50,597 nt of DNA from a virus. The position numbers were made by a program, and so were the translations under genes. The notes beneath the pieces were generated by a model. The model ran no database searches. It worked only from the letters and a program-made list of their open reading frames with translations, and was not told where the DNA came from. The stretch spans positions 1 to 50,597 of IMG/VR virus record IMGVR_UViG_3300028800_000133; one strand, written 5' to 3'. This document shows positions 1-50,597 of the stretch, piece after piece (position 1 is the first letter of the stretch; each line of letters opens with the position of its first letter).

Positions 1-127
1 AGTAACAACGGTTTCGAATTTAACTAATCCTTGAAACCCGCACATATAGCAGTAAAACTCCCCGCGCTTGCAATCCTCTATGGATGGTCTACCACCATTG
101 CAACCATGCCACCTCAGCATAACGACG
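1..127. repeat. Left copy of 127-bp terminal overlap
   Basis: These 127 bases are identical to 50471-50597. The length is typical of a k-mer overlap left when an assembler closes a circular or circularly permuted contig. The reading frame of the zinc-ribbon gene continues through the joint, which supports closure rather than a biological direct terminal repeat. Confidence 0.9.
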
Positions 128-189
128 CTGCCCAATTCGTCCTCGTGGCAAACGGGACACTCAGGCCATTTGTAATCCATATCGTTCAT
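1..189 (-). CDS. Zinc-ribbon protein, 5' part (gene spans the contig joint)
   Basis: Read leftward from ATG at 189-187, this gives 63 codons. They continue in frame through 50470-50447 to make a 70-residue protein. It has a CPVC pair near residue 11, further Cys residues near 30 and 40, and a C-Y-M-C pair near 47-50, the pattern of a small zinc ribbon. The start overlaps the stop of the following membrane-protein gene as ATGA, so the two are translationally coupled. Function is unknown. Small zinc-ribbon proteins recur throughout this genome. Confidence 0.7.
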   Translation of the reverse strand, partial: MNDMDYKWPECPVCHEDELGSVVMLRWHGCNGGRPSIEDCKRGEFYCYMCGFQGLVKFETVVT

Positions 190-845
190 ACATCCCTCGC
201 ATACGATACCGTACCACTGTTCCCATCCCTTATCACTGTTTCCCTTGCGTTATCGACCGTTTCCGCAACGGTAATCGTTCCCGTGGCAGGGGTCACGAAC
301 GGGGCAGGGGGTGGGTAGGCCGGAATATATTTGTGAAACGAGACGGGCAGGCGGGCGCTGTCCAATCGGCCAATCACCCACTCCAGCGAGTAGCCCGCCA
401 CAAAGTCAGTCGGCTTGCCTGCCGTGATGGGCGCAATGATACTGGCGCGAATGAACGGGGTGAGAAGTTCACGCCAAGCAATCAGCGCCTCTTGACGTCG
501 GGTATGTTCGCCAAAGAACGCCTTGACCCGCTCGAACTGAATACCGCCACAGTCGCGGGAGTAGGTGAAGAACTTGTGCCAGTGGGTGCGCCATTCGTCC
601 GAGTAGGGGACGGCGGGATTAGGGCTTGCCACCTGCTCCACCGGGGCGGCTACGAGCGTGGGATGGCTGACAGGACGTGCAACATAGGCCATGGTCGCAA
701 AGGCGAACAGCGCGGCGGTCAGGGCACTCCAGTACAAGCATGTCAGGATGTCGACGCCAAAGAGGGATAGTAGCGCCAGCGTACTACAGCCCGCCATGCC
801 GCTCACGCCCGTGGTGAAGATGCGCCAATCGTGATTACTTCGCAT
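186..845 (-). CDS. Membrane protein of unknown function
   Basis: A 219-residue protein with two hydrophobic stretches near the N-terminus (about residues 14-30 and 33-55), then a soluble part with a long basic and aromatic helix-rich region and a Pro-rich segment near residue 170. The start at 845 follows a GGAGAG Shine-Dalgarno and overlaps the stop region of the 30-residue membrane gene upstream. The stop overlaps the next gene as ATGA. No family is recognised. It lies at the leftward end of the late operon, beyond the DNA packaging genes in the circular map. Confidence 0.65.
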   Translation of the reverse strand: MRSNHDWRIFTTGVSGMAGCSTLALLSLFGVDILTCLYWSALTAALFAFATMAYVARPVSHPTLVAAPVEQVASPNPAVPYSDEWRTHWHKFFTYSRDCGGIQFERVKAFFGEHTRRQEALIAWRELLTPFIRASIIAPITAGKPTDFVAGYSLEWVIGRLDSARLPVSFHKYIPAYPPPAPFVTPATGTITVAETVDNARETVIRDGNSGTVSYARDV

Positions 846-927
846 GGCGGCGGCTCTCCCGAATCTCGTAGATGCCCCACAGGGTCAGACCTGCGAAAAT
901 TAGGAACATGATAATGATAACGTCCAT
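835..927 (-). CDS. Small single-span membrane protein
   Basis: A 30-residue product beginning MDVIIIMFLIFAG, almost all of it one membrane span followed by a basic tail (residues 22-30). It overlaps the start of the 219-residue membrane protein, which argues for coupled expression. The Shine-Dalgarno is weak. It is the first leftward gene from the divergent region at 928-1067. Function is unknown. Confidence 0.5.
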   Translation of the reverse strand: MDVIIIMFLIFAGLTLWGIYEIRESRRHAK

Positions 928-1067
928 GTATTGATTTTACGCCCGTTTTCGTGGTGGGGCAAGCGGTCAAATAGATAAACGTCAATATTGCACAGCGCAA
1001 TAAAAGTCCCCCGCTCTGCAACGCTTCTGTACGATTCGGATGGGGTGTTTTGTTTTACTATGTACTC
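928..1067. promoter_or_regulatory. Divergent intergenic region with palindrome
   Basis: This gap separates a leftward membrane gene from a rightward gene. It holds an inverted repeat TATTGC-acagc-GCAATA at 986-1002, a plausible operator. A TACTAT box at 1059-1064 could be a -10 element for the rightward gene, but I see no convincing -35. On the minus strand TTGACG (reverse complement near 979-984) could serve as a -35. The assignment is tentative. Confidence 0.35.
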
Positions 1068-1427
1068 ATGAACGCAAACGAAACCAACACCAAGAACACA
1101 CGCGCCAAAGTCGGCGGCGAAACCGGAATGAACGGCCAACACTACGACGGAGGTCAATTCCTGCCCAACACCACTATGGGCAAGAAGACCAAATCCAAGC
1201 GCAGCAAAGGTAGTGGCAAGCAGGAAATCGCCCCTTACGTATGGGAAGTAGCACCCGAAGGTAAACGTTCAATATTCGCAAAATACAACACGATGTGGAC
1301 ATGGGATGTGAAAGGTGTATCTTTCAAACTATTTTCAGGATTGAATCCCGATTATTACTCAAATGCCGTTCTACTTGAAGCACAGGAAGCGGCAAAACTT
1401 TGGAACTCAGGACAACGGTGGATTTAG
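1068..1427 (+). CDS. Hypothetical protein, basic linker and C-terminal domain
   Basis: A 119-residue protein. Residues 20-40 carry the phrase HYDGGQFLPNTTMGKK followed by a Lys/Ser-rich stretch, then a compact domain starting near KQEIAPYVWEVAP. A TTG at 1050 could extend the start, but ATG at 1068 is preferred. It is the first gene of a five-gene rightward block ending at the terminator at 3281. It is perhaps an early host-interaction or nucleic-acid-binding factor because of the basic segment; this is speculative. Confidence 0.6.
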   Translation: MNANETNTKNTRAKVGGETGMNGQHYDGGQFLPNTTMGKKTKSKRSKGSGKQEIAPYVWEVAPEGKRSIFAKYNTMWTWDVKGVSFKLFSGLNPDYYSNAVLLEAQEAAKLWNSGQRWI

Positions 1428-1464
1428 ACCCACCCGCCCCCGAACGAAAGGACACGATAACACC

Positions 1465-2055
1465 ATGAAACACCGCGACCCCTCAATCATCACAGACCGG
1501 ATTATCCTTGACGAAAATTACTCCCGCCCCGCACCGAGCGACGATGAAATCGAACACCTGCCCAATCCCTATTGCACTACCTGCCACGGTGAAGGTTTTT
1601 ACTGGGAAGATGTTGCGGGCGATGGTGGAAGCCGGATGCGCCAGGAATGCGATTGCGAATACATCGAGGACGGATTCGCCCTTGATATGTCCGACGCACA
1701 CAACCCGATGTTTAATGAGTCGCAAGTAGCGCCCACCCCGAAACCCGCATGGCTTACCCGCAAGGTAACCGTAGGGCAATACACCCCATCTGCCCCATTC
1801 AAGGCAATCAATAATCACTCGTGCGTGTGTTATGCCGACGACATGGGGCTGGTTGCGCTGACTGGCCCGGCAGAGGATAAGGATAGCCAAGACCTTGCTG
1901 ATTTTTTTGTCACGGCCTGCAACGCACACGAGGACTTGGTGAAGGCGATCTCTAAAATACGACGTCTTGCCGAAGATAAGAAGATGAGTGATGCGGGTAA
2001 ATTATCGGTAATACTGGATATCTTAGATGTATTAGACGCGAAAGGAACCGCCTAA
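1465..2055 (+). CDS. Hypothetical protein with DnaJ-type half zinc finger
   Basis: A 196-residue protein. Near residues 34-60 it has C-T-T-C-H-G-E-G followed by C-D-C, the CxxCxGxG pattern of DnaJ-like zinc centres, but with only one such repeat. The C-terminal 60 residues are helical. ATG 1465 is chosen because AAAGGA lies upstream, although the spacing is long. It overlaps nothing and sits in the rightward block. Role unknown; one zinc centre suggests protein or nucleic-acid binding. Confidence 0.6.
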   Translation: MKHRDPSIITDRIILDENYSRPAPSDDEIEHLPNPYCTTCHGEGFYWEDVAGDGGSRMRQECDCEYIEDGFALDMSDAHNPMFNESQVAPTPKPAWLTRKVTVGQYTPSAPFKAINNHSCVCYADDMGLVALTGPAEDKDSQDLADFFVTACNAHEDLVKAISKIRRLAEDKKMSDAGKLSVILDILDVLDAKGTA

Positions 2056-2057
2056 CC

Positions 2058-2339
2058 ATGCGAACGAACACCACCGCCCAATTATCCGCCTATGCCGCCC
2101 TCAGTAAAGCGGCTGACCGGATGGGGAGAAATGGATTTCGATCAGAAGTGAAACGCCGAAAGTTGACGATCTATGAAGCAAGTCAACCACGTAAGACCGC
2201 TCTCTACCAGCCGACTCAGGCCCACCGTGACGTTATCAAGGCAATGGCCGATGTGATGACCGAATCGATTACGCCAGAGCAGGCAATGGCGGTACTCCAC
2301 GAATACGACGTACTCAAACAAAGAATGGGAGATAAATAA
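2058..2339 (+). CDS. Hypothetical protein
   Basis: A 93-residue, mostly helical and basic protein. It starts 2 nt after the preceding stop and ends 3 nt before the next ATG, so it belongs to the same polycistron. No motif is recognised. Confidence 0.55.
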   Translation: MRTNTTAQLSAYAALSKAADRMGRNGFRSEVKRRKLTIYEASQPRKTALYQPTQAHRDVIKAMADVMTESITPEQAMAVLHEYDVLKQRMGDK

Positions 2340-2342
2340 ACC

Positions 2343-2789
2343 ATGCTCACGCACTACACCCAGCCCCACACCGGCGAACGCATCACCTACGAGGCGAAGG
2401 CGCATACGAACACCACCATCCAACACCCGGCTTATCGCCACCGAATGGCACAGGCACTAAATGAACTGCGAAACGCAAGTAAGTTTTATATCGTATTCCG
2501 TATGTCTGAGCATATCAAGAGTCTCCGTAAACATAAGCGCCTCGCCTTGCGTATCGCCTGTGCCACCATGTGCCGCCTCGAATCCGAGTTAGACGAAGCG
2601 CAGAATGAAATAATCGCCTCCGCTCTGGCGCGGCAGGCGGAAGCGGAACACGGGCGGCTGGTCAACCCGGCCTTCCCCGCGCATAAGAAATACGGTACTC
2701 ATTGGCAATGTGTTTGTGCGACAGATAATATCCACCCATACTCTAAGTGCAAGTGTGACATGTGCGGGATGTGGGCAGAGGAATACTAA
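2343..2789 (+). CDS. Zinc-finger hypothetical protein
   Basis: A 148-residue protein with a long helical middle (residues 30-95) and a C-terminal cluster of Cys and His: C-V-C, then C-K-C-D-M-C and a final aromatic tail. This is compatible with a zinc ribbon. It is tightly packed with its neighbours in the rightward block. Function unknown. Confidence 0.6.
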   Translation: MLTHYTQPHTGERITYEAKAHTNTTIQHPAYRHRMAQALNELRNASKFYIVFRMSEHIKSLRKHKRLALRIACATMCRLESELDEAQNEIIASALARQAEAEHGRLVNPAFPAHKKYGTHWQCVCATDNIHPYSKCKCDMCGMWAEEY

Positions 2790-2853
2790 CCGCGCCCTAC
2801 CCAGGCCGGACACGATGAGCGAAACATTATCATTAGACGATAGGAGACAAACG

Positions 2854-3237
2854 ATGAAACACGGCCCACTAAACCCAGAATTGCACCGATATACCTCACA
2901 GCATCCTAAACCAGTATCAGGCGATAGCGCCCATCCTGTTTACTTATGGCACATCGGCGCAGTCAATAAGGTAACTACGCCAGACGGTTATGAGTCCAGT
3001 ATGCTTATAGGTCTGTGCGGACGCGTTATAAGTTTAGGGTTTTCCGAGGATGATACATCAATGTTTTATACAGATGGGCTGCCCGCCCGCCAGTATTGCG
3101 AACAATGTAAAATGACGTTTGACGATTATCTGGCGAGAAATCCAACCCTGAATTATAAGTTCAGACTTGAGTCACCTGAACCGCCATCGGGAATTATTCC
3201 GTATCGCCCACCGTCTCAGCCAGTTGTAACGCCGTAG
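2854..3237 (+). CDS. Hypothetical protein with Cys pair
   Basis: The start at 2854 is preferred over an in-frame ATG at 2815, because TAGGAGA lies 6 nt upstream of it. The 127-residue product contains CEQC near residue 87 and a Pro-rich C-terminus. It is the last gene of the rightward block, about 45 bp before a strong terminator. Function unknown. Confidence 0.6.
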   Translation: MKHGPLNPELHRYTSQHPKPVSGDSAHPVYLWHIGAVNKVTTPDGYESSMLIGLCGRVISLGFSEDDTSMFYTDGLPARQYCEQCKMTFDDYLARNPTLNYKFRLESPEPPSGIIPYRPPSQPVVTP

Positions 3238-3280
3238 TTTTATCATACATACTATTCACCACACCGTCACACTTAATAAT

Positions 3281-3308
3281 AAAAGACGCCCTCACCGGCG
3301 TCTTTTTG
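3281..3308. terminator. Bidirectional intrinsic terminator
   Basis: The hairpin AAAAGACGCC-ctcacc-GGCGTCTTTTT has T-runs on both strands. It sits exactly between the end of the rightward block (3237) and the end of a leftward operon (3310), and so can stop transcription from both sides. Confidence 0.85.
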
Positions 3309-3309
3309 T

Positions 3310-3474
3310 TTACGGATACGACTCTGTTTCGTACAGGTTGTGCGTGTGATTGGGTAGTTCCCGCACCCAACACACAAACGGGCCGGGGCCATAGGGTAGC
3401 GCGGCTATATGAAACCATGTACCACCCTTTATCTTACGATACCACCTGTAGTCAGAAAATAATATATCCATCAT
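3310..3474 (-). CDS. Small hypothetical protein
   Basis: A 54-residue product containing the phrase RWYRKIKGGTWFHI and a terminal ETESYP. ATG ATG at 3474-3469 overlaps the stop of the upstream 36-residue gene, and AGGG lies just upstream. The gene ends 2 nt before the bidirectional terminator, making it the last cistron of the leftward early operon. Function unknown. Confidence 0.55.
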   Translation of the reverse strand: MMDILFSDYRWYRKIKGGTWFHIAALPYGPGPFVCWVRELPNHTHNLYETESYP

Positions 3475-3581
3475 AGCCTACCCTTCCCCTGCCACCCGTT
3501 CCTAAACCCCTCCACCGCCCGCCGTATCGGGGCACTGGCGTACCAGACGAGCAGGGCGAGAAGCGTTCCGAGGGCGAGCAT
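3471..3581 (-). CDS. Small membrane protein
   Basis: A 36-residue product starting MLALGTLLALLVWYA, one hydrophobic span followed by a basic, Gly-rich tail. The stop TGA overlaps the next start. Unknown function. Confidence 0.45.
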   Translation of the reverse strand: MLALGTLLALLVWYASAPIRRAVEGFRNGWQGKGRL

Positions 3582-3592
3582 ACGGGGCGGGG

Positions 3593-3856
3593 TCAATTCA
3601 AATTATTCCTTGCTTTGATAATGGTGTCCAATAACAGCCCATCTACTTCGCTCTCTTGTTCGGGGCTCAGTCCATCCGAGCAGTGTTTGTGAAGGCGATA
3701 AAAATAACTGCGATTATCTCCCTCTAGCATTAAGGACGGGGTTACCATAGGACTGGATAATATCTCGCCACAAACAAGGCACTCAACATCTAAGCCAGGG
3801 TCGTATGTTGGTTGTTCCTGACCTGCGTAATCAAAATACCCGAATTGAGTTTTCAC
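3593..3856 (-). CDS. Zinc-binding hypothetical protein
   Basis: An 87-residue protein with a CLVC pair near residue 26 and a later H-K-H-C near residue 57, which together could hold one zinc. The start overlaps the stop of the upstream membrane gene as ATGA. Function unknown. Confidence 0.6.
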   Translation of the reverse strand: MKTQFGYFDYAGQEQPTYDPGLDVECLVCGEILSSPMVTPSLMLEGDNRSYFYRLHKHCSDGLSPEQESEVDGLLLDTIIKARNNLN

Positions 3857-4215
3857 CGCCCCATCTCCTTCTCTGTCGCTTCCCAGCAGGACTCCTCAAA
3901 CATAACGCCCTTGTCGTACACGCAGTGGTTGTAGAAACCCGTCCAGTAGGCATCGCGGTCTACTGCGTCAACGGTTGCCAATAGCTCTGCCTGTGCCGTC
4001 TCGCTCTGGTTCAGGTCACCGTGCAAGCGGATGATTTCGGATTGCATGAAGATTCGGTCTGTGGGGATGGACAGGTAACCAGCGGTGAAGAATATGACGG
4101 GCGATACGAGGGCGCAGGCGATGAGGCCGCCTATGGCGAAGGATTGCCAGAAACTATTGCGGGACTTGATTCGGTCAATGAACGGCGCAAGGTAGTCGGA
4201 CATAGAGAAGTTCAT
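3853..4215 (-). CDS. Membrane protein with extracytoplasmic helix
   Basis: A 120-residue protein with one strong membrane span at about residues 24-48, followed by a soluble helical part with three Cys residues. It is in the leftward operon with other small membrane proteins, a neighbourhood typical of lysis or superinfection functions. It resembles a spanin or antiholin only in general shape, so no specific function is assigned. Confidence 0.55.
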   Translation of the reverse strand: MNFSMSDYLAPFIDRIKSRNSFWQSFAIGGLIACALVSPVIFFTAGYLSIPTDRIFMQSEIIRLHGDLNQSETAQAELLATVDAVDRDAYWTGFYNHCVYDKGVMFEESCWEATEKEMGR

Positions 4216-4218
4216 AAA

Positions 4219-4587
4219 TTATTCACATCGCGGATGACGCTTGGCGGTATTAGTAATATGGGTGCGCCAGATGCGCTTCGGGCCATCCGGTGAAAATGAA
4301 CTAATCCTAGCGTTATCATAATCTGCCAATTCAAGGCGCTTGCGAAGTCGAACATATAGGCCGCGCTCAATAGTGATCCATTGGTTAATTTCAATGCAGA
4401 AACCGAGATACCTTGATTCGATCTCGTCAACTTCGGATATGGTCAAGACTGCCTCGCGCCCCTCATTCTCGAATCGCACACGAATAGGATGTGGGCTACG
4501 GCGGTGGATGCGGCCATCGGTGTATTCCCAATAAGTTGATACGGCAGAGCAACCACCGCCCATAAATGGGATTTTATAGGCGTTCAT
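4219..4587 (-). CDS. Hypothetical protein
   Basis: A 122-residue protein. ATG 4587 is chosen because its ATGA overlaps the stop of the upstream 45-residue gene; longer in-frame starts would overlap that gene completely. It is rich in beta-forming and charged residues. No motif is recognised. Confidence 0.55.
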   Translation of the reverse strand: MNAYKIPFMGGGCSAVSTYWEYTDGRIHRRSPHPIRVRFENEGREAVLTISEVDEIESRYLGFCIEINQWITIERGLYVRLRKRLELADYDNARISSFSPDGPKRIWRTHITNTAKRHPRCE

Positions 4588-4721
4588 TTGTCCGTTACCA
4601 ACTTTTCCAACTTCTTGACCTGCGCTTTCAGGCGATGCACTTCCCACGACCCGCCGCCATATCCAATCACAACACCAAAGATAAAAGCGGCTGTGATAAT
4701 TAGGGGAACTACAATATCCAT
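4584..4721 (-). CDS. Small membrane protein with coiled-coil tail
   Basis: A 45-residue product with a span at residues 3-23 and a Lys/Leu heptad-like tail. GGAGAGG lies upstream at good spacing, and the stop overlaps the next start (ATGA). Its shape is compatible with an i-spanin or a holin accessory protein, but that is an inference. Confidence 0.5.
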   Translation of the reverse strand: MDIVVPLIITAAFIFGVVIGYGGGSWEVHRLKAQVKKLEKLVTDK

Positions 4722-4737
4722 ATTACCTCTCCCCGAC

Positions 4738-5043
4738 CTACTGAGCCGGATTGCTAGGGCTAACAGGTATCGTATGTACGGCCTGAGTCGTTCGATTATC
4801 GTGCGCTATGATGACGCCTGTCATCGCCGCCATTTGTGCGTTGTTGGCTTTTATTTCTTCGGCAAGGCGTCCGAGGGCTGAGTTATTAGCTTCCCGTTGC
4901 TGGGTTAGGAAGGAGTGCCATTTCTCATCCCGCTTTTCCTCTGCCACGCCCTGCCGCTTATCCCGTTCGAGAATGAACCAGATAAATACCATCACAATGG
5001 CTAACTCTGGTACAAGTCTTGAGAGTGCCGACCAATCTATCAT
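4738..5043 (-). CDS. Holin-like membrane protein
   Basis: A 101-residue protein from ATG 5043 (MIDWSALSRL). Residues 12-29 form one membrane span, followed by a long charged coiled coil with Asn/Gln patches. It lies next to another small membrane protein with two spans (5106-5393). A single-span protein with a coiled coil fits class III holins or accessory proteins. No endolysin is recognisable nearby, so the lysis assignment is tentative. Confidence 0.5.
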   Translation of the reverse strand: MIDWSALSRLVPELAIVMVFIWFILERDKRQGVAEEKRDEKWHSFLTQQREANNSALGRLAEEIKANNAQMAAMTGVIIAHDNRTTQAVHTIPVSPSNPAQ

Positions 5044-5105
5044 AACGAATAACCCCGCCAATCATCCACAGTATAGTTTTGCCTTCGCCCCCTGCCGTTG
5101 CCCGA

Positions 5106-5393
5106 TTAGGCGGTTTCCATCTCGTGTGCGTGGGCCTGTACTTCAGCCGAAACCGTTGCGGCCATGATTTTCGCCTCGGCCTGTTTCTTTGCCACATCCT
5201 CAACCGTAATCAATCCGGAGAGAACCGACACAAGCGCCACCGTCGCATTGATAAACGTCTCGGTGTCAATTGCCCCGTTGTAACGGGCTACGGCTGCGCC
5301 AATGAAGGCGGCTAGAGCAAGAAGGAACTTACGACTGGAAAGCAGGGCGAGTAGTGGGGTCAGAATGGGGGTGGGTGGTTTCGGTGTATCCAT
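5106..5393 (-). CDS. Holin-like two-span membrane protein
   Basis: A 95-residue protein with a Pro-rich N-terminus, hydrophobic segments at about residues 22-37 and 46-64, and a charged Ala-rich C-terminal helix. The size and topology match many class II holins. AGGAGA sits upstream of the ATG. It is the best holin candidate in the window, by shape only. Confidence 0.5.
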   Translation of the reverse strand: MDTPKPPTPILTPLLALLSSRKFLLALAAFIGAAVARYNGAIDTETFINATVALVSVLSGLITVEDVAKKQAEAKIMAATVSAEVQAHAHEMETA

Positions 5394-5404
5394 GATGGTT
5401 TCTC

Positions 5405-5650
5405 CTAAGTTTTGTTGGGCGTTCCATAGCCCATTTCTTTAGCGACTTTCGCCGCCCATATAAACGCTGAGTGGGTCAATGGCGCACCCATTAGCACAAC
5501 CATCGCTGGTATTTTCTCTTTACGGCACAGGGCAGGGATAACGCTTCGCCATGTTTGAAAACAACAATAAGGTAAATCCAACCAAGTCAAATCCCGTTTA
5601 AGATCGTCAACGTCACCAGCGGGAGGCCACCATAGCCGCCGATAACGCAA
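5405..5650 (-). CDS. Hypothetical protein (TTG start or continuation past an in-frame TGA)
   Basis: 81 residues if started at TTG 5650. The sequence is rich in Trp and Pro near the N-terminus (RRLWWPPAGDVDD) and then helical. There is no ATG and no Shine-Dalgarno near 5650. In the same frame, just upstream, is an 18-codon ORF with a strong Shine-Dalgarno, separated only by TGA at 5657-5659 and two codons. This could be a readthrough gene, a recently broken gene, or two coupled genes. Function unknown. Confidence 0.4.
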   Translation of the reverse strand: MRYRRLWWPPAGDVDDLKRDLTWLDLPYCCFQTWRSVIPALCRKEKIPAMVVLMGAPLTHSAFIWAAKVAKEMGYGTPNKT

Positions 5651-5656
5651 GTTGAT

Positions 5657-5713
5657 TCACCACAACTTCCAATCTGAATAACCGCTCTTACGCTTGACGA
5701 ATATATTACGCAT
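5657..5713 (-). CDS. 18-codon leader ORF in frame with the following gene
   Basis: ATG 5713 is preceded by AGGAGA at ideal spacing. It encodes an 18-residue basic peptide ending in KLW before TGA. The downstream 81-residue ORF is in the same frame and has no ATG of its own, so this may be the true N-terminus of that gene. Confidence 0.35.
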   Translation of the reverse strand: MRNIFVKRKSGYSDWKLW

Positions 5714-5739
5714 GGTATCTCCTGATAATTCCTATTGCC

Positions 5740-5786
5740 CCCGCCGACACTCGCGGATTGTACCCGGTTGGATTGCAGTCGGCGGG
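5740..5786. other. Hairpin with 9-bp perfect stem
   Basis: CCCGCCGAC at 5740-5748 pairs with GTCGGCGGG at 5778-5786 around a 29-nt loop. It lies in the 114-bp gap between the ABA-sandwich gene and the leader ORF. There is no following T-run on either strand, so it is not a classical terminator; it is perhaps an RNA stability or processing site. The rest of the gap shows nothing else. Confidence 0.45.
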
Positions 5787-5827
5787 AGCGAACGAAAGGG
5801 ACGGGGTAAGTATACATGCTTTTAGGA

Positions 5828-6211
5828 CTATGTCGCAACCTCCGCAACGGCAAGCAGGGCGGCGCGGCAGATGGCAACGGGGATGGTTCCGTAAGCATCA
5901 TATTTCTTGTCTTGTTTACTCATATAATCATAAAATTTCCAGTGCCACCATTCACCGTTACTATCCATTGTCAGGTCACTACATTGCGACACAAAACCAC
6001 TGCGGCGCATCTGAAACACAACGTTAAATGCTATCGAAATATCCGTGCTGTAAGGCGACGGTATCAGGCGAATTTTCTCATCAAGGTCTATCCAGAGGTT
6101 GCCATAGACCTTTCCTTTAACGCTCTTGGGAACCCACCCGAACACTTTCTCCGCCACCAGCGCATCCAACTCCCGACCCGCTGGCATCTGTAGAATTTCG
6201 TCTTTGGTCAT
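5828..6211 (-). CDS. Phage ABA-sandwich domain protein
   Basis: A 127-residue protein starting MTKDEILQMPAGRELDALV, then a region with YSTDISIAFNVV and a C-terminal PVAICRAALLAVAE. This order of motifs is that of the phage ABA-sandwich family, small proteins widespread in phages with no known activity. ATG 6211 has AAAGGTGA upstream; an in-frame TTG at 6226 is less likely. A second, more divergent member may be encoded at 20174. Confidence 0.7.
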   Translation of the reverse strand: MTKDEILQMPAGRELDALVAEKVFGWVPKSVKGKVYGNLWIDLDEKIRLIPSPYSTDISIAFNVVFQMRRSGFVSQCSDLTMDSNGEWWHWKFYDYMSKQDKKYDAYGTIPVAICRAALLAVAEVAT

Positions 6212-6222
6212 TGTGTCACCTT

Positions 6223-6522
6223 TCAAAAGGGTACTTCCTTTGACAGAAGTAACTCAGCTTTCAACAATAAATCTACAGCATCACTTCCCCACAGGTAATT
6301 ACCCGCCCAACGTTCGCCCCATTCAACTTGGTGATCCTTGCGCTTGTTGTTGCCGGTCTTACACTCAATCGCCACCGTCACGCCCGCCTTTGCCGCGAAC
6401 AAGTCAGGCGCATTCTTGCCCAGCGCGTGCGTGTCACAGATACACCACCCTGCCGCGAGGAACGCCTTTTCAATATCGGGCTGAGACGTATCTTTCTTTG
6501 CTCCGATAAAACTTCTAGGCAT
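6223..6522 (-). CDS. Small PD-(D/E)XK (VRR-NUC-like) nuclease
   Basis: A 99-residue protein. The motif GKNAPDLFAA (about residues 35-44) followed by VAIECKTGNNK (50-60) gives the PD...ExK active site of restriction-endonuclease-fold nucleases, and Q65 after it fits the VRR-NUC type. Such small phage enzymes are often DNA junction nucleases or recombination helpers. It lies among early genes with the HNH nuclease and the RecT-like gene. The family is assigned with fair confidence, the substrate is not. Confidence 0.7.
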   Translation of the reverse strand: MPRSFIGAKKDTSQPDIEKAFLAAGWCICDTHALGKNAPDLFAAKAGVTVAIECKTGNNKRKDHQVEWGERWAGNYLWGSDAVDLLLKAELLLSKEVPF

Positions 6523-6745
6523 ACGTCCCCCGCAACTCCCGCACGATACTCTCGCCCGCTGGACATATCTTGTACTTCACCATCTTATGCGTTTCACTCC
6601 AGTAGTAAATGTCGATATACCCCGCATCGAACAGCTTTTCCGCCGTGTGAACGAACGGTGTTGACCCGTTGCCCGCATCGGTCAGGATGGCGTGGACGCG
6701 GTTGGTGATGCGGAGACCCTCGATAACTATCGCCTTAGTGGTCAT
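6515..6745 (-). CDS. Hypothetical protein, possible winged helix
   Basis: A 76-residue protein from ATG 6745, chosen because its ATGA overlaps the stop of the upstream gene. It contains a helical part, then alternating beta strands (YIDIYYWSETHKMVKYKI), compatible with a small winged-helix domain. Unknown. Confidence 0.5.
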   Translation of the reverse strand: MTTKAIVIEGLRITNRVHAILTDAGNGSTPFVHTAEKLFDAGYIDIYYWSETHKMVKYKICPAGESIVRELRGTYA

Positions 6746-6942
6746 TCCACCACCGACTCTTTCACGGGTGATACTTTCGGCTTGCAATCCTTGTGTGCCT
6801 GAATGAATAGCTTACTCGCCTTTATCCATTCGTCCATCGACATAGGCAACTCAAATCGTTCGTTCCCATCGCATCGATTACATACAAACCGCCTATACTC
6901 GTCTCTCGAAACTACTGTTATCCAATCGGTATTATTGTTCAC
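6742..6942 (-). CDS. Zinc-finger hypothetical protein
   Basis: A 66-residue protein with CNRC near residue 21 and H..C near residues 50-53, fitting a zinc site. The start is GTG at 6942, overlapping the preceding stop as GTGA. Unknown function. Confidence 0.55.
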   Translation of the reverse strand: MNNNTDWITVVSRDEYRRFVCNRCDGNERFELPMSMDEWIKASKLFIQAHKDCKPKVSPVKESVVE

Positions 6943-7487
6943 TTCGTCACCGCCTTCACCAGTTTCGCCCGCTGCTCGTCTACGGCAGACCGCACAGCGT
7001 CAATCGCATCCAGTTCGCCCTCGTCCAGCGTCAGCCCCATCGTGTCGGTGCATAATTCGTATTGACCCGAAAGCCAGTCGGATAAATTGAACGGCGGAGG
7101 AGTGATGGGGTTAGCTTTGTTGCGAAGGAAGGTTGAGAACGATTCGGCGGTGGTGGTTTCGTCTTGCTCGGATTGCTCTAGTGCATCCATGATGACCTCC
7201 ACGGGCAGGCGGTCTAAGTATCTCAGGCTCCGCGTGTAGAACGTGAACGGCACATTGTAACGACGGGGCAGACTGTCGGCCAGTTCTGCCACCTGTGCCC
7301 ATTCTCTCACGGTGCGCTCGGTTCTTTTAACATAGCGATTAGTCGCCATGACGGACGCCCAATTATCAAGGCTTTCCAGCTTTGCCTGCCATGCCAGTCG
7401 CGCCAATCGCCACCGCTTCTCATCCAGGCTTAGGCCGATTTCGTCTATTTGTTTGTTGAACTGTTGCGCTGTTAGTTTATCGGTCAC
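6939..7487 (-). CDS. Hypothetical helical protein, possibly DNA-binding
   Basis: A 182-residue protein that is almost entirely helical. A segment at about residues 45-70 (Arg/Glu-rich, VREWAQVAELADSL) resembles a helix-turn-helix or ParB-like helical bundle. The start overlaps the stop of the HNH gene (ATGA). It may regulate or assist DNA transactions; no family is firmly recognised. Confidence 0.55.
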   Translation of the reverse strand: MTDKLTAQQFNKQIDEIGLSLDEKRWRLARLAWQAKLESLDNWASVMATNRYVKRTERTVREWAQVAELADSLPRRYNVPFTFYTRSLRYLDRLPVEVIMDALEQSEQDETTTAESFSTFLRNKANPITPPPFNLSDWLSGQYELCTDTMGLTLDEGELDAIDAVRSAVDEQRAKLVKAVTK

Positions 7488-7879
7488 AATAACGCCTCCT
7501 GCTTGATACCGCCCTGACCCAGTAATATCAACTCATCAATCATAGCCATAACCACATCCCTCTCATCTGACATGCCATTGTGAAACGCGTAGTAACCCGC
7601 GACATACGGCCTAAACCATTCGGTGTGATGTCCGTAATACTTTCGCTCCATCACGACCTTGTTTTGAATTTGCAAGTGGCAACGCTGACATAAGGCCGCT
7701 AGGTTCCACCATCGGCAGTTTGCAGGGGAAAGGTCAAGGTGATATACCGTCAAGGTGTATCCGGTCTTAGGGCTATGCTCGTGCCCACAACGGATACACT
7801 TCCAGCCCGCATCTTCTTTACACTTTCGGGCGATGTCTTTCCAGTCAGACGGATAGTCACTGGTAGATTTACGGGGCAT
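7484..7879 (-). CDS. HNH endonuclease
   Basis: A 131-residue protein with the zinc pairs CIRC (residues 28-31) and CQRCH (64-68) and the core LTVYHLDLSPANCRWWNL, which places the catalytic His at 47 and the Asn at 59. The HNH fold binds one metal in a beta-beta-alpha site and cuts DNA. Being in an early operon rather than beside the terminase, it may be a free-standing homing-type or recombination nuclease. It overlaps the following HTH gene by 11 bp. Confidence 0.8.
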   Translation of the reverse strand: MPRKSTSDYPSDWKDIARKCKEDAGWKCIRCGHEHSPKTGYTLTVYHLDLSPANCRWWNLAALCQRCHLQIQNKVVMERKYYGHHTEWFRPYVAGYYAFHNGMSDERDVVMAMIDELILLGQGGIKQEALL

Positions 7880-8057
7880 GTCTCAATCCTTCCTCGTATC
7901 GATAAATAATCACCGCCAACGGCTGCCCGACTCGCCGCTTCAAAAACCACGCCAGACACTTGACGGCGCTGTACTTCTTTCCCTGCCGCTTTGATATTTC
8001 TTTCAAACTCATTCCCTGCGAGAGTAACCGAACCAGTTCCGTTTGTTTCGGGGTCAT
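7869..8057 (-). CDS. Helix-turn-helix protein (sigma-like/LuxR-like)
   Basis: A 62-residue protein whose first 45 residues read as a compact HTH: TELVRLLSQGMSLKEISKR followed by a recognition helix with YSAVK. This resembles region 4 of sigma factors or LuxR/GerE HTH domains. It is a likely DNA-binding regulator. The start overlaps the stop of the SH3-like gene (ATGA). Confidence 0.6.
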   Translation of the reverse strand: MTPKQTELVRLLSQGMSLKEISKRQGKKYSAVKCLAWFLKRRVGQPLAVIIYRYEEGLRHAP

Positions 8058-8485
8058 GGTCGCCTCAGTGTGAAACTACAGGGAAGGTCACAAAAATAAT
8101 CGACGCCATTGATAGTCACGATTACAACTTCGTCTACCGTTGGCGTCGTGGCAATCCGCGTCGGCACTTGCACCACCGGCGTTCGGGTTGCGGTGGGGGT
8201 ACGGGTGGGTGTTAGTGTGGGCGTATTCGTCACCAGAACCACCACATCGCCGCTGACATAGCCGCCAGAACATAGAGCATACCAAGTCACTTCCCTGACA
8301 ACTTGAGTGCCGCATACAGGAACACTCGTACCGCGCCCTATACGATCTATCGGAGTTGATACCAAGTTACCTGGCGTTCCCCTTATATTCGCCCATTGAT
8401 TTATAGGCGTTATGTATCCAAACGATATTACAGTCAATACAGCGAGGGAACCGAAAAATAAATATATTATTCTAGCCATTTCCAT
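8054..8485 (-). CDS. Membrane-anchored SH3-like protein with Thr/Pro linker
   Basis: A 143-residue protein with one N-terminal hydrophobic span (about residues 6-24), a bacterial SH3-like domain containing WANIRGTPGN and later TWYALCSGGYVSG, a Thr/Pro-rich spacer of about 25 residues, and a C-terminal beta segment with two Cys. Bacterial SH3 domains bind cell-wall peptides. A shorter paralogue lies at 9039-9266. The Thr/Pro spacer style is common in secreted Chloroflexota proteins, a weak host clue. A second possible start is ATG 8479. Confidence 0.65.
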   Translation of the reverse strand: MEMARIIYLFFGSLAVLTVISFGYITPINQWANIRGTPGNLVSTPIDRIGRGTSVPVCGTQVVREVTWYALCSGGYVSGDVVVLVTNTPTLTPTRTPTATRTPVVQVPTRIATTPTVDEVVIVTINGVDYFCDLPCSFTLRRP

Positions 8486-8958
8486 TGTTTCCTGTAGACT
8501 ATATTCTTTATGGTGGTTACACTAACTTTATACTTTTTTGATAGCGATAACAGTGTCGCCTTGCCGCTCTTCCGTAAATACCTAATCCTAACTACTTGTT
8601 GCTCACTAAGAATCGAGTTTCCATTTCCCTCCCCCTTCGCACTTCTCCCTTTTGAGTGTCTGTCGTTAGTATTTTCTTGATTAGTTCCCAAAAATAGGTG
8701 TTTGGGATTTACACACGAGGGATTGTCGCATTTATGGAGTACCCACAATCCATCGGGTATTTCTCCAAACTCAATCTCATAACTAAATCTAGGAGCAATG
8801 TGCATCCTTCCAAAGGCCTTAAATCTTCCATATCCCCGGTTACTAAAAGCCTGCCACTCCCAACAACGAGTACCTTCAAAAAATACTTGGGAGGATTCTT
8901 TATTTACTTTTTCCCAAAATCTCTCGTTGACTGGTCGTATTTTGTATATTCTTGGCAT
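8467..8958 (-). CDS. HNH homing-type endonuclease
   Basis: A 163-residue protein. The N-terminal part has RFWEKV and CWEWQAF; the core GLWVLHKCDNPSCVNPKHL is the HNH_3-type nuclease motif with a Cys pair, followed by FLGTNQENTND. The C-terminal 50 residues form a helix-turn-helix of the kind used by mobile HNH enzymes to find their site. It starts directly after an interleaved inverted-repeat element (8971-9075) and sits between two SH3-like genes, one of them truncated, which suggests it arrived as a mobile intron-less homing gene. Confidence 0.8.
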   Translation of the reverse strand: MPRIYKIRPVNERFWEKVNKESSQVFFEGTRCWEWQAFSNRGYGRFKAFGRMHIAPRFSYEIEFGEIPDGLWVLHKCDNPSCVNPKHLFLGTNQENTNDRHSKGRSAKGEGNGNSILSEQQVVRIRYLRKSGKATLLSLSKKYKVSVTTIKNIVYRKQWKWLE

Positions 8959-8970
8959 GTTTACACACAA

Positions 8971-9075
8971 AAAGCCGCCGTCCACGTTTTACCAGATTCT
9001 TGTCTAGGGAATTTGGAGCATCGTGGACAGGCGGCTCTTTATGGGTAAAACAAAATGCTCCTCAATTCCCTAGAC
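8971..9075. repeat. Interleaved inverted-repeat element (A-C-B-A'-C'-B')
   Basis: Three arm pairs occur in the same order rather than nested. A 8973-8986 pairs with A' 9022-9036 (14 bp, one bulged A). C GTTTTACC 8986-8993 pairs with C' 9044-9051 (8 bp perfect). B 9002-9021 pairs with B' 9055-9075 (12 + 7 bp around a small mismatch). On the minus strand the A'/A hairpin is followed by TTTTTG and then the HNH gene start. The arms cannot all form as ordinary hairpins; they imply a pseudoknot, a switch between hairpins, or a DNA-level site. Confidence 0.75.
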
Positions 9076-9266
9076 GTTTTTATTCTACCACAATTCCCGC
9101 TAATACCGCGAATATTCGCCACGGTGTAGCGCACAGAGACATTGCCGATTCTAGGGCAGGTGGATTGAGCCATAACACTACCAACCCACAAAGGAAACGT
9201 CGCTATTACAATAACGGCGAGGTATCCCGCCATTCCAAACACCATCGGGGGTATTCGTTGTGTCAT
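9039..9266 (-). CDS. Truncated SH3-like secreted protein
   Basis: A 75-residue protein from ATG 9266 (overlapping the upstream stop as ATGA). It has a signal-like or membrane segment (about residues 8-32, ending in SVMAQS) and the start of an SH3-like domain (YTVANIRGISGNCG), but the reading frame ends 18 codons later inside the inverted-repeat element. Compared with the 143-residue paralogue at 8054-8485 it lacks most of the SH3 domain and the Thr/Pro spacer, so it looks truncated by insertion or rearrangement. Confidence 0.55.
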   Translation of the reverse strand: MTQRIPPMVFGMAGYLAVIVIATFPLWVGSVMAQSTCPRIGNVSVRYTVANIRGISGNCGRIKTSRELRSILFYP

Positions 9267-9541
9267 GGCATAAACCTTTCCTTGAACGAATGAGCGCCCC
9301 ACCCCTCTTGCCTGTAATCGGAACAAGAAAAATGTTCAAACACCGTTTCTTTGAAATGCCTTGATTTACGACTACAACATACCCCCCAATCAGGATTTAG
9401 TGGCGCAAAACTTGAACACGCTCCGCATTGACCACCATTCTCTTTCTGTTTACGGATATTTTGTTCGTCGGGCCAGTTTTTATGATACAACTTTTCCGAC
9501 TCTGGATTGGAGAACCCATTTTCAAGAATCACGTTTGTCAT
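9263..9541 (-). CDS. Cys-rich hypothetical protein
   Basis: A 92-residue protein with five Cys in the central part: CGACSSFAPLNPDWGVCC and later FEHFSC. The arrangement is shared by small phage and prophage proteins thought to hold zinc or an iron-sulphur centre, whose function is unknown. The start overlaps the upstream stop (ATGA). Confidence 0.6.
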   Translation of the reverse strand: MTNVILENGFSNPESEKLYHKNWPDEQNIRKQKENGGQCGACSSFAPLNPDWGVCCSRKSRHFKETVFEHFSCSDYRQEGWGAHSFKERFMP

Positions 9542-9978
9542 CCCGTCCCGTCCTCTCTCCCCGATGGCGAGACGATGCCATCAATCAGCGGGTCATCCGG
9601 CATAGGAATTGTGCCCGCCATGTAAGCATAGAATATGTCCGACTTCGCAAGTTCGGATGTCAAATCGTCAACTATTTTTTGGATTGCATTATGGCGGTCA
9701 TCCGACCCTACCAACCCAAGCGCCCATCGCGCATAACCCTCGGTTTCACGGAGAACGTCTTTTAGTTCCCCGTTTTCCTTCATCGCCCCAATATACGCAT
9801 CACTGTTCGCATGGAACAATGCCGCTTCCCGCTGTGCGGAAGCGAGGCGGGTACGGAGCGATTCAATCTCGCGAATGAGTTCCCACTTATGGCGGCTATC
9901 CTCAAGGATAATATCTCGTGCTGCGCCTAACTGGTTATCTAGTTTCCTAACTTCATCATCCTGATTCGGGTATGTCAT
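9538..9978 (-). CDS. Coiled-coil hypothetical protein
   Basis: A 146-residue protein. Residues 5-60 form a clear coiled coil with charged heptads, followed by a helical region and an acidic, Gly-rich tail. Unknown role in the early operon. Confidence 0.55.
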   Translation of the reverse strand: MTYPNQDDEVRKLDNQLGAARDIILEDSRHKWELIREIESLRTRLASAQREAALFHANSDAYIGAMKENGELKDVLRETEGYARWALGLVGSDDRHNAIQKIVDDLTSELAKSDIFYAYMAGTIPMPDDPLIDGIVSPSGREDGTG

Positions 9979-10027
9979 CTTCGTTCCTCCGACTGGTACG
10001 GTGCAACGGGGTCAGTGGGCATGTCGC

Positions 10028-10282
10028 TCATTCGTCGGCATCCTTATCCGCCTCGTACATCATTACGTCCAGTGTTTTCAGGAAACACTCACCGCACAAT
10101 CGAGCGCCCGGCCTGTCAAATACTTTCCTGCCACATCCATTAATGCACAACCCAACACTCGCCAGCGTTTCATTTCGGAATTGCCATTGCGCCGCTTCTC
10201 CCATTTGTTTAGGATTCATCTTGCGCGGCAATCCGTCATCATGGAAAATATCATCATCGTTGTCGTCGTGTAGTGTCATCAT
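10028..10282 (-). CDS. Zinc-finger hypothetical protein with acidic N-terminus
   Basis: An 84-residue protein. The start is placed at 10282 because GGAGG stands 5 nt upstream; an ATG at 10294 overlaps that Shine-Dalgarno. The N-terminus is Asp-rich, and CINGCG and CGEC in the middle form a likely zinc site. Unknown function. Confidence 0.55.
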   Translation of the reverse strand: MMTLHDDNDDDIFHDDGLPRKMNPKQMGEAAQWQFRNETLASVGLCINGCGRKVFDRPGARLCGECFLKTLDVMMYEADKDADE

Positions 10283-10338
10283 CCTATCCTCCATCGTCCC
10301 CGTCCGTTACCGTTCCCGCCCGAAGGCGGGTGGGCGGG

Positions 10339-10593
10339 TTACGTCAAATCCTGTATGACCGTGACGATACCGACTTTCGTTTCGCCCTTGTCGCGCCATG
10401 TGGCAAGCAATTCGCCTCTCCGTATCGTACTGGCCTTGTCCAGGTCAAAGTCAACCAGCCCTTGCGCCTTCGCCCTCACGAGCCACCACCGCGTCGTCGC
10501 CAGACTCTTGATACCGGTGGCCTCACAAATCGCCCTATGCGTCCGTGCCCCGTTCGCCACGGCGAGGACGACGGCGAGGAGGTTCTTATTCAT
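10339..10593 (-). CDS. Winged-helix hypothetical protein
   Basis: An 84-residue protein from ATG 10593 (ATGA overlap with the upstream stop). The first 65 residues (LLAVVLAVANGARTHRAICE, then ATTRWWLVRAKAQGLV) read as a winged helix-turn-helix of the kind that recognises DNA. Likely a small transcription regulator. Confidence 0.55.
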   Translation of the reverse strand: MNKNLLAVVLAVANGARTHRAICEATGIKSLATTRWWLVRAKAQGLVDFDLDKASTIRRGELLATWRDKGETKVGIVTVIQDLT

Positions 10594-10856
10594 TTTCCGA
10601 AAAACTCCTTGATGTATTTTTTGACCGTAATTCGCCAATCGTAAATATACAGTTCGTCACACTTTGGGCAGACGAATAACAATCCACCGCTACGTGGGCT
10701 GTAACGCCGCCATTCTTCGCTGATAATCTGTGCCATGCGCCCGAATCCAATCGGCCTGTAGGTTCGCACTATATTTCTAAAATCGCGTTCTGCCGGAGCA
10801 TCCACATCGGATGTATCCGGTAATTGCTTAATGGGTGTCATGTTGATTGTCATCAT
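10590..10856 (-). CDS. Zinc-binding hypothetical protein
   Basis: An 88-residue protein with one CPKC pair near residue 63 and basic flanking helices. Unknown. The stop overlaps the start of the winged-helix gene. Confidence 0.5.
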   Translation of the reverse strand: MMTINMTPIKQLPDTSDVDAPAERDFRNIVRTYRPIGFGRMAQIISEEWRRYSPRSGGLLFVCPKCDELYIYDWRITVKKYIKEFFGK

Positions 10857-10902
10857 TCACCTTTCCTTCTCTCCCGCCCCGCTCGGCGGCTGCGGATTAC
10901 GA

Positions 10903-11106
10903 TTAGTTCTCACTGACCGTTTGGGTGTTGTTGAACAGCGTCCAGTCCTGCGCACTCACCACGGGCGGCTTGCGTTCGCTCTGGTCAATCAGGTTGTCAA
11001 TCATGGCCTGTAGTGCCGTGGCCTCATCCGGTGTCATAGTGAACGGTTCGCCGGTGATGGTGGCTGTCGTTATCTTTCCTAAAATGTTGAGTATGTTTGC
11101 GGTCAT
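10903..11106 (-). CDS. Hypothetical protein
   Basis: A 67-residue helical protein coupled by ATGA to the stop of the helicase-loader-like gene. No motif recognised. Co-expression suggests a replication-related accessory role. Confidence 0.5.
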   Translation of the reverse strand: MTANILNILGKITTATITGEPFTMTPDEATALQAMIDNLIDQSERKPPVVSAQDWTLFNNTQTVSEN

Positions 11107-11636
11107 TTGCCGTTTCCTATCTGCTTGACCACACCGCCCATCATTTCCAGCGCCCGACCCTCTGCCGACTTGAGCGCCGGTGTCTTGATTACGTCATTCA
11201 GGCCGCGCTTCTGGTAGTCCTCATACAAGCGCCGGAACTGCGCCTGTGCCACCGACTCGTTGTCATGCTCGACCAACTGTTTCCAGCCTAACGCCTGCGC
11301 CACCTTTGCCGTGATGGGGTTATCGAATACGGGTATCTCAAAGTAACCCAACCGCCGCGTAATCTTGCAAAACTCGCCCCAGGCTTCGGTAGCTGATGGC
11401 AATATATCCGCGCCCGTCTCAATTCGGGCTGCCGCCTCGCGTAACTCTGCGATGGAGGGAAAAAACTTGCCGTTGACGATACAATGCTCGGCGGCCAGTT
11501 GCAGGCTTTCATCCTCAAGGTCAGACAGCATCCGCACGTACAAATTCACCATCGGCTCATTGACCTTATCCTGATAATGGGGATAGGCCAATGACAGAAG
11601 GCCGATACACTTGATAATACTTTCACGAGTCGCCAT
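11103..11636 (-). CDS. Replicative helicase loader-like protein (G39P-type)
   Basis: A 177-residue protein. The N-terminal 75 residues (IIKCIGLLSLAYPHYQDKV through FFPSIAELREAA) match the N-terminal helical domain of the phage SPP1 G39P family, which binds the host replicative helicase and loads or inhibits it at the phage origin. The C-terminal half is helical and less conserved. With no phage helicase, primase or polymerase in the window, such a factor would recruit the host replisome. Confidence 0.65.
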   Translation of the reverse strand: MATRESIIKCIGLLSLAYPHYQDKVNEPMVNLYVRMLSDLEDESLQLAAEHCIVNGKFFPSIAELREAAARIETGADILPSATEAWGEFCKITRRLGYFEIPVFDNPITAKVAQALGWKQLVEHDNESVAQAQFRRLYEDYQKRGLNDVIKTPALKSAEGRALEMMGGVVKQIGNGK

Positions 11637-12120
11637 TGTTGGCCTCCATCTGCCTCAGCATGTTCACCACGGTATCAAACCCCTTGTTGCCACTGCCAAC
11701 CACCTGCCCGATTGTATTCCACTGGCCCCACGTCTCGCGCACATTCTCCGGCTTGGGTGGCTGCCCCTTCTGGCCGCGCCAGTCACTTGCCCGCCAGAAC
11801 GCTTTAGGGTCACCGTTGTAGTTGGCCTTTATCGTCTCAGGGGTCGCTCCGGCCAGCGCCAGGGCTTTGGCTTCTCGGAATAGACGACCCCGATTGAGGG
11901 TGATGTCCATTTTACAAACATAGGCCAGCGCTTCGGCAATGGGATATAAATTATTGGCTTGAGTTTCTTTTGCTTCTCCATCTGCGGCTCCCTTCTTCTT
12001 TGGCGCTAAGGCTGATTCAATCTCCCCTAAGCAGACCTCAATGTCGCCCTGAATGTATTGTTTCAGTATCCCCCGTATCGTTTCCCGTTTCGGATGCCGG
12101 AAGGGTTGCGCGGCGGTCAT
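11623..12120 (-). CDS. Replication-associated protein, DnaD/initiator-like C-terminus
   Basis: A 165-residue protein. Residues 58-105 form a helical domain (LYPIAEALAYVCKMDITLNR), followed by YNGDPKAFWRASDWRGQKGQ and a Trp-rich tail, a pattern seen near the C-terminus of phage replication-initiation proteins. It lies immediately upstream of the helicase-loader-like gene and overlaps it by 14 bp. The N-terminal winged helix usual for initiators is not obvious, so it may be a partial or divergent member. Confidence 0.5.
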   Translation of the reverse strand: MTAAQPFRHPKRETIRGILKQYIQGDIEVCLGEIESALAPKKKGAADGEAKETQANNLYPIAEALAYVCKMDITLNRGRLFREAKALALAGATPETIKANYNGDPKAFWRASDWRGQKGQPPKPENVRETWGQWNTIGQVVGSGNKGFDTVVNMLRQMEANNGDS

Positions 12121-12641
12121 GGCAGCATCGCCTTTCTCAGCTTCTCAATCTTATCCACCCGCTCTTGATTGCGAGCATCGGCATAAGTAAGTTCTGTCGG
12201 GCGCGGCTCATTGAAAAAGTCGGCTTCCAGTATATTCAGTTCGTTTTGCGTCAACGGTTTCAATTCATTTACGGCTTTCAAATAACATTCGGGGCATATC
12301 TGGGTATTCTCTAGTGCAGGGCGTTCGCCACAGGTTTGGCAATCAACATCCGGTTTACCCCGCAGTAATTCGCCGTCATTATCAATTATTGTCTTGAAAA
12401 TCCTCATACTCTCGGCAATCAAACGGGCGTCGTATTCTGCTTCATAATCATGTAAAGGCTCTAACATATCCAACCAATTTACATCCGAAATACTCGACAT
12501 TGCGCCCCATTCTTCATACTTTCGGCGTACCGGGCAATTGGACGCATGGTTCATCGACATGACTCTTGCCGTCTCGCCTATCCCGCAGGTGCAGCGGTCA
12601 AGACCTAATTTATCAAATTCAAAAACGACTTTGCGGCTCAT
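12117..12641 (-). CDS. Zinc-finger hypothetical protein
   Basis: A 174-residue protein from ATG 12641 (ATGA with the upstream stop). Two Cys clusters are seen: CTCGIG with a later C in the first 40 residues, and CQTCGE...CPEC near residues 105-125. The C-terminus is a charged helix. Probably a nucleic-acid-binding early protein; no family named. Confidence 0.55.
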   Translation of the reverse strand: MSRKVVFEFDKLGLDRCTCGIGETARVMSMNHASNCPVRRKYEEWGAMSSISDVNWLDMLEPLHDYEAEYDARLIAESMRIFKTIIDNDGELLRGKPDVDCQTCGERPALENTQICPECYLKAVNELKPLTQNELNILEADFFNEPRPTELTYADARNQERVDKIEKLRKAMLP

Positions 12642-12850
12642 TGGTGATTTCCCCATTTCGTGTGATTTATCTGCCTGCTCTTGGAAACATGGAAGTCTAT
12701 TATTTCCTTGATACCCTCCTCTACCTGTTTCACAACTTCATCATTCCATTCCTCGTCAATATAATTTCCTATCTTTGAGTCTGCGTATAGAGTTGAAAGT
12801 ATTTTGGCCGCCGTATCATGGGCTAGCCAGGTATAAAAGTTTGCTTTCAT
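12638..12850 (-). CDS. Hypothetical protein
   Basis: A 70-residue acidic helical protein. Its stop overlaps the next start. No motif recognised. Confidence 0.5.
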   Translation of the reverse strand: MKANFYTWLAHDTAAKILSTLYADSKIGNYIDEEWNDEVVKQVEEGIKEIIDFHVSKSRQINHTKWGNHQ

Positions 12851-12858
12851 TGAAAAAT

Positions 12859-13119
12859 TTACTCCCAGTCAAATCCTTCATCAGCGTTTTCCGGTTTCTC
12901 GCCTAAATGAAGGTCGCCCTCGCGCTCGTTGTATTGAATCGTCAGGGCGGTTGCTCTGGCGGCGCGTTTCGCCCATGTCCGACGCGCCTTAGCCTCTGGG
13001 CGGCCATAACTGGTCGGGCTGCCGATGGACAGGCCGCCTTCATGGCGACAAAAATTCAATGCCTGGGCAAGCGACTTTCGTATCGTCCAGTCTGTAATGA
13101 GGGGGTTTGTTCTTTTCAT
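12859..13119 (-). CDS. Hypothetical basic protein
   Basis: An 86-residue protein. ATG 13119 is chosen over the longer start at 13227 because AAGGA sits 6-7 nt upstream. The central part is Arg/Ala-rich, the C-terminus acidic. It is the first gene after the 1-kb non-coding tract in the leftward direction. Confidence 0.5.
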   Translation of the reverse strand: MKRTNPLITDWTIRKSLAQALNFCRHEGGLSIGSPTSYGRPEAKARRTWAKRAARATALTIQYNEREGDLHLGEKPENADEGFDWE

Positions 13120-13787
13120 GTCGTGTCCTTCGTGGTTGTATTGAATTGCCGCCGCTCTTATCCATTTCGCAATGTCGCCACTGTTGGACGGGAACGGCAG
13201 CACACTTACAATAGCAGGAACGCCCATGCTTGTAACCTGTACTTTAGATCAGTATTTCGGGTGACGGGGTATCTCATCTTAGCCGCCTTCGTGTGTTCGT
13301 CAGTGTCTTATAAGGCGTCCTGTCCGGCAGGGGTAAATCGCTTGTGAGAGATGACCGCAGGTGATAATGCGGTTTCGGTGTGTGCTGGATTCTCCCCTTA
13401 GGGAGCAGGAGAATCCATAGATAAACAGGTGACATGCGTATATCGTACAGTGTATTGGCTTACTGTCCGCCTGCTTGCCAGTATCGTTTCTGGCAAACGT
13501 TCTAGCCGCCGCTCACACGATGCTTTACTGTTCCGTAACAGATGCGCCCAGGTCGGTCTTTACCGCTCTGCATCGTATGCCCTACTACTGGCATTGCCTC
13601 TCGGCGTTGCCCACCGGACAGGGAGTCTCTCAAGAGTTGAATCTGGGTCGGCGGATTTGCTTGCATACCTCTCAGGTGTCCAGCATAGCGCCTGCGCCAC
13701 GGCCTCGCACTTGAGTTTAGTATCATCAGCGCGGGACTTCCGGTCATATCCTGCCCGCTGCTCTGGAAACTTGTGATTGGCCTGTAG
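13120..13787. other. Hairpin-rich non-coding tract
   Basis: There is no convincing gene in about 670 bp. Clear hairpins are CCGCA/TGCGG at 13355-13372 (8-nt loop), GGATTCTCC/GGAGAATCC at 13387-13416 (12-nt loop), TTGCCAG/CTGGCAA at 13475-13496 (8-nt loop), CTGTT/AACAG at 13528-13541 (4-nt loop) and ATGCC/GGCAT at 13577-13594 (8-nt loop). Together with the adjacent tRNA-like element and repeat element this looks like a long structured RNA, but strand and ends cannot be fixed by eye. Confidence 0.5.
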
Positions 13788-13881
13788 TACACGAGGATGG
13801 AGTCGAACCATCGGTAGTGATGACCCAGACTATACCTATCTGGAAAACGTCATCTTTAGCTTGCCACTTGCCTACTCGTGT
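13788..13881 (-). ncRNA. tRNA-like RNA with extended anticodon arm
   Basis: Read on the minus strand, a perfect 7-bp acceptor stem (ACACGAG/CTCGTGT) is followed by TA at positions 8-9, then a D arm with the expected A14, G15, G18, G19 and A21. The T arm is perfect (GATGG-TTCGACT-CCATC, 13796-13812). In place of a normal anticodon arm there is a longer stem: GATGAC pairs with GTCATC, with a GTTTT bulge, then CCAGA pairs with TCTGG around a 9-nt loop. The loop lacks the usual U33. No CCA is encoded. It may be a degenerate tRNA or a tRNA mimic. Confidence 0.55.
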
Positions 13882-13890
13882 AAAAACAAA

Positions 13891-14006
13891 AAACCCTAAA
13901 TAACTTTGTACAGGCGGCTGGCTGGCGGCCAATCACTGGAGCATAGCAAGGTGTGAGTAGACCGCCTGTACAAAACCATTTAAGGTTTCTAGGTTGCTAT
14001 GCTCCA
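13891..14006. repeat. Interleaved inverted-repeat element (C-A-B-A'-C'-B')
   Basis: C AAACCCTAAAT 13891-13901 pairs with C' 13978-13988 (10 of 11), and A TTTGTACAGGCGG 13905-13917 pairs with A' 13962-13974 (13 of 13); together they make one long hairpin. B TGGAGCATAGCAA 13937-13949 lies in its loop and pairs with B' 13994-14006 outside it (13 of 13). Only 3 nt separate C' from B' edges on one side, too short to span the long stem, so the two hairpins are probably alternatives. On the minus strand a T-rich tract follows, then the tRNA-like RNA. Confidence 0.75.
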
Positions 14007-14138
14007 TCGCTTGCCGGTTGCCATGCCGGGGCGGTTCTTTTTGTGACTGCATCGAACTGTGATTATATTACCGCATCCGCTGCCCCCGTGTCAACCCCCA
14101 CCGAGCGCAAGCCCCTACCCGATTTCGGACGCGGGGGG

Positions 14139-14390
14139 CTAGTCAGCCCATGCGCCGGTAAACCAGTTCGCCAGCGTCTTGCGCTTCTTCTTGTCGTCTA
14201 CGCCTTGCAGGTACGCCTTCTTGCGAACCAGAGCCAGGTTGTCGCTTGCCATCACCCGTAATTCCTGTGACAACATCTTGGCGATCCACTCCGCCCCACA
14301 GTCATACGAGAATGGGAAATTGTAATTCGTGTACGCCAGTTTTACCGAGAGTGTTACTACTACCTTGTTGCCGTCTTGTTTGATTTCCAT
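14139..14390 (-). CDS. Hypothetical protein
   Basis: An 83-residue protein. ATG 14390 has AGGGA at good spacing; ATG 14396 is an alternative. The N-terminal half is beta-rich and the C-terminal half helical and Lys-rich. Unknown. It is the gene immediately upstream of the non-coding tract in the leftward direction. Confidence 0.5.
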   Translation of the reverse strand: MEIKQDGNKVVVTLSVKLAYTNYNFPFSYDCGAEWIAKMLSQELRVMASDNLALVRKKAYLQGVDDKKKRKTLANWFTGAWAD

Positions 14391-14461
14391 TGTCATTCCC
14401 TTTCCTATTCCCCCGCCGCCCGTCCCGCCCAGGTGAGCGGGGAACGGGGGCGGGGTTGTTT

Positions 14462-14914
14462 CTAGTGAAAACCCAAGTTCTTTTTGGCCTTATAAGCCCG
14501 CATTAGACCATCTGCGAACTGTTGGGTTTTTTCAGACCATGTACCAATGTGACCGGAATCAGGTTCTTTAGGCAGGAGCGGTATTAGTTCCTTTAGGCGC
14601 TTAGCAATGGCCTTGCAGTTCTGCCACGGAATTTCACCGTCGCAGTCAGAGTGATACAGCAGTTCATGGAGCGGGTCGGGTTTCAGAGACTCCCACTTTA
14701 TAGGCAATGCCTCTCTAAGCTGTTTAATTCTCCACTGCTCTAAATCGCTTAGTCGGCTTGTTGCCCAAAAGGGATCGCCGTCACCACCGTTACTGTAAAA
14801 CCCTTCCATGAGTTCTAGTGGTGGAAGCCCCGCTACCCGCGCCAATTCCTTGCGCCATCGGTGGAAGGCTGAGTATGCCCCATGCCATGCGTCATGTGTA
14901 GTATCTAGTCCCAT
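14462..14914 (-). CDS. Conserved phage hypothetical protein
   Basis: A 150-residue protein starting MGLDTTHDAWHGAYSAFHRW, an N-terminus seen in many small phage proteins of unknown role. Conserved-looking His/Trp/Asp residues near the N-terminus and a later HSDCDGEIP segment suggest a metal or ligand site. AAAGGGA lies upstream of the ATG. Function unknown. Confidence 0.6.
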   Translation of the reverse strand: MGLDTTHDAWHGAYSAFHRWRKELARVAGLPPLELMEGFYSNGGDGDPFWATSRLSDLEQWRIKQLREALPIKWESLKPDPLHELLYHSDCDGEIPWQNCKAIAKRLKELIPLLPKEPDSGHIGTWSEKTQQFADGLMRAYKAKKNLGFH

Positions 14915-14964
14915 AGTTCCCTTTCGTCTGTGTTCGTTTCCCGTCTCGGCCTGCGGGGAGCGGG

Positions 14965-15747
14965 TTATTCCTGAAACAGTGATTGCGCCTCAGCCTTGCG
15001 CTTTGCCAGCCGTTCAGCGTGTTCTTTCTCAATCACGGCGGGGTCGGGCTTGTATTCGGCCTCAGTGACGCCCTGCGCGGTTTCTGTAGCATGTGGCTGC
15101 TTTGGCTCGTCTACCACCACGAAATCGCCCGGTACAACGTCTGGAAGCTGGTCATCGTCAATAACTTCCATGCCAAAGGGCACATCAAAGCGGCGCTTGA
15201 TTGCGTCGGCCTCAGCCCGCTTCATGGCGCATTGCATCGGCTGCATCTTGGTTTGTTCGCCCGGCGCAAGGACACCTATGCCGCTTGTGTAGGGCTTACT
15301 GCCCACCATGCGCTCCACGGCCTCCCACGGGATACCGGCTTTAGTCAGGCTGCCTACTGCCGTGGTGTAGGTGGTGATGTTCTCGGTGTCAAACAGTCGG
15401 GCTTCATAGGCCAGAGCGCCCGTAGGGATACGGAGTTGTGCCCGTTCTGCTTCGCTGTCGATAAACCGGAAGTCAATCCAGTAGTTCCCCTTGACTTGTT
15501 GGTGAGCCTTTTTACGGAGGCCTTTGACACCCACCATTAGGCCGCGCCCCGGTATCATCCAAATCTCGCCATTGAACGGGTCAAGCCCGTGGGCAATCGC
15601 CGCCTGTGCCAGCGCCAGCCGTTGCCCCTGATTGAGTTTGTCTGCGCCGGGAAGCATCACCTTGAGCCGCTTATCCAGCGCGTTCACTTCGTCGCTAGTG
15701 CCAAATGCCTGTACGGTTGTGTTTGCTTTTACGAGTTGTTGTGTCAT
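14965..15747 (-). CDS. RecT/Bet-type single-strand annealing protein
   Basis: A 260-residue protein. The segment GLDPFNGEIWMIPGRG followed by VGVKGLRKKA (about residues 53-82) is characteristic of the RecT/Redbeta superfamily, as is the later MKRAEADAIKRRFDVP. These proteins anneal complementary single strands during phage recombination and replication. The C-terminal 60 residues are charged and variable. A partner 5'-3' exonuclease is not obvious; the small PD-(D/E)XK nuclease at 6223 is far away and of a different type. AGGAATAGG precedes the ATG. Confidence 0.75.
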   Translation of the reverse strand: MTQQLVKANTTVQAFGTSDEVNALDKRLKVMLPGADKLNQGQRLALAQAAIAHGLDPFNGEIWMIPGRGLMVGVKGLRKKAHQQVKGNYWIDFRFIDSEAERAQLRIPTGALAYEARLFDTENITTYTTAVGSLTKAGIPWEAVERMVGSKPYTSGIGVLAPGEQTKMQPMQCAMKRAEADAIKRRFDVPFGMEVIDDDQLPDVVPGDFVVVDEPKQPHATETAQGVTEAEYKPDPAVIEKEHAERLAKRKAEAQSLFQE

Positions 15748-15804
15748 ATCCTATTCCTTGTTGTCGTCCGTGTTTCCCGTTACGTGTTCGCCATCGGGGG
15801 GCGG

Positions 15805-16206
15805 TTACTTTGCCTTATCCTCATTCACTGCCATATTTTCGGGCGTCCAATTCCCTACAAACGAAGGGTAATAATCATCGTTGTTATCCGTACCAACCTC
15901 AAGGATAAGTTTTCCGTTTTTGCTATCAAGGAATTGTATTGTGTCATCGTGTCCGGTCTTGCGAACACCCAACACCTTGACGGGCTTGAACATATTTACG
16001 ACTTTCTTGTCGCTGACGAACACCTTATCCAGAGCCGAACGGTATCCATCATCGGGGTCTTCAACGGCGGTGTGTGTCTTGCCATCAAGCACGAAGTTTA
16101 TTACTGCCGCGCTACCGTATTCGCCTTTTTCGTCAAGCATATCAACGCCGCTCAACTTGTGTTCACCTACTAAATCATCAAGGTCTACTACTGTTTGTTC
16201 TGTCAT
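15805..16206 (-). CDS. Hypothetical protein next to the recombinase gene
   Basis: A 133-residue acidic protein from ATG 16206 (AAAGGA upstream). Beta-strand-rich segments and an acidic C-terminal tail superficially recall an SSB-like layout, but no OB-fold motif is seen. It lies directly upstream of the annealing-protein gene, so a recombination accessory role is possible. Confidence 0.5.
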   Translation of the reverse strand: MTEQTVVDLDDLVGEHKLSGVDMLDEKGEYGSAAVINFVLDGKTHTAVEDPDDGYRSALDKVFVSDKKVVNMFKPVKVLGVRKTGHDDTIQFLDSKNGKLILEVGTDNNDDYYPSFVGNWTPENMAVNEDKAK

Positions 16207-16246
16207 CGTCAATCCTTTCGTCGTTCGTTCCCGCAAGCGGGTGCGG

Positions 16247-16459
16247 CTAGTCGTACACGCGCATCTCTGCTCCTAGTTTATATTCCTTCGGGTAATTTTC
16301 CTTGAACCATTCAATCGCCTCCGAGTCGTATTCAAACCACCGCTTTGTTATAAATGACACTACTCCATTCGGGTCTTGGTTGGGAAGCGTATAAAAGTGG
16401 TACGGATGTGCCTGCTCACCGATTACGATTCCATTAACGTCGTCCGTCCAATATTCCAT
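16247..16459 (-). CDS. Hypothetical protein
   Basis: A 70-residue acidic protein rich in Tyr, Trp and Phe. GGAAACG stands upstream of the ATG. No motif recognised. Confidence 0.5.
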   Translation of the reverse strand: MEYWTDDVNGIVIGEQAHPYHFYTLPNQDPNGVVSFITKRWFEYDSEAIEWFKENYPKEYKLGAEMRVYD

Positions 16460-16462
16460 CGT

Positions 16463-16978
16463 CTATCGTTTCCTGTCTGCCAGGGTGGTAGGCGGGTCGA
16501 ATGGCCTCGCCAGCATAATATCGTCATGCTCCATTTCCCAGAATTGGCGCGGGAATGTGTCCTTGAATATCTGTTCATCTTCTGGCGTCCAAGTGCCTTT
16601 CTCTACCTCGCATCGCCGTATCATTCGGTAGGCGTCGAAGTAGTAAGGCTCATCATCGGCAATGACGATAAAGTTCTTTCGCTTCCCAATCAACTTCATG
16701 GCGCGGGGGTGAAAGGCAACCGCTTCGGCGTAGTTGTCTTGTTCGCCCACGGCGGCAGGGGCGGAGTCGATAACCTTGTCCAACTGGTCACGAAAATAAC
16801 CGGCCTCATCACGGCGACCTCGCCAATATTCAATCGTGATTGGATTGGAAGCTATGCCAGTAGCAACCCTGCCGTCATAGTGGTCGCGATGCTCCTCGGC
16901 GGTATCCCGTAAGGAAGTTGCCGCCGCCAGTTGCGCTTCGAGTTGGGCGATGCGGGTAGCCGATTCATTTTGTGACAT
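16463..16978 (-). CDS. Hypothetical protein with coiled-coil N-terminus
   Basis: A 171-residue protein. Residues 5-45 form a coiled coil and the rest is mixed alpha/beta with an acidic middle. AAGGA precedes the ATG. Unknown. Confidence 0.5.
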   Translation of the reverse strand: MSQNESATRIAQLEAQLAAATSLRDTAEEHRDHYDGRVATGIASNPITIEYWRGRRDEAGYFRDQLDKVIDSAPAAVGEQDNYAEAVAFHPRAMKLIGKRKNFIVIADDEPYYFDAYRMIRRCEVEKGTWTPEDEQIFKDTFPRQFWEMEHDDIMLARPFDPPTTLADRKR

Positions 16979-17258
16979 GCTTGCGTCCTTCCTCGGTGAT
17001 GGTTGCGGTGATTTTGTTATATCCGTTGCCCCTGTTTTCTTTCAGGTATCCAACCCGGATAAGGACTTCAATCTGCTTCGTACATCGCTTGAAGTTACTT
17101 GAGATAAACCAGTAAGCCCCGCCAAATCTACCCATGTATGGTGAAAAGTGCGCTTTGTTATCGGGCTTATCCAACTCGTTTAGTGCCTCTTGCTGGAGCG
17201 GTGTTAGCTTTACGGGCTTCGGCGTTGCCGCAAGTGGGTCGCGGTGGGCGGGGGTCAT
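16965..17258 (-). CDS. Winged-helix-like hypothetical protein
   Basis: A 97-residue protein. After a Pro-rich start, LTPLQQEALNELDK and CTKQIEVLIRVGYLKENRGN with a final beta wing resemble a winged helix. ATGA coupling joins it to the DUF7448-like gene. Possibly a regulator of the early operon. Confidence 0.5.
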   Translation of the reverse strand: MTPAHRDPLAATPKPVKLTPLQQEALNELDKPDNKAHFSPYMGRFGGAYWFISSNFKRCTKQIEVLIRVGYLKENRGNGYNKITATITEEGRKHVTK

Positions 17259-17629
17259 GGGGTCACCTTGTCGAAGTCAACCGACTCAGAATAGTAACCG
17301 TTAGAAGTCCCGTACCACTTGATTGTTACATACCCGTTGATAGTGGCGAACTTGTAGAACGTCCAAGTGAAACTCTCATCGTAAGTATCACGAGCGCCGG
17401 GGTTGGTTTCATCCGAAACTTCCTCGGCCATCAATAGGGGCTTGCCCACTAAGTCCGACAATTCCCCAACCACATCATCAATACTCACCGACTCGCAACA
17501 ATCCTGCGAGTGATAGAGCTTGTATATCTCGCCATTGTCCAGCGTGAAAACAATTTCATCGTTTCCCAGTTGCTCAACGCTGACACAGGTTTTACCGAGT
17601 AGTTCACTTACATTATGATTTTCGTACAT
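17255..17629 (-). CDS. DUF7448-like protein
   Basis: A 124-residue protein from ATG 17629 (GGAG 6 nt upstream). It has LLGKTCVSVEQ, then DEIVFTLDNGEIYKLYHSQD, CCESVSIDDVVGELSDLVG and KPLLMAEE, then a beta region with Trp and Tyr: the order of segments in the DUF7448 family, found in many phages. Its function is unknown; the C-C-E-S and conserved acidic residues could bind a ligand or metal. Confidence 0.7.
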   Translation of the reverse strand: MYENHNVSELLGKTCVSVEQLGNDEIVFTLDNGEIYKLYHSQDCCESVSIDDVVGELSDLVGKPLLMAEEVSDETNPGARDTYDESFTWTFYKFATINGYVTIKWYGTSNGYYSESVDFDKVTP

Positions 17630-17831
17630 GATTATCTCCAATCATCACTGCCCGCCGATACCGTTCCACCGCCGGACTATCATACTTGCCGTCTGCGTTC
17701 GTGTCGGCGTCCAGTGCGCTCCACAACTGCCGACACACGCTCAAAGCGTTCCGGCGCTCGGCGTCAATGTCCGAAGCCGCGATAATGGCGCGTTCGATGA
17801 GGTCGTGCGGGGTGAGGTTAGGCTGGGTCAT
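17613..17831 (-). CDS. Hypothetical protein
   Basis: A 72-residue helical protein. MTQPN at 17831 is preferred because it sits at the end of the upstream gene (overlap about 14 bp) rather than deep inside it. No motif recognised. Confidence 0.5.
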   Translation of the reverse strand: MTQPNLTPHDLIERAIIAASDIDAERRNALSVCRQLWSALDADTNADGKYDSPAVERYRRAVMIGDNHVRKS

Positions 17832-18045
17832 TCGGCTCAACCTTTGGCCCAATGGCATTAACAAACATCACTCCCATCAGGTAAACGGCGTACACACCCG
17901 TTACATTGCGAGTGAAACCAATAATGCCATCGGGGGCGCCTTCGTTCATAACCAGACGAATATCACCATCCTTGAGTGCTTCGGCTCGGATGATGTGGTT
18001 CATATTTACTACTTCCTGTTCTGAAATCTTTATAAATGTGGTCAT
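17818..18045 (-). CDS. Hypothetical protein
   Basis: A 75-residue protein. Its ATG overlaps the upstream stop (ATGA). The product is beta-rich and compact (IIGFTRNVTGVYAVYLMG). It is the second gene of the leftward early operon. Function unknown. Confidence 0.5.
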   Translation of the reverse strand: MTTFIKISEQEVVNMNHIIRAEALKDGDIRLVMNEGAPDGIIGFTRNVTGVYAVYLMGVMFVNAIGPKVEPNDPA

Positions 18046-18257
18046 TGGGCGAGTCCTGCTTTCTTGGCGATGCGGATAGCCTTCAGCTTGTCCTTGCGCT
18101 TGTCTAATCGGCGCTTCGCATCGGCAATAAGTTCACGGAATAGATGACTGTCATTCGCGCACTTGTACGCCTTGCGAAGTTCCGGCAATAGCGCCAGTTC
18201 CGCGTCGGTTATACTAAAGGACTTCCATCTGGTAGTTGTTTCTTTCGTTTCGGTCAT
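18042..18257 (-). CDS. Putative ribbon-helix-helix regulator
   Basis: A 71-residue protein. The part WKSFSITDAELALLPELRK followed by a second helix and a basic tail suits a ribbon-helix-helix fold (strand, helix, turn, helix), the class of Arc and CopG. The ATG at 18257 lies about 7 nt beyond the -10 box, so the transcript would be leaderless. It is the first gene of the leftward early operon and borders the palindromic operator, as expected for an autoregulator. The family call is moderate. Confidence 0.5.
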   Translation of the reverse strand: MTETKETTTRWKSFSITDAELALLPELRKAYKCANDSHLFRELIADAKRRLDKRKDKLKAIRIAKKAGLAQ

Positions 18258-18263
18258 GTTCAT

Positions 18264-18306
18264 ATTATACTCGTGCTTGACAATATTTGTCAACTAGGAA
18301 TATAAT
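18264..18306. promoter_or_regulatory. Overlapping divergent promoters with palindromic operator
   Basis: Leftward: TTGACA (complement of 18288-18293), 18-bp spacer, TATAAT (complement of 18264-18269). Rightward: TTGACA 18277-18282, 18-bp spacer, TATAAT 18301-18306. Both -35 boxes are halves of the inverted repeat TTGACAATATTTGTCAA at 18277-18293. A protein bound there would control both directions at once, the layout of a phage early switch. Confidence 0.85.
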
Positions 18307-18329
18307 AAGTACACGAAAGGGAAAACGAA

Positions 18330-18872
18330 ATGAGCGCACCTATCAAAACATCCGACCTAAAGAATATCCGAAACAGAGAACTACCCCTGATTCAGACCGT
18401 AAAAAGCGAAACACCCAACCAATACATCGAGACATTCCATATCGTTGATCGCATTGGCGATTACTATGACCGAGGATACAAAAAGGATGTCGAGATGGGG
18501 GTGTCCCGTTGCGGGCGCGTTGTTCGTTATTGGTCTACGTTTTCACGCGACCTAATTCCTTTGCCATCGGAAGCCGATAAACTTTGTTCGCGCTGCGCTA
18601 AAACACGCGACGACTTCCAGAAAGTATTGGAGGAATATCACCGCGTGCGCTCGGAATGGAACAAAGAATCGCAAGCACGCGACCTAGAAAAGAAGCGTAT
18701 CCAGGATGCCGAATGGAACGCCAACCAAGACGCTATCCGTTCGTTTCTTGCCGAACATAGTATTGAGTTTCAGGACGTAGAGAACATGGCTATTAATGTC
18801 GTTAGTGGCGAATGGAAGTTTTTCTTTACCGCTCAACGAATCGAAACCGAGGTGTCCCATGCCACGCCCTAG
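18330..18872 (+). CDS. Hypothetical protein with Cys pairs and coiled coil
   Basis: A 180-residue protein, first gene of the rightward block. Around residue 86 it has CSRCAK, with another Cys near residue 61, a possible zinc site. Residues 100-135 form a charged coiled coil. AAAGGG lies upstream at moderate distance. Expressed from the rightward consensus promoter about 20 bp before the ATG. Unknown. Confidence 0.6.
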   Translation: MSAPIKTSDLKNIRNRELPLIQTVKSETPNQYIETFHIVDRIGDYYDRGYKKDVEMGVSRCGRVVRYWSTFSRDLIPLPSEADKLCSRCAKTRDDFQKVLEEYHRVRSEWNKESQARDLEKKRIQDAEWNANQDAIRSFLAEHSIEFQDVENMAINVVSGEWKFFFTAQRIETEVSHATP

Positions 18873-19242
18873 CCGCCCCGACGACGCCGAACACGATGCG
18901 AATGTTCCTGTGCCGGAGTGGGCATTAGCCGCCGCGAAACAAATCGCCCAATACATAAACATTACAGGTGGTGGAACGGCAGATAATATCGCCAGTATCA
19001 TAGCGGCTTGCGCCCCGTCCCCAGCGGCCAGTGGCGGAGAAGCGGTGGCAGAATTACTGCAAGCCGTCAAAGATTGGGATGATAAGAGAGATGCATGGGA
19101 TAAGCATGTAGTGAAAGGTCAGGGCGCTATGAAATGGGGTTCTTATCTCAGAGAGTCCGAAAGACTACAGATTGCCTACCACAATTCTGTTGACCGTCTC
19201 GCCGCCGCAGTACGGGCGATGGGGGAGGGGGAAAAACCATGA
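18859..19242 (+). CDS. Hypothetical protein
   Basis: A 127-residue protein starting at ATG 18859 inside the end of the preceding gene. It has a Pro-rich start (PRPSRPDDAEHDANVPVPEW) and a helical body rich in Ala. The WALAAAKQIAQYI segment with a Gly/Ala-rich middle is typical of variable phage early genes in tandem. Unknown. Confidence 0.55.
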   Translation: MPRPSRPDDAEHDANVPVPEWALAAAKQIAQYINITGGGTADNIASIIAACAPSPAASGGEAVAELLQAVKDWDDKRDAWDKHVVKGQGAMKWGSYLRESERLQIAYHNSVDRLAAAVRAMGEGEKP

Positions 19243-19448
19243 GGTCGTTACTACGCTGTAGATTTTGTAACAAGGAAACGATGGATTACAAGATGTGGCA
19301 TCTCATTCCGTTCTGTGATGACGACTGTTTCGCCAATTGGGTGATGCAATATCCCGTAACTACTCAGGCGGTATTGGATGGTAAGGGTAACTTGGAAGTA
19401 AGGCGAGTATATCAAAAGGAACTGATGGAGGAAACTCATGCCAAATGA
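19239..19448 (+). CDS. Zinc-finger hypothetical protein
   Basis: A 69-residue protein with CRFC near residue 7 and C-D-D-D-C near residue 26, like a small zinc knuckle. ATGA coupling to the preceding gene. Unknown. Confidence 0.55.
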   Translation: MRSLLRCRFCNKETMDYKMWHLIPFCDDDCFANWVMQYPVTTQAVLDGKGNLEVRRVYQKELMEETHAK

Positions 19449-20181
19449 CACACCACCCGCCACCGACGCACAGGTGGCCGAACTGGAACGGATCGCGAAG
19501 GCGGCCAGTCAATGTGAATGGGTATCATGCCATAAGGTAGGACGATACCCGCATGTTCACATCGGAGAAAACGAATGCCTTTCACCTAGATATTATAAAC
19601 CCGACAAATACGGCGATAGTTTCCTAAAACGTGATAATTCGTTTGTTGTAAATGTCGCACCTGATGGTGCTGATATGGATGAGTTCAACGGAAACGGAAG
19701 GCACATCGCCGCCTTTGGCCCGCCCACGGCGCTATCGTTACTCGCCCGAATCCGAACCGAGTCTGCCGCCCGCGCATCTGCGGAAGCGGAGCGAACGACT
19801 GCAACAAAAGAGTATCGCGAATATGCCGAGTGGCTACAGGAACAATGTAACTCCGCCGTAGATGACATGCATGGCAACTTCAAGATGTTCCTGTCTGCCA
19901 ATTCTAAGAAACGCGCTGAACGGAAACTTAGACGACACCTATCTAGGCAACTCGCCACCGCAAACGAACGCATCGGGGCGATGGAGGAGGCGATAAAGGC
20001 ATACAACATGAATACCAGGTATCTTGTATCCTATGTTCAATCCTTTATCGCCCACGCTAAAGACCCGGAGTTTTCGAGACTTCCGGATTTGAAAGAGGCC
20101 GAATCGGAATGGCGTAAAGCGAATAACCATAATGTATCGGTTCACAAAACCCTTTTGACCACCGAGGCCACCCATGACTAA
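19438..20181 (+). CDS. Ead/Ea22-like phage protein
   Basis: A 247-residue protein. The N-terminal part has a C..C/H..H region, then NGNGRHIAAFGPPTALSLLA, a phrase typical of Ead/Ea22-type phage proteins, and then long coiled-coil helices (about residues 105-190). Ea22 of lambda is a non-essential early protein, tetrameric by its coiled coil. Assigned from the motif order; function unknown. Confidence 0.6.
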   Translation: MPNDTPPATDAQVAELERIAKAASQCEWVSCHKVGRYPHVHIGENECLSPRYYKPDKYGDSFLKRDNSFVVNVAPDGADMDEFNGNGRHIAAFGPPTALSLLARIRTESAARASAEAERTTATKEYREYAEWLQEQCNSAVDDMHGNFKMFLSANSKKRAERKLRRHLSRQLATANERIGAMEEAIKAYNMNTRYLVSYVQSFIAHAKDPEFSRLPDLKEAESEWRKANNHNVSVHKTLLTTEATHD

Positions 20182-20518
20182 CGACCTGAGCGATGAACAG
20201 ATTCGGACGCGATTGGCCGTGGCGATGGGGTGGGTGATAGACGAGGCATCTGGTATGCCAAAGTCTATTGAGTATTTCCCAGCAGACCACGAAGGGAAAT
20301 CATACATTCCCGATCCACTAAAAGACCTCAACGCCATGCGACTCGTGGAAGCGGTTATCGGGGAGCGGGGGCTGACTTACGAATACACGCTTGCGCTAAT
20401 GAAGGCTTGCGATGTCAGCGTTCCCATAATATGGGACGGACTGCATCGGGTGGCAACCTGTCCCGCCCGCACACGTGCATTGGCCGCCCTAGCCGTTTTA
20501 GAACGGGAGCCGAAATGA
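20174..20518 (+). CDS. Possible phage ABA-sandwich domain protein
   Basis: A 114-residue protein. The ordering of an N-terminal helix with MGW, a beta region with DLNAMRLVEAVI, and a C-terminal TRALAALAVLEREP matches the ABA-sandwich phage family more loosely than the gene at 5828. Function unknown. It overlaps both neighbours by a few bases. Confidence 0.5.
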   Translation: MTNDLSDEQIRTRLAVAMGWVIDEASGMPKSIEYFPADHEGKSYIPDPLKDLNAMRLVEAVIGERGLTYEYTLALMKACDVSVPIIWDGLHRVATCPARTRALAALAVLEREPK

Positions 20519-20766
20519 GCGAACAGAAAACGGTACGGGTGAAGGTGACGGGAGCAACAACCCCTATTCGGTGGTACAGCTTGCGCGTTGGTGAAACCTT
20601 TACCGCCAAGTGGGACGATAAAGAGAACGAGTGGTATGTGGAGAACGCCGGATTTCACTCAGGGGCACGTATCGTTATTAGTGGTTGGATTGCCCCCGAA
20701 GATTGCGAAGTTATCGTCACCGGCGAACCGGATGGCGGGGAAGGGCAGGCAGATGCCAGCAATTAG
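20515..20766 (+). CDS. Hypothetical protein
   Basis: An 83-residue protein from ATG 20515 (ATGA with the preceding stop). It looks all-beta with regular Trp/Tyr residues, and ends in a Gly/Asp-rich tail. No family recognised. Confidence 0.55.
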   Translation: MSEQKTVRVKVTGATTPIRWYSLRVGETFTAKWDDKENEWYVENAGFHSGARIVISGWIAPEDCEVIVTGEPDGGEGQADASN

Positions 20767-21103
20767 TTTTCAGAAACAATTTTCTACAAAGGTCGAGCAA
20801 GGCGAGAAGCGCACTACCATACGAAAGTTACGCAAGCGCGGAAATATCAAACCGGGCGACACCCTTTATTTATGGGAGTTGCAGCGCACATCAGGGCGAC
20901 GCAAGCTGATGGATGCCACCTGTAAGGATGTCAAGCCTATCAGTATCACGAATGACTTTATCATTCTCGGTAACAAGATATTGAATAACCAAGAGAAGTA
21001 TCGGCTTGCTACTGGCGACGGGTTTGACTCTATCTTAGCGATGTACGAATTTTTTGACTACAACTACACGTTGCCGTTCGATGGCGTTTTGATTGAATGG
21101 TAG
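20753..21103 (+). CDS. ASCH-domain protein
   Basis: A 116-residue protein from ATG 20753. ISFQKQFSTKVEQGEKRTTIRK, then IKPGDTLYLWE and CKDVKPI, has the layout of an ASCH domain (a beta barrel related to PUA). ASCH proteins are thought to bind RNA or nucleotides, and some are amidohydrolases on modified nucleosides. The Lys/Thr/Arg triad near residue 20 fits the ligand pocket. The family is probable, the role in the phage unknown. Confidence 0.65.
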   Translation: MPAISFQKQFSTKVEQGEKRTTIRKLRKRGNIKPGDTLYLWELQRTSGRRKLMDATCKDVKPISITNDFIILGNKILNNQEKYRLATGDGFDSILAMYEFFDYNYTLPFDGVLIEW

Positions 21104-21146
21104 CCCCGCTCCCCACGGCGGCGGAAAGGATACGGAGGGACGAAGG

Positions 21147-21395
21147 ATGACGGAGACAAACGCAGTAGTTCGTAGTGATTGGGTTATGCCGAAACCAAAC
21201 AAAGAAGTATGTCCAGATTGTAACGGCGCGGTATTCCCAGGGTGTTACTGGACAGGTGAGGGATGGCTTCTGGAATTCGCCTGTGACAACGGGTGTTATA
21301 ACGGATACGAGGACTTGATAACTACATGGCCGTTTACCAGCATTGAAAATGGATTCCGTGATGACTTATTGAAACTAGGGTTTTTAGAATTATGA
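21147..21395 (+). CDS. Zinc-ribbon hypothetical protein
   Basis: An 82-residue protein from ATG 21147 (GGAGG and AAGGA upstream). CPDC near residue 22 and two further Cys (CDNGC) near residue 48 form a likely zinc ribbon. Unknown. Confidence 0.55.
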   Translation: MTETNAVVRSDWVMPKPNKEVCPDCNGAVFPGCYWTGEGWLLEFACDNGCYNGYEDLITTWPFTSIENGFRDDLLKLGFLEL

Positions 21396-21541
21396 CCCGC
21401 CCTCACGCCCTCCTCCTGCTCTCCCTCCTGTTTCTCCTCGCCTCAGCCACCTTCGCCCTCTCCGTCTCGTCCGGCGCTGCGGATGCCGTGAGCGGGTGGT
21501 GGGAGGCGGTACGGGGGCTGGGAGGGGCGAGGTGTTGGTGA
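21392..21541 (+). CDS. Small secreted or membrane protein
   Basis: A 49-residue product: residues 4-24 are strongly hydrophobic with a signal-peptide-like ATFA, then a short Gly/Trp-rich tail. ATGA-type overlap with the previous gene. It could be an early membrane-targeting factor. Confidence 0.45.
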   Translation: MTRPHALLLLSLLFLLASATFALSVSSGAADAVSGWWEAVRGLGGARCW

Positions 21542-21566
21542 ATTATTTTCAATAAAGGAGACGCTA

Positions 21567-22022
21567 ATGAGTATGTCTATGAATATTTATCTTGGGCCGT
21601 ATCTGGCTATCAATAAAGTAAAGATTCCATCGGAGCGCAAGGAAATAACCTGCCCGAATACCAAGTGTGAGTTTTACGGGCGGTACATGAATAGTAAGTT
21701 TTGTGACGGTTGCGGAAATAGAATCGCACAGGTCACCGTGCCGATTGAGATTGACTTTGATTACTACGACATGATGGAGGTGGAATTTGGAAACGGCGAT
21801 TTACTATCACGCCCATACATGGACAAGGACGATTTTGACTTCCTGATCGCTAACAGTGGTGGGCAGGGTGGTTTACATATTGACCACCAAGACGAAAACG
21901 AAATACCCATCACCACCGAAACATTACCTAGCGGCGGCGATTGGGACAAGGTCTGCAAGGCTCTAGATGACCGTAAGATGACGTACCAGAAACGATACGG
22001 GTTGCTTACGTGGTATTCGTAA
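21567..22022 (+). CDS. Zinc-ribbon hypothetical protein
   Basis: A 151-residue protein. CPNTKCEFYG followed by CDGCG (about residues 29-50) forms a clear zinc ribbon; the rest is acidic beta-rich, with an HIDHQDE segment. AAAGGAGA stands 7 nt upstream of the ATG. Last gene of the rightward block, converging on the tail-fibre genes. Unknown. Confidence 0.6.
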   Translation: MSMSMNIYLGPYLAINKVKIPSERKEITCPNTKCEFYGRYMNSKFCDGCGNRIAQVTVPIEIDFDYYDMMEVEFGNGDLLSRPYMDKDDFDFLIANSGGQGGLHIDHQDENEIPITTETLPSGGDWDKVCKALDDRKMTYQKRYGLLTWYS

Positions 22023-22055
22023 CCGCCCCCGCACCATACTCGTTTTGTCGGTGTA

Positions 22056-22436
22056 TCAATCATAATACCCCACCACGTACACATCCACCGTATACGCCGC
22101 CGCGAGAGCGGCCACGCTGACATTGGCGAATATGGCGGTGTTGGGTGGGATGCTGTCAATCGCGGTCAAGGCCAATGAGAACCGTAGCATCTTGTTCGCG
22201 GCAGTAACGCCCGTCAGCGCCTGAGCGGTCAGGATGTTGTTGTAGGTGGCGGAGTTTGTGCCGATAGACAGGGTTGCCACGGCCACAAAGGTCGTGACGG
22301 TCTTTCCGGCGATAACGATGTCGGTGGGGTAAAACCGCTGTGTCCCGTTGAGCGTCGTGTATATCTGAGTAGACGCCATTGTCGCGGCGTCCAGTCCCTT
22401 GTAAGGGATGCGAACCATCGCGGCGATGTTACTCAT
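22056..22436 (-). CDS. Virion accessory protein, fibre-associated
   Basis: A 126-residue protein with a beta-rich, small-residue composition (Ala, Thr, Val) typical of phage decoration or fibre-tip domains. It begins with MSNIAAMVRIPYKGL and is coupled by ATGA to the tail-fibre gene. Last gene of the late operon. Its position suggests a fibre chaperone or small receptor-binding part; no specific match is recognised. Confidence 0.55.
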   Translation of the reverse strand: MSNIAAMVRIPYKGLDAATMASTQIYTTLNGTQRFYPTDIVIAGKTVTTFVAVATLSIGTNSATYNNILTAQALTGVTAANKMLRFSLALTAIDSIPPNTAIFANVSVAALAAAYTVDVYVVGYYD

Positions 22437-23857
22437 ACGATATACCAGGCGCTTCCTGACTTGTACAGGGTGAATGACCCATAGTTGTTATTAATAGTCT
22501 GCGTCGTTGCCCCGTCAATCGTCTCTGTGCCGTCCCCATCGATGATAATATTCCATGTGGAAGCCGTGCCCGTCTGGTCTTTCACGGTTAGCGTGAAACC
22601 TTCGGGCACATTCCCCGTAGGCGGGAGGCTGACCGTTCGGGCAGCAGAGAGCGACGTGTAGCCGATGGTTCTGTCGTTGATGGTGGCAGTGTAGTCGGTG
22701 TCGGCAATGAGAGTCGGGGGGACAATGCCGCTAATGGTGGAGGCTGTACCAGTTGCGCCCTTCCAACGGTAGAGCGATATTGACGCATCGTAATATATCG
22801 TCAGGGTAGAGTCGGGCGGCAGGATAATGTCACTCGGAAATAAAAACCGGTTGGCCGCCAGAGATGAACTCGAGAAATTTATAAACCTGAAATTGAATAT
22901 AAATGTATTGACGAACGTAAATTCCTGCCCATCCACAACATTGGTTGAGTCAAGTCCTGTGATGGAGTGGTCTGCGTCCCCGTCGATATTGATACGAGTG
23001 GCGAACGTGAAAGGCAGGCTGGACACTGCGTCAATAGGGGCGTAATCATCCTCATCGGCGGTAATGGTGGCCGGGGTGATAGCGCCCTGCAAGGCAAAGC
23101 CGAGTTGCGGGGCCACCTGACCGCCATTCAGGGCTTTGAGCGCGTTGACCTTTACGTCCGTCCCGTTTGGCGTGACCCATAGCCACCACGCCATGCCGTG
23201 CGATCCATCCGCCTGCAACTCACTCGTGACAAACTCAAAACGCCCGTTAGATGAACCGCTAAATCCCGTATCGCCATAGGCGAAGGCTTGCATGCTCAGG
23301 GCGCGCCGACCCGATGCGACGGGTAACGAATCGACACCATCCCAATCAGCCAGACGGGCAGAGAATACGGGAATATCATTGGGGGAACGAACAGTGAGAA
23401 ATACCGACGCTTTTGCGGCCACACCGCCCGAATCCCCCTCGTAGTCTATTTGAAGGACATCGCCACTGTACTTAAGATGCGCCGCATCGCCCGTCAGGTT
23501 GTTGGACGCATCGCCAAAGCCCACGGCAGTCGCGGGCAGGTAGGCGGTCAGGCCGCTGCGCCCGTCGTAGTTGGCAATGGCGGGGTAGGCGATGCTCTGG
23601 ACGGTCTGGTAGCCATTGTCGAACCCGTTTGTGTTCCCGACAAAGAATGGCGTACCCGCAGGCAGGGCAGTAGAGATGTCACCGCGATTGACCCGCGTGA
23701 GGTTGCCCGCCCTATCCCGCATGAACACACGCGCAGGGTCACCCGGCACGACGGTATTTCCGTTGCCGTCCCCCAGGTACATGACTTCAAACTGATCCAC
23801 GCCTGCAATGGCATTGTTGAAGTCGTTTAGCGCGTTATCAAAGTCTCGGTCACTCAT
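22433..23857 (-). CDS. Tail fibre protein
   Basis: A 474-residue protein. The N-terminus (MSDRDFDNALNDFNNAIAG) is helical, likely the tail-attachment part. The middle has repeated Gly/Asn/Asp-rich beta segments (DGNGNTVVPGDPARV, then a domain ending near residue 250). The C-terminal 90 residues (YTATINDRTIGYTSLSAART onward) are a beta domain found at the tip of many phage fibres. It follows the tail hub gene, as expected for a receptor-binding protein. Confidence 0.7.
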   Translation of the reverse strand: MSDRDFDNALNDFNNAIAGVDQFEVMYLGDGNGNTVVPGDPARVFMRDRAGNLTRVNRGDISTALPAGTPFFVGNTNGFDNGYQTVQSIAYPAIANYDGRSGLTAYLPATAVGFGDASNNLTGDAAHLKYSGDVLQIDYEGDSGGVAAKASVFLTVRSPNDIPVFSARLADWDGVDSLPVASGRRALSMQAFAYGDTGFSGSSNGRFEFVTSELQADGSHGMAWWLWVTPNGTDVKVNALKALNGGQVAPQLGFALQGAITPATITADEDDYAPIDAVSSLPFTFATRINIDGDADHSITGLDSTNVVDGQEFTFVNTFIFNFRFINFSSSSLAANRFLFPSDIILPPDSTLTIYYDASISLYRWKGATGTASTISGIVPPTLIADTDYTATINDRTIGYTSLSAARTVSLPPTGNVPEGFTLTVKDQTGTASTWNIIIDGDGTETIDGATTQTINNNYGSFTLYKSGSAWYIV

Positions 23858-23866
23858 CGTCTTGGC

Positions 23867-26098
23867 CTAGAAGCTGTAGAAGTCAATCTCAATCCCGTTC
23901 GGTGACTTGTTATCGCGTGACCCAACTGTACCCGTGTAGCGTTCCAATTCGTAGGTACACCATGCCATACCGTTCTCTTGGTCAAACTCCCAGCTGTAGG
24001 AGCGGATGACATGAAGCAATACTGGTATCTGCGCCTCGCCCTGATAGCCTAGCTCAAATGAGTGCTGGGGCGTACAGTCGATGCGGGTAATGCCCCAAGT
24101 CGTGTAGGTGCGTGTGCGCTGGGTATTGTTCAACTGCGCCCGCCTGTTTCCTGTCCATCGGTCTATTTCAGACTGCGTGGCGAATATGCCCGCATTGATA
24201 ATCTCTTTGCTTGAGCCGTGGGCTATTGGGTCATCGGGCGAACGGCTTCCAATCGGGGTTGCGGTAGACCCGTCCCATGCTACGCCGTAATTGACCACTT
24301 GTGAGTTAGGCCGCACATAGGCAGGCGGGGCGAACCCGAATACATAGGGTTGCAACAGCGTCTGATTACCGCCCGCAATCACGGCCAGATGCGCGTCTGT
24401 GCCTTCATCGCTAATCATCACATCCTGCTCAAAGAAGATACGACCATGCGCATCACAACTGACTGTCCCGCCAATCATGCGGGCGTAGGTCTGCTTCATT
24501 TGCGCCCACAGTGTTCCCGCTGAGGCGTCAAAGTATTTCATTGACCGAACGGTATGATCGAGATTAGTCATATAGACATCGGTAATGTCTATAATCGTTG
24601 AACGCCAGCGGCACAAGTGGAAGGCATTGTTATTGATGGAGTTGGGGAACATCTCAAGCCACGAGGTAGGCGTTACGGACTCATCCATCATAATCGGGAA
24701 GGCGTCAAGGGTATCCAGCAGCTTATCAATCGTGCCTATCTGGTAGGTGTAGTTGATTGACCCGCCCGTCATTTCAACGTCGGTATTCAATACAAACCCT
24801 TCTATCCAGACATTTTGACGCTGGGGGGCACAGTCTATCAAGACATTCGCTTCAGTTGACCCATAGGCGGTGTCACCAAATAAGACCACATAGCCGAGCG
24901 GGGATGTAAACCCTGTACTCTGCAAGGCGACATCGGATATTTTTATTTCAGCCGTTGCCCCATCCCCCCACGAACCGGAGAAGGATTCGACAGAGAAATT
25001 TAATATTGGCGGGTTGAGCGAATCGAACTTAAATAAACGTCTGTGTCCGGTGTGGGTGTCGCCGTTGCTATCTGTAACCGTACAGTGTGACCATGCCCCG
25101 TTAGGATAGGGTGTTGATGTGGTGAATGTTGCTGTAGGGCTTGCCCCCGATGTACTCGATCCATCCGGCCATTCAAAAAGATAATCGACAATAGTCGAAC
25201 CAGGTGTCCACGCAATAGAGTCGGAAGCGTCATACTCAAAATCAACCGACCCATCGACATTTTTGATAGCCGTACTCCCGAATATCGCCTGTGGGCCAAA
25301 GTTCTCATTCTCGTCCGTGTAAGCTAAATCAAAGTTTATATATTCCACGTTGCTAATGAGTCGGATGCGGCGCGTGTAGGGGATATAGGTGTCGTAGACC
25401 GTGAAGGTGGGTGACCCCCAGCCGAGCAGTGTCCCGTCACCCAGACCGTCAATGTACAACTCGGATGAGGTCGGGGGCGTTCGGGCATTGGTGTAGTAGT
25501 CACTCCCGCCTGCCCGAATCATCACCACCATACCCTCCCGCACCGCCGTGTATGCCCCTGCCGAGGTGGATACGTCCAGTGTGCCCACACCCGTACCGTC
25601 TGAGGGGAATACTGGGGTAGAGGTGATTGCGCCCGTCCAAACGACAGAGGGGACATGATTCGCCAGTCCCATGCCGAGCAGGGCGTGCGGGTGGGTGAAT
25701 AGCAGGTTATTGCCTACGTCATCATCATCCTGATTGAATACATCGGTCTCGCCAAAGGCAGACAGGCCAGCGGGCGAGATGTGCCAGACACGGAATGAGG
25801 CGTTGTAGTAATACAGCCCCGTGCTTATTTCGGTATTCAGGTTTTCGATGTAGACGTTGCTGTAATCCGTCAGGCTGTTGGAGTTGGGCGCATAGCACTT
25901 TATCGTATGCGGTTGCCCATCATAAGCCGTAACCCAATCCTCAAACTGCGCGGGTGTCATGACGTTAAAGGTCGCCACTGATGCGCGATAAGCAGACGGC
26001 ACATGGAAGCCGTGCGAGTCGTCGTGGGGTGTAAATACTTCCTCGTAGGCAAACGAGATCGGGTCTTTGACGGGTGATCCGTCTATCTCAAAGGCCAT
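23867..26098 (-). CDS. Tail hub/tip protein with PKD-like domain
   Basis: A 743-residue protein. The N-terminal 80 residues (VFTPHDDSHGFHVP, FEDWVTAYDGQPHTIKCY) resemble a distal tail ring domain; a PKD-like segment at about residues 310-350 has FEWPDGSSTSGASPT and a following TVTDSNGDTH; the C-terminal 300 residues (SMKYFDASAGTLWAQM onward) resemble baseplate hub folds. It is the largest protein and follows the tape measure, so it is likely the central tail tip. Sub-domain names are inferred from position and composition. Confidence 0.65.
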   Translation of the reverse strand: MAFEIDGSPVKDPISFAYEEVFTPHDDSHGFHVPSAYRASVATFNVMTPAQFEDWVTAYDGQPHTIKCYAPNSNSLTDYSNVYIENLNTEISTGLYYYNASFRVWHISPAGLSAFGETDVFNQDDDDVGNNLLFTHPHALLGMGLANHVPSVVWTGAITSTPVFPSDGTGVGTLDVSTSAGAYTAVREGMVVMIRAGGSDYYTNARTPPTSSELYIDGLGDGTLLGWGSPTFTVYDTYIPYTRRIRLISNVEYINFDLAYTDENENFGPQAIFGSTAIKNVDGSVDFEYDASDSIAWTPGSTIVDYLFEWPDGSSTSGASPTATFTTSTPYPNGAWSHCTVTDSNGDTHTGHRRLFKFDSLNPPILNFSVESFSGSWGDGATAEIKISDVALQSTGFTSPLGYVVLFGDTAYGSTEANVLIDCAPQRQNVWIEGFVLNTDVEMTGGSINYTYQIGTIDKLLDTLDAFPIMMDESVTPTSWLEMFPNSINNNAFHLCRWRSTIIDITDVYMTNLDHTVRSMKYFDASAGTLWAQMKQTYARMIGGTVSCDAHGRIFFEQDVMISDEGTDAHLAVIAGGNQTLLQPYVFGFAPPAYVRPNSQVVNYGVAWDGSTATPIGSRSPDDPIAHGSSKEIINAGIFATQSEIDRWTGNRRAQLNNTQRTRTYTTWGITRIDCTPQHSFELGYQGEAQIPVLLHVIRSYSWEFDQENGMAWCTYELERYTGTVGSRDNKSPNGIEIDFYSF

Positions 26099-26507
26099 TG
26101 CCCGCCTCGAATGTGTACTGGCGCGTCATGTAGACCTGTATCTGGGTATCATACAAATAGACGCCCGTAGAATGGCGCGAACCGAGAAAGTGATAGCGGT
26201 AGGGCGTGGTGTAAGCCAGGTCAATTCCGGGCGGTTTTGCTGTGCCCGTGAACGCTTCGGGTGAGGTCGTGTAGACTGCATCGGTGCGCCGTGGCATATA
26301 CGGCGCGTTGGTGGTGTCAATGTCGCACACGGCCAGCCACTGCGCGTATTGTGCCGAGGTCAACACCGGAAACTCAAGGATAGCCGAGCGCATCCGAGAC
26401 AAGACGCGGGCGGCAATCATGGCGTTTACAGGCGCAGCAATTTGTTCCCAGCGTTCAATGATGGGGTCAGTGGCCGCAACGGTGGCAATCTTGAATGTTG
26501 AGGACAT
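26088..26507 (-). CDS. Tail tip-associated protein
   Basis: A 139-residue protein between the tape measure and the hub gene, where siphophages encode distal tail or tip components. It has an N-terminal helix and a beta-rich C-terminal part. It overlaps the hub start by 11 bp and abuts the tape-measure stop. The exact role is inferred from gene order only. Confidence 0.55.
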   Translation of the reverse strand: MSSTFKIATVAATDPIIERWEQIAAPVNAMIAARVLSRMRSAILEFPVLTSAQYAQWLAVCDIDTTNAPYMPRRTDAVYTTSPEAFTGTAKPPGIDLAYTTPYRYHFLGSRHSTGVYLYDTQIQVYMTRQYTFEAGNGL

Positions 26508-27694
26508 TAGCGCCCGCCCTTGATATTCTTGCGCCCGCCCTTTTTGGCGTTGGCGATGGGCTTGAGTAGGTGTTTAGAGATTGCCTTCTTGGTGGCCTTC
26601 TCAAAGCCCGCGCCATTATCAACGTAGACTTCAATCGTTGGCTGATTAGACCCTGTATTTCCACCGCCCCCACCATAAATCGAGTCGTCCCACTTCCCGC
26701 CGAACCCATTGAATTTCTTTCTTTCTCCTGTACCACCATTGGCATACGCACCGGGGCCATTCGGACGGGCGTTACTGCGGTCTAGAGTGGAACCCCGCAG
26801 GCCAGCATTGGCGGCAGCCAGAGCGCGGGCATCCCCTGCGCGGATAGCTTCCTCACGAGCAAGGCGTTGGTTGTAGGTGTCGTTTAGCGCCTTGTTTTTC
26901 TTGATAAGTGAGTCGAGACTTTCGCCCGTGCGGATATTGGACTGTCGGGCGGACTTGTTGCTCATTGCCAGTTTTTCGTAAGCCTCGGTCAATTGACCGG
27001 TGGCAATCAACGCCAGTCTCTGGCGAAACAAAGCTTTATTGAGTTGAGTTTCATTATCCTGCCAGGCTTGCGTCCATTCGGTTGTTTGTCCGGTGGCTTC
27101 TGCGAGTTTACCAATTGCCCGCTGTATATCAATCACCATCTGCCGGTAACCTGCCGCCGACGCCTCAATAACCCCCATCAGTATCCTTAACTGTTGTATG
27201 GCTATTTCGCTTCCCTTTGCCATGAGTTCAAATACGGTGCTACCGCCCGGAAGCGTGAGCGTCAGGAGTTGATCGCCCAATTCCTTGAGTTGAAGTACCA
27301 GACCGTTTATAGATTCGGCGGCCTTGCGCTGTCCTAGTCTCTCTGCTTGTTCGCCCGCCCATTGTAGCGCCCGCCCAAACCCATAAATAACAGCGGCAGC
27401 AATCGCTATAGTAGCAACCACGGCACGGGTGCTTTGCAGGAATCCATCAACGGCCTTACCCGCATCCATAAAACCTTTTCTTAAGTTTTTTCCTATCTGT
27501 TCCGCCCGGCGCATGGGGGCATTCAGTCCATCGACATCCTTCTTTAAAACCTTGATTTCTTTGTCTAACTGCTTGAATGCATCGCGAACACTATCAAGGC
27601 GTTTATCCGTCTTGTCGAGTGACTTATCTAATTTCTCCATGCCCTTTACGGAATCGTCAACTTCCGCGACTGCATCGATTTTTACATCTGCCAT
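26507..27694 (-). CDS. Tape measure protein (short)
   Basis: A 395-residue protein. A long coiled coil (residues 10-75, Lys/Asp/Leu heptads), a hydrophobic span (about 92-107), further helices, then a Gly-rich tail with EVYVDNGAGFEKATKKAI. This layout and its place after the tail chaperones identify a tape measure. At about 1.5 A per residue it predicts a tail of roughly 60 nm, shorter than most siphophages. It may have lost or never had lytic domains. Confidence 0.75.
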   Translation of the reverse strand: MADVKIDAVAEVDDSVKGMEKLDKSLDKTDKRLDSVRDAFKQLDKEIKVLKKDVDGLNAPMRRAEQIGKNLRKGFMDAGKAVDGFLQSTRAVVATIAIAAAVIYGFGRALQWAGEQAERLGQRKAAESINGLVLQLKELGDQLLTLTLPGGSTVFELMAKGSEIAIQQLRILMGVIEASAAGYRQMVIDIQRAIGKLAEATGQTTEWTQAWQDNETQLNKALFRQRLALIATGQLTEAYEKLAMSNKSARQSNIRTGESLDSLIKKNKALNDTYNQRLAREEAIRAGDARALAAANAGLRGSTLDRSNARPNGPGAYANGGTGERKKFNGFGGKWDDSIYGGGGGNTGSNQPTIEVYVDNGAGFEKATKKAISKHLLKPIANAKKGGRKNIKGGR

Positions 27695-27706
27695 AAGGTC
27701 AACCCA

Positions 27707-27997
27707 TTACCCTGTGAATAATCCCTGTTCCTTGAGTACCCGCAATAATGAACGCTGTCCGTTCGTCAAATTGTGTATTTCTTTGCCCTTGAGATTGCGA
27801 TAATAGACAAGGGTATCGTGTACGGCCAAACATGCCCGCATCTGGAACATCGTAGCGGCATCCTGTTCATATACCCCGCCATTCAGTGGCAACTTCCCAT
27901 CCTCGCACATAAAGCCGAGTTTCAGCATGGCGGGTGGGTCAACGTCCTTCAATCCCTTGCGCGAGGCGTCTACAAAATCAACCACCCGCGCAATCAC
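27707..27997 (-). CDS. Tail assembly chaperone, frameshift (T) part
   Basis: A 96-residue ORF with a GTG start overlapping the upstream stop. It is in the -1 frame relative to the upstream chaperone and directly after a C CCA AAA heptamer, so it is probably translated mainly as the C-terminal part of a fusion, as in the lambda G-GT pair. Such proteins hold the tape measure during tail assembly. The N-terminal sequence before VIARVVDF is then not a true start. Confidence 0.7.
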   Translation of the reverse strand: MIARVVDFVDASRKGLKDVDPPAMLKLGFMCEDGKLPLNGGVYEQDAATMFQMRACLAVHDTLVYYRNLKGKEIHNLTNGQRSLLRVLKEQGLFTG

Positions 27998-28287
27998 CCT
28001 TTTGGGACGGACTCTAGCCCCGCCATGTGCGCCGCCGCTTCACCCGCTGTCCATCGGACGATTTTAGTAATCCGTGGGTCAGTCTGGTTGATATTGAGTT
28101 TTTCCATGTCAGGCAATAAACCGCACTTCCAATCCTCAACAATAACCTTTGATGCTTCCCATGTTTTCAGCCACTTCTCCTCCGGTTCGTAAAAATCACG
28201 AATGGAGTGATATTCAAGCTGGACGCCCACGGTTAGTTTGTCAGGGATCGTGAAACTGACACCGAGCTCCGGTTCTTCATATTTCAT
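27994..28287 (-). CDS. Tail assembly chaperone, upstream (G) part
   Basis: A 97-residue protein between tail tube and tape measure genes. It begins with a beta-rich segment (ELGVSFTIPDKLTVG) and continues helical (EEKWLKTWEASK), usual for G-type chaperones. It ends in VPKG followed by TGA, with the slippery heptamer two codons before the stop. A -1 slip would yield a fusion of about 190 residues. Confidence 0.75.
   Translation of the reverse strand: MKYEEPELGVSFTIPDKLTVGVQLEYHSIRDFYEPEEKWLKTWEASKVIVEDWKCGLLPDMEKLNINQTDPRITKIVRWTAGEAAAHMAGLESVPKG
28000..28006 (-). promoter_or_regulatory. -1 ribosomal frameshift site
   Basis: Minus-strand C CCA AAA (zero frame CCA AAA) fits the canonical X XXY YYZ pattern. 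The next codons are GGG TGA in frame 0, while frame -1 reads AGG GTG ATT and continues straight into the downstream chaperone ORF. Confidence 0.85.
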
Positions 28288-28310
28288 TTGTCGCGCTCCA
28301 ATGAGTTGTA

Positions 28311-28730
28311 TTAAGACCCGACCACGCTGGTACGGGTAACTGCGCCCGTAAAGGTCAAGTCAGCCGAGAAGGTTTCCAGCGTGTCACGCCCGCCTGAGAG
28401 TTGGAAGTTATTAACCCAGGTCTCGCCCTTGTAGAAACGGGACGAGTAAGACTTGAAGGCTGCGGTCTTAGTGTCGGTGGTGTTGTCAGCGATGAGGGGG
28501 CCAAAGATAGCATCCGCAGTGGAATCCCACTGTCCATTAATGGCTACCGTTGTTCCTGCGAGACCGGGTAGGAAGGTTCGTTCTTCCTCACCCATACCCT
28601 CGCTTTCCAGCATATCAACGGTACGGGTCAAATCCTGCTGGTTGATGTAGGGGGAGATATTCGTCAAACTACCGGCGTTGTTGTCGAGGTAGAACCCCAT
28701 ATCGCGGTGAGTTTTGAATCTTAGTGCCAT
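28311..28730 (-). CDS. Major tail tube protein
   Basis: A 139-residue protein. DMGFYLDNNAGSLTNISPYI at the N-terminus, ESEGMGEEERTFLPG and a C-terminal ETFSADLTFTGAVTR match the beta-barrel layout of siphophage tail tube proteins, which polymerise in hexameric rings. It lies just before the tail chaperones, the usual order. A hairpin (CCTTG-cgcgct-CAAGG at 28748-28763) lies in its leader. Confidence 0.7.
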   Translation of the reverse strand: MALRFKTHRDMGFYLDNNAGSLTNISPYINQQDLTRTVDMLESEGMGEEERTFLPGLAGTTVAINGQWDSTADAIFGPLIADNTTDTKTAAFKSYSSRFYKGETWVNNFQLSGGRDTLETFSADLTFTGAVTRTSVVGS

Positions 28731-28747
28731 TGTCTATAGTCCTTGTT

Positions 28748-28763
28748 CCTTGCGCGCTCAAGG
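28748..28763. other. Hairpin in tail-tube gene leader
   Basis: CCTTG-cgcgct-CAAGG, 5 bp around a 6-nt loop. On the minus strand it lies 18 nt upstream of the tube gene start. The minus-strand core TTGAGCGCGCAA resembles hairpins at 41284-41303 and motifs at 44123-44130. Confidence 0.5.
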
Positions 28764-28774
28764 GCTATATTTTT

Positions 28775-29227
28775 CTATTCCAAATACTCTACTACTATTT
28801 GCTCCAGCCAGGTAATAGTAAGTGCTTGCATTAGCCAATATGGGCCATTGGGAGAACTGTCCACCCGCACGGGTTCGGCCATCGACGTAATCGCCGCCTG
28901 TGTTATTGCACCCGTGGTGTCGCCCATGTGCGGATACAGGATGAGTCTGTTCATCACCGCCCGCACATCACCCTCCAGGCTTGTCAGGCTTGGGCCATCA
29001 TCTAAATACTTCTGGTAAATCTCTACAATCGATGTCCAATTCACATCCACCCGCGCCGACCCATAGCTAATAGTGTTTGCGCCAGGACGGATAATGGCAT
29101 ACTTGGCCGACTTCCCATTATTGAGAATACCCCACTTCCCGACAAAGGTATTCTCCTGATTATACCCATCTACCGCCCGTATTTGAGCAAGCAATAATGA
29201 TTCGGCACGTGGATAATCAGGGAGCAT
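28775..29227 (-). CDS. Tail completion/terminator protein
   Basis: A 150-residue protein between the connector-like gene and the tail tube gene, where tail terminators are encoded. Alternation of helix and strands (YLDDGPSLTSLEGDVRAVMN, GPYWLMQALTITWLEQIVVE) suits the gpU-like fold that caps the tube. The call rests on position and fold impression. Confidence 0.55.
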   Translation of the reverse strand: MLPDYPRAESLLLAQIRAVDGYNQENTFVGKWGILNNGKSAKYAIIRPGANTISYGSARVDVNWTSIVEIYQKYLDDGPSLTSLEGDVRAVMNRLILYPHMGDTTGAITQAAITSMAEPVRVDSSPNGPYWLMQALTITWLEQIVVEYLE

Positions 29228-29799
29228 TATTCACCATTCCAGTCGTTGTCACGGCGTGGGCCATCGTCAAATTCTCGGTTATTGAACTGTCCGCGCCGGA
29301 AGATAGGCTGTTCCAGTGCCGGGTTGAGTGGGTCAGTCCGATCTTGTTCGGCAGGCAGACCCGTAAAATACAGACCTTCGCTGGACGGGTTCGCCACCGC
29401 AATCCCCATCCGCTTGAATCCCAGCGAGTTATCGCTTACCAATTCATCGGCGCTCTTGATAAGATTCAAGAACGCCCCGTGTCGGCTGCCTGTCTCCCCC
29501 CCAAAGCCTTCCCCGCGCTGCGTCAATTCCGCATAGGCTGTTGCCCGGTCGGTCACCCAATCGTCGCAGGTCAGCTTCGCGGTGCTGTTGGCACGCACCG
29601 AGGCCGGGTCAAATCCCGCCTTCCACAACGCCACATTCACAATCCCGCTGGCGCGGTCAATGAACTTCTCCAACTGCACCAGAGTCGGACGGGTCGTACT
29701 ATTGAATGTCGCCTGCCCCGTACTATTGGCCGACAACAGATGCGGCGTGAACGCTCGGACTTCGGAAGTGCTGGAGAATGAATCGGGACGCAGGCTCAT
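29227..29799 (-). CDS. Head-tail connector-like protein
   Basis: A 190-residue protein. The first 110 residues look like the helical gp6/gp15 type adaptors (TRPTLVQLEKFIDRASGIVN, then TCDDWVTDRATAYAELTQRG). The C-terminal 60 residues are disordered and rich in Arg/Asp/Asn. It is coupled to the terminator-like gene at 29227. AAGGA precedes the ATG. The order here (adhesins before connectors) is unusual. Confidence 0.55.
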   Translation of the reverse strand: MSLRPDSFSSTSEVRAFTPHLLSANSTGQATFNSTTRPTLVQLEKFIDRASGIVNVALWKAGFDPASVRANSTAKLTCDDWVTDRATAYAELTQRGEGFGGETGSRHGAFLNLIKSADELVSDNSLGFKRMGIAVANPSSEGLYFTGLPAEQDRTDPLNPALEQPIFRRGQFNNREFDDGPRRDNDWNGE

Positions 29800-29807
29800 A
29801 TAATTCC

Positions 29808-31064
29808 TTACGACAAATACGAATCGAGTGTCGAGTAGGCATTATCAAGGCCACGACTCCACACCGTAAAGTTATCCCAGACCGCTGATAAATCCGAACC
29901 ATACAGACCGAATAATGCTGATGTCTGTAACGCGGCGTCGGCGATTGTGCCTTCACTCCCCACCGCTGCCCCCGCATAGAACAATCTGAATTTAGTTCCG
30001 TAACACACAACTCGCACGACTGCACCCGCACTATAAGTGGGGTTGGCCGTAACGACATTTGTCGTTGACCCTGCCACCACTTTATCAATCCGGCAGTTTG
30101 TCCCGTTGTGGTAGGCGATGATGTAATTATTTGCATCGACATAGCGCAGGATAATTCCACCCGAACCGAGTGTGCGGGTCACCGCAACGTCAATCATTAC
30201 ATCTGCCGACCCGGCATTGACCGTGGCGTAAGCCGTGAGGCCACCCAGAACCGTCAGGCTTGCGGTGTTCGAGACAATCGCAATTGTCCCATTCTGGAGC
30301 GTCCATGCCCGTGCGGTAACAACCTGCCCATCCGGGCCAGTGGTTTCACTATTCCCCAACGCGCCATTGGCACGGGTGAACGTATCGTAAGCCAGGGGGG
30401 ACGGGAGAAACAATGGATCAGGAACATGAAAGTTGTCGAGTGCGACATTGCTACCCGACCCGATGTTGTAGAATGCCGCATAAACCGTAGCACCGGTATC
30501 GGTGCGGTCTATCCACAGTAAACTCCATGATGTGTATATACCGCCCTTTACGAATATCATGTTACCTGTCGCGAGTAACACCGTTGCCATCTGATAGGTT
30601 GTGCCGATAACGTAAGCCCCGATGAGAGTCGCACTCCCGCCGTTATTCCAGATGACATATAACTCGCTATTGGCAAAGTCCAGAACGCCCCGGCGATTGG
30701 CAAGCGAGACGGTGGTGCTGTTATTCCACCCCACCTGAACTTGAATTGATGTCACCTTGACTTGAGCCAGAAAGACACGACCTGACGCACGGGTGATTGC
30801 GCCGCTCTCCCGCATGGCCGGGTCAACGTTTCCTACACCCGATGTCCATACGATTTCGCCGCCCGCAATAGACACCTTGCTGCCCGAATCAATCAAAACA
30901 CGGGTACTGGTAAGTGTTCCACCCGGAACATTCGGTGAGCCATTGACTGCCCCTGCCGCTAACGCTGTCGTAAAATCATCGCGGATGAGGTATATAACCG
31001 CACTGGCGTTTCCGCCAATGGACATACGCCCAAAGGGATGGATACTGAATATTTCCTCAATCAT
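29808..31064 (-). CDS. Virion protein with two lectin-like (LamG) domains
   Basis: A 418-residue protein. Two related beta-rich domains, about residues 25-215 and 225-410, each start with a DDFTTA/DTFTRANG-type phrase and end with an aromatic strand (VALDNFHV; AVWDNFTVWS). These are concanavalin-like jelly-roll folds, typical of carbohydrate binding in phage adhesins. It is in the late operon next to another such protein, pointing to a multi-part receptor-binding set. Confidence 0.65.
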   Translation of the reverse strand: MIEEIFSIHPFGRMSIGGNASAVIYLIRDDFTTALAAGAVNGSPNVPGGTLTSTRVLIDSGSKVSIAGGEIVWTSGVGNVDPAMRESGAITRASGRVFLAQVKVTSIQVQVGWNNSTTVSLANRRGVLDFANSELYVIWNNGGSATLIGAYVIGTTYQMATVLLATGNMIFVKGGIYTSWSLLWIDRTDTGATVYAAFYNIGSGSNVALDNFHVPDPLFLPSPLAYDTFTRANGALGNSETTGPDGQVVTARAWTLQNGTIAIVSNTASLTVLGGLTAYATVNAGSADVMIDVAVTRTLGSGGIILRYVDANNYIIAYHNGTNCRIDKVVAGSTTNVVTANPTYSAGAVVRVVCYGTKFRLFYAGAAVGSEGTIADAALQTSALFGLYGSDLSAVWDNFTVWSRGLDNAYSTLDSYLS

Positions 31065-31510
31065 AAATTGATTGCCTTCATCATCGGCTTTATGGCATTA
31101 TCCCATGTCCACTGCGAACTAATCCCCATCCCCATCACAATCGGCGGCGCTTCCAATTCCACATTCGGAACATCCTTGAATGGATGCCAACCGTCTGCCT
31201 TCAATTGCGCGTCCGTCTTGAGTTTTTCCACAGTCTGAGGGTTGACGGGCATAGCCTTCGCCTCGTGGGTTTTTAGATAACCATGCCCATTCGCTTCTTC
31301 CAAGTCAAGAAGCGGGTATTCATCATCCGGCACGACAAAGGCAACATCCTTTGAGTTGTCCTGCTCATCGGCAGGGCCACGCTTCTCTAGCACAGAGAAC
31401 CACTCACGGGTCACATCCTCTGGATTGCGGCCACAACCGAGGCGGCGGGCAATCTGGCGGTTGCGGGCTTCGGCGGCTTGAGGAGTTGGAAAAGGAAGGT
31501 ATTTTGTCAT
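31061..31510 (-). CDS. Hypothetical virion-associated protein
   Basis: A 149-residue protein with the start MTKYLPFPTPQAAEARN, a phrase found in small phage structural-region proteins, and an acidic middle. The N-terminal 14 residues are closely repeated in the gene at 31553. Coupled to the lectin-like gene by ATGA. Confidence 0.5.
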   Translation of the reverse strand: MTKYLPFPTPQAAEARNRQIARRLGCGRNPEDVTREWFSVLEKRGPADEQDNSKDVAFVVPDDEYPLLDLEEANGHGYLKTHEAKAMPVNPQTVEKLKTDAQLKADGWHPFKDVPNVELEAPPIVMGMGISSQWTWDNAIKPMMKAINL

Positions 31511-31515
31511 ATAAT
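31486..31515 (+). promoter_or_regulatory. Rightward promoter inside the late operon
   Basis: TTGGAA at 31486-31491, an 18-bp spacer, then TATAAT at 31510-31515, followed by AAAGGA and an ATG at 31538. The -10 is perfect; the -35 matches four of six. Confidence 0.55.
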
Positions 31516-31537
31516 AAAACTCGAAAGGAATATCATC

Positions 31538-31780
31538 ATGCCCAATCTATTATCAATTCAAACCATAACGCTCAGGCGAAACTCCGACAATAACGAGAGA
31601 ATCTTTATTCAATCCGAGATTGACGATGGAACCGCGATGCAATGGGTCGGTGAAGGTTCGGCTTTCATCACTAGACTCGCGTCCCACGAATTCAGACTGA
31701 CCCGTCCCGATACCGCTTCCATGCAACCACGTATATTGTTTGACCAATCCGGCAACGGCCACAACATCATAACGATGTAA
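31538..31780 (+). CDS. Possible moron gene, rightward in the late operon
   Basis: An 80-residue protein (MPNLLSIQTITLRRNSDNNE start) with its own promoter at 31486-31515 and AAAGGA upstream. The composition is protein-like: alternating beta strands, few Cys, and an end segment FDQSGNGHNIITM. It is antisense to the ORF at 31553-31825, and only one of the two may be fully real. Genes with their own promoter pointing against a late operon are typical phage morons. Function unknown. Confidence 0.5.
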   Translation: MPNLLSIQTITLRRNSDNNERIFIQSEIDDGTAMQWVGEGSAFITRLASHEFRLTRPDTASMQPRILFDQSGNGHNIITM

Positions 31781-31825
31781 TCCGTAGGCGGCTTCGGGAG
31801 TGGGGAAGGGGAGATAGTGGGTCAT
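31553..31825 (-). CDS. Short paralogue of the 31061 gene
   Basis: A 90-residue ORF whose N-terminus (MTHYLPFPTPEAAYG) repeats that of the gene at 31061-31510, but the rest does not resemble it. The shared start argues that this is, or was, a real leftward gene whose later part was replaced, perhaps by arrival of the opposite-strand gene. Confidence 0.4.
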   Translation of the reverse strand: MTHYLPFPTPEAAYGLHRYDVVAVAGLVKQYTWLHGSGIGTGQSEFVGRESSDESRTFTDPLHRGSIVNLGLNKDSLVIVGVSPERYGLN

Positions 31826-31833
31826 GGTGTTAT

Positions 31834-32697
31834 TTAGTACAGCGCATAAAACGCGTTGATATTGGTTTCTACTGTCTGCCGATTTCCTGCTGATAGTGCC
31901 AAGTCATAAATAACAGTATCAAGCATAAATCCATTGACGAAAGCACCACCATCTTGAGAACCCATCATATTCAATTTCATGCCCGCGCCCACTGTTCCTG
32001 TTCCTGACGCTACACCGTTCTGAAAGAAGCTAATCGTCGGGTTATTTCCAATGTATTCAAGAAGCGATTGAACACTTCTGCCTACCGCTAAAACCGAGGA
32101 CACTGGATTGTTTGCGCCGTCGTAAAGTGAGATTCTATTCGTCGCCGTATTTCTGTATGAAACCTGTCTATTGTCCGTGTGAAACAGGAAAAACTGTTCT
32201 TCCGTTGTTACTGGTGTAGATTTTTGAGACACAAATATACTGAACGTCGCAAGGTTAAAGCTCGTTATGCTTAGCTTATCGGTTGCCGCAAACGTTACGC
32301 CGGGCTTTCCATTCCACGCCGATGCTGTGTATAACGGCTGATTTCCTGCCGTCCCCTGACTCGCATCCCTCGTATTCCCGCTCTGGTCATAAATCTTTGT
32401 TACATAAGCATTAGTAGCGCCGTTTAATATCAGCCACGCCGCAATCGCCGCTACATCCGTCTCGAAGTTCGCGCCCGTGAACCCGAAGTCCATCTCGGTG
32501 TTGCCTGCATCTTCACGCAAACGTATCGCGCTACCTGCATACGCCGCCCTGAGTTTACGGGCTACCGAGTATGCGGCGGCGGCATTCGGCACGAGGTCGA
32601 GCAGGCCGGTGAAAGTGGGCGGGGGCGTAAACGTTCCCACGCCGCCCATCCGCATGGAGCTTCCCATCGTTGACCGACCCCACATCTCCTCTAGCAC
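31834..32697 (-). CDS. Adhesin with arabinofuranosidase-like lectin fold
   Basis: A 287-residue protein. AAYSVARKLRAAYAGSAIRL, then GNTEMDFGFTG, AWLILNGATNAYVTKIYDQS and GNTRDASQGTAGNQP follow the order seen in the beta-sandwich catalytic-like domain of AbfB-type arabinofuranosidases, which recurs in phage virion proteins. Residues 135-285 are a second jelly-roll lectin part. It likely binds host surface sugars; enzymatic activity cannot be judged. The start is GTG 32697. Confidence 0.65.
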   Translation of the reverse strand: MLEEMWGRSTMGSSMRMGGVGTFTPPPTFTGLLDLVPNAAAAYSVARKLRAAYAGSAIRLREDAGNTEMDFGFTGANFETDVAAIAAWLILNGATNAYVTKIYDQSGNTRDASQGTAGNQPLYTASAWNGKPGVTFAATDKLSITSFNLATFSIFVSQKSTPVTTEEQFFLFHTDNRQVSYRNTATNRISLYDGANNPVSSVLAVGRSVQSLLEYIGNNPTISFFQNGVASGTGTVGAGMKLNMMGSQDGGAFVNGFMLDTVIYDLALSAGNRQTVETNINAFYALY

Positions 32698-32700
32698 CGA

Positions 32701-33024
32701 TTACGAATCTCCCTGATTCTTGTACCCGATAATCGTAATCTTAGAAGCACCCGTCTGTCGGATAAACTTGAAATTGCTGGTGCGGTTGTATCCGTTAATA
32801 ACATACGGGCTGTTTGCGACGGTAAAGAGAATGCCCGTATTCACCGTTGGGTTTGTACCGTCATCCCGATAGCGGGCGTTGTTAGTCTCCACGCTAATCA
32901 CTAAACGGCTTGCTAGACCAGTGCGAATCGTACTGTTGACCGCCACCGATGTGCTGTTGGTCGAGTTGATAACCTGAGTAGCGACAGGCACAAACAGACC
33001 CATTAAGACACGAGGCTTTGCCAT
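32701..33024 (-). CDS. Small virion-associated beta protein
   Basis: A 107-residue protein rich in Thr, Val, Asn and Ser, all-beta in appearance. GGAAG precedes the ATG at good distance. Position beside the adhesin suggests a decoration or accessory fibre subunit. No family recognised. Confidence 0.5.
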   Translation of the reverse strand: MAKPRVLMGLFVPVATQVINSTNSTSVAVNSTIRTGLASRLVISVETNNARYRDDGTNPTVNTGILFTVANSPYVINGYNRTSNFKFIRQTGASKITIIGYKNQGDS

Positions 33025-33026
33025 GA

Positions 33027-33269
33027 TTACTTCCTCCGCCCACGCTGGGGCATTGCGGACTCATCGCGCCTGACATAGCCGCCCTTGCCTGAAATCAATT
33101 GACTGTCCCATTTACCGCCAATGGGGTGAAACGTATCGCCGCTCTTTAGATTCTTCCCGGCATACCAGAACGGCTTATTTACCAAATATCTGATGGTGGG
33201 TTGTGCCGTAGGTGGGGTCGGTTTGGCGGAGACGCCTTTTTTCGGCTGCGGTTCTTTTCCTGTGTCCAT
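33027..33269 (-). CDS. Hypothetical protein
   Basis: An 80-residue protein with a Pro/Lys-rich start and a small beta-rich core (KPFWYAGKNLKSGDTFHPIG). It overlaps the 3' end of the FmdB-like gene by 95 bp in another frame, an unusually long overlap for this genome. Unknown. Confidence 0.45.
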   Translation of the reverse strand: MDTGKEPQPKKGVSAKPTPPTAQPTIRYLVNKPFWYAGKNLKSGDTFHPIGGKWDSQLISGKGGYVRRDESAMPQRGRRK

Positions 33270-33498
33270 CTTTGACCTTTAAAAACTCCTCCCGTCGCTG
33301 GGGGGCAGTCCTGATAAGTTCCTGTACGTCCGGGGCAGGTTCATAGCCTGCCCTGCCGCCATTCCAGTTGATTGACACTGGAAGAATCACGCGGTGCATC
33401 GGCAGACCGCACTCGCACACTACCGCCGTCCCGTAGGCCATCCGGTGTGCCATCTCCAATTCATGCCCTGCCGGGTCGCGGTACAGATATTCGGGCAT
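33175..33498 (-). CDS. FmdB-like zinc-ribbon protein
   Basis: A 107-residue protein. The N-terminus MPEYLYRDPAGHELEMAHRM, then CECGLPMHRV, is the layout of FmdB-type zinc ribbons, although the first Cys pair is replaced (no C-x-x-C between residues 5 and 10). Such small proteins are common in phage late regions with unknown roles. The start overlaps the preceding stop (TAATG). The 3' end overlaps the next gene. Confidence 0.55.
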   Translation of the reverse strand: MPEYLYRDPAGHELEMAHRMAYGTAVVCECGLPMHRVILPVSINWNGGRAGYEPAPDVQELIRTAPQRREEFLKVKDGHRKRTAAEKRRLRQTDPTYGTTHHQIFGK

Positions 33499-33743
33499 TA
33501 CACTTCCAGCACGGGCAATATTACCCGAATGGTATCCACAGACGCCAGTTTCTGCCCGTGCAAGTCACGGCGTGTTTTCGATACTTCATCATAGGTAAAC
33601 GTGGTGCGTTTTACGATGCGTTCATATTCGGCGTCACGTTTCCAGTTGGGCGGGGGCGTGAAATCGTCGCCGTCCTTGTAGGTGCGCCCGTTTACGATAA
33701 AGGTATCTTCCGGTTTGGTGGTGACTACTTTATATGCTGTCAT
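33498..33743 (-). CDS. Hypothetical protein
   Basis: An 81-residue beta-rich protein (FIVNGRTYKDGDDFTPPPNW). Coupled to the Nudix gene by ATGA, so it shares its transcript. The similarity in style to 33027 (a tag of W-K-R-D or G-K-W-D) may mean both carry a small shared fold. Unknown. Confidence 0.45.
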   Translation of the reverse strand: MTAYKVVTTKPEDTFIVNGRTYKDGDDFTPPPNWKRDAEYERIVKRTTFTYDEVSKTRRDLHGQKLASVDTIRVILPVLEV

Positions 33744-34225
33744 CGGTTAATCTCCAATAGTAATTTTACTTGCTCGGGATACATGGGGTCTGGAATTTCA
33801 GCATCGCCCACATAAAACCATTCTCCGATATTACCCTGCTCACTGCCTCGGAAATCCCCGCCTTCCTTTCGGCATATGAAAACCATAGATATAGATTGTC
33901 TGCCTATGTCGTAATCCCTGTATTCGATGTATCCAATCAATTCGCCAATGGATACAATAAATCCTGTTTCCTCAAGGGCGATGCGTTGTACAGCCTGTGG
34001 AACACTCTCGCCCATCAACACCGTACCACCAGGAATGTGCCAATAACCAATGTTAGGCTGTATGCATCTTTTTGTTAAGAAAACCTTACCATCATCGTAT
34101 TTATCATAAATAAGACAGTCAACGCACAATCTCGGAACTCGTGTGTATATATCGTAGAATTCCTTGCGGCTAAGTTTTTTAACGGTCAATCCTTCAAAGT
34201 TTGGTTCTCTATATGAAATTGACAT
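33740..34225 (-). CDS. Nudix hydrolase, GDP-mannose hydrolase-like
   Basis: A 161-residue protein. The Nudix box runs from G67 to F89: G67, E73, R81, then I82 in place of the usual catalytic Glu, E85, E86 and G88. GYWHIPGG just before it matches the style of Gmm, the GDP-mannose mannosyl hydrolase family, which also replaces that Glu and cleaves sugar from nucleotide. It overlaps the radical SAM gene by 17 bp and is the last enzyme of the sugar cassette, so hydrolysis of a nucleotide sugar is a sensible inference. Confidence 0.7.
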   Translation of the reverse strand: MSISYREPNFEGLTVKKLSRKEFYDIYTRVPRLCVDCLIYDKYDDGKVFLTKRCIQPNIGYWHIPGGTVLMGESVPQAVQRIALEETGFIVSIGELIGYIEYRDYDIGRQSISMVFICRKEGGDFRGSEQGNIGEWFYVGDAEIPDPMYPEQVKLLLEINR

Positions 34226-35273
34226 GCGCTGTGTCTTTCATCACTTCATTCAGTGTCAGGTTTGCAATATGTCCACGGCACATCACCCGGCAATCGCCGT
34301 TCACATGCGCGAGGGTTCGTCGTGCCCAAATATCCGAAAACGACTCATCATTCAAATTACCCATCATCTCCCCGGCGTGCTCGCGCTTGTTGACGCAAGT
34401 CCACACATTGCCATTCGGGGTAATAACCGTAGACAGGCCGCTATAGTAGCAGGTGTTGTAGCCGTGCCCATTCCAGTCCCGGTACATTCGGAATCTGTCA
34501 ATATCAACGATCACTTTGGAGGTAGAGACCCACTCCAACGCCTTAATGCAATCGGTCATCCAAGCCGTATCCTCGGCAGGGCAACCCGGCGCTGTCTGTT
34601 CGTATTGAACAGCGGGTCTAAATTGAATGTAATCCGCCCCTAACTCGTGGCCTAACGCCACCATCGCATCTATTGTACGCCAATTTTCGGAAGAAATCAA
34701 AAAACCGACGCCAATTGTAGCCGTGCCTTTGGCTTCCACCAGGTTGCGAATACCAGCCGTAGCGCGGTCAAAGTAGTCCACGCCCTTGCTCTGGCGGTAG
34801 CTGGTGCGGTCAGGGCAGTCCAGAGACACATAGACCCACATAAACCGCTCTTTCATCATGGCGGCGCGCTCTGGCGAGATATGGCCGCCGTGGGTGTAAA
34901 TGCCCTGTTCGAGCGGGTTGGCCGACGTAATCATGTCAAACTCAGGGTGGAGCGTCGGTTCGCCCCCGCCTGTCCATGTAACCGAGTTGACGCCTGCCAA
35001 TGACAGGTCAGTCAGTATCTTCCGAGCCAGTCGGGTCTCCATCACATCGCCGCCCGCAATTGCGCCATCGGGTTTTTCGCGCTTGCCTGCCAGTAACCCG
35101 CGTGTGTGGGTATACCCAAAGTGACACCATTCACAACCAAGCGAACATCGATTCGTCAGGTCAATCTCGACGTTGACAGGGGGAGGAACGCCGCCCGCCT
35201 TTATCATGGCGAGGCGGTGCGGGTGATGGAAAACCTTTGCGCGAGGGTCGATAAAATTCAACTCAAGCCCCAC
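34209..35273 (-). CDS. Radical SAM enzyme with SPASM-like C-terminus
   Basis: A 354-residue protein. The cluster motif is C43-x3-C47-x2-C50 (CSLGCEWC) after VEIDLTNR; the partial barrel follows with WTGGGEPTLHPEF (GGE motif for SAM). The C-terminal 90 residues hold extra Cys (TCYYSGLSTVITPNGNVWTC, then CRVMC), like SPASM auxiliary clusters. SPASM enzymes modify peptides or sugars by radical chemistry. Overlaps both neighbours by 16-17 bp. Substrate unknown; the surrounding glycosyltransferases favour a sugar or surface peptide. Confidence 0.8.
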   Translation of the reverse strand: MGLELNFIDPRAKVFHHPHRLAMIKAGGVPPPVNVEIDLTNRCSLGCEWCHFGYTHTRGLLAGKREKPDGAIAGGDVMETRLARKILTDLSLAGVNSVTWTGGGEPTLHPEFDMITSANPLEQGIYTHGGHISPERAAMMKERFMWVYVSLDCPDRTSYRQSKGVDYFDRATAGIRNLVEAKGTATIGVGFLISSENWRTIDAMVALGHELGADYIQFRPAVQYEQTAPGCPAEDTAWMTDCIKALEWVSTSKVIVDIDRFRMYRDWNGHGYNTCYYSGLSTVITPNGNVWTCVNKREHAGEMMGNLNDESFSDIWARRTLAHVNGDCRVMCRGHIANLTLNEVMKDTAHVNFI

Positions 35274-35848
35274 TTTTTCATAAAGTATTGCTTGTTTCGT
35301 TCGTGCGTCCCCTGAAACTCAGGCATACCGAACCGCTGCCGCTGGTCAAGGTGGGTGAAGGGCATAGTAACCAGTTCGGTTACATCGTATCCACTCCGTC
35401 TTACTATCATGGAGTAATCTACATCCTCCCAACTACTCACGACATAGTTTTCATCCCATCCATCCACTTCCTCAAACACCTTGCGGCGAGTAAAGACACA
35501 CCAGCCCATCGCAAACGGTATATTATTTACGTGGTGGATTTCACCAAGAATTGAATCGTCTTTATTGGCCTGTAAAATGTAATGGAATTTTTCGTTACAC
35601 ACCACATCATTACTCAAAATAATGTACCAATCCGCATCCGGTGCGAACGTAGCCGCTGTATTGATTGCCTTCGCGTAGCAGGTGCGAGCGGTGTAGCGGA
35701 CAAACGGGTAAGGTGGATAAGGAATCGTACTGCCGTTGTCAATCACGACAATCTCGGTATCGGGTTCGTAGCGTTGGATAGATTCAATCAGCGGCAGGGT
35801 GTACTGTTCCCATCCGTCGATTCCAATAATGAGGGCGGCGATTTTCAT
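35258..35848 (-). CDS. Family 2 glycosyltransferase (GT-A)
   Basis: A 196-residue protein. IVVIDNGST is the nucleotide-binding turn of GT2; IILSNDVV gives the metal-binding acidic motif; DGWDENYVVSSWEDVDYS near residues 140-160 is the acceptor/catalytic base motif typical of rhamnosyl-type GT2 enzymes. No membrane span, so soluble. Coupled to the downstream radical SAM gene and the upstream methyltransferase gene. Confidence 0.8.
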   Translation of the reverse strand: MKIAALIIGIDGWEQYTLPLIESIQRYEPDTEIVVIDNGSTIPYPPYPFVRYTARTCYAKAINTAATFAPDADWYIILSNDVVCNEKFHYILQANKDDSILGEIHHVNNIPFAMGWCVFTRRKVFEEVDGWDENYVVSSWEDVDYSMIVRRSGYDVTELVTMPFTHLDQRQRFGMPEFQGTHERNKQYFMKKWGLS

Positions 35849-36456
35849 AGTCTAATCCATTCCATACATAGACAAGCGCCTGCGTGGGTTTCCATATACT
35901 CAAACGACTTCAATGCCCCTATATGGTTACACAGCACGTATCCGTAAGAGTCGTCGTCATATCCCTGTAGCACCCATCCTTCAACCTCTTTAGACGCGAA
36001 ACTACCATCCAATAAATCATAAAGGTCGTCTGGGTCAAACACCCTCTGCCCGCCATTGGGGTGCGTCGTTAGTTGCGCCCGGCCCACAGGTGCGGTCACA
36101 ATCAGCCTGCCGCCCGTTGCAGTCACCCGCCCCATCTCTGAAACCAAACGCAATAATGCATACGGGTCACTCTCATTCCCGTAGGCGTCCAGACCCACGT
36201 GGTCAAGGACGCTAATGCAAGAAACGCAATCGAATCGCCCCGTCCATTCTGGGGGGAGGTTGCTCGCATCCATCACATAGCCCTCCACGCCGTAAGGCGC
36301 TTCAAACTCCCGTGTGTCAATGGCGGTGACCTTGTGGGCGACCTGTGACAACGCCGCCAGGTACTTGCTGCCTGCCGACCCGATGTCTAACAGGTTGCGT
36401 GCGCCAATGGCATGATTGAGCAGGAACGGTATCTCTCGGCTTCGCTCGGTTAGCAT
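35845..36456 (-). CDS. Class I SAM-dependent methyltransferase
   Basis: A 203-residue protein from ATG 36456, chosen because TAATG overlaps the stop of the GT4 gene; a longer start exists but lies inside it. NLLDIGSAGSKYLAAL is SAM-binding motif I, VTAIDTRE gives the acidic end of strand 2, and FDCVSCISVLDHVG is the motif IV region. Rather like FkbM-neighbour sugar O-methyltransferases in size. It probably methylates a sugar made by the cassette. Confidence 0.75.
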   Translation of the reverse strand: MLTERSREIPFLLNHAIGARNLLDIGSAGSKYLAALSQVAHKVTAIDTREFEAPYGVEGYVMDASNLPPEWTGRFDCVSCISVLDHVGLDAYGNESDPYALLRLVSEMGRVTATGGRLIVTAPVGRAQLTTHPNGGQRVFDPDDLYDLLDGSFASKEVEGWVLQGYDDDSYGYVLCNHIGALKSFEYMETHAGACLCMEWIRL

Positions 36457-37394
36457 TAGTCCATACACTCCAGTGCCCGCAATGCGGCAATCTCCCATGT
36501 GGGCAATTCCAAGTCCGGCATACACCGTTTGTACGACCACGCATCCTCTAGGGCATGGGTGATGCTGTCAAGGCTTGTAGGGTCACAATAGAACGGCGAC
36601 TCACGATAAAACTCAGGCTCACACCCATGCGACCCCGCTACAGTTGGTACTCCAATCGATAGCGCCTCGCCGTGGACTAAACCTGGGTTCTCAAAGAAGG
36701 ACGGCAGGGCATGAACGCGGGCATAGGCGAGTAGCCTGTCGCGTTCCTCGTTGCTGGCGTCTCGAATGATGGTGACCTGATTTCCGGACGCCTCAACCAC
36801 CTGCTGGGTGTATCCCTCACTCGTGGTCTTGCCGACCATAACCAACTTGTAACCCAACCGTTTACACGCCTCCGCCAGCATATATTGATTCTTGTGTGGC
36901 TCGATCCGGCCAATGGATAGCACGTAATCCTCCGGCTCTTGTGCCTCCACGGAGGGTCTGTCAATCCCCATCGGTACAATCCAGACATCCTTGTTTGGCG
37001 CAAGTTTCCAGCACTCCACCGCCTCACTCATAGTCACGGGGAATAGCACATTGGCGAGTCGTAGCGTCTCAGCCACGGCAGGCGTATAGCCCTCAGTCAA
37101 ATCTCGACCCTCGCGCCCAAAGAACGTCTGCCGTTCGGTTCGACTCCACCAGAAGGGGGTCACGAGCAATCGTTTATTCTGTGATGCGACTTCCCGCGCG
37201 GCAGGCAAGCCCCAATCCGGCGAACAGGCTGCCCATAGATGGACGTAATCAAACGAGTCGAGACTGCCCACCTGATTCGCGGAGCGTAACAGCACCTCCA
37301 CGCCCTTGTCGTGCAATGCACCCGCATAACCTTTTAGCGCAACAAAATCGCCGCCGCTGATGGCATTGGGGCGATGGAGAATACACAGTCTCAT
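36456..37394 (-). CDS. Family 4 glycosyltransferase (GT-B)
   Basis: A 312-residue protein. The N-terminal Rossmann part starts MRLCILHRPNAISGGDFVAL; SIGRIEPHKNQYML is the phosphate-binding segment of the C-terminal domain; ENPGLVHGEAL holds the E-x7-E motif of retaining GT4 enzymes that binds the nucleotide sugar. Coupled upstream (ATGA) and downstream (TAATG). Confidence 0.8.
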   Translation of the reverse strand: MRLCILHRPNAISGGDFVALKGYAGALHDKGVEVLLRSANQVGSLDSFDYVHLWAACSPDWGLPAAREVASQNKRLLVTPFWWSRTERQTFFGREGRDLTEGYTPAVAETLRLANVLFPVTMSEAVECWKLAPNKDVWIVPMGIDRPSVEAQEPEDYVLSIGRIEPHKNQYMLAEACKRLGYKLVMVGKTTSEGYTQQVVEASGNQVTIIRDASNEERDRLLAYARVHALPSFFENPGLVHGEALSIGVPTVAGSHGCEPEFYRESPFYCDPTSLDSITHALEDAWSYKRCMPDLELPTWEIAALRALECMD

Positions 37395-37984
37395 TTCCCC
37401 ACCCCGTACACCAACTGATTACCGGGGATACGGTTGTATATCTTTAGACCCGCATCCTCCAGCATCCCCTCAAAGTAGTCGGGGCGGTAGTTCATCCGGT
37501 TGATACTGCCGTGCCAGTTCATTTCAGTATCGGTATGGATGCTGATGCTGGCGCGGCCTATGACGGTCAACACTCGTTTTATTTCATTCAAATATTCCAT
37601 GACATCATCGGGGAATATGTGGGTGAACACGGAATGACAAATTACCAAGTCCATATAGTCGCTGGGTGATAACAGGGTCGTGCTATTTGTCGCCGCAAAT
37701 GCCGCGTCCGGAAACTTTTTCGTGCAATAGGCTATCATCTCAATGCTGACATCGACGCCATAATAATTACAGTCAGGCCATATTCCCTTGACTACAGGAT
37801 AAGTCCGACCTGCCCCGCATCCAATATCCAACACCCTATGAACACCATGCGGTGCTACCTTCCGCAACACATCCCCAATCACCTGCTCGTATTCGTTTCC
37901 CAATCCCGTCACGGCCTGCTCTGCCCCAACGGCGCGGGCATGGTTGTCCCAGTAATCACGATACGCGCTCCAATTATCAGACAT
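37391..37984 (-). CDS. Class I SAM-dependent methyltransferase
   Basis: A 197-residue protein. VLDIGCGAGRTYPVV is a textbook SAM motif I, YYGVDVSIEM gives motif II, and DLVICHSVFTHIF is the motif IV region. Close to the Methyltransf_11/25 type used on small molecules and sugars. The start overlaps the 60-residue ORF by 8 bp. Confidence 0.8.
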   Translation of the reverse strand: MSDNWSAYRDYWDNHARAVGAEQAVTGLGNEYEQVIGDVLRKVAPHGVHRVLDIGCGAGRTYPVVKGIWPDCNYYGVDVSIEMIAYCTKKFPDAAFAATNSTTLLSPSDYMDLVICHSVFTHIFPDDVMEYLNEIKRVLTVIGRASISIHTDTEMNWHGSINRMNYRPDYFEGMLEDAGLKIYNRIPGNQLVYGVGK

Positions 37985-38159
37985 AACTGTAGTCCCAAAA
38001 ATATATCGGTGTATCGCCTGTATTGTTTAGAATGGCGTGGAAACCGAATATTCTAAAAAACGACGCGACATGTGGGTGCTTCCACACCCACTCAGCAGAT
38101 GAACTTGTCTCCATTTTATCCGGCTCAAAACTATATATATAAATCGGCGTATATTTCAT
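37977..38159 (-). CDS. 60-residue ORF between radical SAM and methyltransferase genes
   Basis: ATG 38159 overlaps the stop of the B12-type radical SAM gene (ATGA) and its stop overlaps the methyltransferase start. The product is aromatic (IYIYSFEPDK, EWVWKHPHVASFFRIFGFH, TPIYFWDYSYV) with no Cys. It could be a small partner protein, the remnant of a methyltransferase-like domain, or, speculatively, a peptide substrate. Confidence 0.5.
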   Translation of the reverse strand: MKYTPIYIYSFEPDKMETSSSAEWVWKHPHVASFFRIFGFHAILNNTGDTPIYFWDYSYV

Positions 38160-39466
38160 GCGCTTAGATACGCCCTCCGAACGGCATTGATACGGTCTGC
38201 GGGATAGTCCGGCCACGACACTACCGACTGTACCCCGTTGAACCGGCTAATATCTTCGGTAATCAAATAACCCGCCTGCTTGACTTCATCATAAAAGGGC
38301 GTTCCGGGCTGGGGGGTACTGATGCTGTGTTGCCAGATGTCCAATAGCCCGCGATGTCGCAACTCCAGAACAGAGTCGAGGGTCTCCATGTCACCCTTCT
38401 CGGTTGCACCCTGAGCGCCCACCTGTAACGTTCCATAGGTACGAATGCCGTAGGCTTTGCACCACTCCAGCACCTTAATGAGTTTATCCTCAAACACAAC
38501 CTTGCCGATGCGTTTGCCTACCCCGTCCGATAACGACTCAATCCCGATGCGGATATTTTTGTAATTCGCCATTGCCATTTTACGGATAAGCGGTTGGGTG
38601 AATGTCCAGTACCCGCACATCGCATCATAGGCATACCGATTCAGGCCACGGTCAATAATCCGATCACACAGGGAGTCCAGCCACACCGGATTCGCGTTAT
38701 GCGTTTCCTCGTGGAAGTATGCGCCATTGAATCGCCCGCTGTATTTATTGGCAAGGTATTCCAGTTCATCGCAGACACTATCAACATTCCTGACCCGATG
38801 GCTCTTGTGGCTCTTGCCGTGGCCGCCGTAATACATCGGCACAACACAGAACTTGCAGGCCAACGGGCAGCCACGCGAGGCGTACATTTGCACCATGCCG
38901 GGGTAGGGGTTGCCGAACGGCTCCTCGTATTCAATCCGGCTTACATCGTCATCCTCGGCGAACGGAAGCCAATCCAAATCCACATAGTCGCCTATGGGGT
39001 GGGCGATACGGAACGCATCGGCTATCTGGTATTCGTATTCGCCCTGTAGCAGACTCCATCCGTCCTTCATGGCCTGCGCTGGGTTGTACATCCCATACGG
39101 GCCAGCCAGAAACGCGCCGCCTGTCAGCATACCGCGCTCCCGTAATCCCCTTGCGACTCGCGTCATGGCGGGATAGGTAAGCGCCGAACACTCGGTAATC
39201 AGGATGACGGGTTCTAGTTTAGACAACCGTTCGATATACTGCTCTGCCGATAAACACTCATGGCAACCATCGACCATAATCACGTTCGCCCAATTAGGGG
39301 GGAGGTCGCGCTTGAGCATGGCGGCAGTCAGCCCTAGCTCGTAAGGATAGAAGTCGAAACGCCCATCGACTTTGTGGGCTACGGCAGATGACCAACGTGA
39401 TGGAAATTCAACGACTAAATCTCCATTATCTAATCGCCCTACAGAATTTGCTATGACAATGTTCAT
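38156..39466 (-). CDS. Radical SAM enzyme with B12-binding-like N-terminus
   Basis: A 436-residue protein. Residues 1-180 look like a B12-binding Rossmann domain (GLTAAMLKRD, VIMVDGCHECLS, VILITECSALTY), though the classical D-x-H-x-x-G is not intact. The radical SAM motif C200-x3-C204-x2-C207 (CPLACKFC) follows YASRG. Such enzymes methylate or rearrange unactivated carbons. It sits in the centre of the coupled cassette; substrate unknown. Confidence 0.75.
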   Translation of the reverse strand: MNIVIANSVGRLDNGDLVVEFPSRWSSAVAHKVDGRFDFYPYELGLTAAMLKRDLPPNWANVIMVDGCHECLSAEQYIERLSKLEPVILITECSALTYPAMTRVARGLRERGMLTGGAFLAGPYGMYNPAQAMKDGWSLLQGEYEYQIADAFRIAHPIGDYVDLDWLPFAEDDDVSRIEYEEPFGNPYPGMVQMYASRGCPLACKFCVVPMYYGGHGKSHKSHRVRNVDSVCDELEYLANKYSGRFNGAYFHEETHNANPVWLDSLCDRIIDRGLNRYAYDAMCGYWTFTQPLIRKMAMANYKNIRIGIESLSDGVGKRIGKVVFEDKLIKVLEWCKAYGIRTYGTLQVGAQGATEKGDMETLDSVLELRHRGLLDIWQHSISTPQPGTPFYDEVKQAGYLITEDISRFNGVQSVVSWPDYPADRINAVRRAYLSA

Positions 39467-40386
39467 CTATTTAATATCGTCTCCCATTGCGCCGCACTCT
39501 GTTCCGCTCGCCAGTTCGTCTCGACATCAAAGCGGCCTGCGCTTCCCAGTGATTGGCGCATCTCCAGCATGTGGCACAGGTCGTATAACTCGGCATAGTG
39601 TTCGCCCGTTGTGACAGGCAGTCCACACGCCCACGCGGTCAGCTTCTTGTTATTAGATTTCACCTTCCCCCACGGGCCAGGGTAGGGCGGCAGTAACGCC
39701 ACATCATGCGCGGTCAGTACATCGACTTCCTGCGTCAAATCCCACTTCACATTATATATCGGGAATAGGTCGGTCACTTGCATCGGTGCATCCGGCCTGT
39801 CATCGCAAATCGTCAACTCAATTTTTACCCCATTCGATGCCAGACGCTCAAGATTTGCCAATGCCGCATAGACTGCGATGCGGTTGACTGCCACGCCATA
39901 CCAGATAAAGCGAATAGGAGTATGTTCGGAGTGAACACGTTGACGGGTGAAGTGGTCGAGGTCGAGGCGGTCAGGGATGACACCAACTCTAATGTTCGGA
40001 TCGAAATTTATTGGTTTCTCCCAATTGCAAAAATCTGACATCAAGCCATCACTTGAAAATGTGATTATATTACACAGTGGCGATATTTGCCTTGTAAGGT
40101 CAGGAGACCACCACCACACAGGATCGCATAAATCCCATACTATTTTCTTTCCTAATTCTTTACAGTGTCGAACAACATCAAAATCAAAAGCCGACTGCTT
40201 CTGGAAAACTATGGTATCTGCATTAATGATATGTTTTACCGATTCCACCCACGGTTTTCCGAATATTTCATCCCTGCTCTTTACTTCAACATCATCGGTA
40301 TCCTTCATGTACTTCGCGGGCCAATAGCACCGCATACGGGAACTTCCCCACTCGTAGGGGCCGGAGGAGATAAACAGGGTTTTCAT
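39463..40386 (-). CDS. GT-B type glycosyltransferase
   Basis: A 307-residue protein. The opening FISSGPYEWGSSRMRCYWPA, then KIVWDLCDPVWWW, and a C-terminal KSNNKKLTAWACGLPVTTG are those of GT4-like glycosyltransferases, though the E-x7-E motif is not intact (K-x-N-N-K in its place). Coupled by ATGA on both sides. Confidence 0.7.
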   Translation of the reverse strand: MKTLFISSGPYEWGSSRMRCYWPAKYMKDTDDVEVKSRDEIFGKPWVESVKHIINADTIVFQKQSAFDFDVVRHCKELGKKIVWDLCDPVWWWSPDLTRQISPLCNIITFSSDGLMSDFCNWEKPINFDPNIRVGVIPDRLDLDHFTRQRVHSEHTPIRFIWYGVAVNRIAVYAALANLERLASNGVKIELTICDDRPDAPMQVTDLFPIYNVKWDLTQEVDVLTAHDVALLPPYPGPWGKVKSNNKKLTAWACGLPVTTGEHYAELYDLCHMLEMRQSLGSAGRFDVETNWRAEQSAAQWETILNR

Positions 40387-41282
40387 TTCAACGCCCGCCT
40401 TGCATCCCGAATCAGTTTCCGCTCCGGCTGGACGCCCGCCTGTATCTGTTCGGATTGTTTCTGGATGGTCTCAGCGGGCGTCTGACTGTAATCGTCGGGC
40501 GTGAGCGGGTAGTTGAGCATGTGGGCGGGGCGGACATCGGGGTCACCCATCAACGTATAACCCGCCATTGCCGCAAAGAAAGGGAAACGAATATCAGACC
40601 CTACTGGCGTCTTGACCGCCCGCAAGGGCCGTATTTGTTTTTCGAGTGTGGTGACATGTTCATTCATGGCAGGCCAGAGCGTTGAGGGTGACGGCTTCTC
40701 TTTGGTCAGGGTGCGGAGTGCTTTGATTGCCCCCATAATAGCCCCCAAATCATAAGGCCACAAGTCCATATCGTCCTCAAGGATGGGCAGTTCACCCTCA
40801 AGCAGGGGAAGCATATCAGCGATTACTTTACGGTGGATAAAGATACAGCCCCAGCCGCTTGCGCCCAACTCATGCAGTTTCCCACGCTCTGGGTCACCCG
40901 TCCACGGCTTCATCGGCCATTCACCCGGCTTTCCCTTCTCAAACCACACCGGGGCAATCGGGGCATAGCGGCGGCGCAAATAGTAACCGGACACATACGG
41001 GAGTTTGTGCGAACGCAATCGCTCCAGTGTATCCGGCTCGAATCTCATGTCGTGGTCAAGCAGTAACATGAAACTGTGTTGAGTTTGGTTATACCAGCGG
41101 TCTAAGTGAAGGCCACGCGCCTCGTAGCCTTTGGTGGCACGAATGGGAAGGGGCGGTGTATCCCCATTCCGTCGCTGTAGTCCTTCGATGCTATCCCGGC
41201 ACTCCCCGATTTCATTGTCCCCCCCGACAACGCCGATATAGCATGAACCCGTGTATTGCGGTGTTACTTTATTGTTTTTCAT
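40383..41282 (-). CDS. GT-A type glycosyltransferase, first gene of the cassette
   Basis: A 299-residue protein. FMLLLDHDMRFEPDTL gives the DxD-like metal motif; GASGWGCIFIHRKVI and ILEDDMDLWPYDLG form the acceptor side. The C-terminus is a helical tail. The ATG directly follows a hairpin (41284-41303). It is the first enzyme gene after the terminator-like structure, hence the head of the sugar cassette. Confidence 0.7.
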   Translation of the reverse strand: MKNNKVTPQYTGSCYIGVVGGDNEIGECRDSIEGLQRRNGDTPPLPIRATKGYEARGLHLDRWYNQTQHSFMLLLDHDMRFEPDTLERLRSHKLPYVSGYYLRRRYAPIAPVWFEKGKPGEWPMKPWTGDPERGKLHELGASGWGCIFIHRKVIADMLPLLEGELPILEDDMDLWPYDLGAIMGAIKALRTLTKEKPSPSTLWPAMNEHVTTLEKQIRPLRAVKTPVGSDIRFPFFAAMAGYTLMGDPDVRPAHMLNYPLTPDDYSQTPAETIQKQSEQIQAGVQPERKLIRDARRALK

Positions 41283-41283
41283 A

Positions 41284-41303
41284 GTCTCTGCGCGCTCAGA
41301 GAC
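41284..41303. other. Hairpin next to the cassette start codon
   Basis: GTCTCTG-cgcgct-CAGAGAC, 7 bp around a 6-nt loop. On the minus strand it ends one base before the start codon of the first glycosyltransferase, and could hide or expose its ribosome entry. Confidence 0.55.
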
Positions 41304-41376
41304 AAAAGGCAGCGGGGTCGGTGACGCGCTGATGAGCGCGCACCAGCGGGTCGCCTTACTCCCGCTGCCGTTTGTC
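41301..41376 (-). terminator. Terminator-like long hairpin between head genes and sugar cassette
   Basis: GACAAAAGGCAGCGGG (41301-41316) pairs with CCCGCTGCCGTTTGTC (41361-41376), 15 of 16. Inside, GGTG/CACC and CGCGCT-gatg-AGCGCG make a second stem. Leftward, the GC stem is followed by TTTTG, so it can act as an intrinsic terminator or attenuator for capsid transcripts. Confidence 0.6.
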
Positions 41377-41385
41377 GATAATCAG

Positions 41386-41637
41386 TTACCCGGTAATCAG
41401 GGCGGTTGTTGCACAATACCGCCATGTGGTTCCCGTGGTGTTGACCGCTAACCGGGTCACACCCGTAGAGTTTTCAATCACGGCAATTTTTGCCAGTGTT
41501 TGAGTGCTTGGCAGGGCGGTACGGGTCGTAACCACATACCCAGTCGTATTTGCGCCCATCACCAAACCGGACGGGCCAAGATTAATTTGTTGCTTTGCCC
41601 ACAAACCGCGTGGAGAACTTTGAGGATGTCCAGCCAT
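41386..41637 (-). CDS. Small head-region protein
   Basis: An 83-residue beta-rich protein (GANTTGYVVTTRTALPSTQT), following the capsid gene. AAGGA precedes the ATG. It may be a second decoration or cement protein. It ends just before the terminator-like hairpin, so it is the last cistron of the head operon. Confidence 0.5.
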   Translation of the reverse strand: MAGHPQSSPRGLWAKQQINLGPSGLVMGANTTGYVVTTRTALPSTQTLAKIAVIENSTGVTRLAVNTTGTTWRYCATTALITG

Positions 41638-41669
41638 AATCTGTTTTCCTTATCCTGAGACAGACAGGC

Positions 41670-42617
41670 TTACACTACGTCCAAAAACAGGTAGCCGGTG
41701 TCAGCCGCGGTGACTTTCTGATCCCATTGTTCCTTGTGTTGGAAATCGTCGCCGTGATTGCGGCGGGGTGGGTCGCGGTAGATACTGCCCATGCCGCCAC
41801 CTGCCTGCCAGAAGAAGGTCTTGCCAGCAGTCACATCAAACAGGCCTGCGCCCGGATTGACCTGACACACAAGACAGTCATCGTCAATAATGGCAGTGGC
41901 AGAGAAGGCTGCGGCTTCGTTGGTGTTGGAGTACGTCGCCTTGCCAACCCAGTAATTCGCCACACCGAAACAGGCGGCCAGCGCCGACTCGATGTTGGGC
42001 TGGGTTGCAGCCTGCGTGTATTTCACCCGGTCAATAATATCGGGGTGGTTGCGGAGCGCCTGGTCAACGATAAAGCCCATGCTCATAGTATTGGGGTCTA
42101 CACCGGTGTTATTGCTCACGGTGCGGCGGGCGGTCAGGATGTCATTCACCGGGTCAGAGGCGGTGAAATCGTCCCAGTCGGTGGTGGCGTTGTTATCGGT
42201 TGTGCCCCAGACGCCATTGGCGAAGAAGTCGGTCGAGAACTGAACTTCCTTCTCAATCATGGAGGTCTGCGCCACCTGCCGAAGGAAGGTCTGCTCAAGA
42301 GACAACGGAATCTGTGAGTTATCACGAATTTCGTCAGGGATATTGAAACCGAGGGCGTTCTGGATGGTGACAAAGGTATCCGTCTCCACACCCTGCGAGA
42401 TGTACTGGAAGTCACCACCCGGCGCACGTGGTTTCAGTGAGCGCATAAAGAAATATTTCTTGGTGAAAATCCAGTATTGGCCGCTGTCCTTTTCGATAGC
42501 GACAGGCGGGAACAGGCGTGACGCCAGAAAGCGGTCATCCGCCTGCATGTATCCAATCAGGAAGTTGGTAAGTACCGGCTCGTAGGCCTGTACCTGGTTG
42601 ATGGTAGGTGTTGCCAT
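41670..42617 (-). CDS. Major capsid protein (HK97 fold)
   Basis: A 315-residue protein. FLASRLFPPVAIEKDSGQYW, then RAPGGDFQYIS, IPDEIRDNSQIPLSLEQTF, and the C-terminal DYxxLF-like strand follow the layout of HK97-fold capsid proteins of the group with a separate scaffold protease. About 400 copies form the shell. It follows the protease and decoration genes in the usual order. GGGAGA precedes the ATG. Confidence 0.85.
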   Translation of the reverse strand: MATPTINQVQAYEPVLTNFLIGYMQADDRFLASRLFPPVAIEKDSGQYWIFTKKYFFMRSLKPRAPGGDFQYISQGVETDTFVTIQNALGFNIPDEIRDNSQIPLSLEQTFLRQVAQTSMIEKEVQFSTDFFANGVWGTTDNNATTDWDDFTASDPVNDILTARRTVSNNTGVDPNTMSMGFIVDQALRNHPDIIDRVKYTQAATQPNIESALAACFGVANYWVGKATYSNTNEAAAFSATAIIDDDCLVCQVNPGAGLFDVTAGKTFFWQAGGGMGSIYRDPPRRNHGDDFQHKEQWDQKVTAADTGYLFLDVV

Positions 42618-42649
42618 TGATTAAATCTCCCTTGAATAACGCGCTTGGA

Positions 42650-43048
42650 TTAGTACCGCTGTGAACCGCCACCGTACAGGGCAATGCGAACATAATCGCC
42701 CACTGCGGTCGAGGTATCGATGGAACGACCCGAACTCATGCGGTTGTCCGTTACGTGGTCAACCACCTGCCCGGTCGTGTTGTAGCCTACGTTTTCGCCA
42801 TAGTTCAAATCGGTGACACCTGAAATCGCCACGGCCACACCTTGATTCTGAACCAGTGCGGGCTGTCCCGCAGTCGGCGCATTGGCAAGGAAACCAATGG
42901 AGACATCGGTGGTGGCCGCCACCGCAATGACTGCGTTGGCAGTCGATGCGAACTTGACCGCCTTGTAAATCTGTGACGACAAATTACCACCTGCGGTCAG
43001 GCCGGGGATATAGGCGGGGCTTGAATTACCTGGAATACCTGCACTCAT
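42650..43048 (-). CDS. Head decoration-like protein
   Basis: A 132-residue protein rich in Ala, Gly, Val and Thr (VIAVAATTDVSIGFLANAPT, GYNTTGQVVDHVTD), matching the small beta-tulip decoration proteins (DUF2190-like) encoded between protease and capsid genes. GGAGA precedes the ATG. Confidence 0.7.
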   Translation of the reverse strand: MSAGIPGNSSPAYIPGLTAGGNLSSQIYKAVKFASTANAVIAVAATTDVSIGFLANAPTAGQPALVQNQGVAVAISGVTDLNYGENVGYNTTGQVVDHVTDNRMSSGRSIDTSTAVGDYVRIALYGGGSQRY

Positions 43049-43051
43049 GTC

Positions 43052-44056
43052 TTATTCTCCCTGTGCGCCCGTGACCCGCAGGGTTGCGGCATAGGCGGCG
43101 AACAATTCGGGCTTCTCGCCGTTTACCAGTTCGGCAGCGGCGTTATACGAAACTTTGGCTTCCACCATCTTTGACTTCACGGCAGCGTCGTACAATGCCA
43201 CCGGATTGGCGTCTGAGCCGTCATTCAACTTCTGCTTGCCCGTATTCTTGAGCAAGGCCGACTCATCAATCTGAGCCGACAAGGCTTTGAATTGAGTCAT
43301 GATGACGGTCGCCTGTTCATCGCTCAGACTGGCAAGCACTTCGGCGATATTGCCTTCGGCCACTTTCGTGCTGGCTTTCAACTCCGCCGAAAACTTATCG
43401 ATGCGGGCGGTCTTTACGCCTTCCGATTGAAAGCGTTCCAGTTCCATCTTGTACTTTTCCGCATCAGCAACCACCGCCTTGTATTGCTCGGTCGTGGTGG
43501 GGTCGATGGGAATTGTTTCCTTAGGCGCTTCCGGTTTTACGCCAATCTTTTCCAGAACGGCAGTAAACCAGTCTTTAGGAACAGATACGGTTTCCATAAG
43601 TTGTTCTCCTGTTTCATACGTGTATAGGGCGGCACTTTCGCCCAGATGGGGCGTATGCAGTAGTGCATCGCCCATGATAAACGGGCCTTTCATCATTTCG
43701 CCCGTGGTCGGATTCTGAATCGTCCCATCCTCCCAGATGACTTCCGGTGAGTGATAGCGGTATGCACCCTCTTGTAACGACTTCTCGCCATTGGGTACTA
43801 ACTCAGGTGTTACCCAAATCCCGTCCCCGCGTACTTCAAACCCGACAATGTGCCCGCCCGCCGGGGTAACTTCTTCATGGCTACCCAACTTAATCGGAGG
43901 CTTGAAATGCGGGAGTTTGAACTGTGAGGCTAATTCTGGCGTGACTTCGCGGGTCTTATTCCCCTTCTTGATAACGCCAAACGGCATCCACAAATAGGGC
44001 TGGCCTGCTTTGGTGGCGACGTAACTTTCAAGGGGAGAGAGATAGTCGGTGGTCAT
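43052..44056 (-). CDS. Mu gpI-like capsid protease/scaffold
   Basis: A 334-residue protein. The N-terminal 150 residues (YLWMPFGVIKKGNKTREVTP, LGSHEEVTPAGGHIVGF, YRYHSPEVIWEDG, ALLHTPHLGESAALY) match the Mu gpI-type serine protease; the C-terminal 180 residues are helical and charged, the scaffold part. It matures the procapsid. No Shine-Dalgarno precedes the ATG; the T-run of a terminator-like hairpin ends only 8 nt upstream. Confidence 0.75.
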   Translation of the reverse strand: MTTDYLSPLESYVATKAGQPYLWMPFGVIKKGNKTREVTPELASQFKLPHFKPPIKLGSHEEVTPAGGHIVGFEVRGDGIWVTPELVPNGEKSLQEGAYRYHSPEVIWEDGTIQNPTTGEMMKGPFIMGDALLHTPHLGESAALYTYETGEQLMETVSVPKDWFTAVLEKIGVKPEAPKETIPIDPTTTEQYKAVVADAEKYKMELERFQSEGVKTARIDKFSAELKASTKVAEGNIAEVLASLSDEQATVIMTQFKALSAQIDESALLKNTGKQKLNDGSDANPVALYDAAVKSKMVEAKVSYNAAAELVNGEKPELFAAYAATLRVTGAQGE

Positions 44057-44063
44057 GAGTAAA

Positions 44064-44112
44064 CAAAAAATAGCGCCCTAGCTCCATTGCTGGAACCAAG
44101 ACGCTCTAGGCG
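44064..44112 (-). terminator. Attenuator-like hairpin upstream of the protease start
   Basis: Read leftward, CGCCTAG (complement of 44106-44112) pairs with CTAGGGCG (complement of 44074-44081) with one bulge, then ATTTTTTG follows. The loop contains a TCCA-GCAA-TGGA tetraloop hairpin. This would end or pause transcription just before the protease gene. Confidence 0.5.
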
Positions 44113-44147
44113 TTCTGTCGCGGCGCTCAAGGCGCTCTGTATAAGTA

Positions 44148-44201
44148 TTCTGGTTTAGGTGTTGCAAGCAGAAGCCGTCTACCTGCAACACCATGCCAGA
44201 A
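44148..44201. other. Two-part hairpin in the head-gene leader
   Basis: TTCTGG (44148-44153) and GGTGTTGCA (44158-44166) pair with TGCAACACC (44184-44192) and CCAGAA (44196-44201). It makes a stable 15-bp structure with an internal loop, in a 187-bp gap that has no gene. Confidence 0.6.
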
Positions 44202-44208
44202 TGTGTGT

Positions 44209-44237
44209 AGTTTATGCCAATTACGAAAATAAGTCAA
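44209..44237 (-). promoter_or_regulatory. Leftward promoter for head genes
   Basis: TTGACT (complement of 44232-44237), 17-bp spacer, TAAACT (complement of 44209-44214). It precedes the structured leader of the protease gene. Confidence 0.5.
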
Positions 44238-44243
44238 ATACGA

Positions 44244-44471
44244 TTATCCGGTCACGCCTACCGCCATAATTAGATTGTCGGCAATCAGGGAAGGCGATAC
44301 CACGCTCGTGCCGTTCGTGTGAACAACCCACATCTTGCCGCATTTGGGGCATCGTATCTGTATCTCGCTCCCCTCCACGAGTAGACCGCGAAACAGAAGC
44401 CGCCCACAAGTATGCCGATAATCAGCCGGGGCGATTCGGGGCGATGCATGATGACCGTTTCCGTTCGTCAC
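44244..44471 (-). CDS. Com-like zinc-finger protein
   Basis: A 75-residue protein with HTCGRLLFRG and IQIRCPKCGKMWVVH, two Cys pairs set as in Com, the zinc-finger RNA-binding activator of mom translation in phage Mu. No mom gene is seen here, so it may regulate translation of other late genes; the structured leader immediately downstream is an obvious candidate site. GTG start at 44471, adjacent to the preceding stop. Confidence 0.7.
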   Translation of the reverse strand: MTNGNGHHASPRIAPADYRHTCGRLLFRGLLVEGSEIQIRCPKCGKMWVVHTNGTSVVSPSLIADNLIMAVGVTG

Positions 44472-44600
44472 TCAGCCGCCAATCAATGCCGTGAAGATAG
44501 CGGCCAGCATCCAGAAGGAGGCCTTGCCAACGTTATCGCGGATATAGAAAACAGCGGCGATACCTATGCATATAACGGCAATGGTCAGGGTGAAGGTCAT
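44472..44600 (-). CDS. Small membrane protein
   Basis: A 42-residue product with two hydrophobic segments (residues 4-20 and 28-42). GGAGG is 7 nt upstream of the ATG. Start overlaps the upstream stop (ATGA). Possibly a lysis or exclusion factor in the late operon; unknown. Confidence 0.5.
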   Translation of the reverse strand: MTFTLTIAVICIGIAAVFYIRDNVGKASFWMLAAIFTALIGG

Positions 44601-44845
44601 TTCAATTCCTCCGGTAACGGTATGAGTTTGTATTCTTTCACTTCATCGTCCCTGGGTTCCCAACAGTCACCGTTGCACCATCCCGACCCGGTACGCTCTA
44701 ACGGCGTCCAGCGAATACGATTGCCTTCGTCATCGTTCTCTCGAATAGTCTTGCACCAATACCAACGACCTACAATCAATGCGCTAGTGTCGCCTTGTTT
44801 TATAAATGTCTCATGCCGTGTTAGATAGTCCGTGAGTTCGTTCAT
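44597..44845 (-). CDS. Hypothetical protein
   Basis: An 82-residue protein with many Trp and Cys (YWCKTIRE, GSGWCNGDCWE). The start lies in the 16-bp direct repeat shared with the gene before it. Unknown. Confidence 0.5.
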   Translation of the reverse strand: MNELTDYLTRHETFIKQGDTSALIVGRWYWCKTIRENDDEGNRIRWTPLERTGSGWCNGDCWEPRDDEVKEYKLIPLPEELK

Positions 44846-44857
44846 CGGTCTTTATCC
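44842..44857. repeat. 16-bp direct repeat, left copy
   Basis: TCATCGGTCTTTATCC, repeated exactly at 45564-45579. The pair brackets the 236-residue zinc-ribbon gene and covers the ATG and leader of the gene on its left. Confidence 0.8.
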
Positions 44858-45567
44858 TAATTCCACTTGTCTCGACTCGGAAGCCACATTGAATATCCCT
44901 GTTGCGCCGATGCACAGGAACGGCAGACCGATAGACCGTTCAGGTCACAGCCACAGTACAGGCAGTTCTTGGATAAGTGGGATATATCGCTGTAAGGCAA
45001 TTCGCCCGCCCCGCAAAACTGGCAATGACTGCATGAGTCGTGATTGACACTATTACAGTAGGCGCACAACCACCCGTCCTCGCGGTGGGTCGTATGCCAT
45101 TCGCCAAACATGTTATCGCTATAGGTTAATTTACCTAACACGAGTAATCGAATCGTAATCAGGTTGAATCCATCTCTACAGCCATTGATATTCAACTCGG
45201 ATGCGGTAAACCTGAATAGACTGTCATATCGACTCTTGGGAACCTTACTGGTTACACCGCTTCCGCAATTCAGGCATTCCACCACACCAGGGCGAACACG
45301 GAATCCGCAGTGACGGCAGATAATCGTATCCCCCAGCCGCGATACCGACAACGGTGCACCCATCATATCAAATAGGCGGGACTGCATGCCTTGAATGTTA
45401 TCGCCCGCAATCAAAGTCAACTCAACCTCGGCACGGCTGGGAGGGCGGACGTATCGGGTTGCTTTTCCGAATATAGACGACGCCTCATATACATCATTGT
45501 CCTGAATAATTTCGGCGCGATACACGGGCAGGCCGATAAAGTTCATATTCTTAGTTTTTGTAATCAT
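44857..45567 (-). CDS. Multi-zinc-ribbon protein, moron-like
   Basis: A 236-residue protein with many Cys pairs: ICRHCGF and CLNCGSG near residues 83-104, CAYC, CQFCG and CLYCG in the C-terminal third. It lies exactly between two 16-bp direct repeats and its removal would leave the neighbours' reading frames intact, which suggests insertion by recombination. Function unknown; zinc ribbons often bind nucleic acid or protein partners. Confidence 0.6.
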   Translation of the reverse strand: MITKTKNMNFIGLPVYRAEIIQDNDVYEASSIFGKATRYVRPPSRAEVELTLIAGDNIQGMQSRLFDMMGAPLSVSRLGDTIICRHCGFRVRPGVVECLNCGSGVTSKVPKSRYDSLFRFTASELNINGCRDGFNLITIRLLVLGKLTYSDNMFGEWHTTHREDGWLCAYCNSVNHDSCSHCQFCGAGELPYSDISHLSKNCLYCGCDLNGLSVCRSCASAQQGYSMWLPSRDKWN

Positions 45568-45579
45568 CGGTCTTTATCC
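45564..45579. repeat. 16-bp direct repeat, right copy
   Basis: Second copy of TCATCGGTCTTTATCC (first at 44842-44857). On the minus strand it encodes the last codons of the neck-like gene and the start of the zinc-ribbon gene. Confidence 0.8.
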
Positions 45580-45998
45580 GCCTTGTCAATTTCGGCCTGT
45601 AACCGCTTGTCAATCGCTTTCGGCACAGACACGTACACTTCCTCGTCTACTGCGATACGTGCCACCACCCACCGCCCAATGTGTACTCGCGCCTGCCCGT
45701 TGCCCATCTTGTCGCCGCCCACGTAAGACGATATAGCCTTACCCTTGTGCTTGGCCGTCATGGACAGGCTGTAACCCACTTGCCCGCCCAGAGGCGTTAC
45801 GGTCACCGATGCGCCATAAATACCCGTGCGCCGATAGGTCTGGTTGGGGAGCGGCGGAGGATACGTTGCCACCCGCCCCCCTGCCCGGCGCATCCCATAA
45901 CCCAACTCCTCGCGGATGATGGGCGTTATCATCTCAGCAGTGTGACGGAGAACGACATGGACGGAGGTGGTGTCGGAGGTGAATTTTATGGTGGTCAA
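45564..45998 (-). CDS. Neck/head-tail completion protein (gp10-like)
   Basis: A 144-residue protein. A helical start, YPPPLPNQTYRRTGIYGASV, and beta strands (QVGYSLSMTAKHKGKAISSY) match HK97 gp10-like completion proteins that close the head-tail joint. The likely start is TTG at 45998, overlapping the preceding stop as TTGA. Confidence 0.6.
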   Translation of the reverse strand: MTTIKFTSDTTSVHVVLRHTAEMITPIIREELGYGMRRAGGRVATYPPPLPNQTYRRTGIYGASVTVTPLGGQVGYSLSMTAKHKGKAISSYVGGDKMGNGQARVHIGRWVVARIAVDEEVYVSVPKAIDKRLQAEIDKADKDR

Positions 45999-46213
45999 GC
46001 CAACGCCTTGCCTTTAGGAGCGCCGCAAGCACCACAGTTTCCGCGAGAGTCGGGCTTCCATTCGGAGTTACAAAAACTACATATCCCGTTCTCTTTAGGG
46101 GGAGGTGGTACAGGGACAAATCCACTCTCAACTCCCAACGCATAATTATCGCCAGCACGCAAGGAATTTTCTCTGTCTAGCCTTCTTTGGTGAACATTCT
46201 TAAACGTTTTCAT
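45995..46213 (-). CDS. Zinc-ribbon protein
   Basis: A 72-residue protein from ATG 46213 (GGAG 8 nt upstream). CSFCNSEW and CGACGAPKG form the ribbon. It lies between head morphogenesis genes; a function is not known. Confidence 0.55.
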   Translation of the reverse strand: MKTFKNVHQRRLDRENSLRAGDNYALGVESGFVPVPPPPKENGICSFCNSEWKPDSRGNCGACGAPKGKALA

Positions 46214-46223
46214 AGCCGCGCTC

Positions 46224-46976
46224 CTATAACCGCCTGATTCCCCGATTGTCATATGCCCCGCACTTGCACTCCCAACCACCGCATTCCAGCGTAGGCGACC
46301 CAGGCTGGCCGGGGATGTAGCCATGCTCCAGATACCACGCTAACGGATGTGTCTGCCCGTTCAACCATAGGCACGTTCGGCAGTGGGCAGTGTCACCGTA
46401 AAACCAGGTCAATTCCATACTACCCGCCGCCCATGCCAACCCCAACGCCCGCATCGTTCGCAAGCTGTTCTTCCACATCGTGATACGCCGTTCCACGATA
46501 GCCTGCTTGCTCTGTGCGGCCTCGTGCGCCCGCTTAACTTCTTCTTTCGCCTGCTCAATCGCCTCGGCCTTGACATCGGCAGGCTGGCTGGTATTCGCTA
46601 CGGTTTCGGATAATTTCTTATTGGCCGTTATCACCGCTTCATCGGCCTTGTCCTGTTCAGCCATTGCCTTTGCCAGTCCCGCCGCAAACTCAGTTTGACT
46701 GACTGCGAATGAGTTGATAAGGGTACGCTGCGCGATAGTGAGCGTGTCCTGATCTACTTCCGCCCCGCCGTCCTCCACCCCCTCTTGGTAGGCAAGGAAG
46801 GCGAACAGTAACAAGAGCAGTAATATCGCATCCCGTTTTTGTTGCTCATCTTTCTCCTTATCCTCACCTACCCGTCGCAGTTCATCGGCATAGCGCGTCT
46901 CAGCCGTAAAGAAGTCCGTATCGAGGACAGCAGCCATTGTACGGAGAGACGATACGGCGCTATCGATGTCAGGCAT
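46224..46976 (-). CDS. Mu gpF-like head morphogenesis protein
   Basis: A 250-residue protein. The N-terminal 180 residues are helical with a hydrophobic stretch (about 48-63). The C-terminal part CRTCLWLNGQTHPL then GYIPGQPGSPTLECGGWECKCG is the signature of Mu gpF/SPP1 gp7-type proteins, minor head proteins needed for assembly and DNA entry. It overlaps the end of the portal gene by 8 bp. Confidence 0.8.
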   Translation of the reverse strand: MPDIDSAVSSLRTMAAVLDTDFFTAETRYADELRRVGEDKEKDEQQKRDAILLLLLLFAFLAYQEGVEDGGAEVDQDTLTIAQRTLINSFAVSQTEFAAGLAKAMAEQDKADEAVITANKKLSETVANTSQPADVKAEAIEQAKEEVKRAHEAAQSKQAIVERRITMWKNSLRTMRALGLAWAAGSMELTWFYGDTAHCRTCLWLNGQTHPLAWYLEHGYIPGQPGSPTLECGGWECKCGAYDNRGIRRL

Positions 46977-48318
46977 TATTCATCGCCGCCGAAAACTCAA
47001 CAGCCGCCTTACTGAATACCGCCCGCATCGCCCCCTCATCCTGTGCGTTGATGGTGAGCTTACTACTTCCCACCGGACGGGTCTGCGCCATCTGTGCGGC
47101 GGCCTCAGCCTGCTCTGCCTTGAGTTTGTCGCGCTCCTTCTGAATCTCAATTGCATCCATTTCGGGAAGGTGAACAGTGTCACGCAACCACTCCTCATCC
47201 TGAGCCGTCCATGTCACCTTGTCGCCAATGGATTGCAGGAACGACCCCAGCTTCTCCATCTCCACCTTGTTCGCGGGCGTATGTACCAATCGCAGTCCGT
47301 CCGACTCAAAACCGTTCAGCTTCATCAAGCGCGGAATGGCGTACTTGCTAAACGTCTCGGCAATGATGTCGGCAATCGTATTGACGAACATGGTCAGGAA
47401 GTCGGACTGGTCGTTAGAGAGCGCGAGGCTCCCCTTTCCCTCCTGCCCCAACATAAACACCTGCGACATAATAGACATCAATGCCCGCTGTTCATAGCGG
47501 TTGATAATCTTATCGGTGTCAAACAACCGCGTCCCTCCCGATGTCATCAGACCAACTTCCCAGCCATCGGGGATAATCAAGCCCGCCTGTTCATCGTTGC
47601 GAATGTTACGTACTATCAACTCAGCTTTGTTCATGTCCGTGCCGCCCGGTGAGGTATCTGCGGATGAGGGCAATTTGATATACGGCATACCCGCCAGGTC
47701 ACGCTCAATCCCAATACCCTCAATCTGTTTGATATTCTTGGCGAAGTAATAGTCTATCCACGCATTGCGGAGCAGGCTGTAACCTTCGGGGTTGTTGAGT
47801 TCGACCTTAGTCCGGTATAGGATGATACGTTCAATCGGGATGTACTCTGTCTTGTACAGCGGGGGAGCCATCTGCTCAAGCCCCTCCAACCCGCCATCCT
47901 CATCAAAGTACCAGCGCCAGATAGTATCCTGTGCCAGTAGATATATTTTCTTCCATAGGATTTCCCCATCGACTCGTTCATACGTTATGGAACACGGCGC
48001 ATAACCCGCCCACAGCATTGTCAGGGCTTCGCTGATATGGTCATTCCGGCTAATCCGCATGTTGTCGTCTGACCGTTGCAGGAGTTCGAGCCGGGGATCG
48101 TTCTCTCCCTCATCACTCTCATAACGCCACTCGGTCGCACCACGCACCGCAATCTCAAGCCCCAGAAGCGCCGCGCCAATCGTGGAGGAGTTGCGCCGCA
48201 TTTCATCAAAGCGTTTATAGGCTTGCAGACCGCGCATCTCAGGCAGGAAGTCGGCAAAGATGCGTCCCGCAAAGACGGGCAGACCGGATACACCAATAGG
48301 AGTTGTGGAGGATGCCAT
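46969..48318 (-). CDS. Portal protein (DUF935-like)
   Basis: A 449-residue protein. FDEMRRNSSTIGAALLGLEI near residue 40, then GYAPCSITYERVDGEILWKK, GLEQMAPPLYKTEYIPIERI and the stem region with DLAGMPYIKLPSSADTSPG match Mu-type DUF935 portals, a dodecamer at the packaging vertex. The C-terminal 60 residues are a charged helix. TAATG couples it to the 30-residue gene upstream. Confidence 0.85.
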   Translation of the reverse strand: MASSTTPIGVSGLPVFAGRIFADFLPEMRGLQAYKRFDEMRRNSSTIGAALLGLEIAVRGATEWRYESDEGENDPRLELLQRSDDNMRISRNDHISEALTMLWAGYAPCSITYERVDGEILWKKIYLLAQDTIWRWYFDEDGGLEGLEQMAPPLYKTEYIPIERIILYRTKVELNNPEGYSLLRNAWIDYYFAKNIKQIEGIGIERDLAGMPYIKLPSSADTSPGGTDMNKAELIVRNIRNDEQAGLIIPDGWEVGLMTSGGTRLFDTDKIINRYEQRALMSIMSQVFMLGQEGKGSLALSNDQSDFLTMFVNTIADIIAETFSKYAIPRLMKLNGFESDGLRLVHTPANKVEMEKLGSFLQSIGDKVTWTAQDEEWLRDTVHLPEMDAIEIQKERDKLKAEQAEAAAQMAQTRPVGSSKLTINAQDEGAMRAVFSKAAVEFSAAMNNA

Positions 48319-48410
48319 TAGTTTCGATGGGGGACGCGCTGCCCCACCCCAATAAGTGCGCCGATGATAATGCCAATCAGTAAATAGATGACTTCAATCT
48401 GTTTCTGCAT
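48318..48410 (-). CDS. Small membrane protein between TerL and portal
   Basis: A 30-residue product: IEVIYLLIGIIIGALIGVG is a single membrane span followed by a basic end. The ATG is adjacent to the TerL stop, and its stop overlaps the portal start (TAATG). Small conserved-position membrane peptides in this place have no known role. Confidence 0.5.
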   Translation of the reverse strand: MQKQIEVIYLLIGIIIGALIGVGQRVPHRN

Positions 48411-49850
48411 TTAGTATCTCTTGAATTTGCTTCCACCACTATCCGAACCGCCGCTGTCGGTGTTTACGGTGTTGCTAACTTCCTTTGTCCACCGGCTATT
48501 ATGGAGCGGCTGACTGTCCGGGAACCTGCCGCTGTTCTGTGCCGCCCAGATTGCGAGTGCCAGTGAAATCACGCGGTCATCATGCATTCCCTCAGGCGCA
48601 TTATAACGCGGCTTTCCCGTTTCTTTGGAACGGGTCATCTCGTAAGCCTGCATCTCACCCAGATACTCTTTGGGAATAGCGATTTGTTTTCGCTCCACGG
48701 CCAGCCTGAGTGTCTCTATCAACAACGGCTTGGTGATGGCCGAAGTGTTGAACCCCGGTTTCTCATCCGGCCCAGCCATGACAGGGACACCATCACGCAT
48801 CAGCATTTCGATATTTGGCTCACCGATGCTATTGCGCTCTGGTAACGTGGTAGTGCTGCGCCACTTACGGCATAGCTCGCGCAATCGGTCGCGCTGAAAG
48901 AAGTAATCAATCTGGTTAAAACGCCCCCAATCCACCACCCGCCTGCAATCCGAACAATAAGCCGTCAATACGGTGAAGTCGGAATGCTTTGCCCAATCAA
49001 TCCCAACCACCACATGATGGTTCTGGTGACTGAGGACATTATCGGGCTCAAGGATGGTTGCCAGTGATGCTACGCCAATGAACACGCCGCCCGCATCATC
49101 CAGAAACTCGGCCATGATTTCCTGACGGAAGTGGCGGTCAGGCATATCAAGGCGCATGTCCTCAATTTCGGATGGATCAATTTCTGGATTATCGAATGTG
49201 GTCTGTGTCCACCGTTCCCATCCCGGCTTATCCTCGGCCTGTTGGTAAAGTTCAAAGAACCAATCGAACCCGCGCGGTGTCGATGCGAATACGACCCATC
49301 CCTTTTTGTCAGCAATGGCAGGCCGCAATACTTCCCGCCATGCTCTGCCGTCAATATCACGGCACTCATCGATGACAAGTCCGTTAAGACCCGCACCACG
49401 TAGACCGTCCTCGTGGTCTGCCGACTTAACCCATATCTCAGCGCCGTTAGGAGCGGTAACACGGCGGCGGCTTTCGCTGATTTCCCATTGCCCCGAACAG
49501 GCCGATAGCAACATCTGCCACCCAACCTGCCCCACCTTGCCGGTAGGCCATACCCACCAGTACAATCCATTCGGTGTATCCTCTGCCGCACGGACTAACT
49601 TGATAAGGGACGTTGACGATTTTCGCCACCGCCTACCGCAATTCAAAACACTAAAACGTGCGGTGGAGTTTATAACCGCATCCTGACCAATGTGAGTCGT
49701 TGGTAACGGAAGCCTACTCCCCGTCCCCGCCGCGCCGCTCTGGTGCTTCTGTTTCGCTTCCTGATACGCCTCCGCCATCGCCTTGTCCAACCATGTGGGC
49801 GGCGAATTGTTCGACCAGGTCGGCTTTGAGTTTATCGGGGTCAACGCCAT
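48411..49850 (-). CDS. terL: Terminase large subunit
   Basis: A 479-residue protein. Walker A region NCGRRWRKSST (residues 70-80), Walker B GLVIDECRDID, coupling motif VVFASTPRG, and a RuvC-like nuclease with VVVGIDWAKHSDFTV (first Asp), EPNIEMLM and a final HDDRVISLALA. It pumps and cuts DNA into the head. The usual Gly before the Walker A Lys is replaced by Arg. ATG 49850 overlaps TerS by 137 bp; ATG 49778 is a shorter alternative. Confidence 0.85.
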   Translation of the reverse strand: MALTPINSKPTWSNNSPPTWLDKAMAEAYQEAKQKHQSGAAGTGSRLPLPTTHIGQDAVINSTARFSVLNCGRRWRKSSTSLIKLVRAAEDTPNGLYWWVWPTGKVGQVGWQMLLSACSGQWEISESRRRVTAPNGAEIWVKSADHEDGLRGAGLNGLVIDECRDIDGRAWREVLRPAIADKKGWVVFASTPRGFDWFFELYQQAEDKPGWERWTQTTFDNPEIDPSEIEDMRLDMPDRHFRQEIMAEFLDDAGGVFIGVASLATILEPDNVLSHQNHHVVVGIDWAKHSDFTVLTAYCSDCRRVVDWGRFNQIDYFFQRDRLRELCRKWRSTTTLPERNSIGEPNIEMLMRDGVPVMAGPDEKPGFNTSAITKPLLIETLRLAVERKQIAIPKEYLGEMQAYEMTRSKETGKPRYNAPEGMHDDRVISLALAIWAAQNSGRFPDSQPLHNSRWTKEVSNTVNTDSGGSDSGGSKFKRY

Positions 49851-50208
49851 CTTTCTTTGCTTCCTCTTGCCATGTCATCTCTACCGCCTGCTTGACCTTG
49901 CCCTCAACTCTATCCATGAAGGCATTCAGCAGGCCGGGGTTGGGGTCAAATAGCAACGCGCCATACACACGCAAGACAACGGCTTCTTTGAGCGTAACGC
50001 CATCACCGATTTTTAGGAACTGTTTTGATAACTCTAACGACTTCGCGGCTGCTTCGGGCGGGGTCAACTCACCGACATCCTTAATCAACTCAGCCCATGA
50101 CATACCGCGTCGGGGTGCGCCTTTCGGGTTTCCACTCTGACCCTTTTTCCATGCGGTAGGCGGGGGCTTTCGTTTTTCTGTTACCTTTGTGTTAGCAGAC
50201 TTACTCAT
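49714..50208 (-). CDS. Terminase small subunit-like (DUF5681)
   Basis: A 164-residue protein. WKKGQSGNPKGAPRR near residue 20 is the DUF5681 signature, found just before large terminases in many phages. A helical centre with LLFDPNPGLLNAFMDRVEGK fits an oligomerising DNA-recognition subunit. It ends in a Gly/Asp/Glu-rich tail that overlaps TerL. Confidence 0.75.
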   Translation of the reverse strand: MSKSANTKVTEKRKPPPTAWKKGQSGNPKGAPRRGMSWAELIKDVGELTPPEAAAKSLELSKQFLKIGDGVTLKEAVVLRVYGALLFDPNPGLLNAFMDRVEGKVKQAVEMTWQEEAKKDGVDPDKLKADLVEQFAAHMVGQGDGGGVSGSETEAPERRGGDGE

Positions 50209-50335
50209 ACCACACCCATTTTACAATTCTAAACTTATTCCCATTAGCGAATAGTCCAGTAACAATAATGAGTTGACCGAAAATAAGGTTATAAACTCTC
50301 GGTTTACATACAAGGTCAATCGTTGTCTTAGCCAT
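50201..50335 (-). CDS. Small hypothetical protein before TerS
   Basis: A 44-residue product (MAKTTIDLVCKPRVYNLIFG), basic, with a hydrophobic middle (LIIVTGLFA). Its stop overlaps the TerS start by 8 bp. Unknown. Confidence 0.5.
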   Translation of the reverse strand: MAKTTIDLVCKPRVYNLIFGQLIIVTGLFANGNKFRIVKWVWYE

Positions 50336-50339
50336 GTCG

Positions 50340-50444
50340 TTAGTGCAACCGCCCTTCACCCGCCCGCGCCTCGGTGAGCGAGTCGGCGATAAGAACGAGG
50401 GCGGCGGATACGATGGTGAGCGGGATGAGGAGGTAGAGGGGCAT
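50340..50444 (-). CDS. Small membrane protein
   Basis: A 34-residue product starting MPLYLLIPLTIVSAALVLIA, one membrane span and a short charged tail. It starts 2 nt after the stop of the junction-spanning zinc-ribbon gene and heads the packaging genes. Unknown. Confidence 0.5.
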   Translation of the reverse strand: MPLYLLIPLTIVSAALVLIADSLTEARAGEGRLH

Positions 50445-50446
50445 GG

Positions 50447-50597
50447 TTATCTGGTTGCAACTAACGTTTCAGTAACAACGGTTTCGAATTTAACTAATCC
50501 TTGAAACCCGCACATATAGCAGTAAAACTCCCCGCGCTTGCAATCCTCTATGGATGGTCTACCACCATTGCAACCATGCCACCTCAGCATAACGACG
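50447..50597 (-). CDS. Zinc-ribbon protein, 3' part (gene spans the contig joint)
   Basis: The right end holds the last codons of the 70-residue zinc-ribbon protein whose start is at 189. The part 50471-50597 duplicates 1-127; only 50447-50470 is new sequence, encoding seven residues and the stop TAA. See the entry at 1-189. Confidence 0.7.
   Translation of the reverse strand, partial: VVMLRWHGCNGGRPSIEDCKRGEFYCYMCGFQGLVKFETVVTETLVATR
50471..50597. repeat. Right copy of 127-bp terminal overlap
   Basis: Identical to 1-127 across its entire length. Taken as an assembly overlap marking a circular or circularly permuted genome; unit length 50,470 bp. Confidence 0.9.

Follow-up and report, generated by a model that had tools for sequence, protein, structure and literature searches.

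The DNA analysed here is one entire IMG/VR virus record (IMGVR_UViG_3300028800_000133; 50,597 nucleotides, hereafter the window), from an uncultured tailed phage, and it carries at positions 33740-41282, between the capsid gene and downstream structural genes, a cassette of ten minus-strand open reading frames (Table 1). Successive genes are tightly joined: overlaps of four bases, of the ATGA type, link GT1574 to GT7162, GT7162 to rSAM1, MT1 to GT4, and MT2 to GT2s, longer ones of 8, 16 and 17 bases occur at the 60-residue ORF/MT1, GT2s/rSAM2 and rSAM2/Nudix junctions, respectively, and GT4 meets MT2 at TAATG, provided that MT2 begins at the ATG at 36456. The Nudix gene, the last of the cassette, in turn shares an ATGA with the structural-region gene that follows. 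These coordinates and measured junctions bear out the original prediction of ten consecutive leftward genes with small overlaps, and the family match of the major capsid gene does the same for its adjoining position. The "lectin-like adhesins" proposed for the other flank fared less well, since one of them (31834-32697) matched a family, "virion structural protein", while the others matched none. In the head region, the protein encoded at 44857-45567 is rich in CxxC zinc-ribbon-like motifs.

Table 1. Features of the cassette and its capsid-side flank, in the order in which the minus strand is read.
Feature	Coordinates	Strand	Match or remark
Major capsid protein, upstream of the cassette	41670..42617	-	phrog_1005, PHROG 7.8e-60
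Small gene following the capsid gene, NTTG/NSTG repeats	41386..41637	-	Counterparts at equivalent position in L002, L085, L173
Stem-loop pair between head genes and GT1574	41283..41385	-	-52.8 kcal/mol, z -5.1
GT1574, probable GT-A glycosyltransferase, first cassette gene	40383..41282	-	phrog_1574 (unknown function), E 2e-4
GT7162, probable GT-B/GT4-like glycosyltransferase	39463..40386	-	phrog_7162 glycosyltransferase, E 4e-4
rSAM1, radical SAM enzyme with B12-binding-like N-terminal fold	38156..39466	-	Pfam Radical_SAM 2.8e-10
60-residue ORF	37977..38159	-	Overlaps rSAM1 and MT1
MT1, class I SAM methyltransferase	37391..37984	-	Methyltransf_25 4.6e-15
GT4, glycosyltransferase family 4	36456..37394	-	Glycos_transf_1 3.1e-16
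MT2, methyltransferase	35845..36540	-	Methyltransf_11 2.5e-6; true start perhaps ATG at 36456
GT2s, small GT2 glycosyltransferase	35258..35848	-	phrog_2456 3e-8; Pfam 9e-4, below cut-off
rSAM2, radical SAM/SPASM enzyme, core of the recurrent cassette	34209..35273	-	Radical_SAM 5e-13 and SPASM 5e-7
Nudix hydrolase	33740..34225	-	NUDIX 5.6e-16

The long hairpin foreseen upstream of the cassette is confirmed by its z score and is a candidate terminator. It is a pair of stem-loops, the last of which, 20 nt long, ends immediately before the GT1574 ATG; among the loci fetched for comparison (L numbers), L002 and L173 have this 20-nt hairpin unchanged ahead of the start codon, and strong hairpins stand at the equivalent place in L002, L013, L028 and L085 despite divergence of the sequence. 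Such a hairpin after the head genes would, by attenuation, keep expression of the enzymes below the capsid level. Phage T7, with a terminator after its capsid gene, offers a parallel. As to the small gene between capsid and hairpin, it and its counterparts (41386-41637, L002:713-1036, L085:1759-2172) contain 3, 3 and 4 N[ST]T/NSTG motifs, respectively, for 0.1-0.3 expected in a post hoc count, and NxS/T sequons overall show no enrichment. The idea that the NSTG repeats are N-glycosylation sequons was set aside, because variants such as ADASG and SDSTG occur in L002 and the repeats look rather like a structural turn.

Among the enzymes of the cassette, the two methyltransferases and the Nudix hydrolase are upheld by their Pfam matches, and a count of four glycosyltransferases, as first proposed, is probable. 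GT4 is well supported and has a 60% identical counterpart in L002, the calls for GT2s and GT7162 are weaker, and that for GT1574 is the weakest, since it has no family match above cut-off and its AF2 model is of low confidence (pLDDT 56). That model, whose matches are mostly GT-A folds (STIV A197, COLGALT1, LH3), was judged too weak to serve as stand-alone evidence, and profile searches of the PDB with GT1574, GT7162 and GT2s gave nothing useful. Gene order adds context: GT1574 opens the cassette in relatives that share the window's capsid family and whose contigs run beyond the capsid gene and adjoins GT7162 in L002, L028, L039, L085 and L173 (in L013 a 75-aa ORF lies between them), while GT2s often adjoins radical SAM genes and has relatives, mostly 41-56% identical, in many rSAM2 loci. 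The Nudix gene has no relative among the loci searched, and its GC3 of 0.40, against 0.53-0.69 in the other genes measured, may perhaps mark a recent addition.

The presence of two different radical SAM enzymes, one SPASM-like and the other with a B12-binding-like fold, is established by Pfam matches and, for rSAM1, by a structural model. The AF2 model of rSAM1 is confident (pLDDT 90), and Foldseek places AprD4 (6fd2; TM 0.78) at the top of its matches, followed by TsrM, MgmA, TokK, CysS and OxsB; AprD4 likewise heads the results of a profile search (1e-15). The label "B12-binding-like" holds for the predicted fold, which resembles the cobalamin-dependent radical SAM enzymes TsrM, CysS and OxsB but is nearest to AprD4. 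AprD4, the radical SAM 1,2-diol dehydratase of apramycin biosynthesis, which together with AprD3 deoxygenates an aminoglycoside sugar, matches rSAM1 across most of its length, but at 17% identity and with a different Fe-S cluster motif (CPYPCRFYC, as against CPLACKFC, or CX3CX2C, in rSAM1), and no AprD3-like reductase partner is found among the Pfam matches of the cassette. The best NCBIfam match of rSAM1, though far under the curated score (79 bits for a cut-off of 578), is HpnJ, described as cobalamin-dependent and non-methylating, which makes a cyclitol ether out of a glucosamine-bearing lipid (hopanoid) and whose substrate is a carrier-bound sugar. Bacterial relatives of rSAM1 likewise have sugar-related neighbours: two (L071, L073) lie in polysaccharide-type ABC-transporter/glycosyltransferase/methyltransferase clusters of Patescibacteria-type genomes, with gene identities assigned partly by eye, a third (L072) is beside genes for GT2, PF01973 (which we take to be the Maf flagellin-glycosylation family) and flagellin, and a fourth (L074) is near a DegT-type sugar aminotransferase. 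In rSAM2, four C-terminal cysteines (275, 293, 328, 332) are invariant and the full seven-cysteine SPASM set, for two auxiliary clusters, is absent from the alignment; since four conserved cysteines suffice for one cluster, rSAM2 likely carries a single auxiliary Fe-S cluster. Its best profile matches are mixed.

A search of phage collections for the same gene order recovered the core of the cassette, radical SAM pair included, in structural operons elsewhere. The rSAM1 scan returned 10 IMG/VR contigs and an alignment scan 12, the rSAM2 scan returned 52 (about 30 at 42% identity or more), and gene order was compared in 34 sequences (the window and the fetched loci) plus the podovirus ctQWt234. 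The recurrent order is glycosyltransferase genes, an optional rSAM1, and then rSAM2, usually the last gene. Nearly always beside glycosyltransferase genes in head or tail operons, rSAM2 occupies several different insertion slots, across no fewer than two capsid families. Within the window's capsid family the set follows the capsid gene, in the MCP282 group it sits either between the head-closure gene and an HK97-gp10-like one or between those for capsid and adaptor, and in four loci (L008, L019, L020, L041) it lies between terminase and portal genes. All five neighbour genes tested in other loci match glycosyltransferase families. Loci with rSAM2 but without rSAM1, the rarer of the two, are common, and wherever the contig extends far enough (12 of 12 loci, some near-duplicates: the window, L006, L008, L013-L020 and L070) rSAM2 follows rSAM1 downstream at a distance of no more than about 3 kb. 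The distance matrices of the two enzymes correlate (Mantel r 0.71, p 0.004, n = 9), for which shared phage ancestry could be an alternative cause. On the rSAM2 tree, lineage labels, which are our own and derive from BLASTP clusters (the capsids of some groups may be distantly related), change 7 times for a minimum of 6, so that, judged from this tree, the cassette is inherited mostly within lineages with few transfers between them.

A first capsid scan with a single-protein query found no match, and a capsid-based sample of the MCP282 group revealed a glycosyltransferase gene at the capsid-to-neck junction in 34 of the 36 loci that span it, and rSAM2 in four loci (two from near-identical contigs). 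The original prediction that the gene set is uncommon is thus correct for the two radical SAM enzymes, rSAM1 having no match in 50,697 phage records, but not for glycosyltransferases between capsid and neck genes. In L095, L096 and L142 one slot is empty, with 1 bp between the head-closure and gp10-like genes, and in L091, L100 and L119, of the same layout, the cassette occupies that slot. As the radical SAM genes are missing from most related phages that have glycosyltransferases here, they are, to go by gene content, dispensable in such phages. Two loci of the MCP282 group (L102:15603-16844, L136:4667-5914) encode different B12-type radical SAM enzymes, with the motif GGPHAT in the former and GGPEVT in the latter, whose genes overlap that of a glycosyltransferase by four bases, and genes near 6900-7900 of L020 and at L088:341-1330 are nucleotide-sugar epimerase/dehydratase-like by sequence appearance only.

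Among tailed phages, glycosylated virions are known from a handful of mycobacteriophages. In one of these, Corndog, genes for an O-methyltransferase (gp35) and glycosyltransferases (gp36-38) lie between portal and protease, and capsid modification was proposed for them in 2015 (PMC4351075); passages of later papers, citing Freeman 2023, report its capsid and tail tube as glycosylated (PMC12363180, PMC11600133). The Corndog genes resemble the present cassette in combining glycosyltransferases and methyltransferase within the virion structural operon near head genes, but they differ in their place, in that no radical SAM gene is named among them, and in that Corndog glycosylation is reported whereas that by the present cassette is predicted. 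In the cultured Pontimonas phage phiPsal1 and Microcystis phage Mae-JY09, glycosyltransferase genes lie between capsid and neck, with an added methyltransferase in phiPsal1; no radical SAM gene is annotated at that place, and no functional study of these glycosyltransferase genes was found in the literature. Pelagibacter phage HTVC111P has no glycosyltransferase annotated at a comparable place. Podovirus ctQWt234 (MW202801) comes closer, with a SPASM enzyme directly after the capsid gene and then glycosyltransferases and a methyltransferase, but this enzyme is 27% identical to rSAM2, PhyH and NodB-like genes are present, and rSAM1 is not. The literature searched yielded no description of a phage radical SAM/glycan cassette.

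Because the core recurs in structural operons and the Corndog genes are comparable, we favour, with a probability of about 0.6, a virion-glycosylation cassette that is expressed with head and tail genes and incorporates radical sugar chemistry. This reading builds on what is directly supported, namely the order and overlaps of the genes, the protein folds, the recurrence within structural operons, the pairing of the radical SAM enzymes and the sugar-related context of the bacterial relatives of rSAM1, and from these we infer acceptor, sugar identity and reactions; neither an acceptor protein, nor a nucleotide-sugar synthesis gene, nor a glycan was identified for the window. In the host cytoplasm, the glycosyltransferases would assemble a short sugar chain on one of the structural proteins of the phage, presumably of capsid, neck or tail. 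rSAM1, by its fold and neighbours, would alter a sugar carbon by a radical mechanism, most likely through dehydration/deoxygenation or rearrangement after the manner of AprD4 or HpnJ, and rSAM2 may carry out a further radical modification, of the sugar or of what anchors it, which is the weakest step of the scheme. Both methyltransferases would O-methylate the glycan, and the Nudix protein might handle nucleotide by-products. Recurrence in the structural slots of unrelated phages suggests that phages decorate their own virions with modified sugars of an unusual kind.

Decoration of the host surface and modification of a peptide, both also contemplated originally, are less supported. That the enzymes alter a host polysaccharide while the phage infects or persists as a lysogen, for instance to keep other phages out, is suggested by the surface-polysaccharide-type clusters in which two bacterial relatives of rSAM1 sit and by phage glycosyltransferases known to modify host serotype (from paper text), but appears unlikely, given that the cassette genes are locked in the structural operon both here and in unrelated phages. 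Moreover, no cassette protein has a transmembrane segment (the top mean hydropathy over 19 residues is 1.28), and therefore the cassette has no flippase or membrane glycosyltransferase of the kind used in Gtr-type serotype conversion. Peptides are frequent substrates of SPASM enzymes, and SkfB and PqqE are among the profile matches of rSAM2, as is the protein glutamine methylase MgmA (9ccb) among the fold matches of rSAM1, all of which would fit radical SAM enzymes acting on side chains of virion proteins or on a small peptide such as the 60-residue ORF. We nonetheless consider this improbable: glycosyltransferases accompany rSAM2 almost everywhere, AprD4 outranks MgmA as a match for rSAM1, and the 60-residue ORF has no family match and no relative in any locus searched, for which reason its candidacy as a RiPP precursor was dropped. 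Hypermodification, by glycosyltransferases and radical SAM enzymes, of bases of the phage genome is most improbable, for although virus glycosyltransferases acting on DNA have been described (Pyle 2024, as cited in a passage of PMC12619734), the source record, which may be incomplete, has no TET/JBP, thymidylate-synthase-like or C5 DNA methylase match, the cassette is placed among structural genes, and the loci that harbour cellular relatives of rSAM1 concern surface glycans or flagellin.

Taken as decoration of the virion, the cassette ties virion glycosylation to radical sugar chemistry, points to glycan-building genes as a common feature of the head-to-neck interval in environmental phages, and supplies defined genes, partners and candidate reactions for testing. 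More tentatively, it may be a dedicated and exchangeable module for virion glycans, common to unrelated phages from the environment, with two radical SAM enzymes that remodel the sugars of the particle, for example into deoxy or ring-altered forms. Among 400 genomes of the phylum of G001, the Chloroflexi MAG that holds L070, rSAM2 occurs in one, G001 itself. A TPT-repeat protein encoded at 8054-8485 of the window resembles Chloroflexota proteins, which, with the location of L070 in a Chloroflexi MAG, gives a weak hint of the host.
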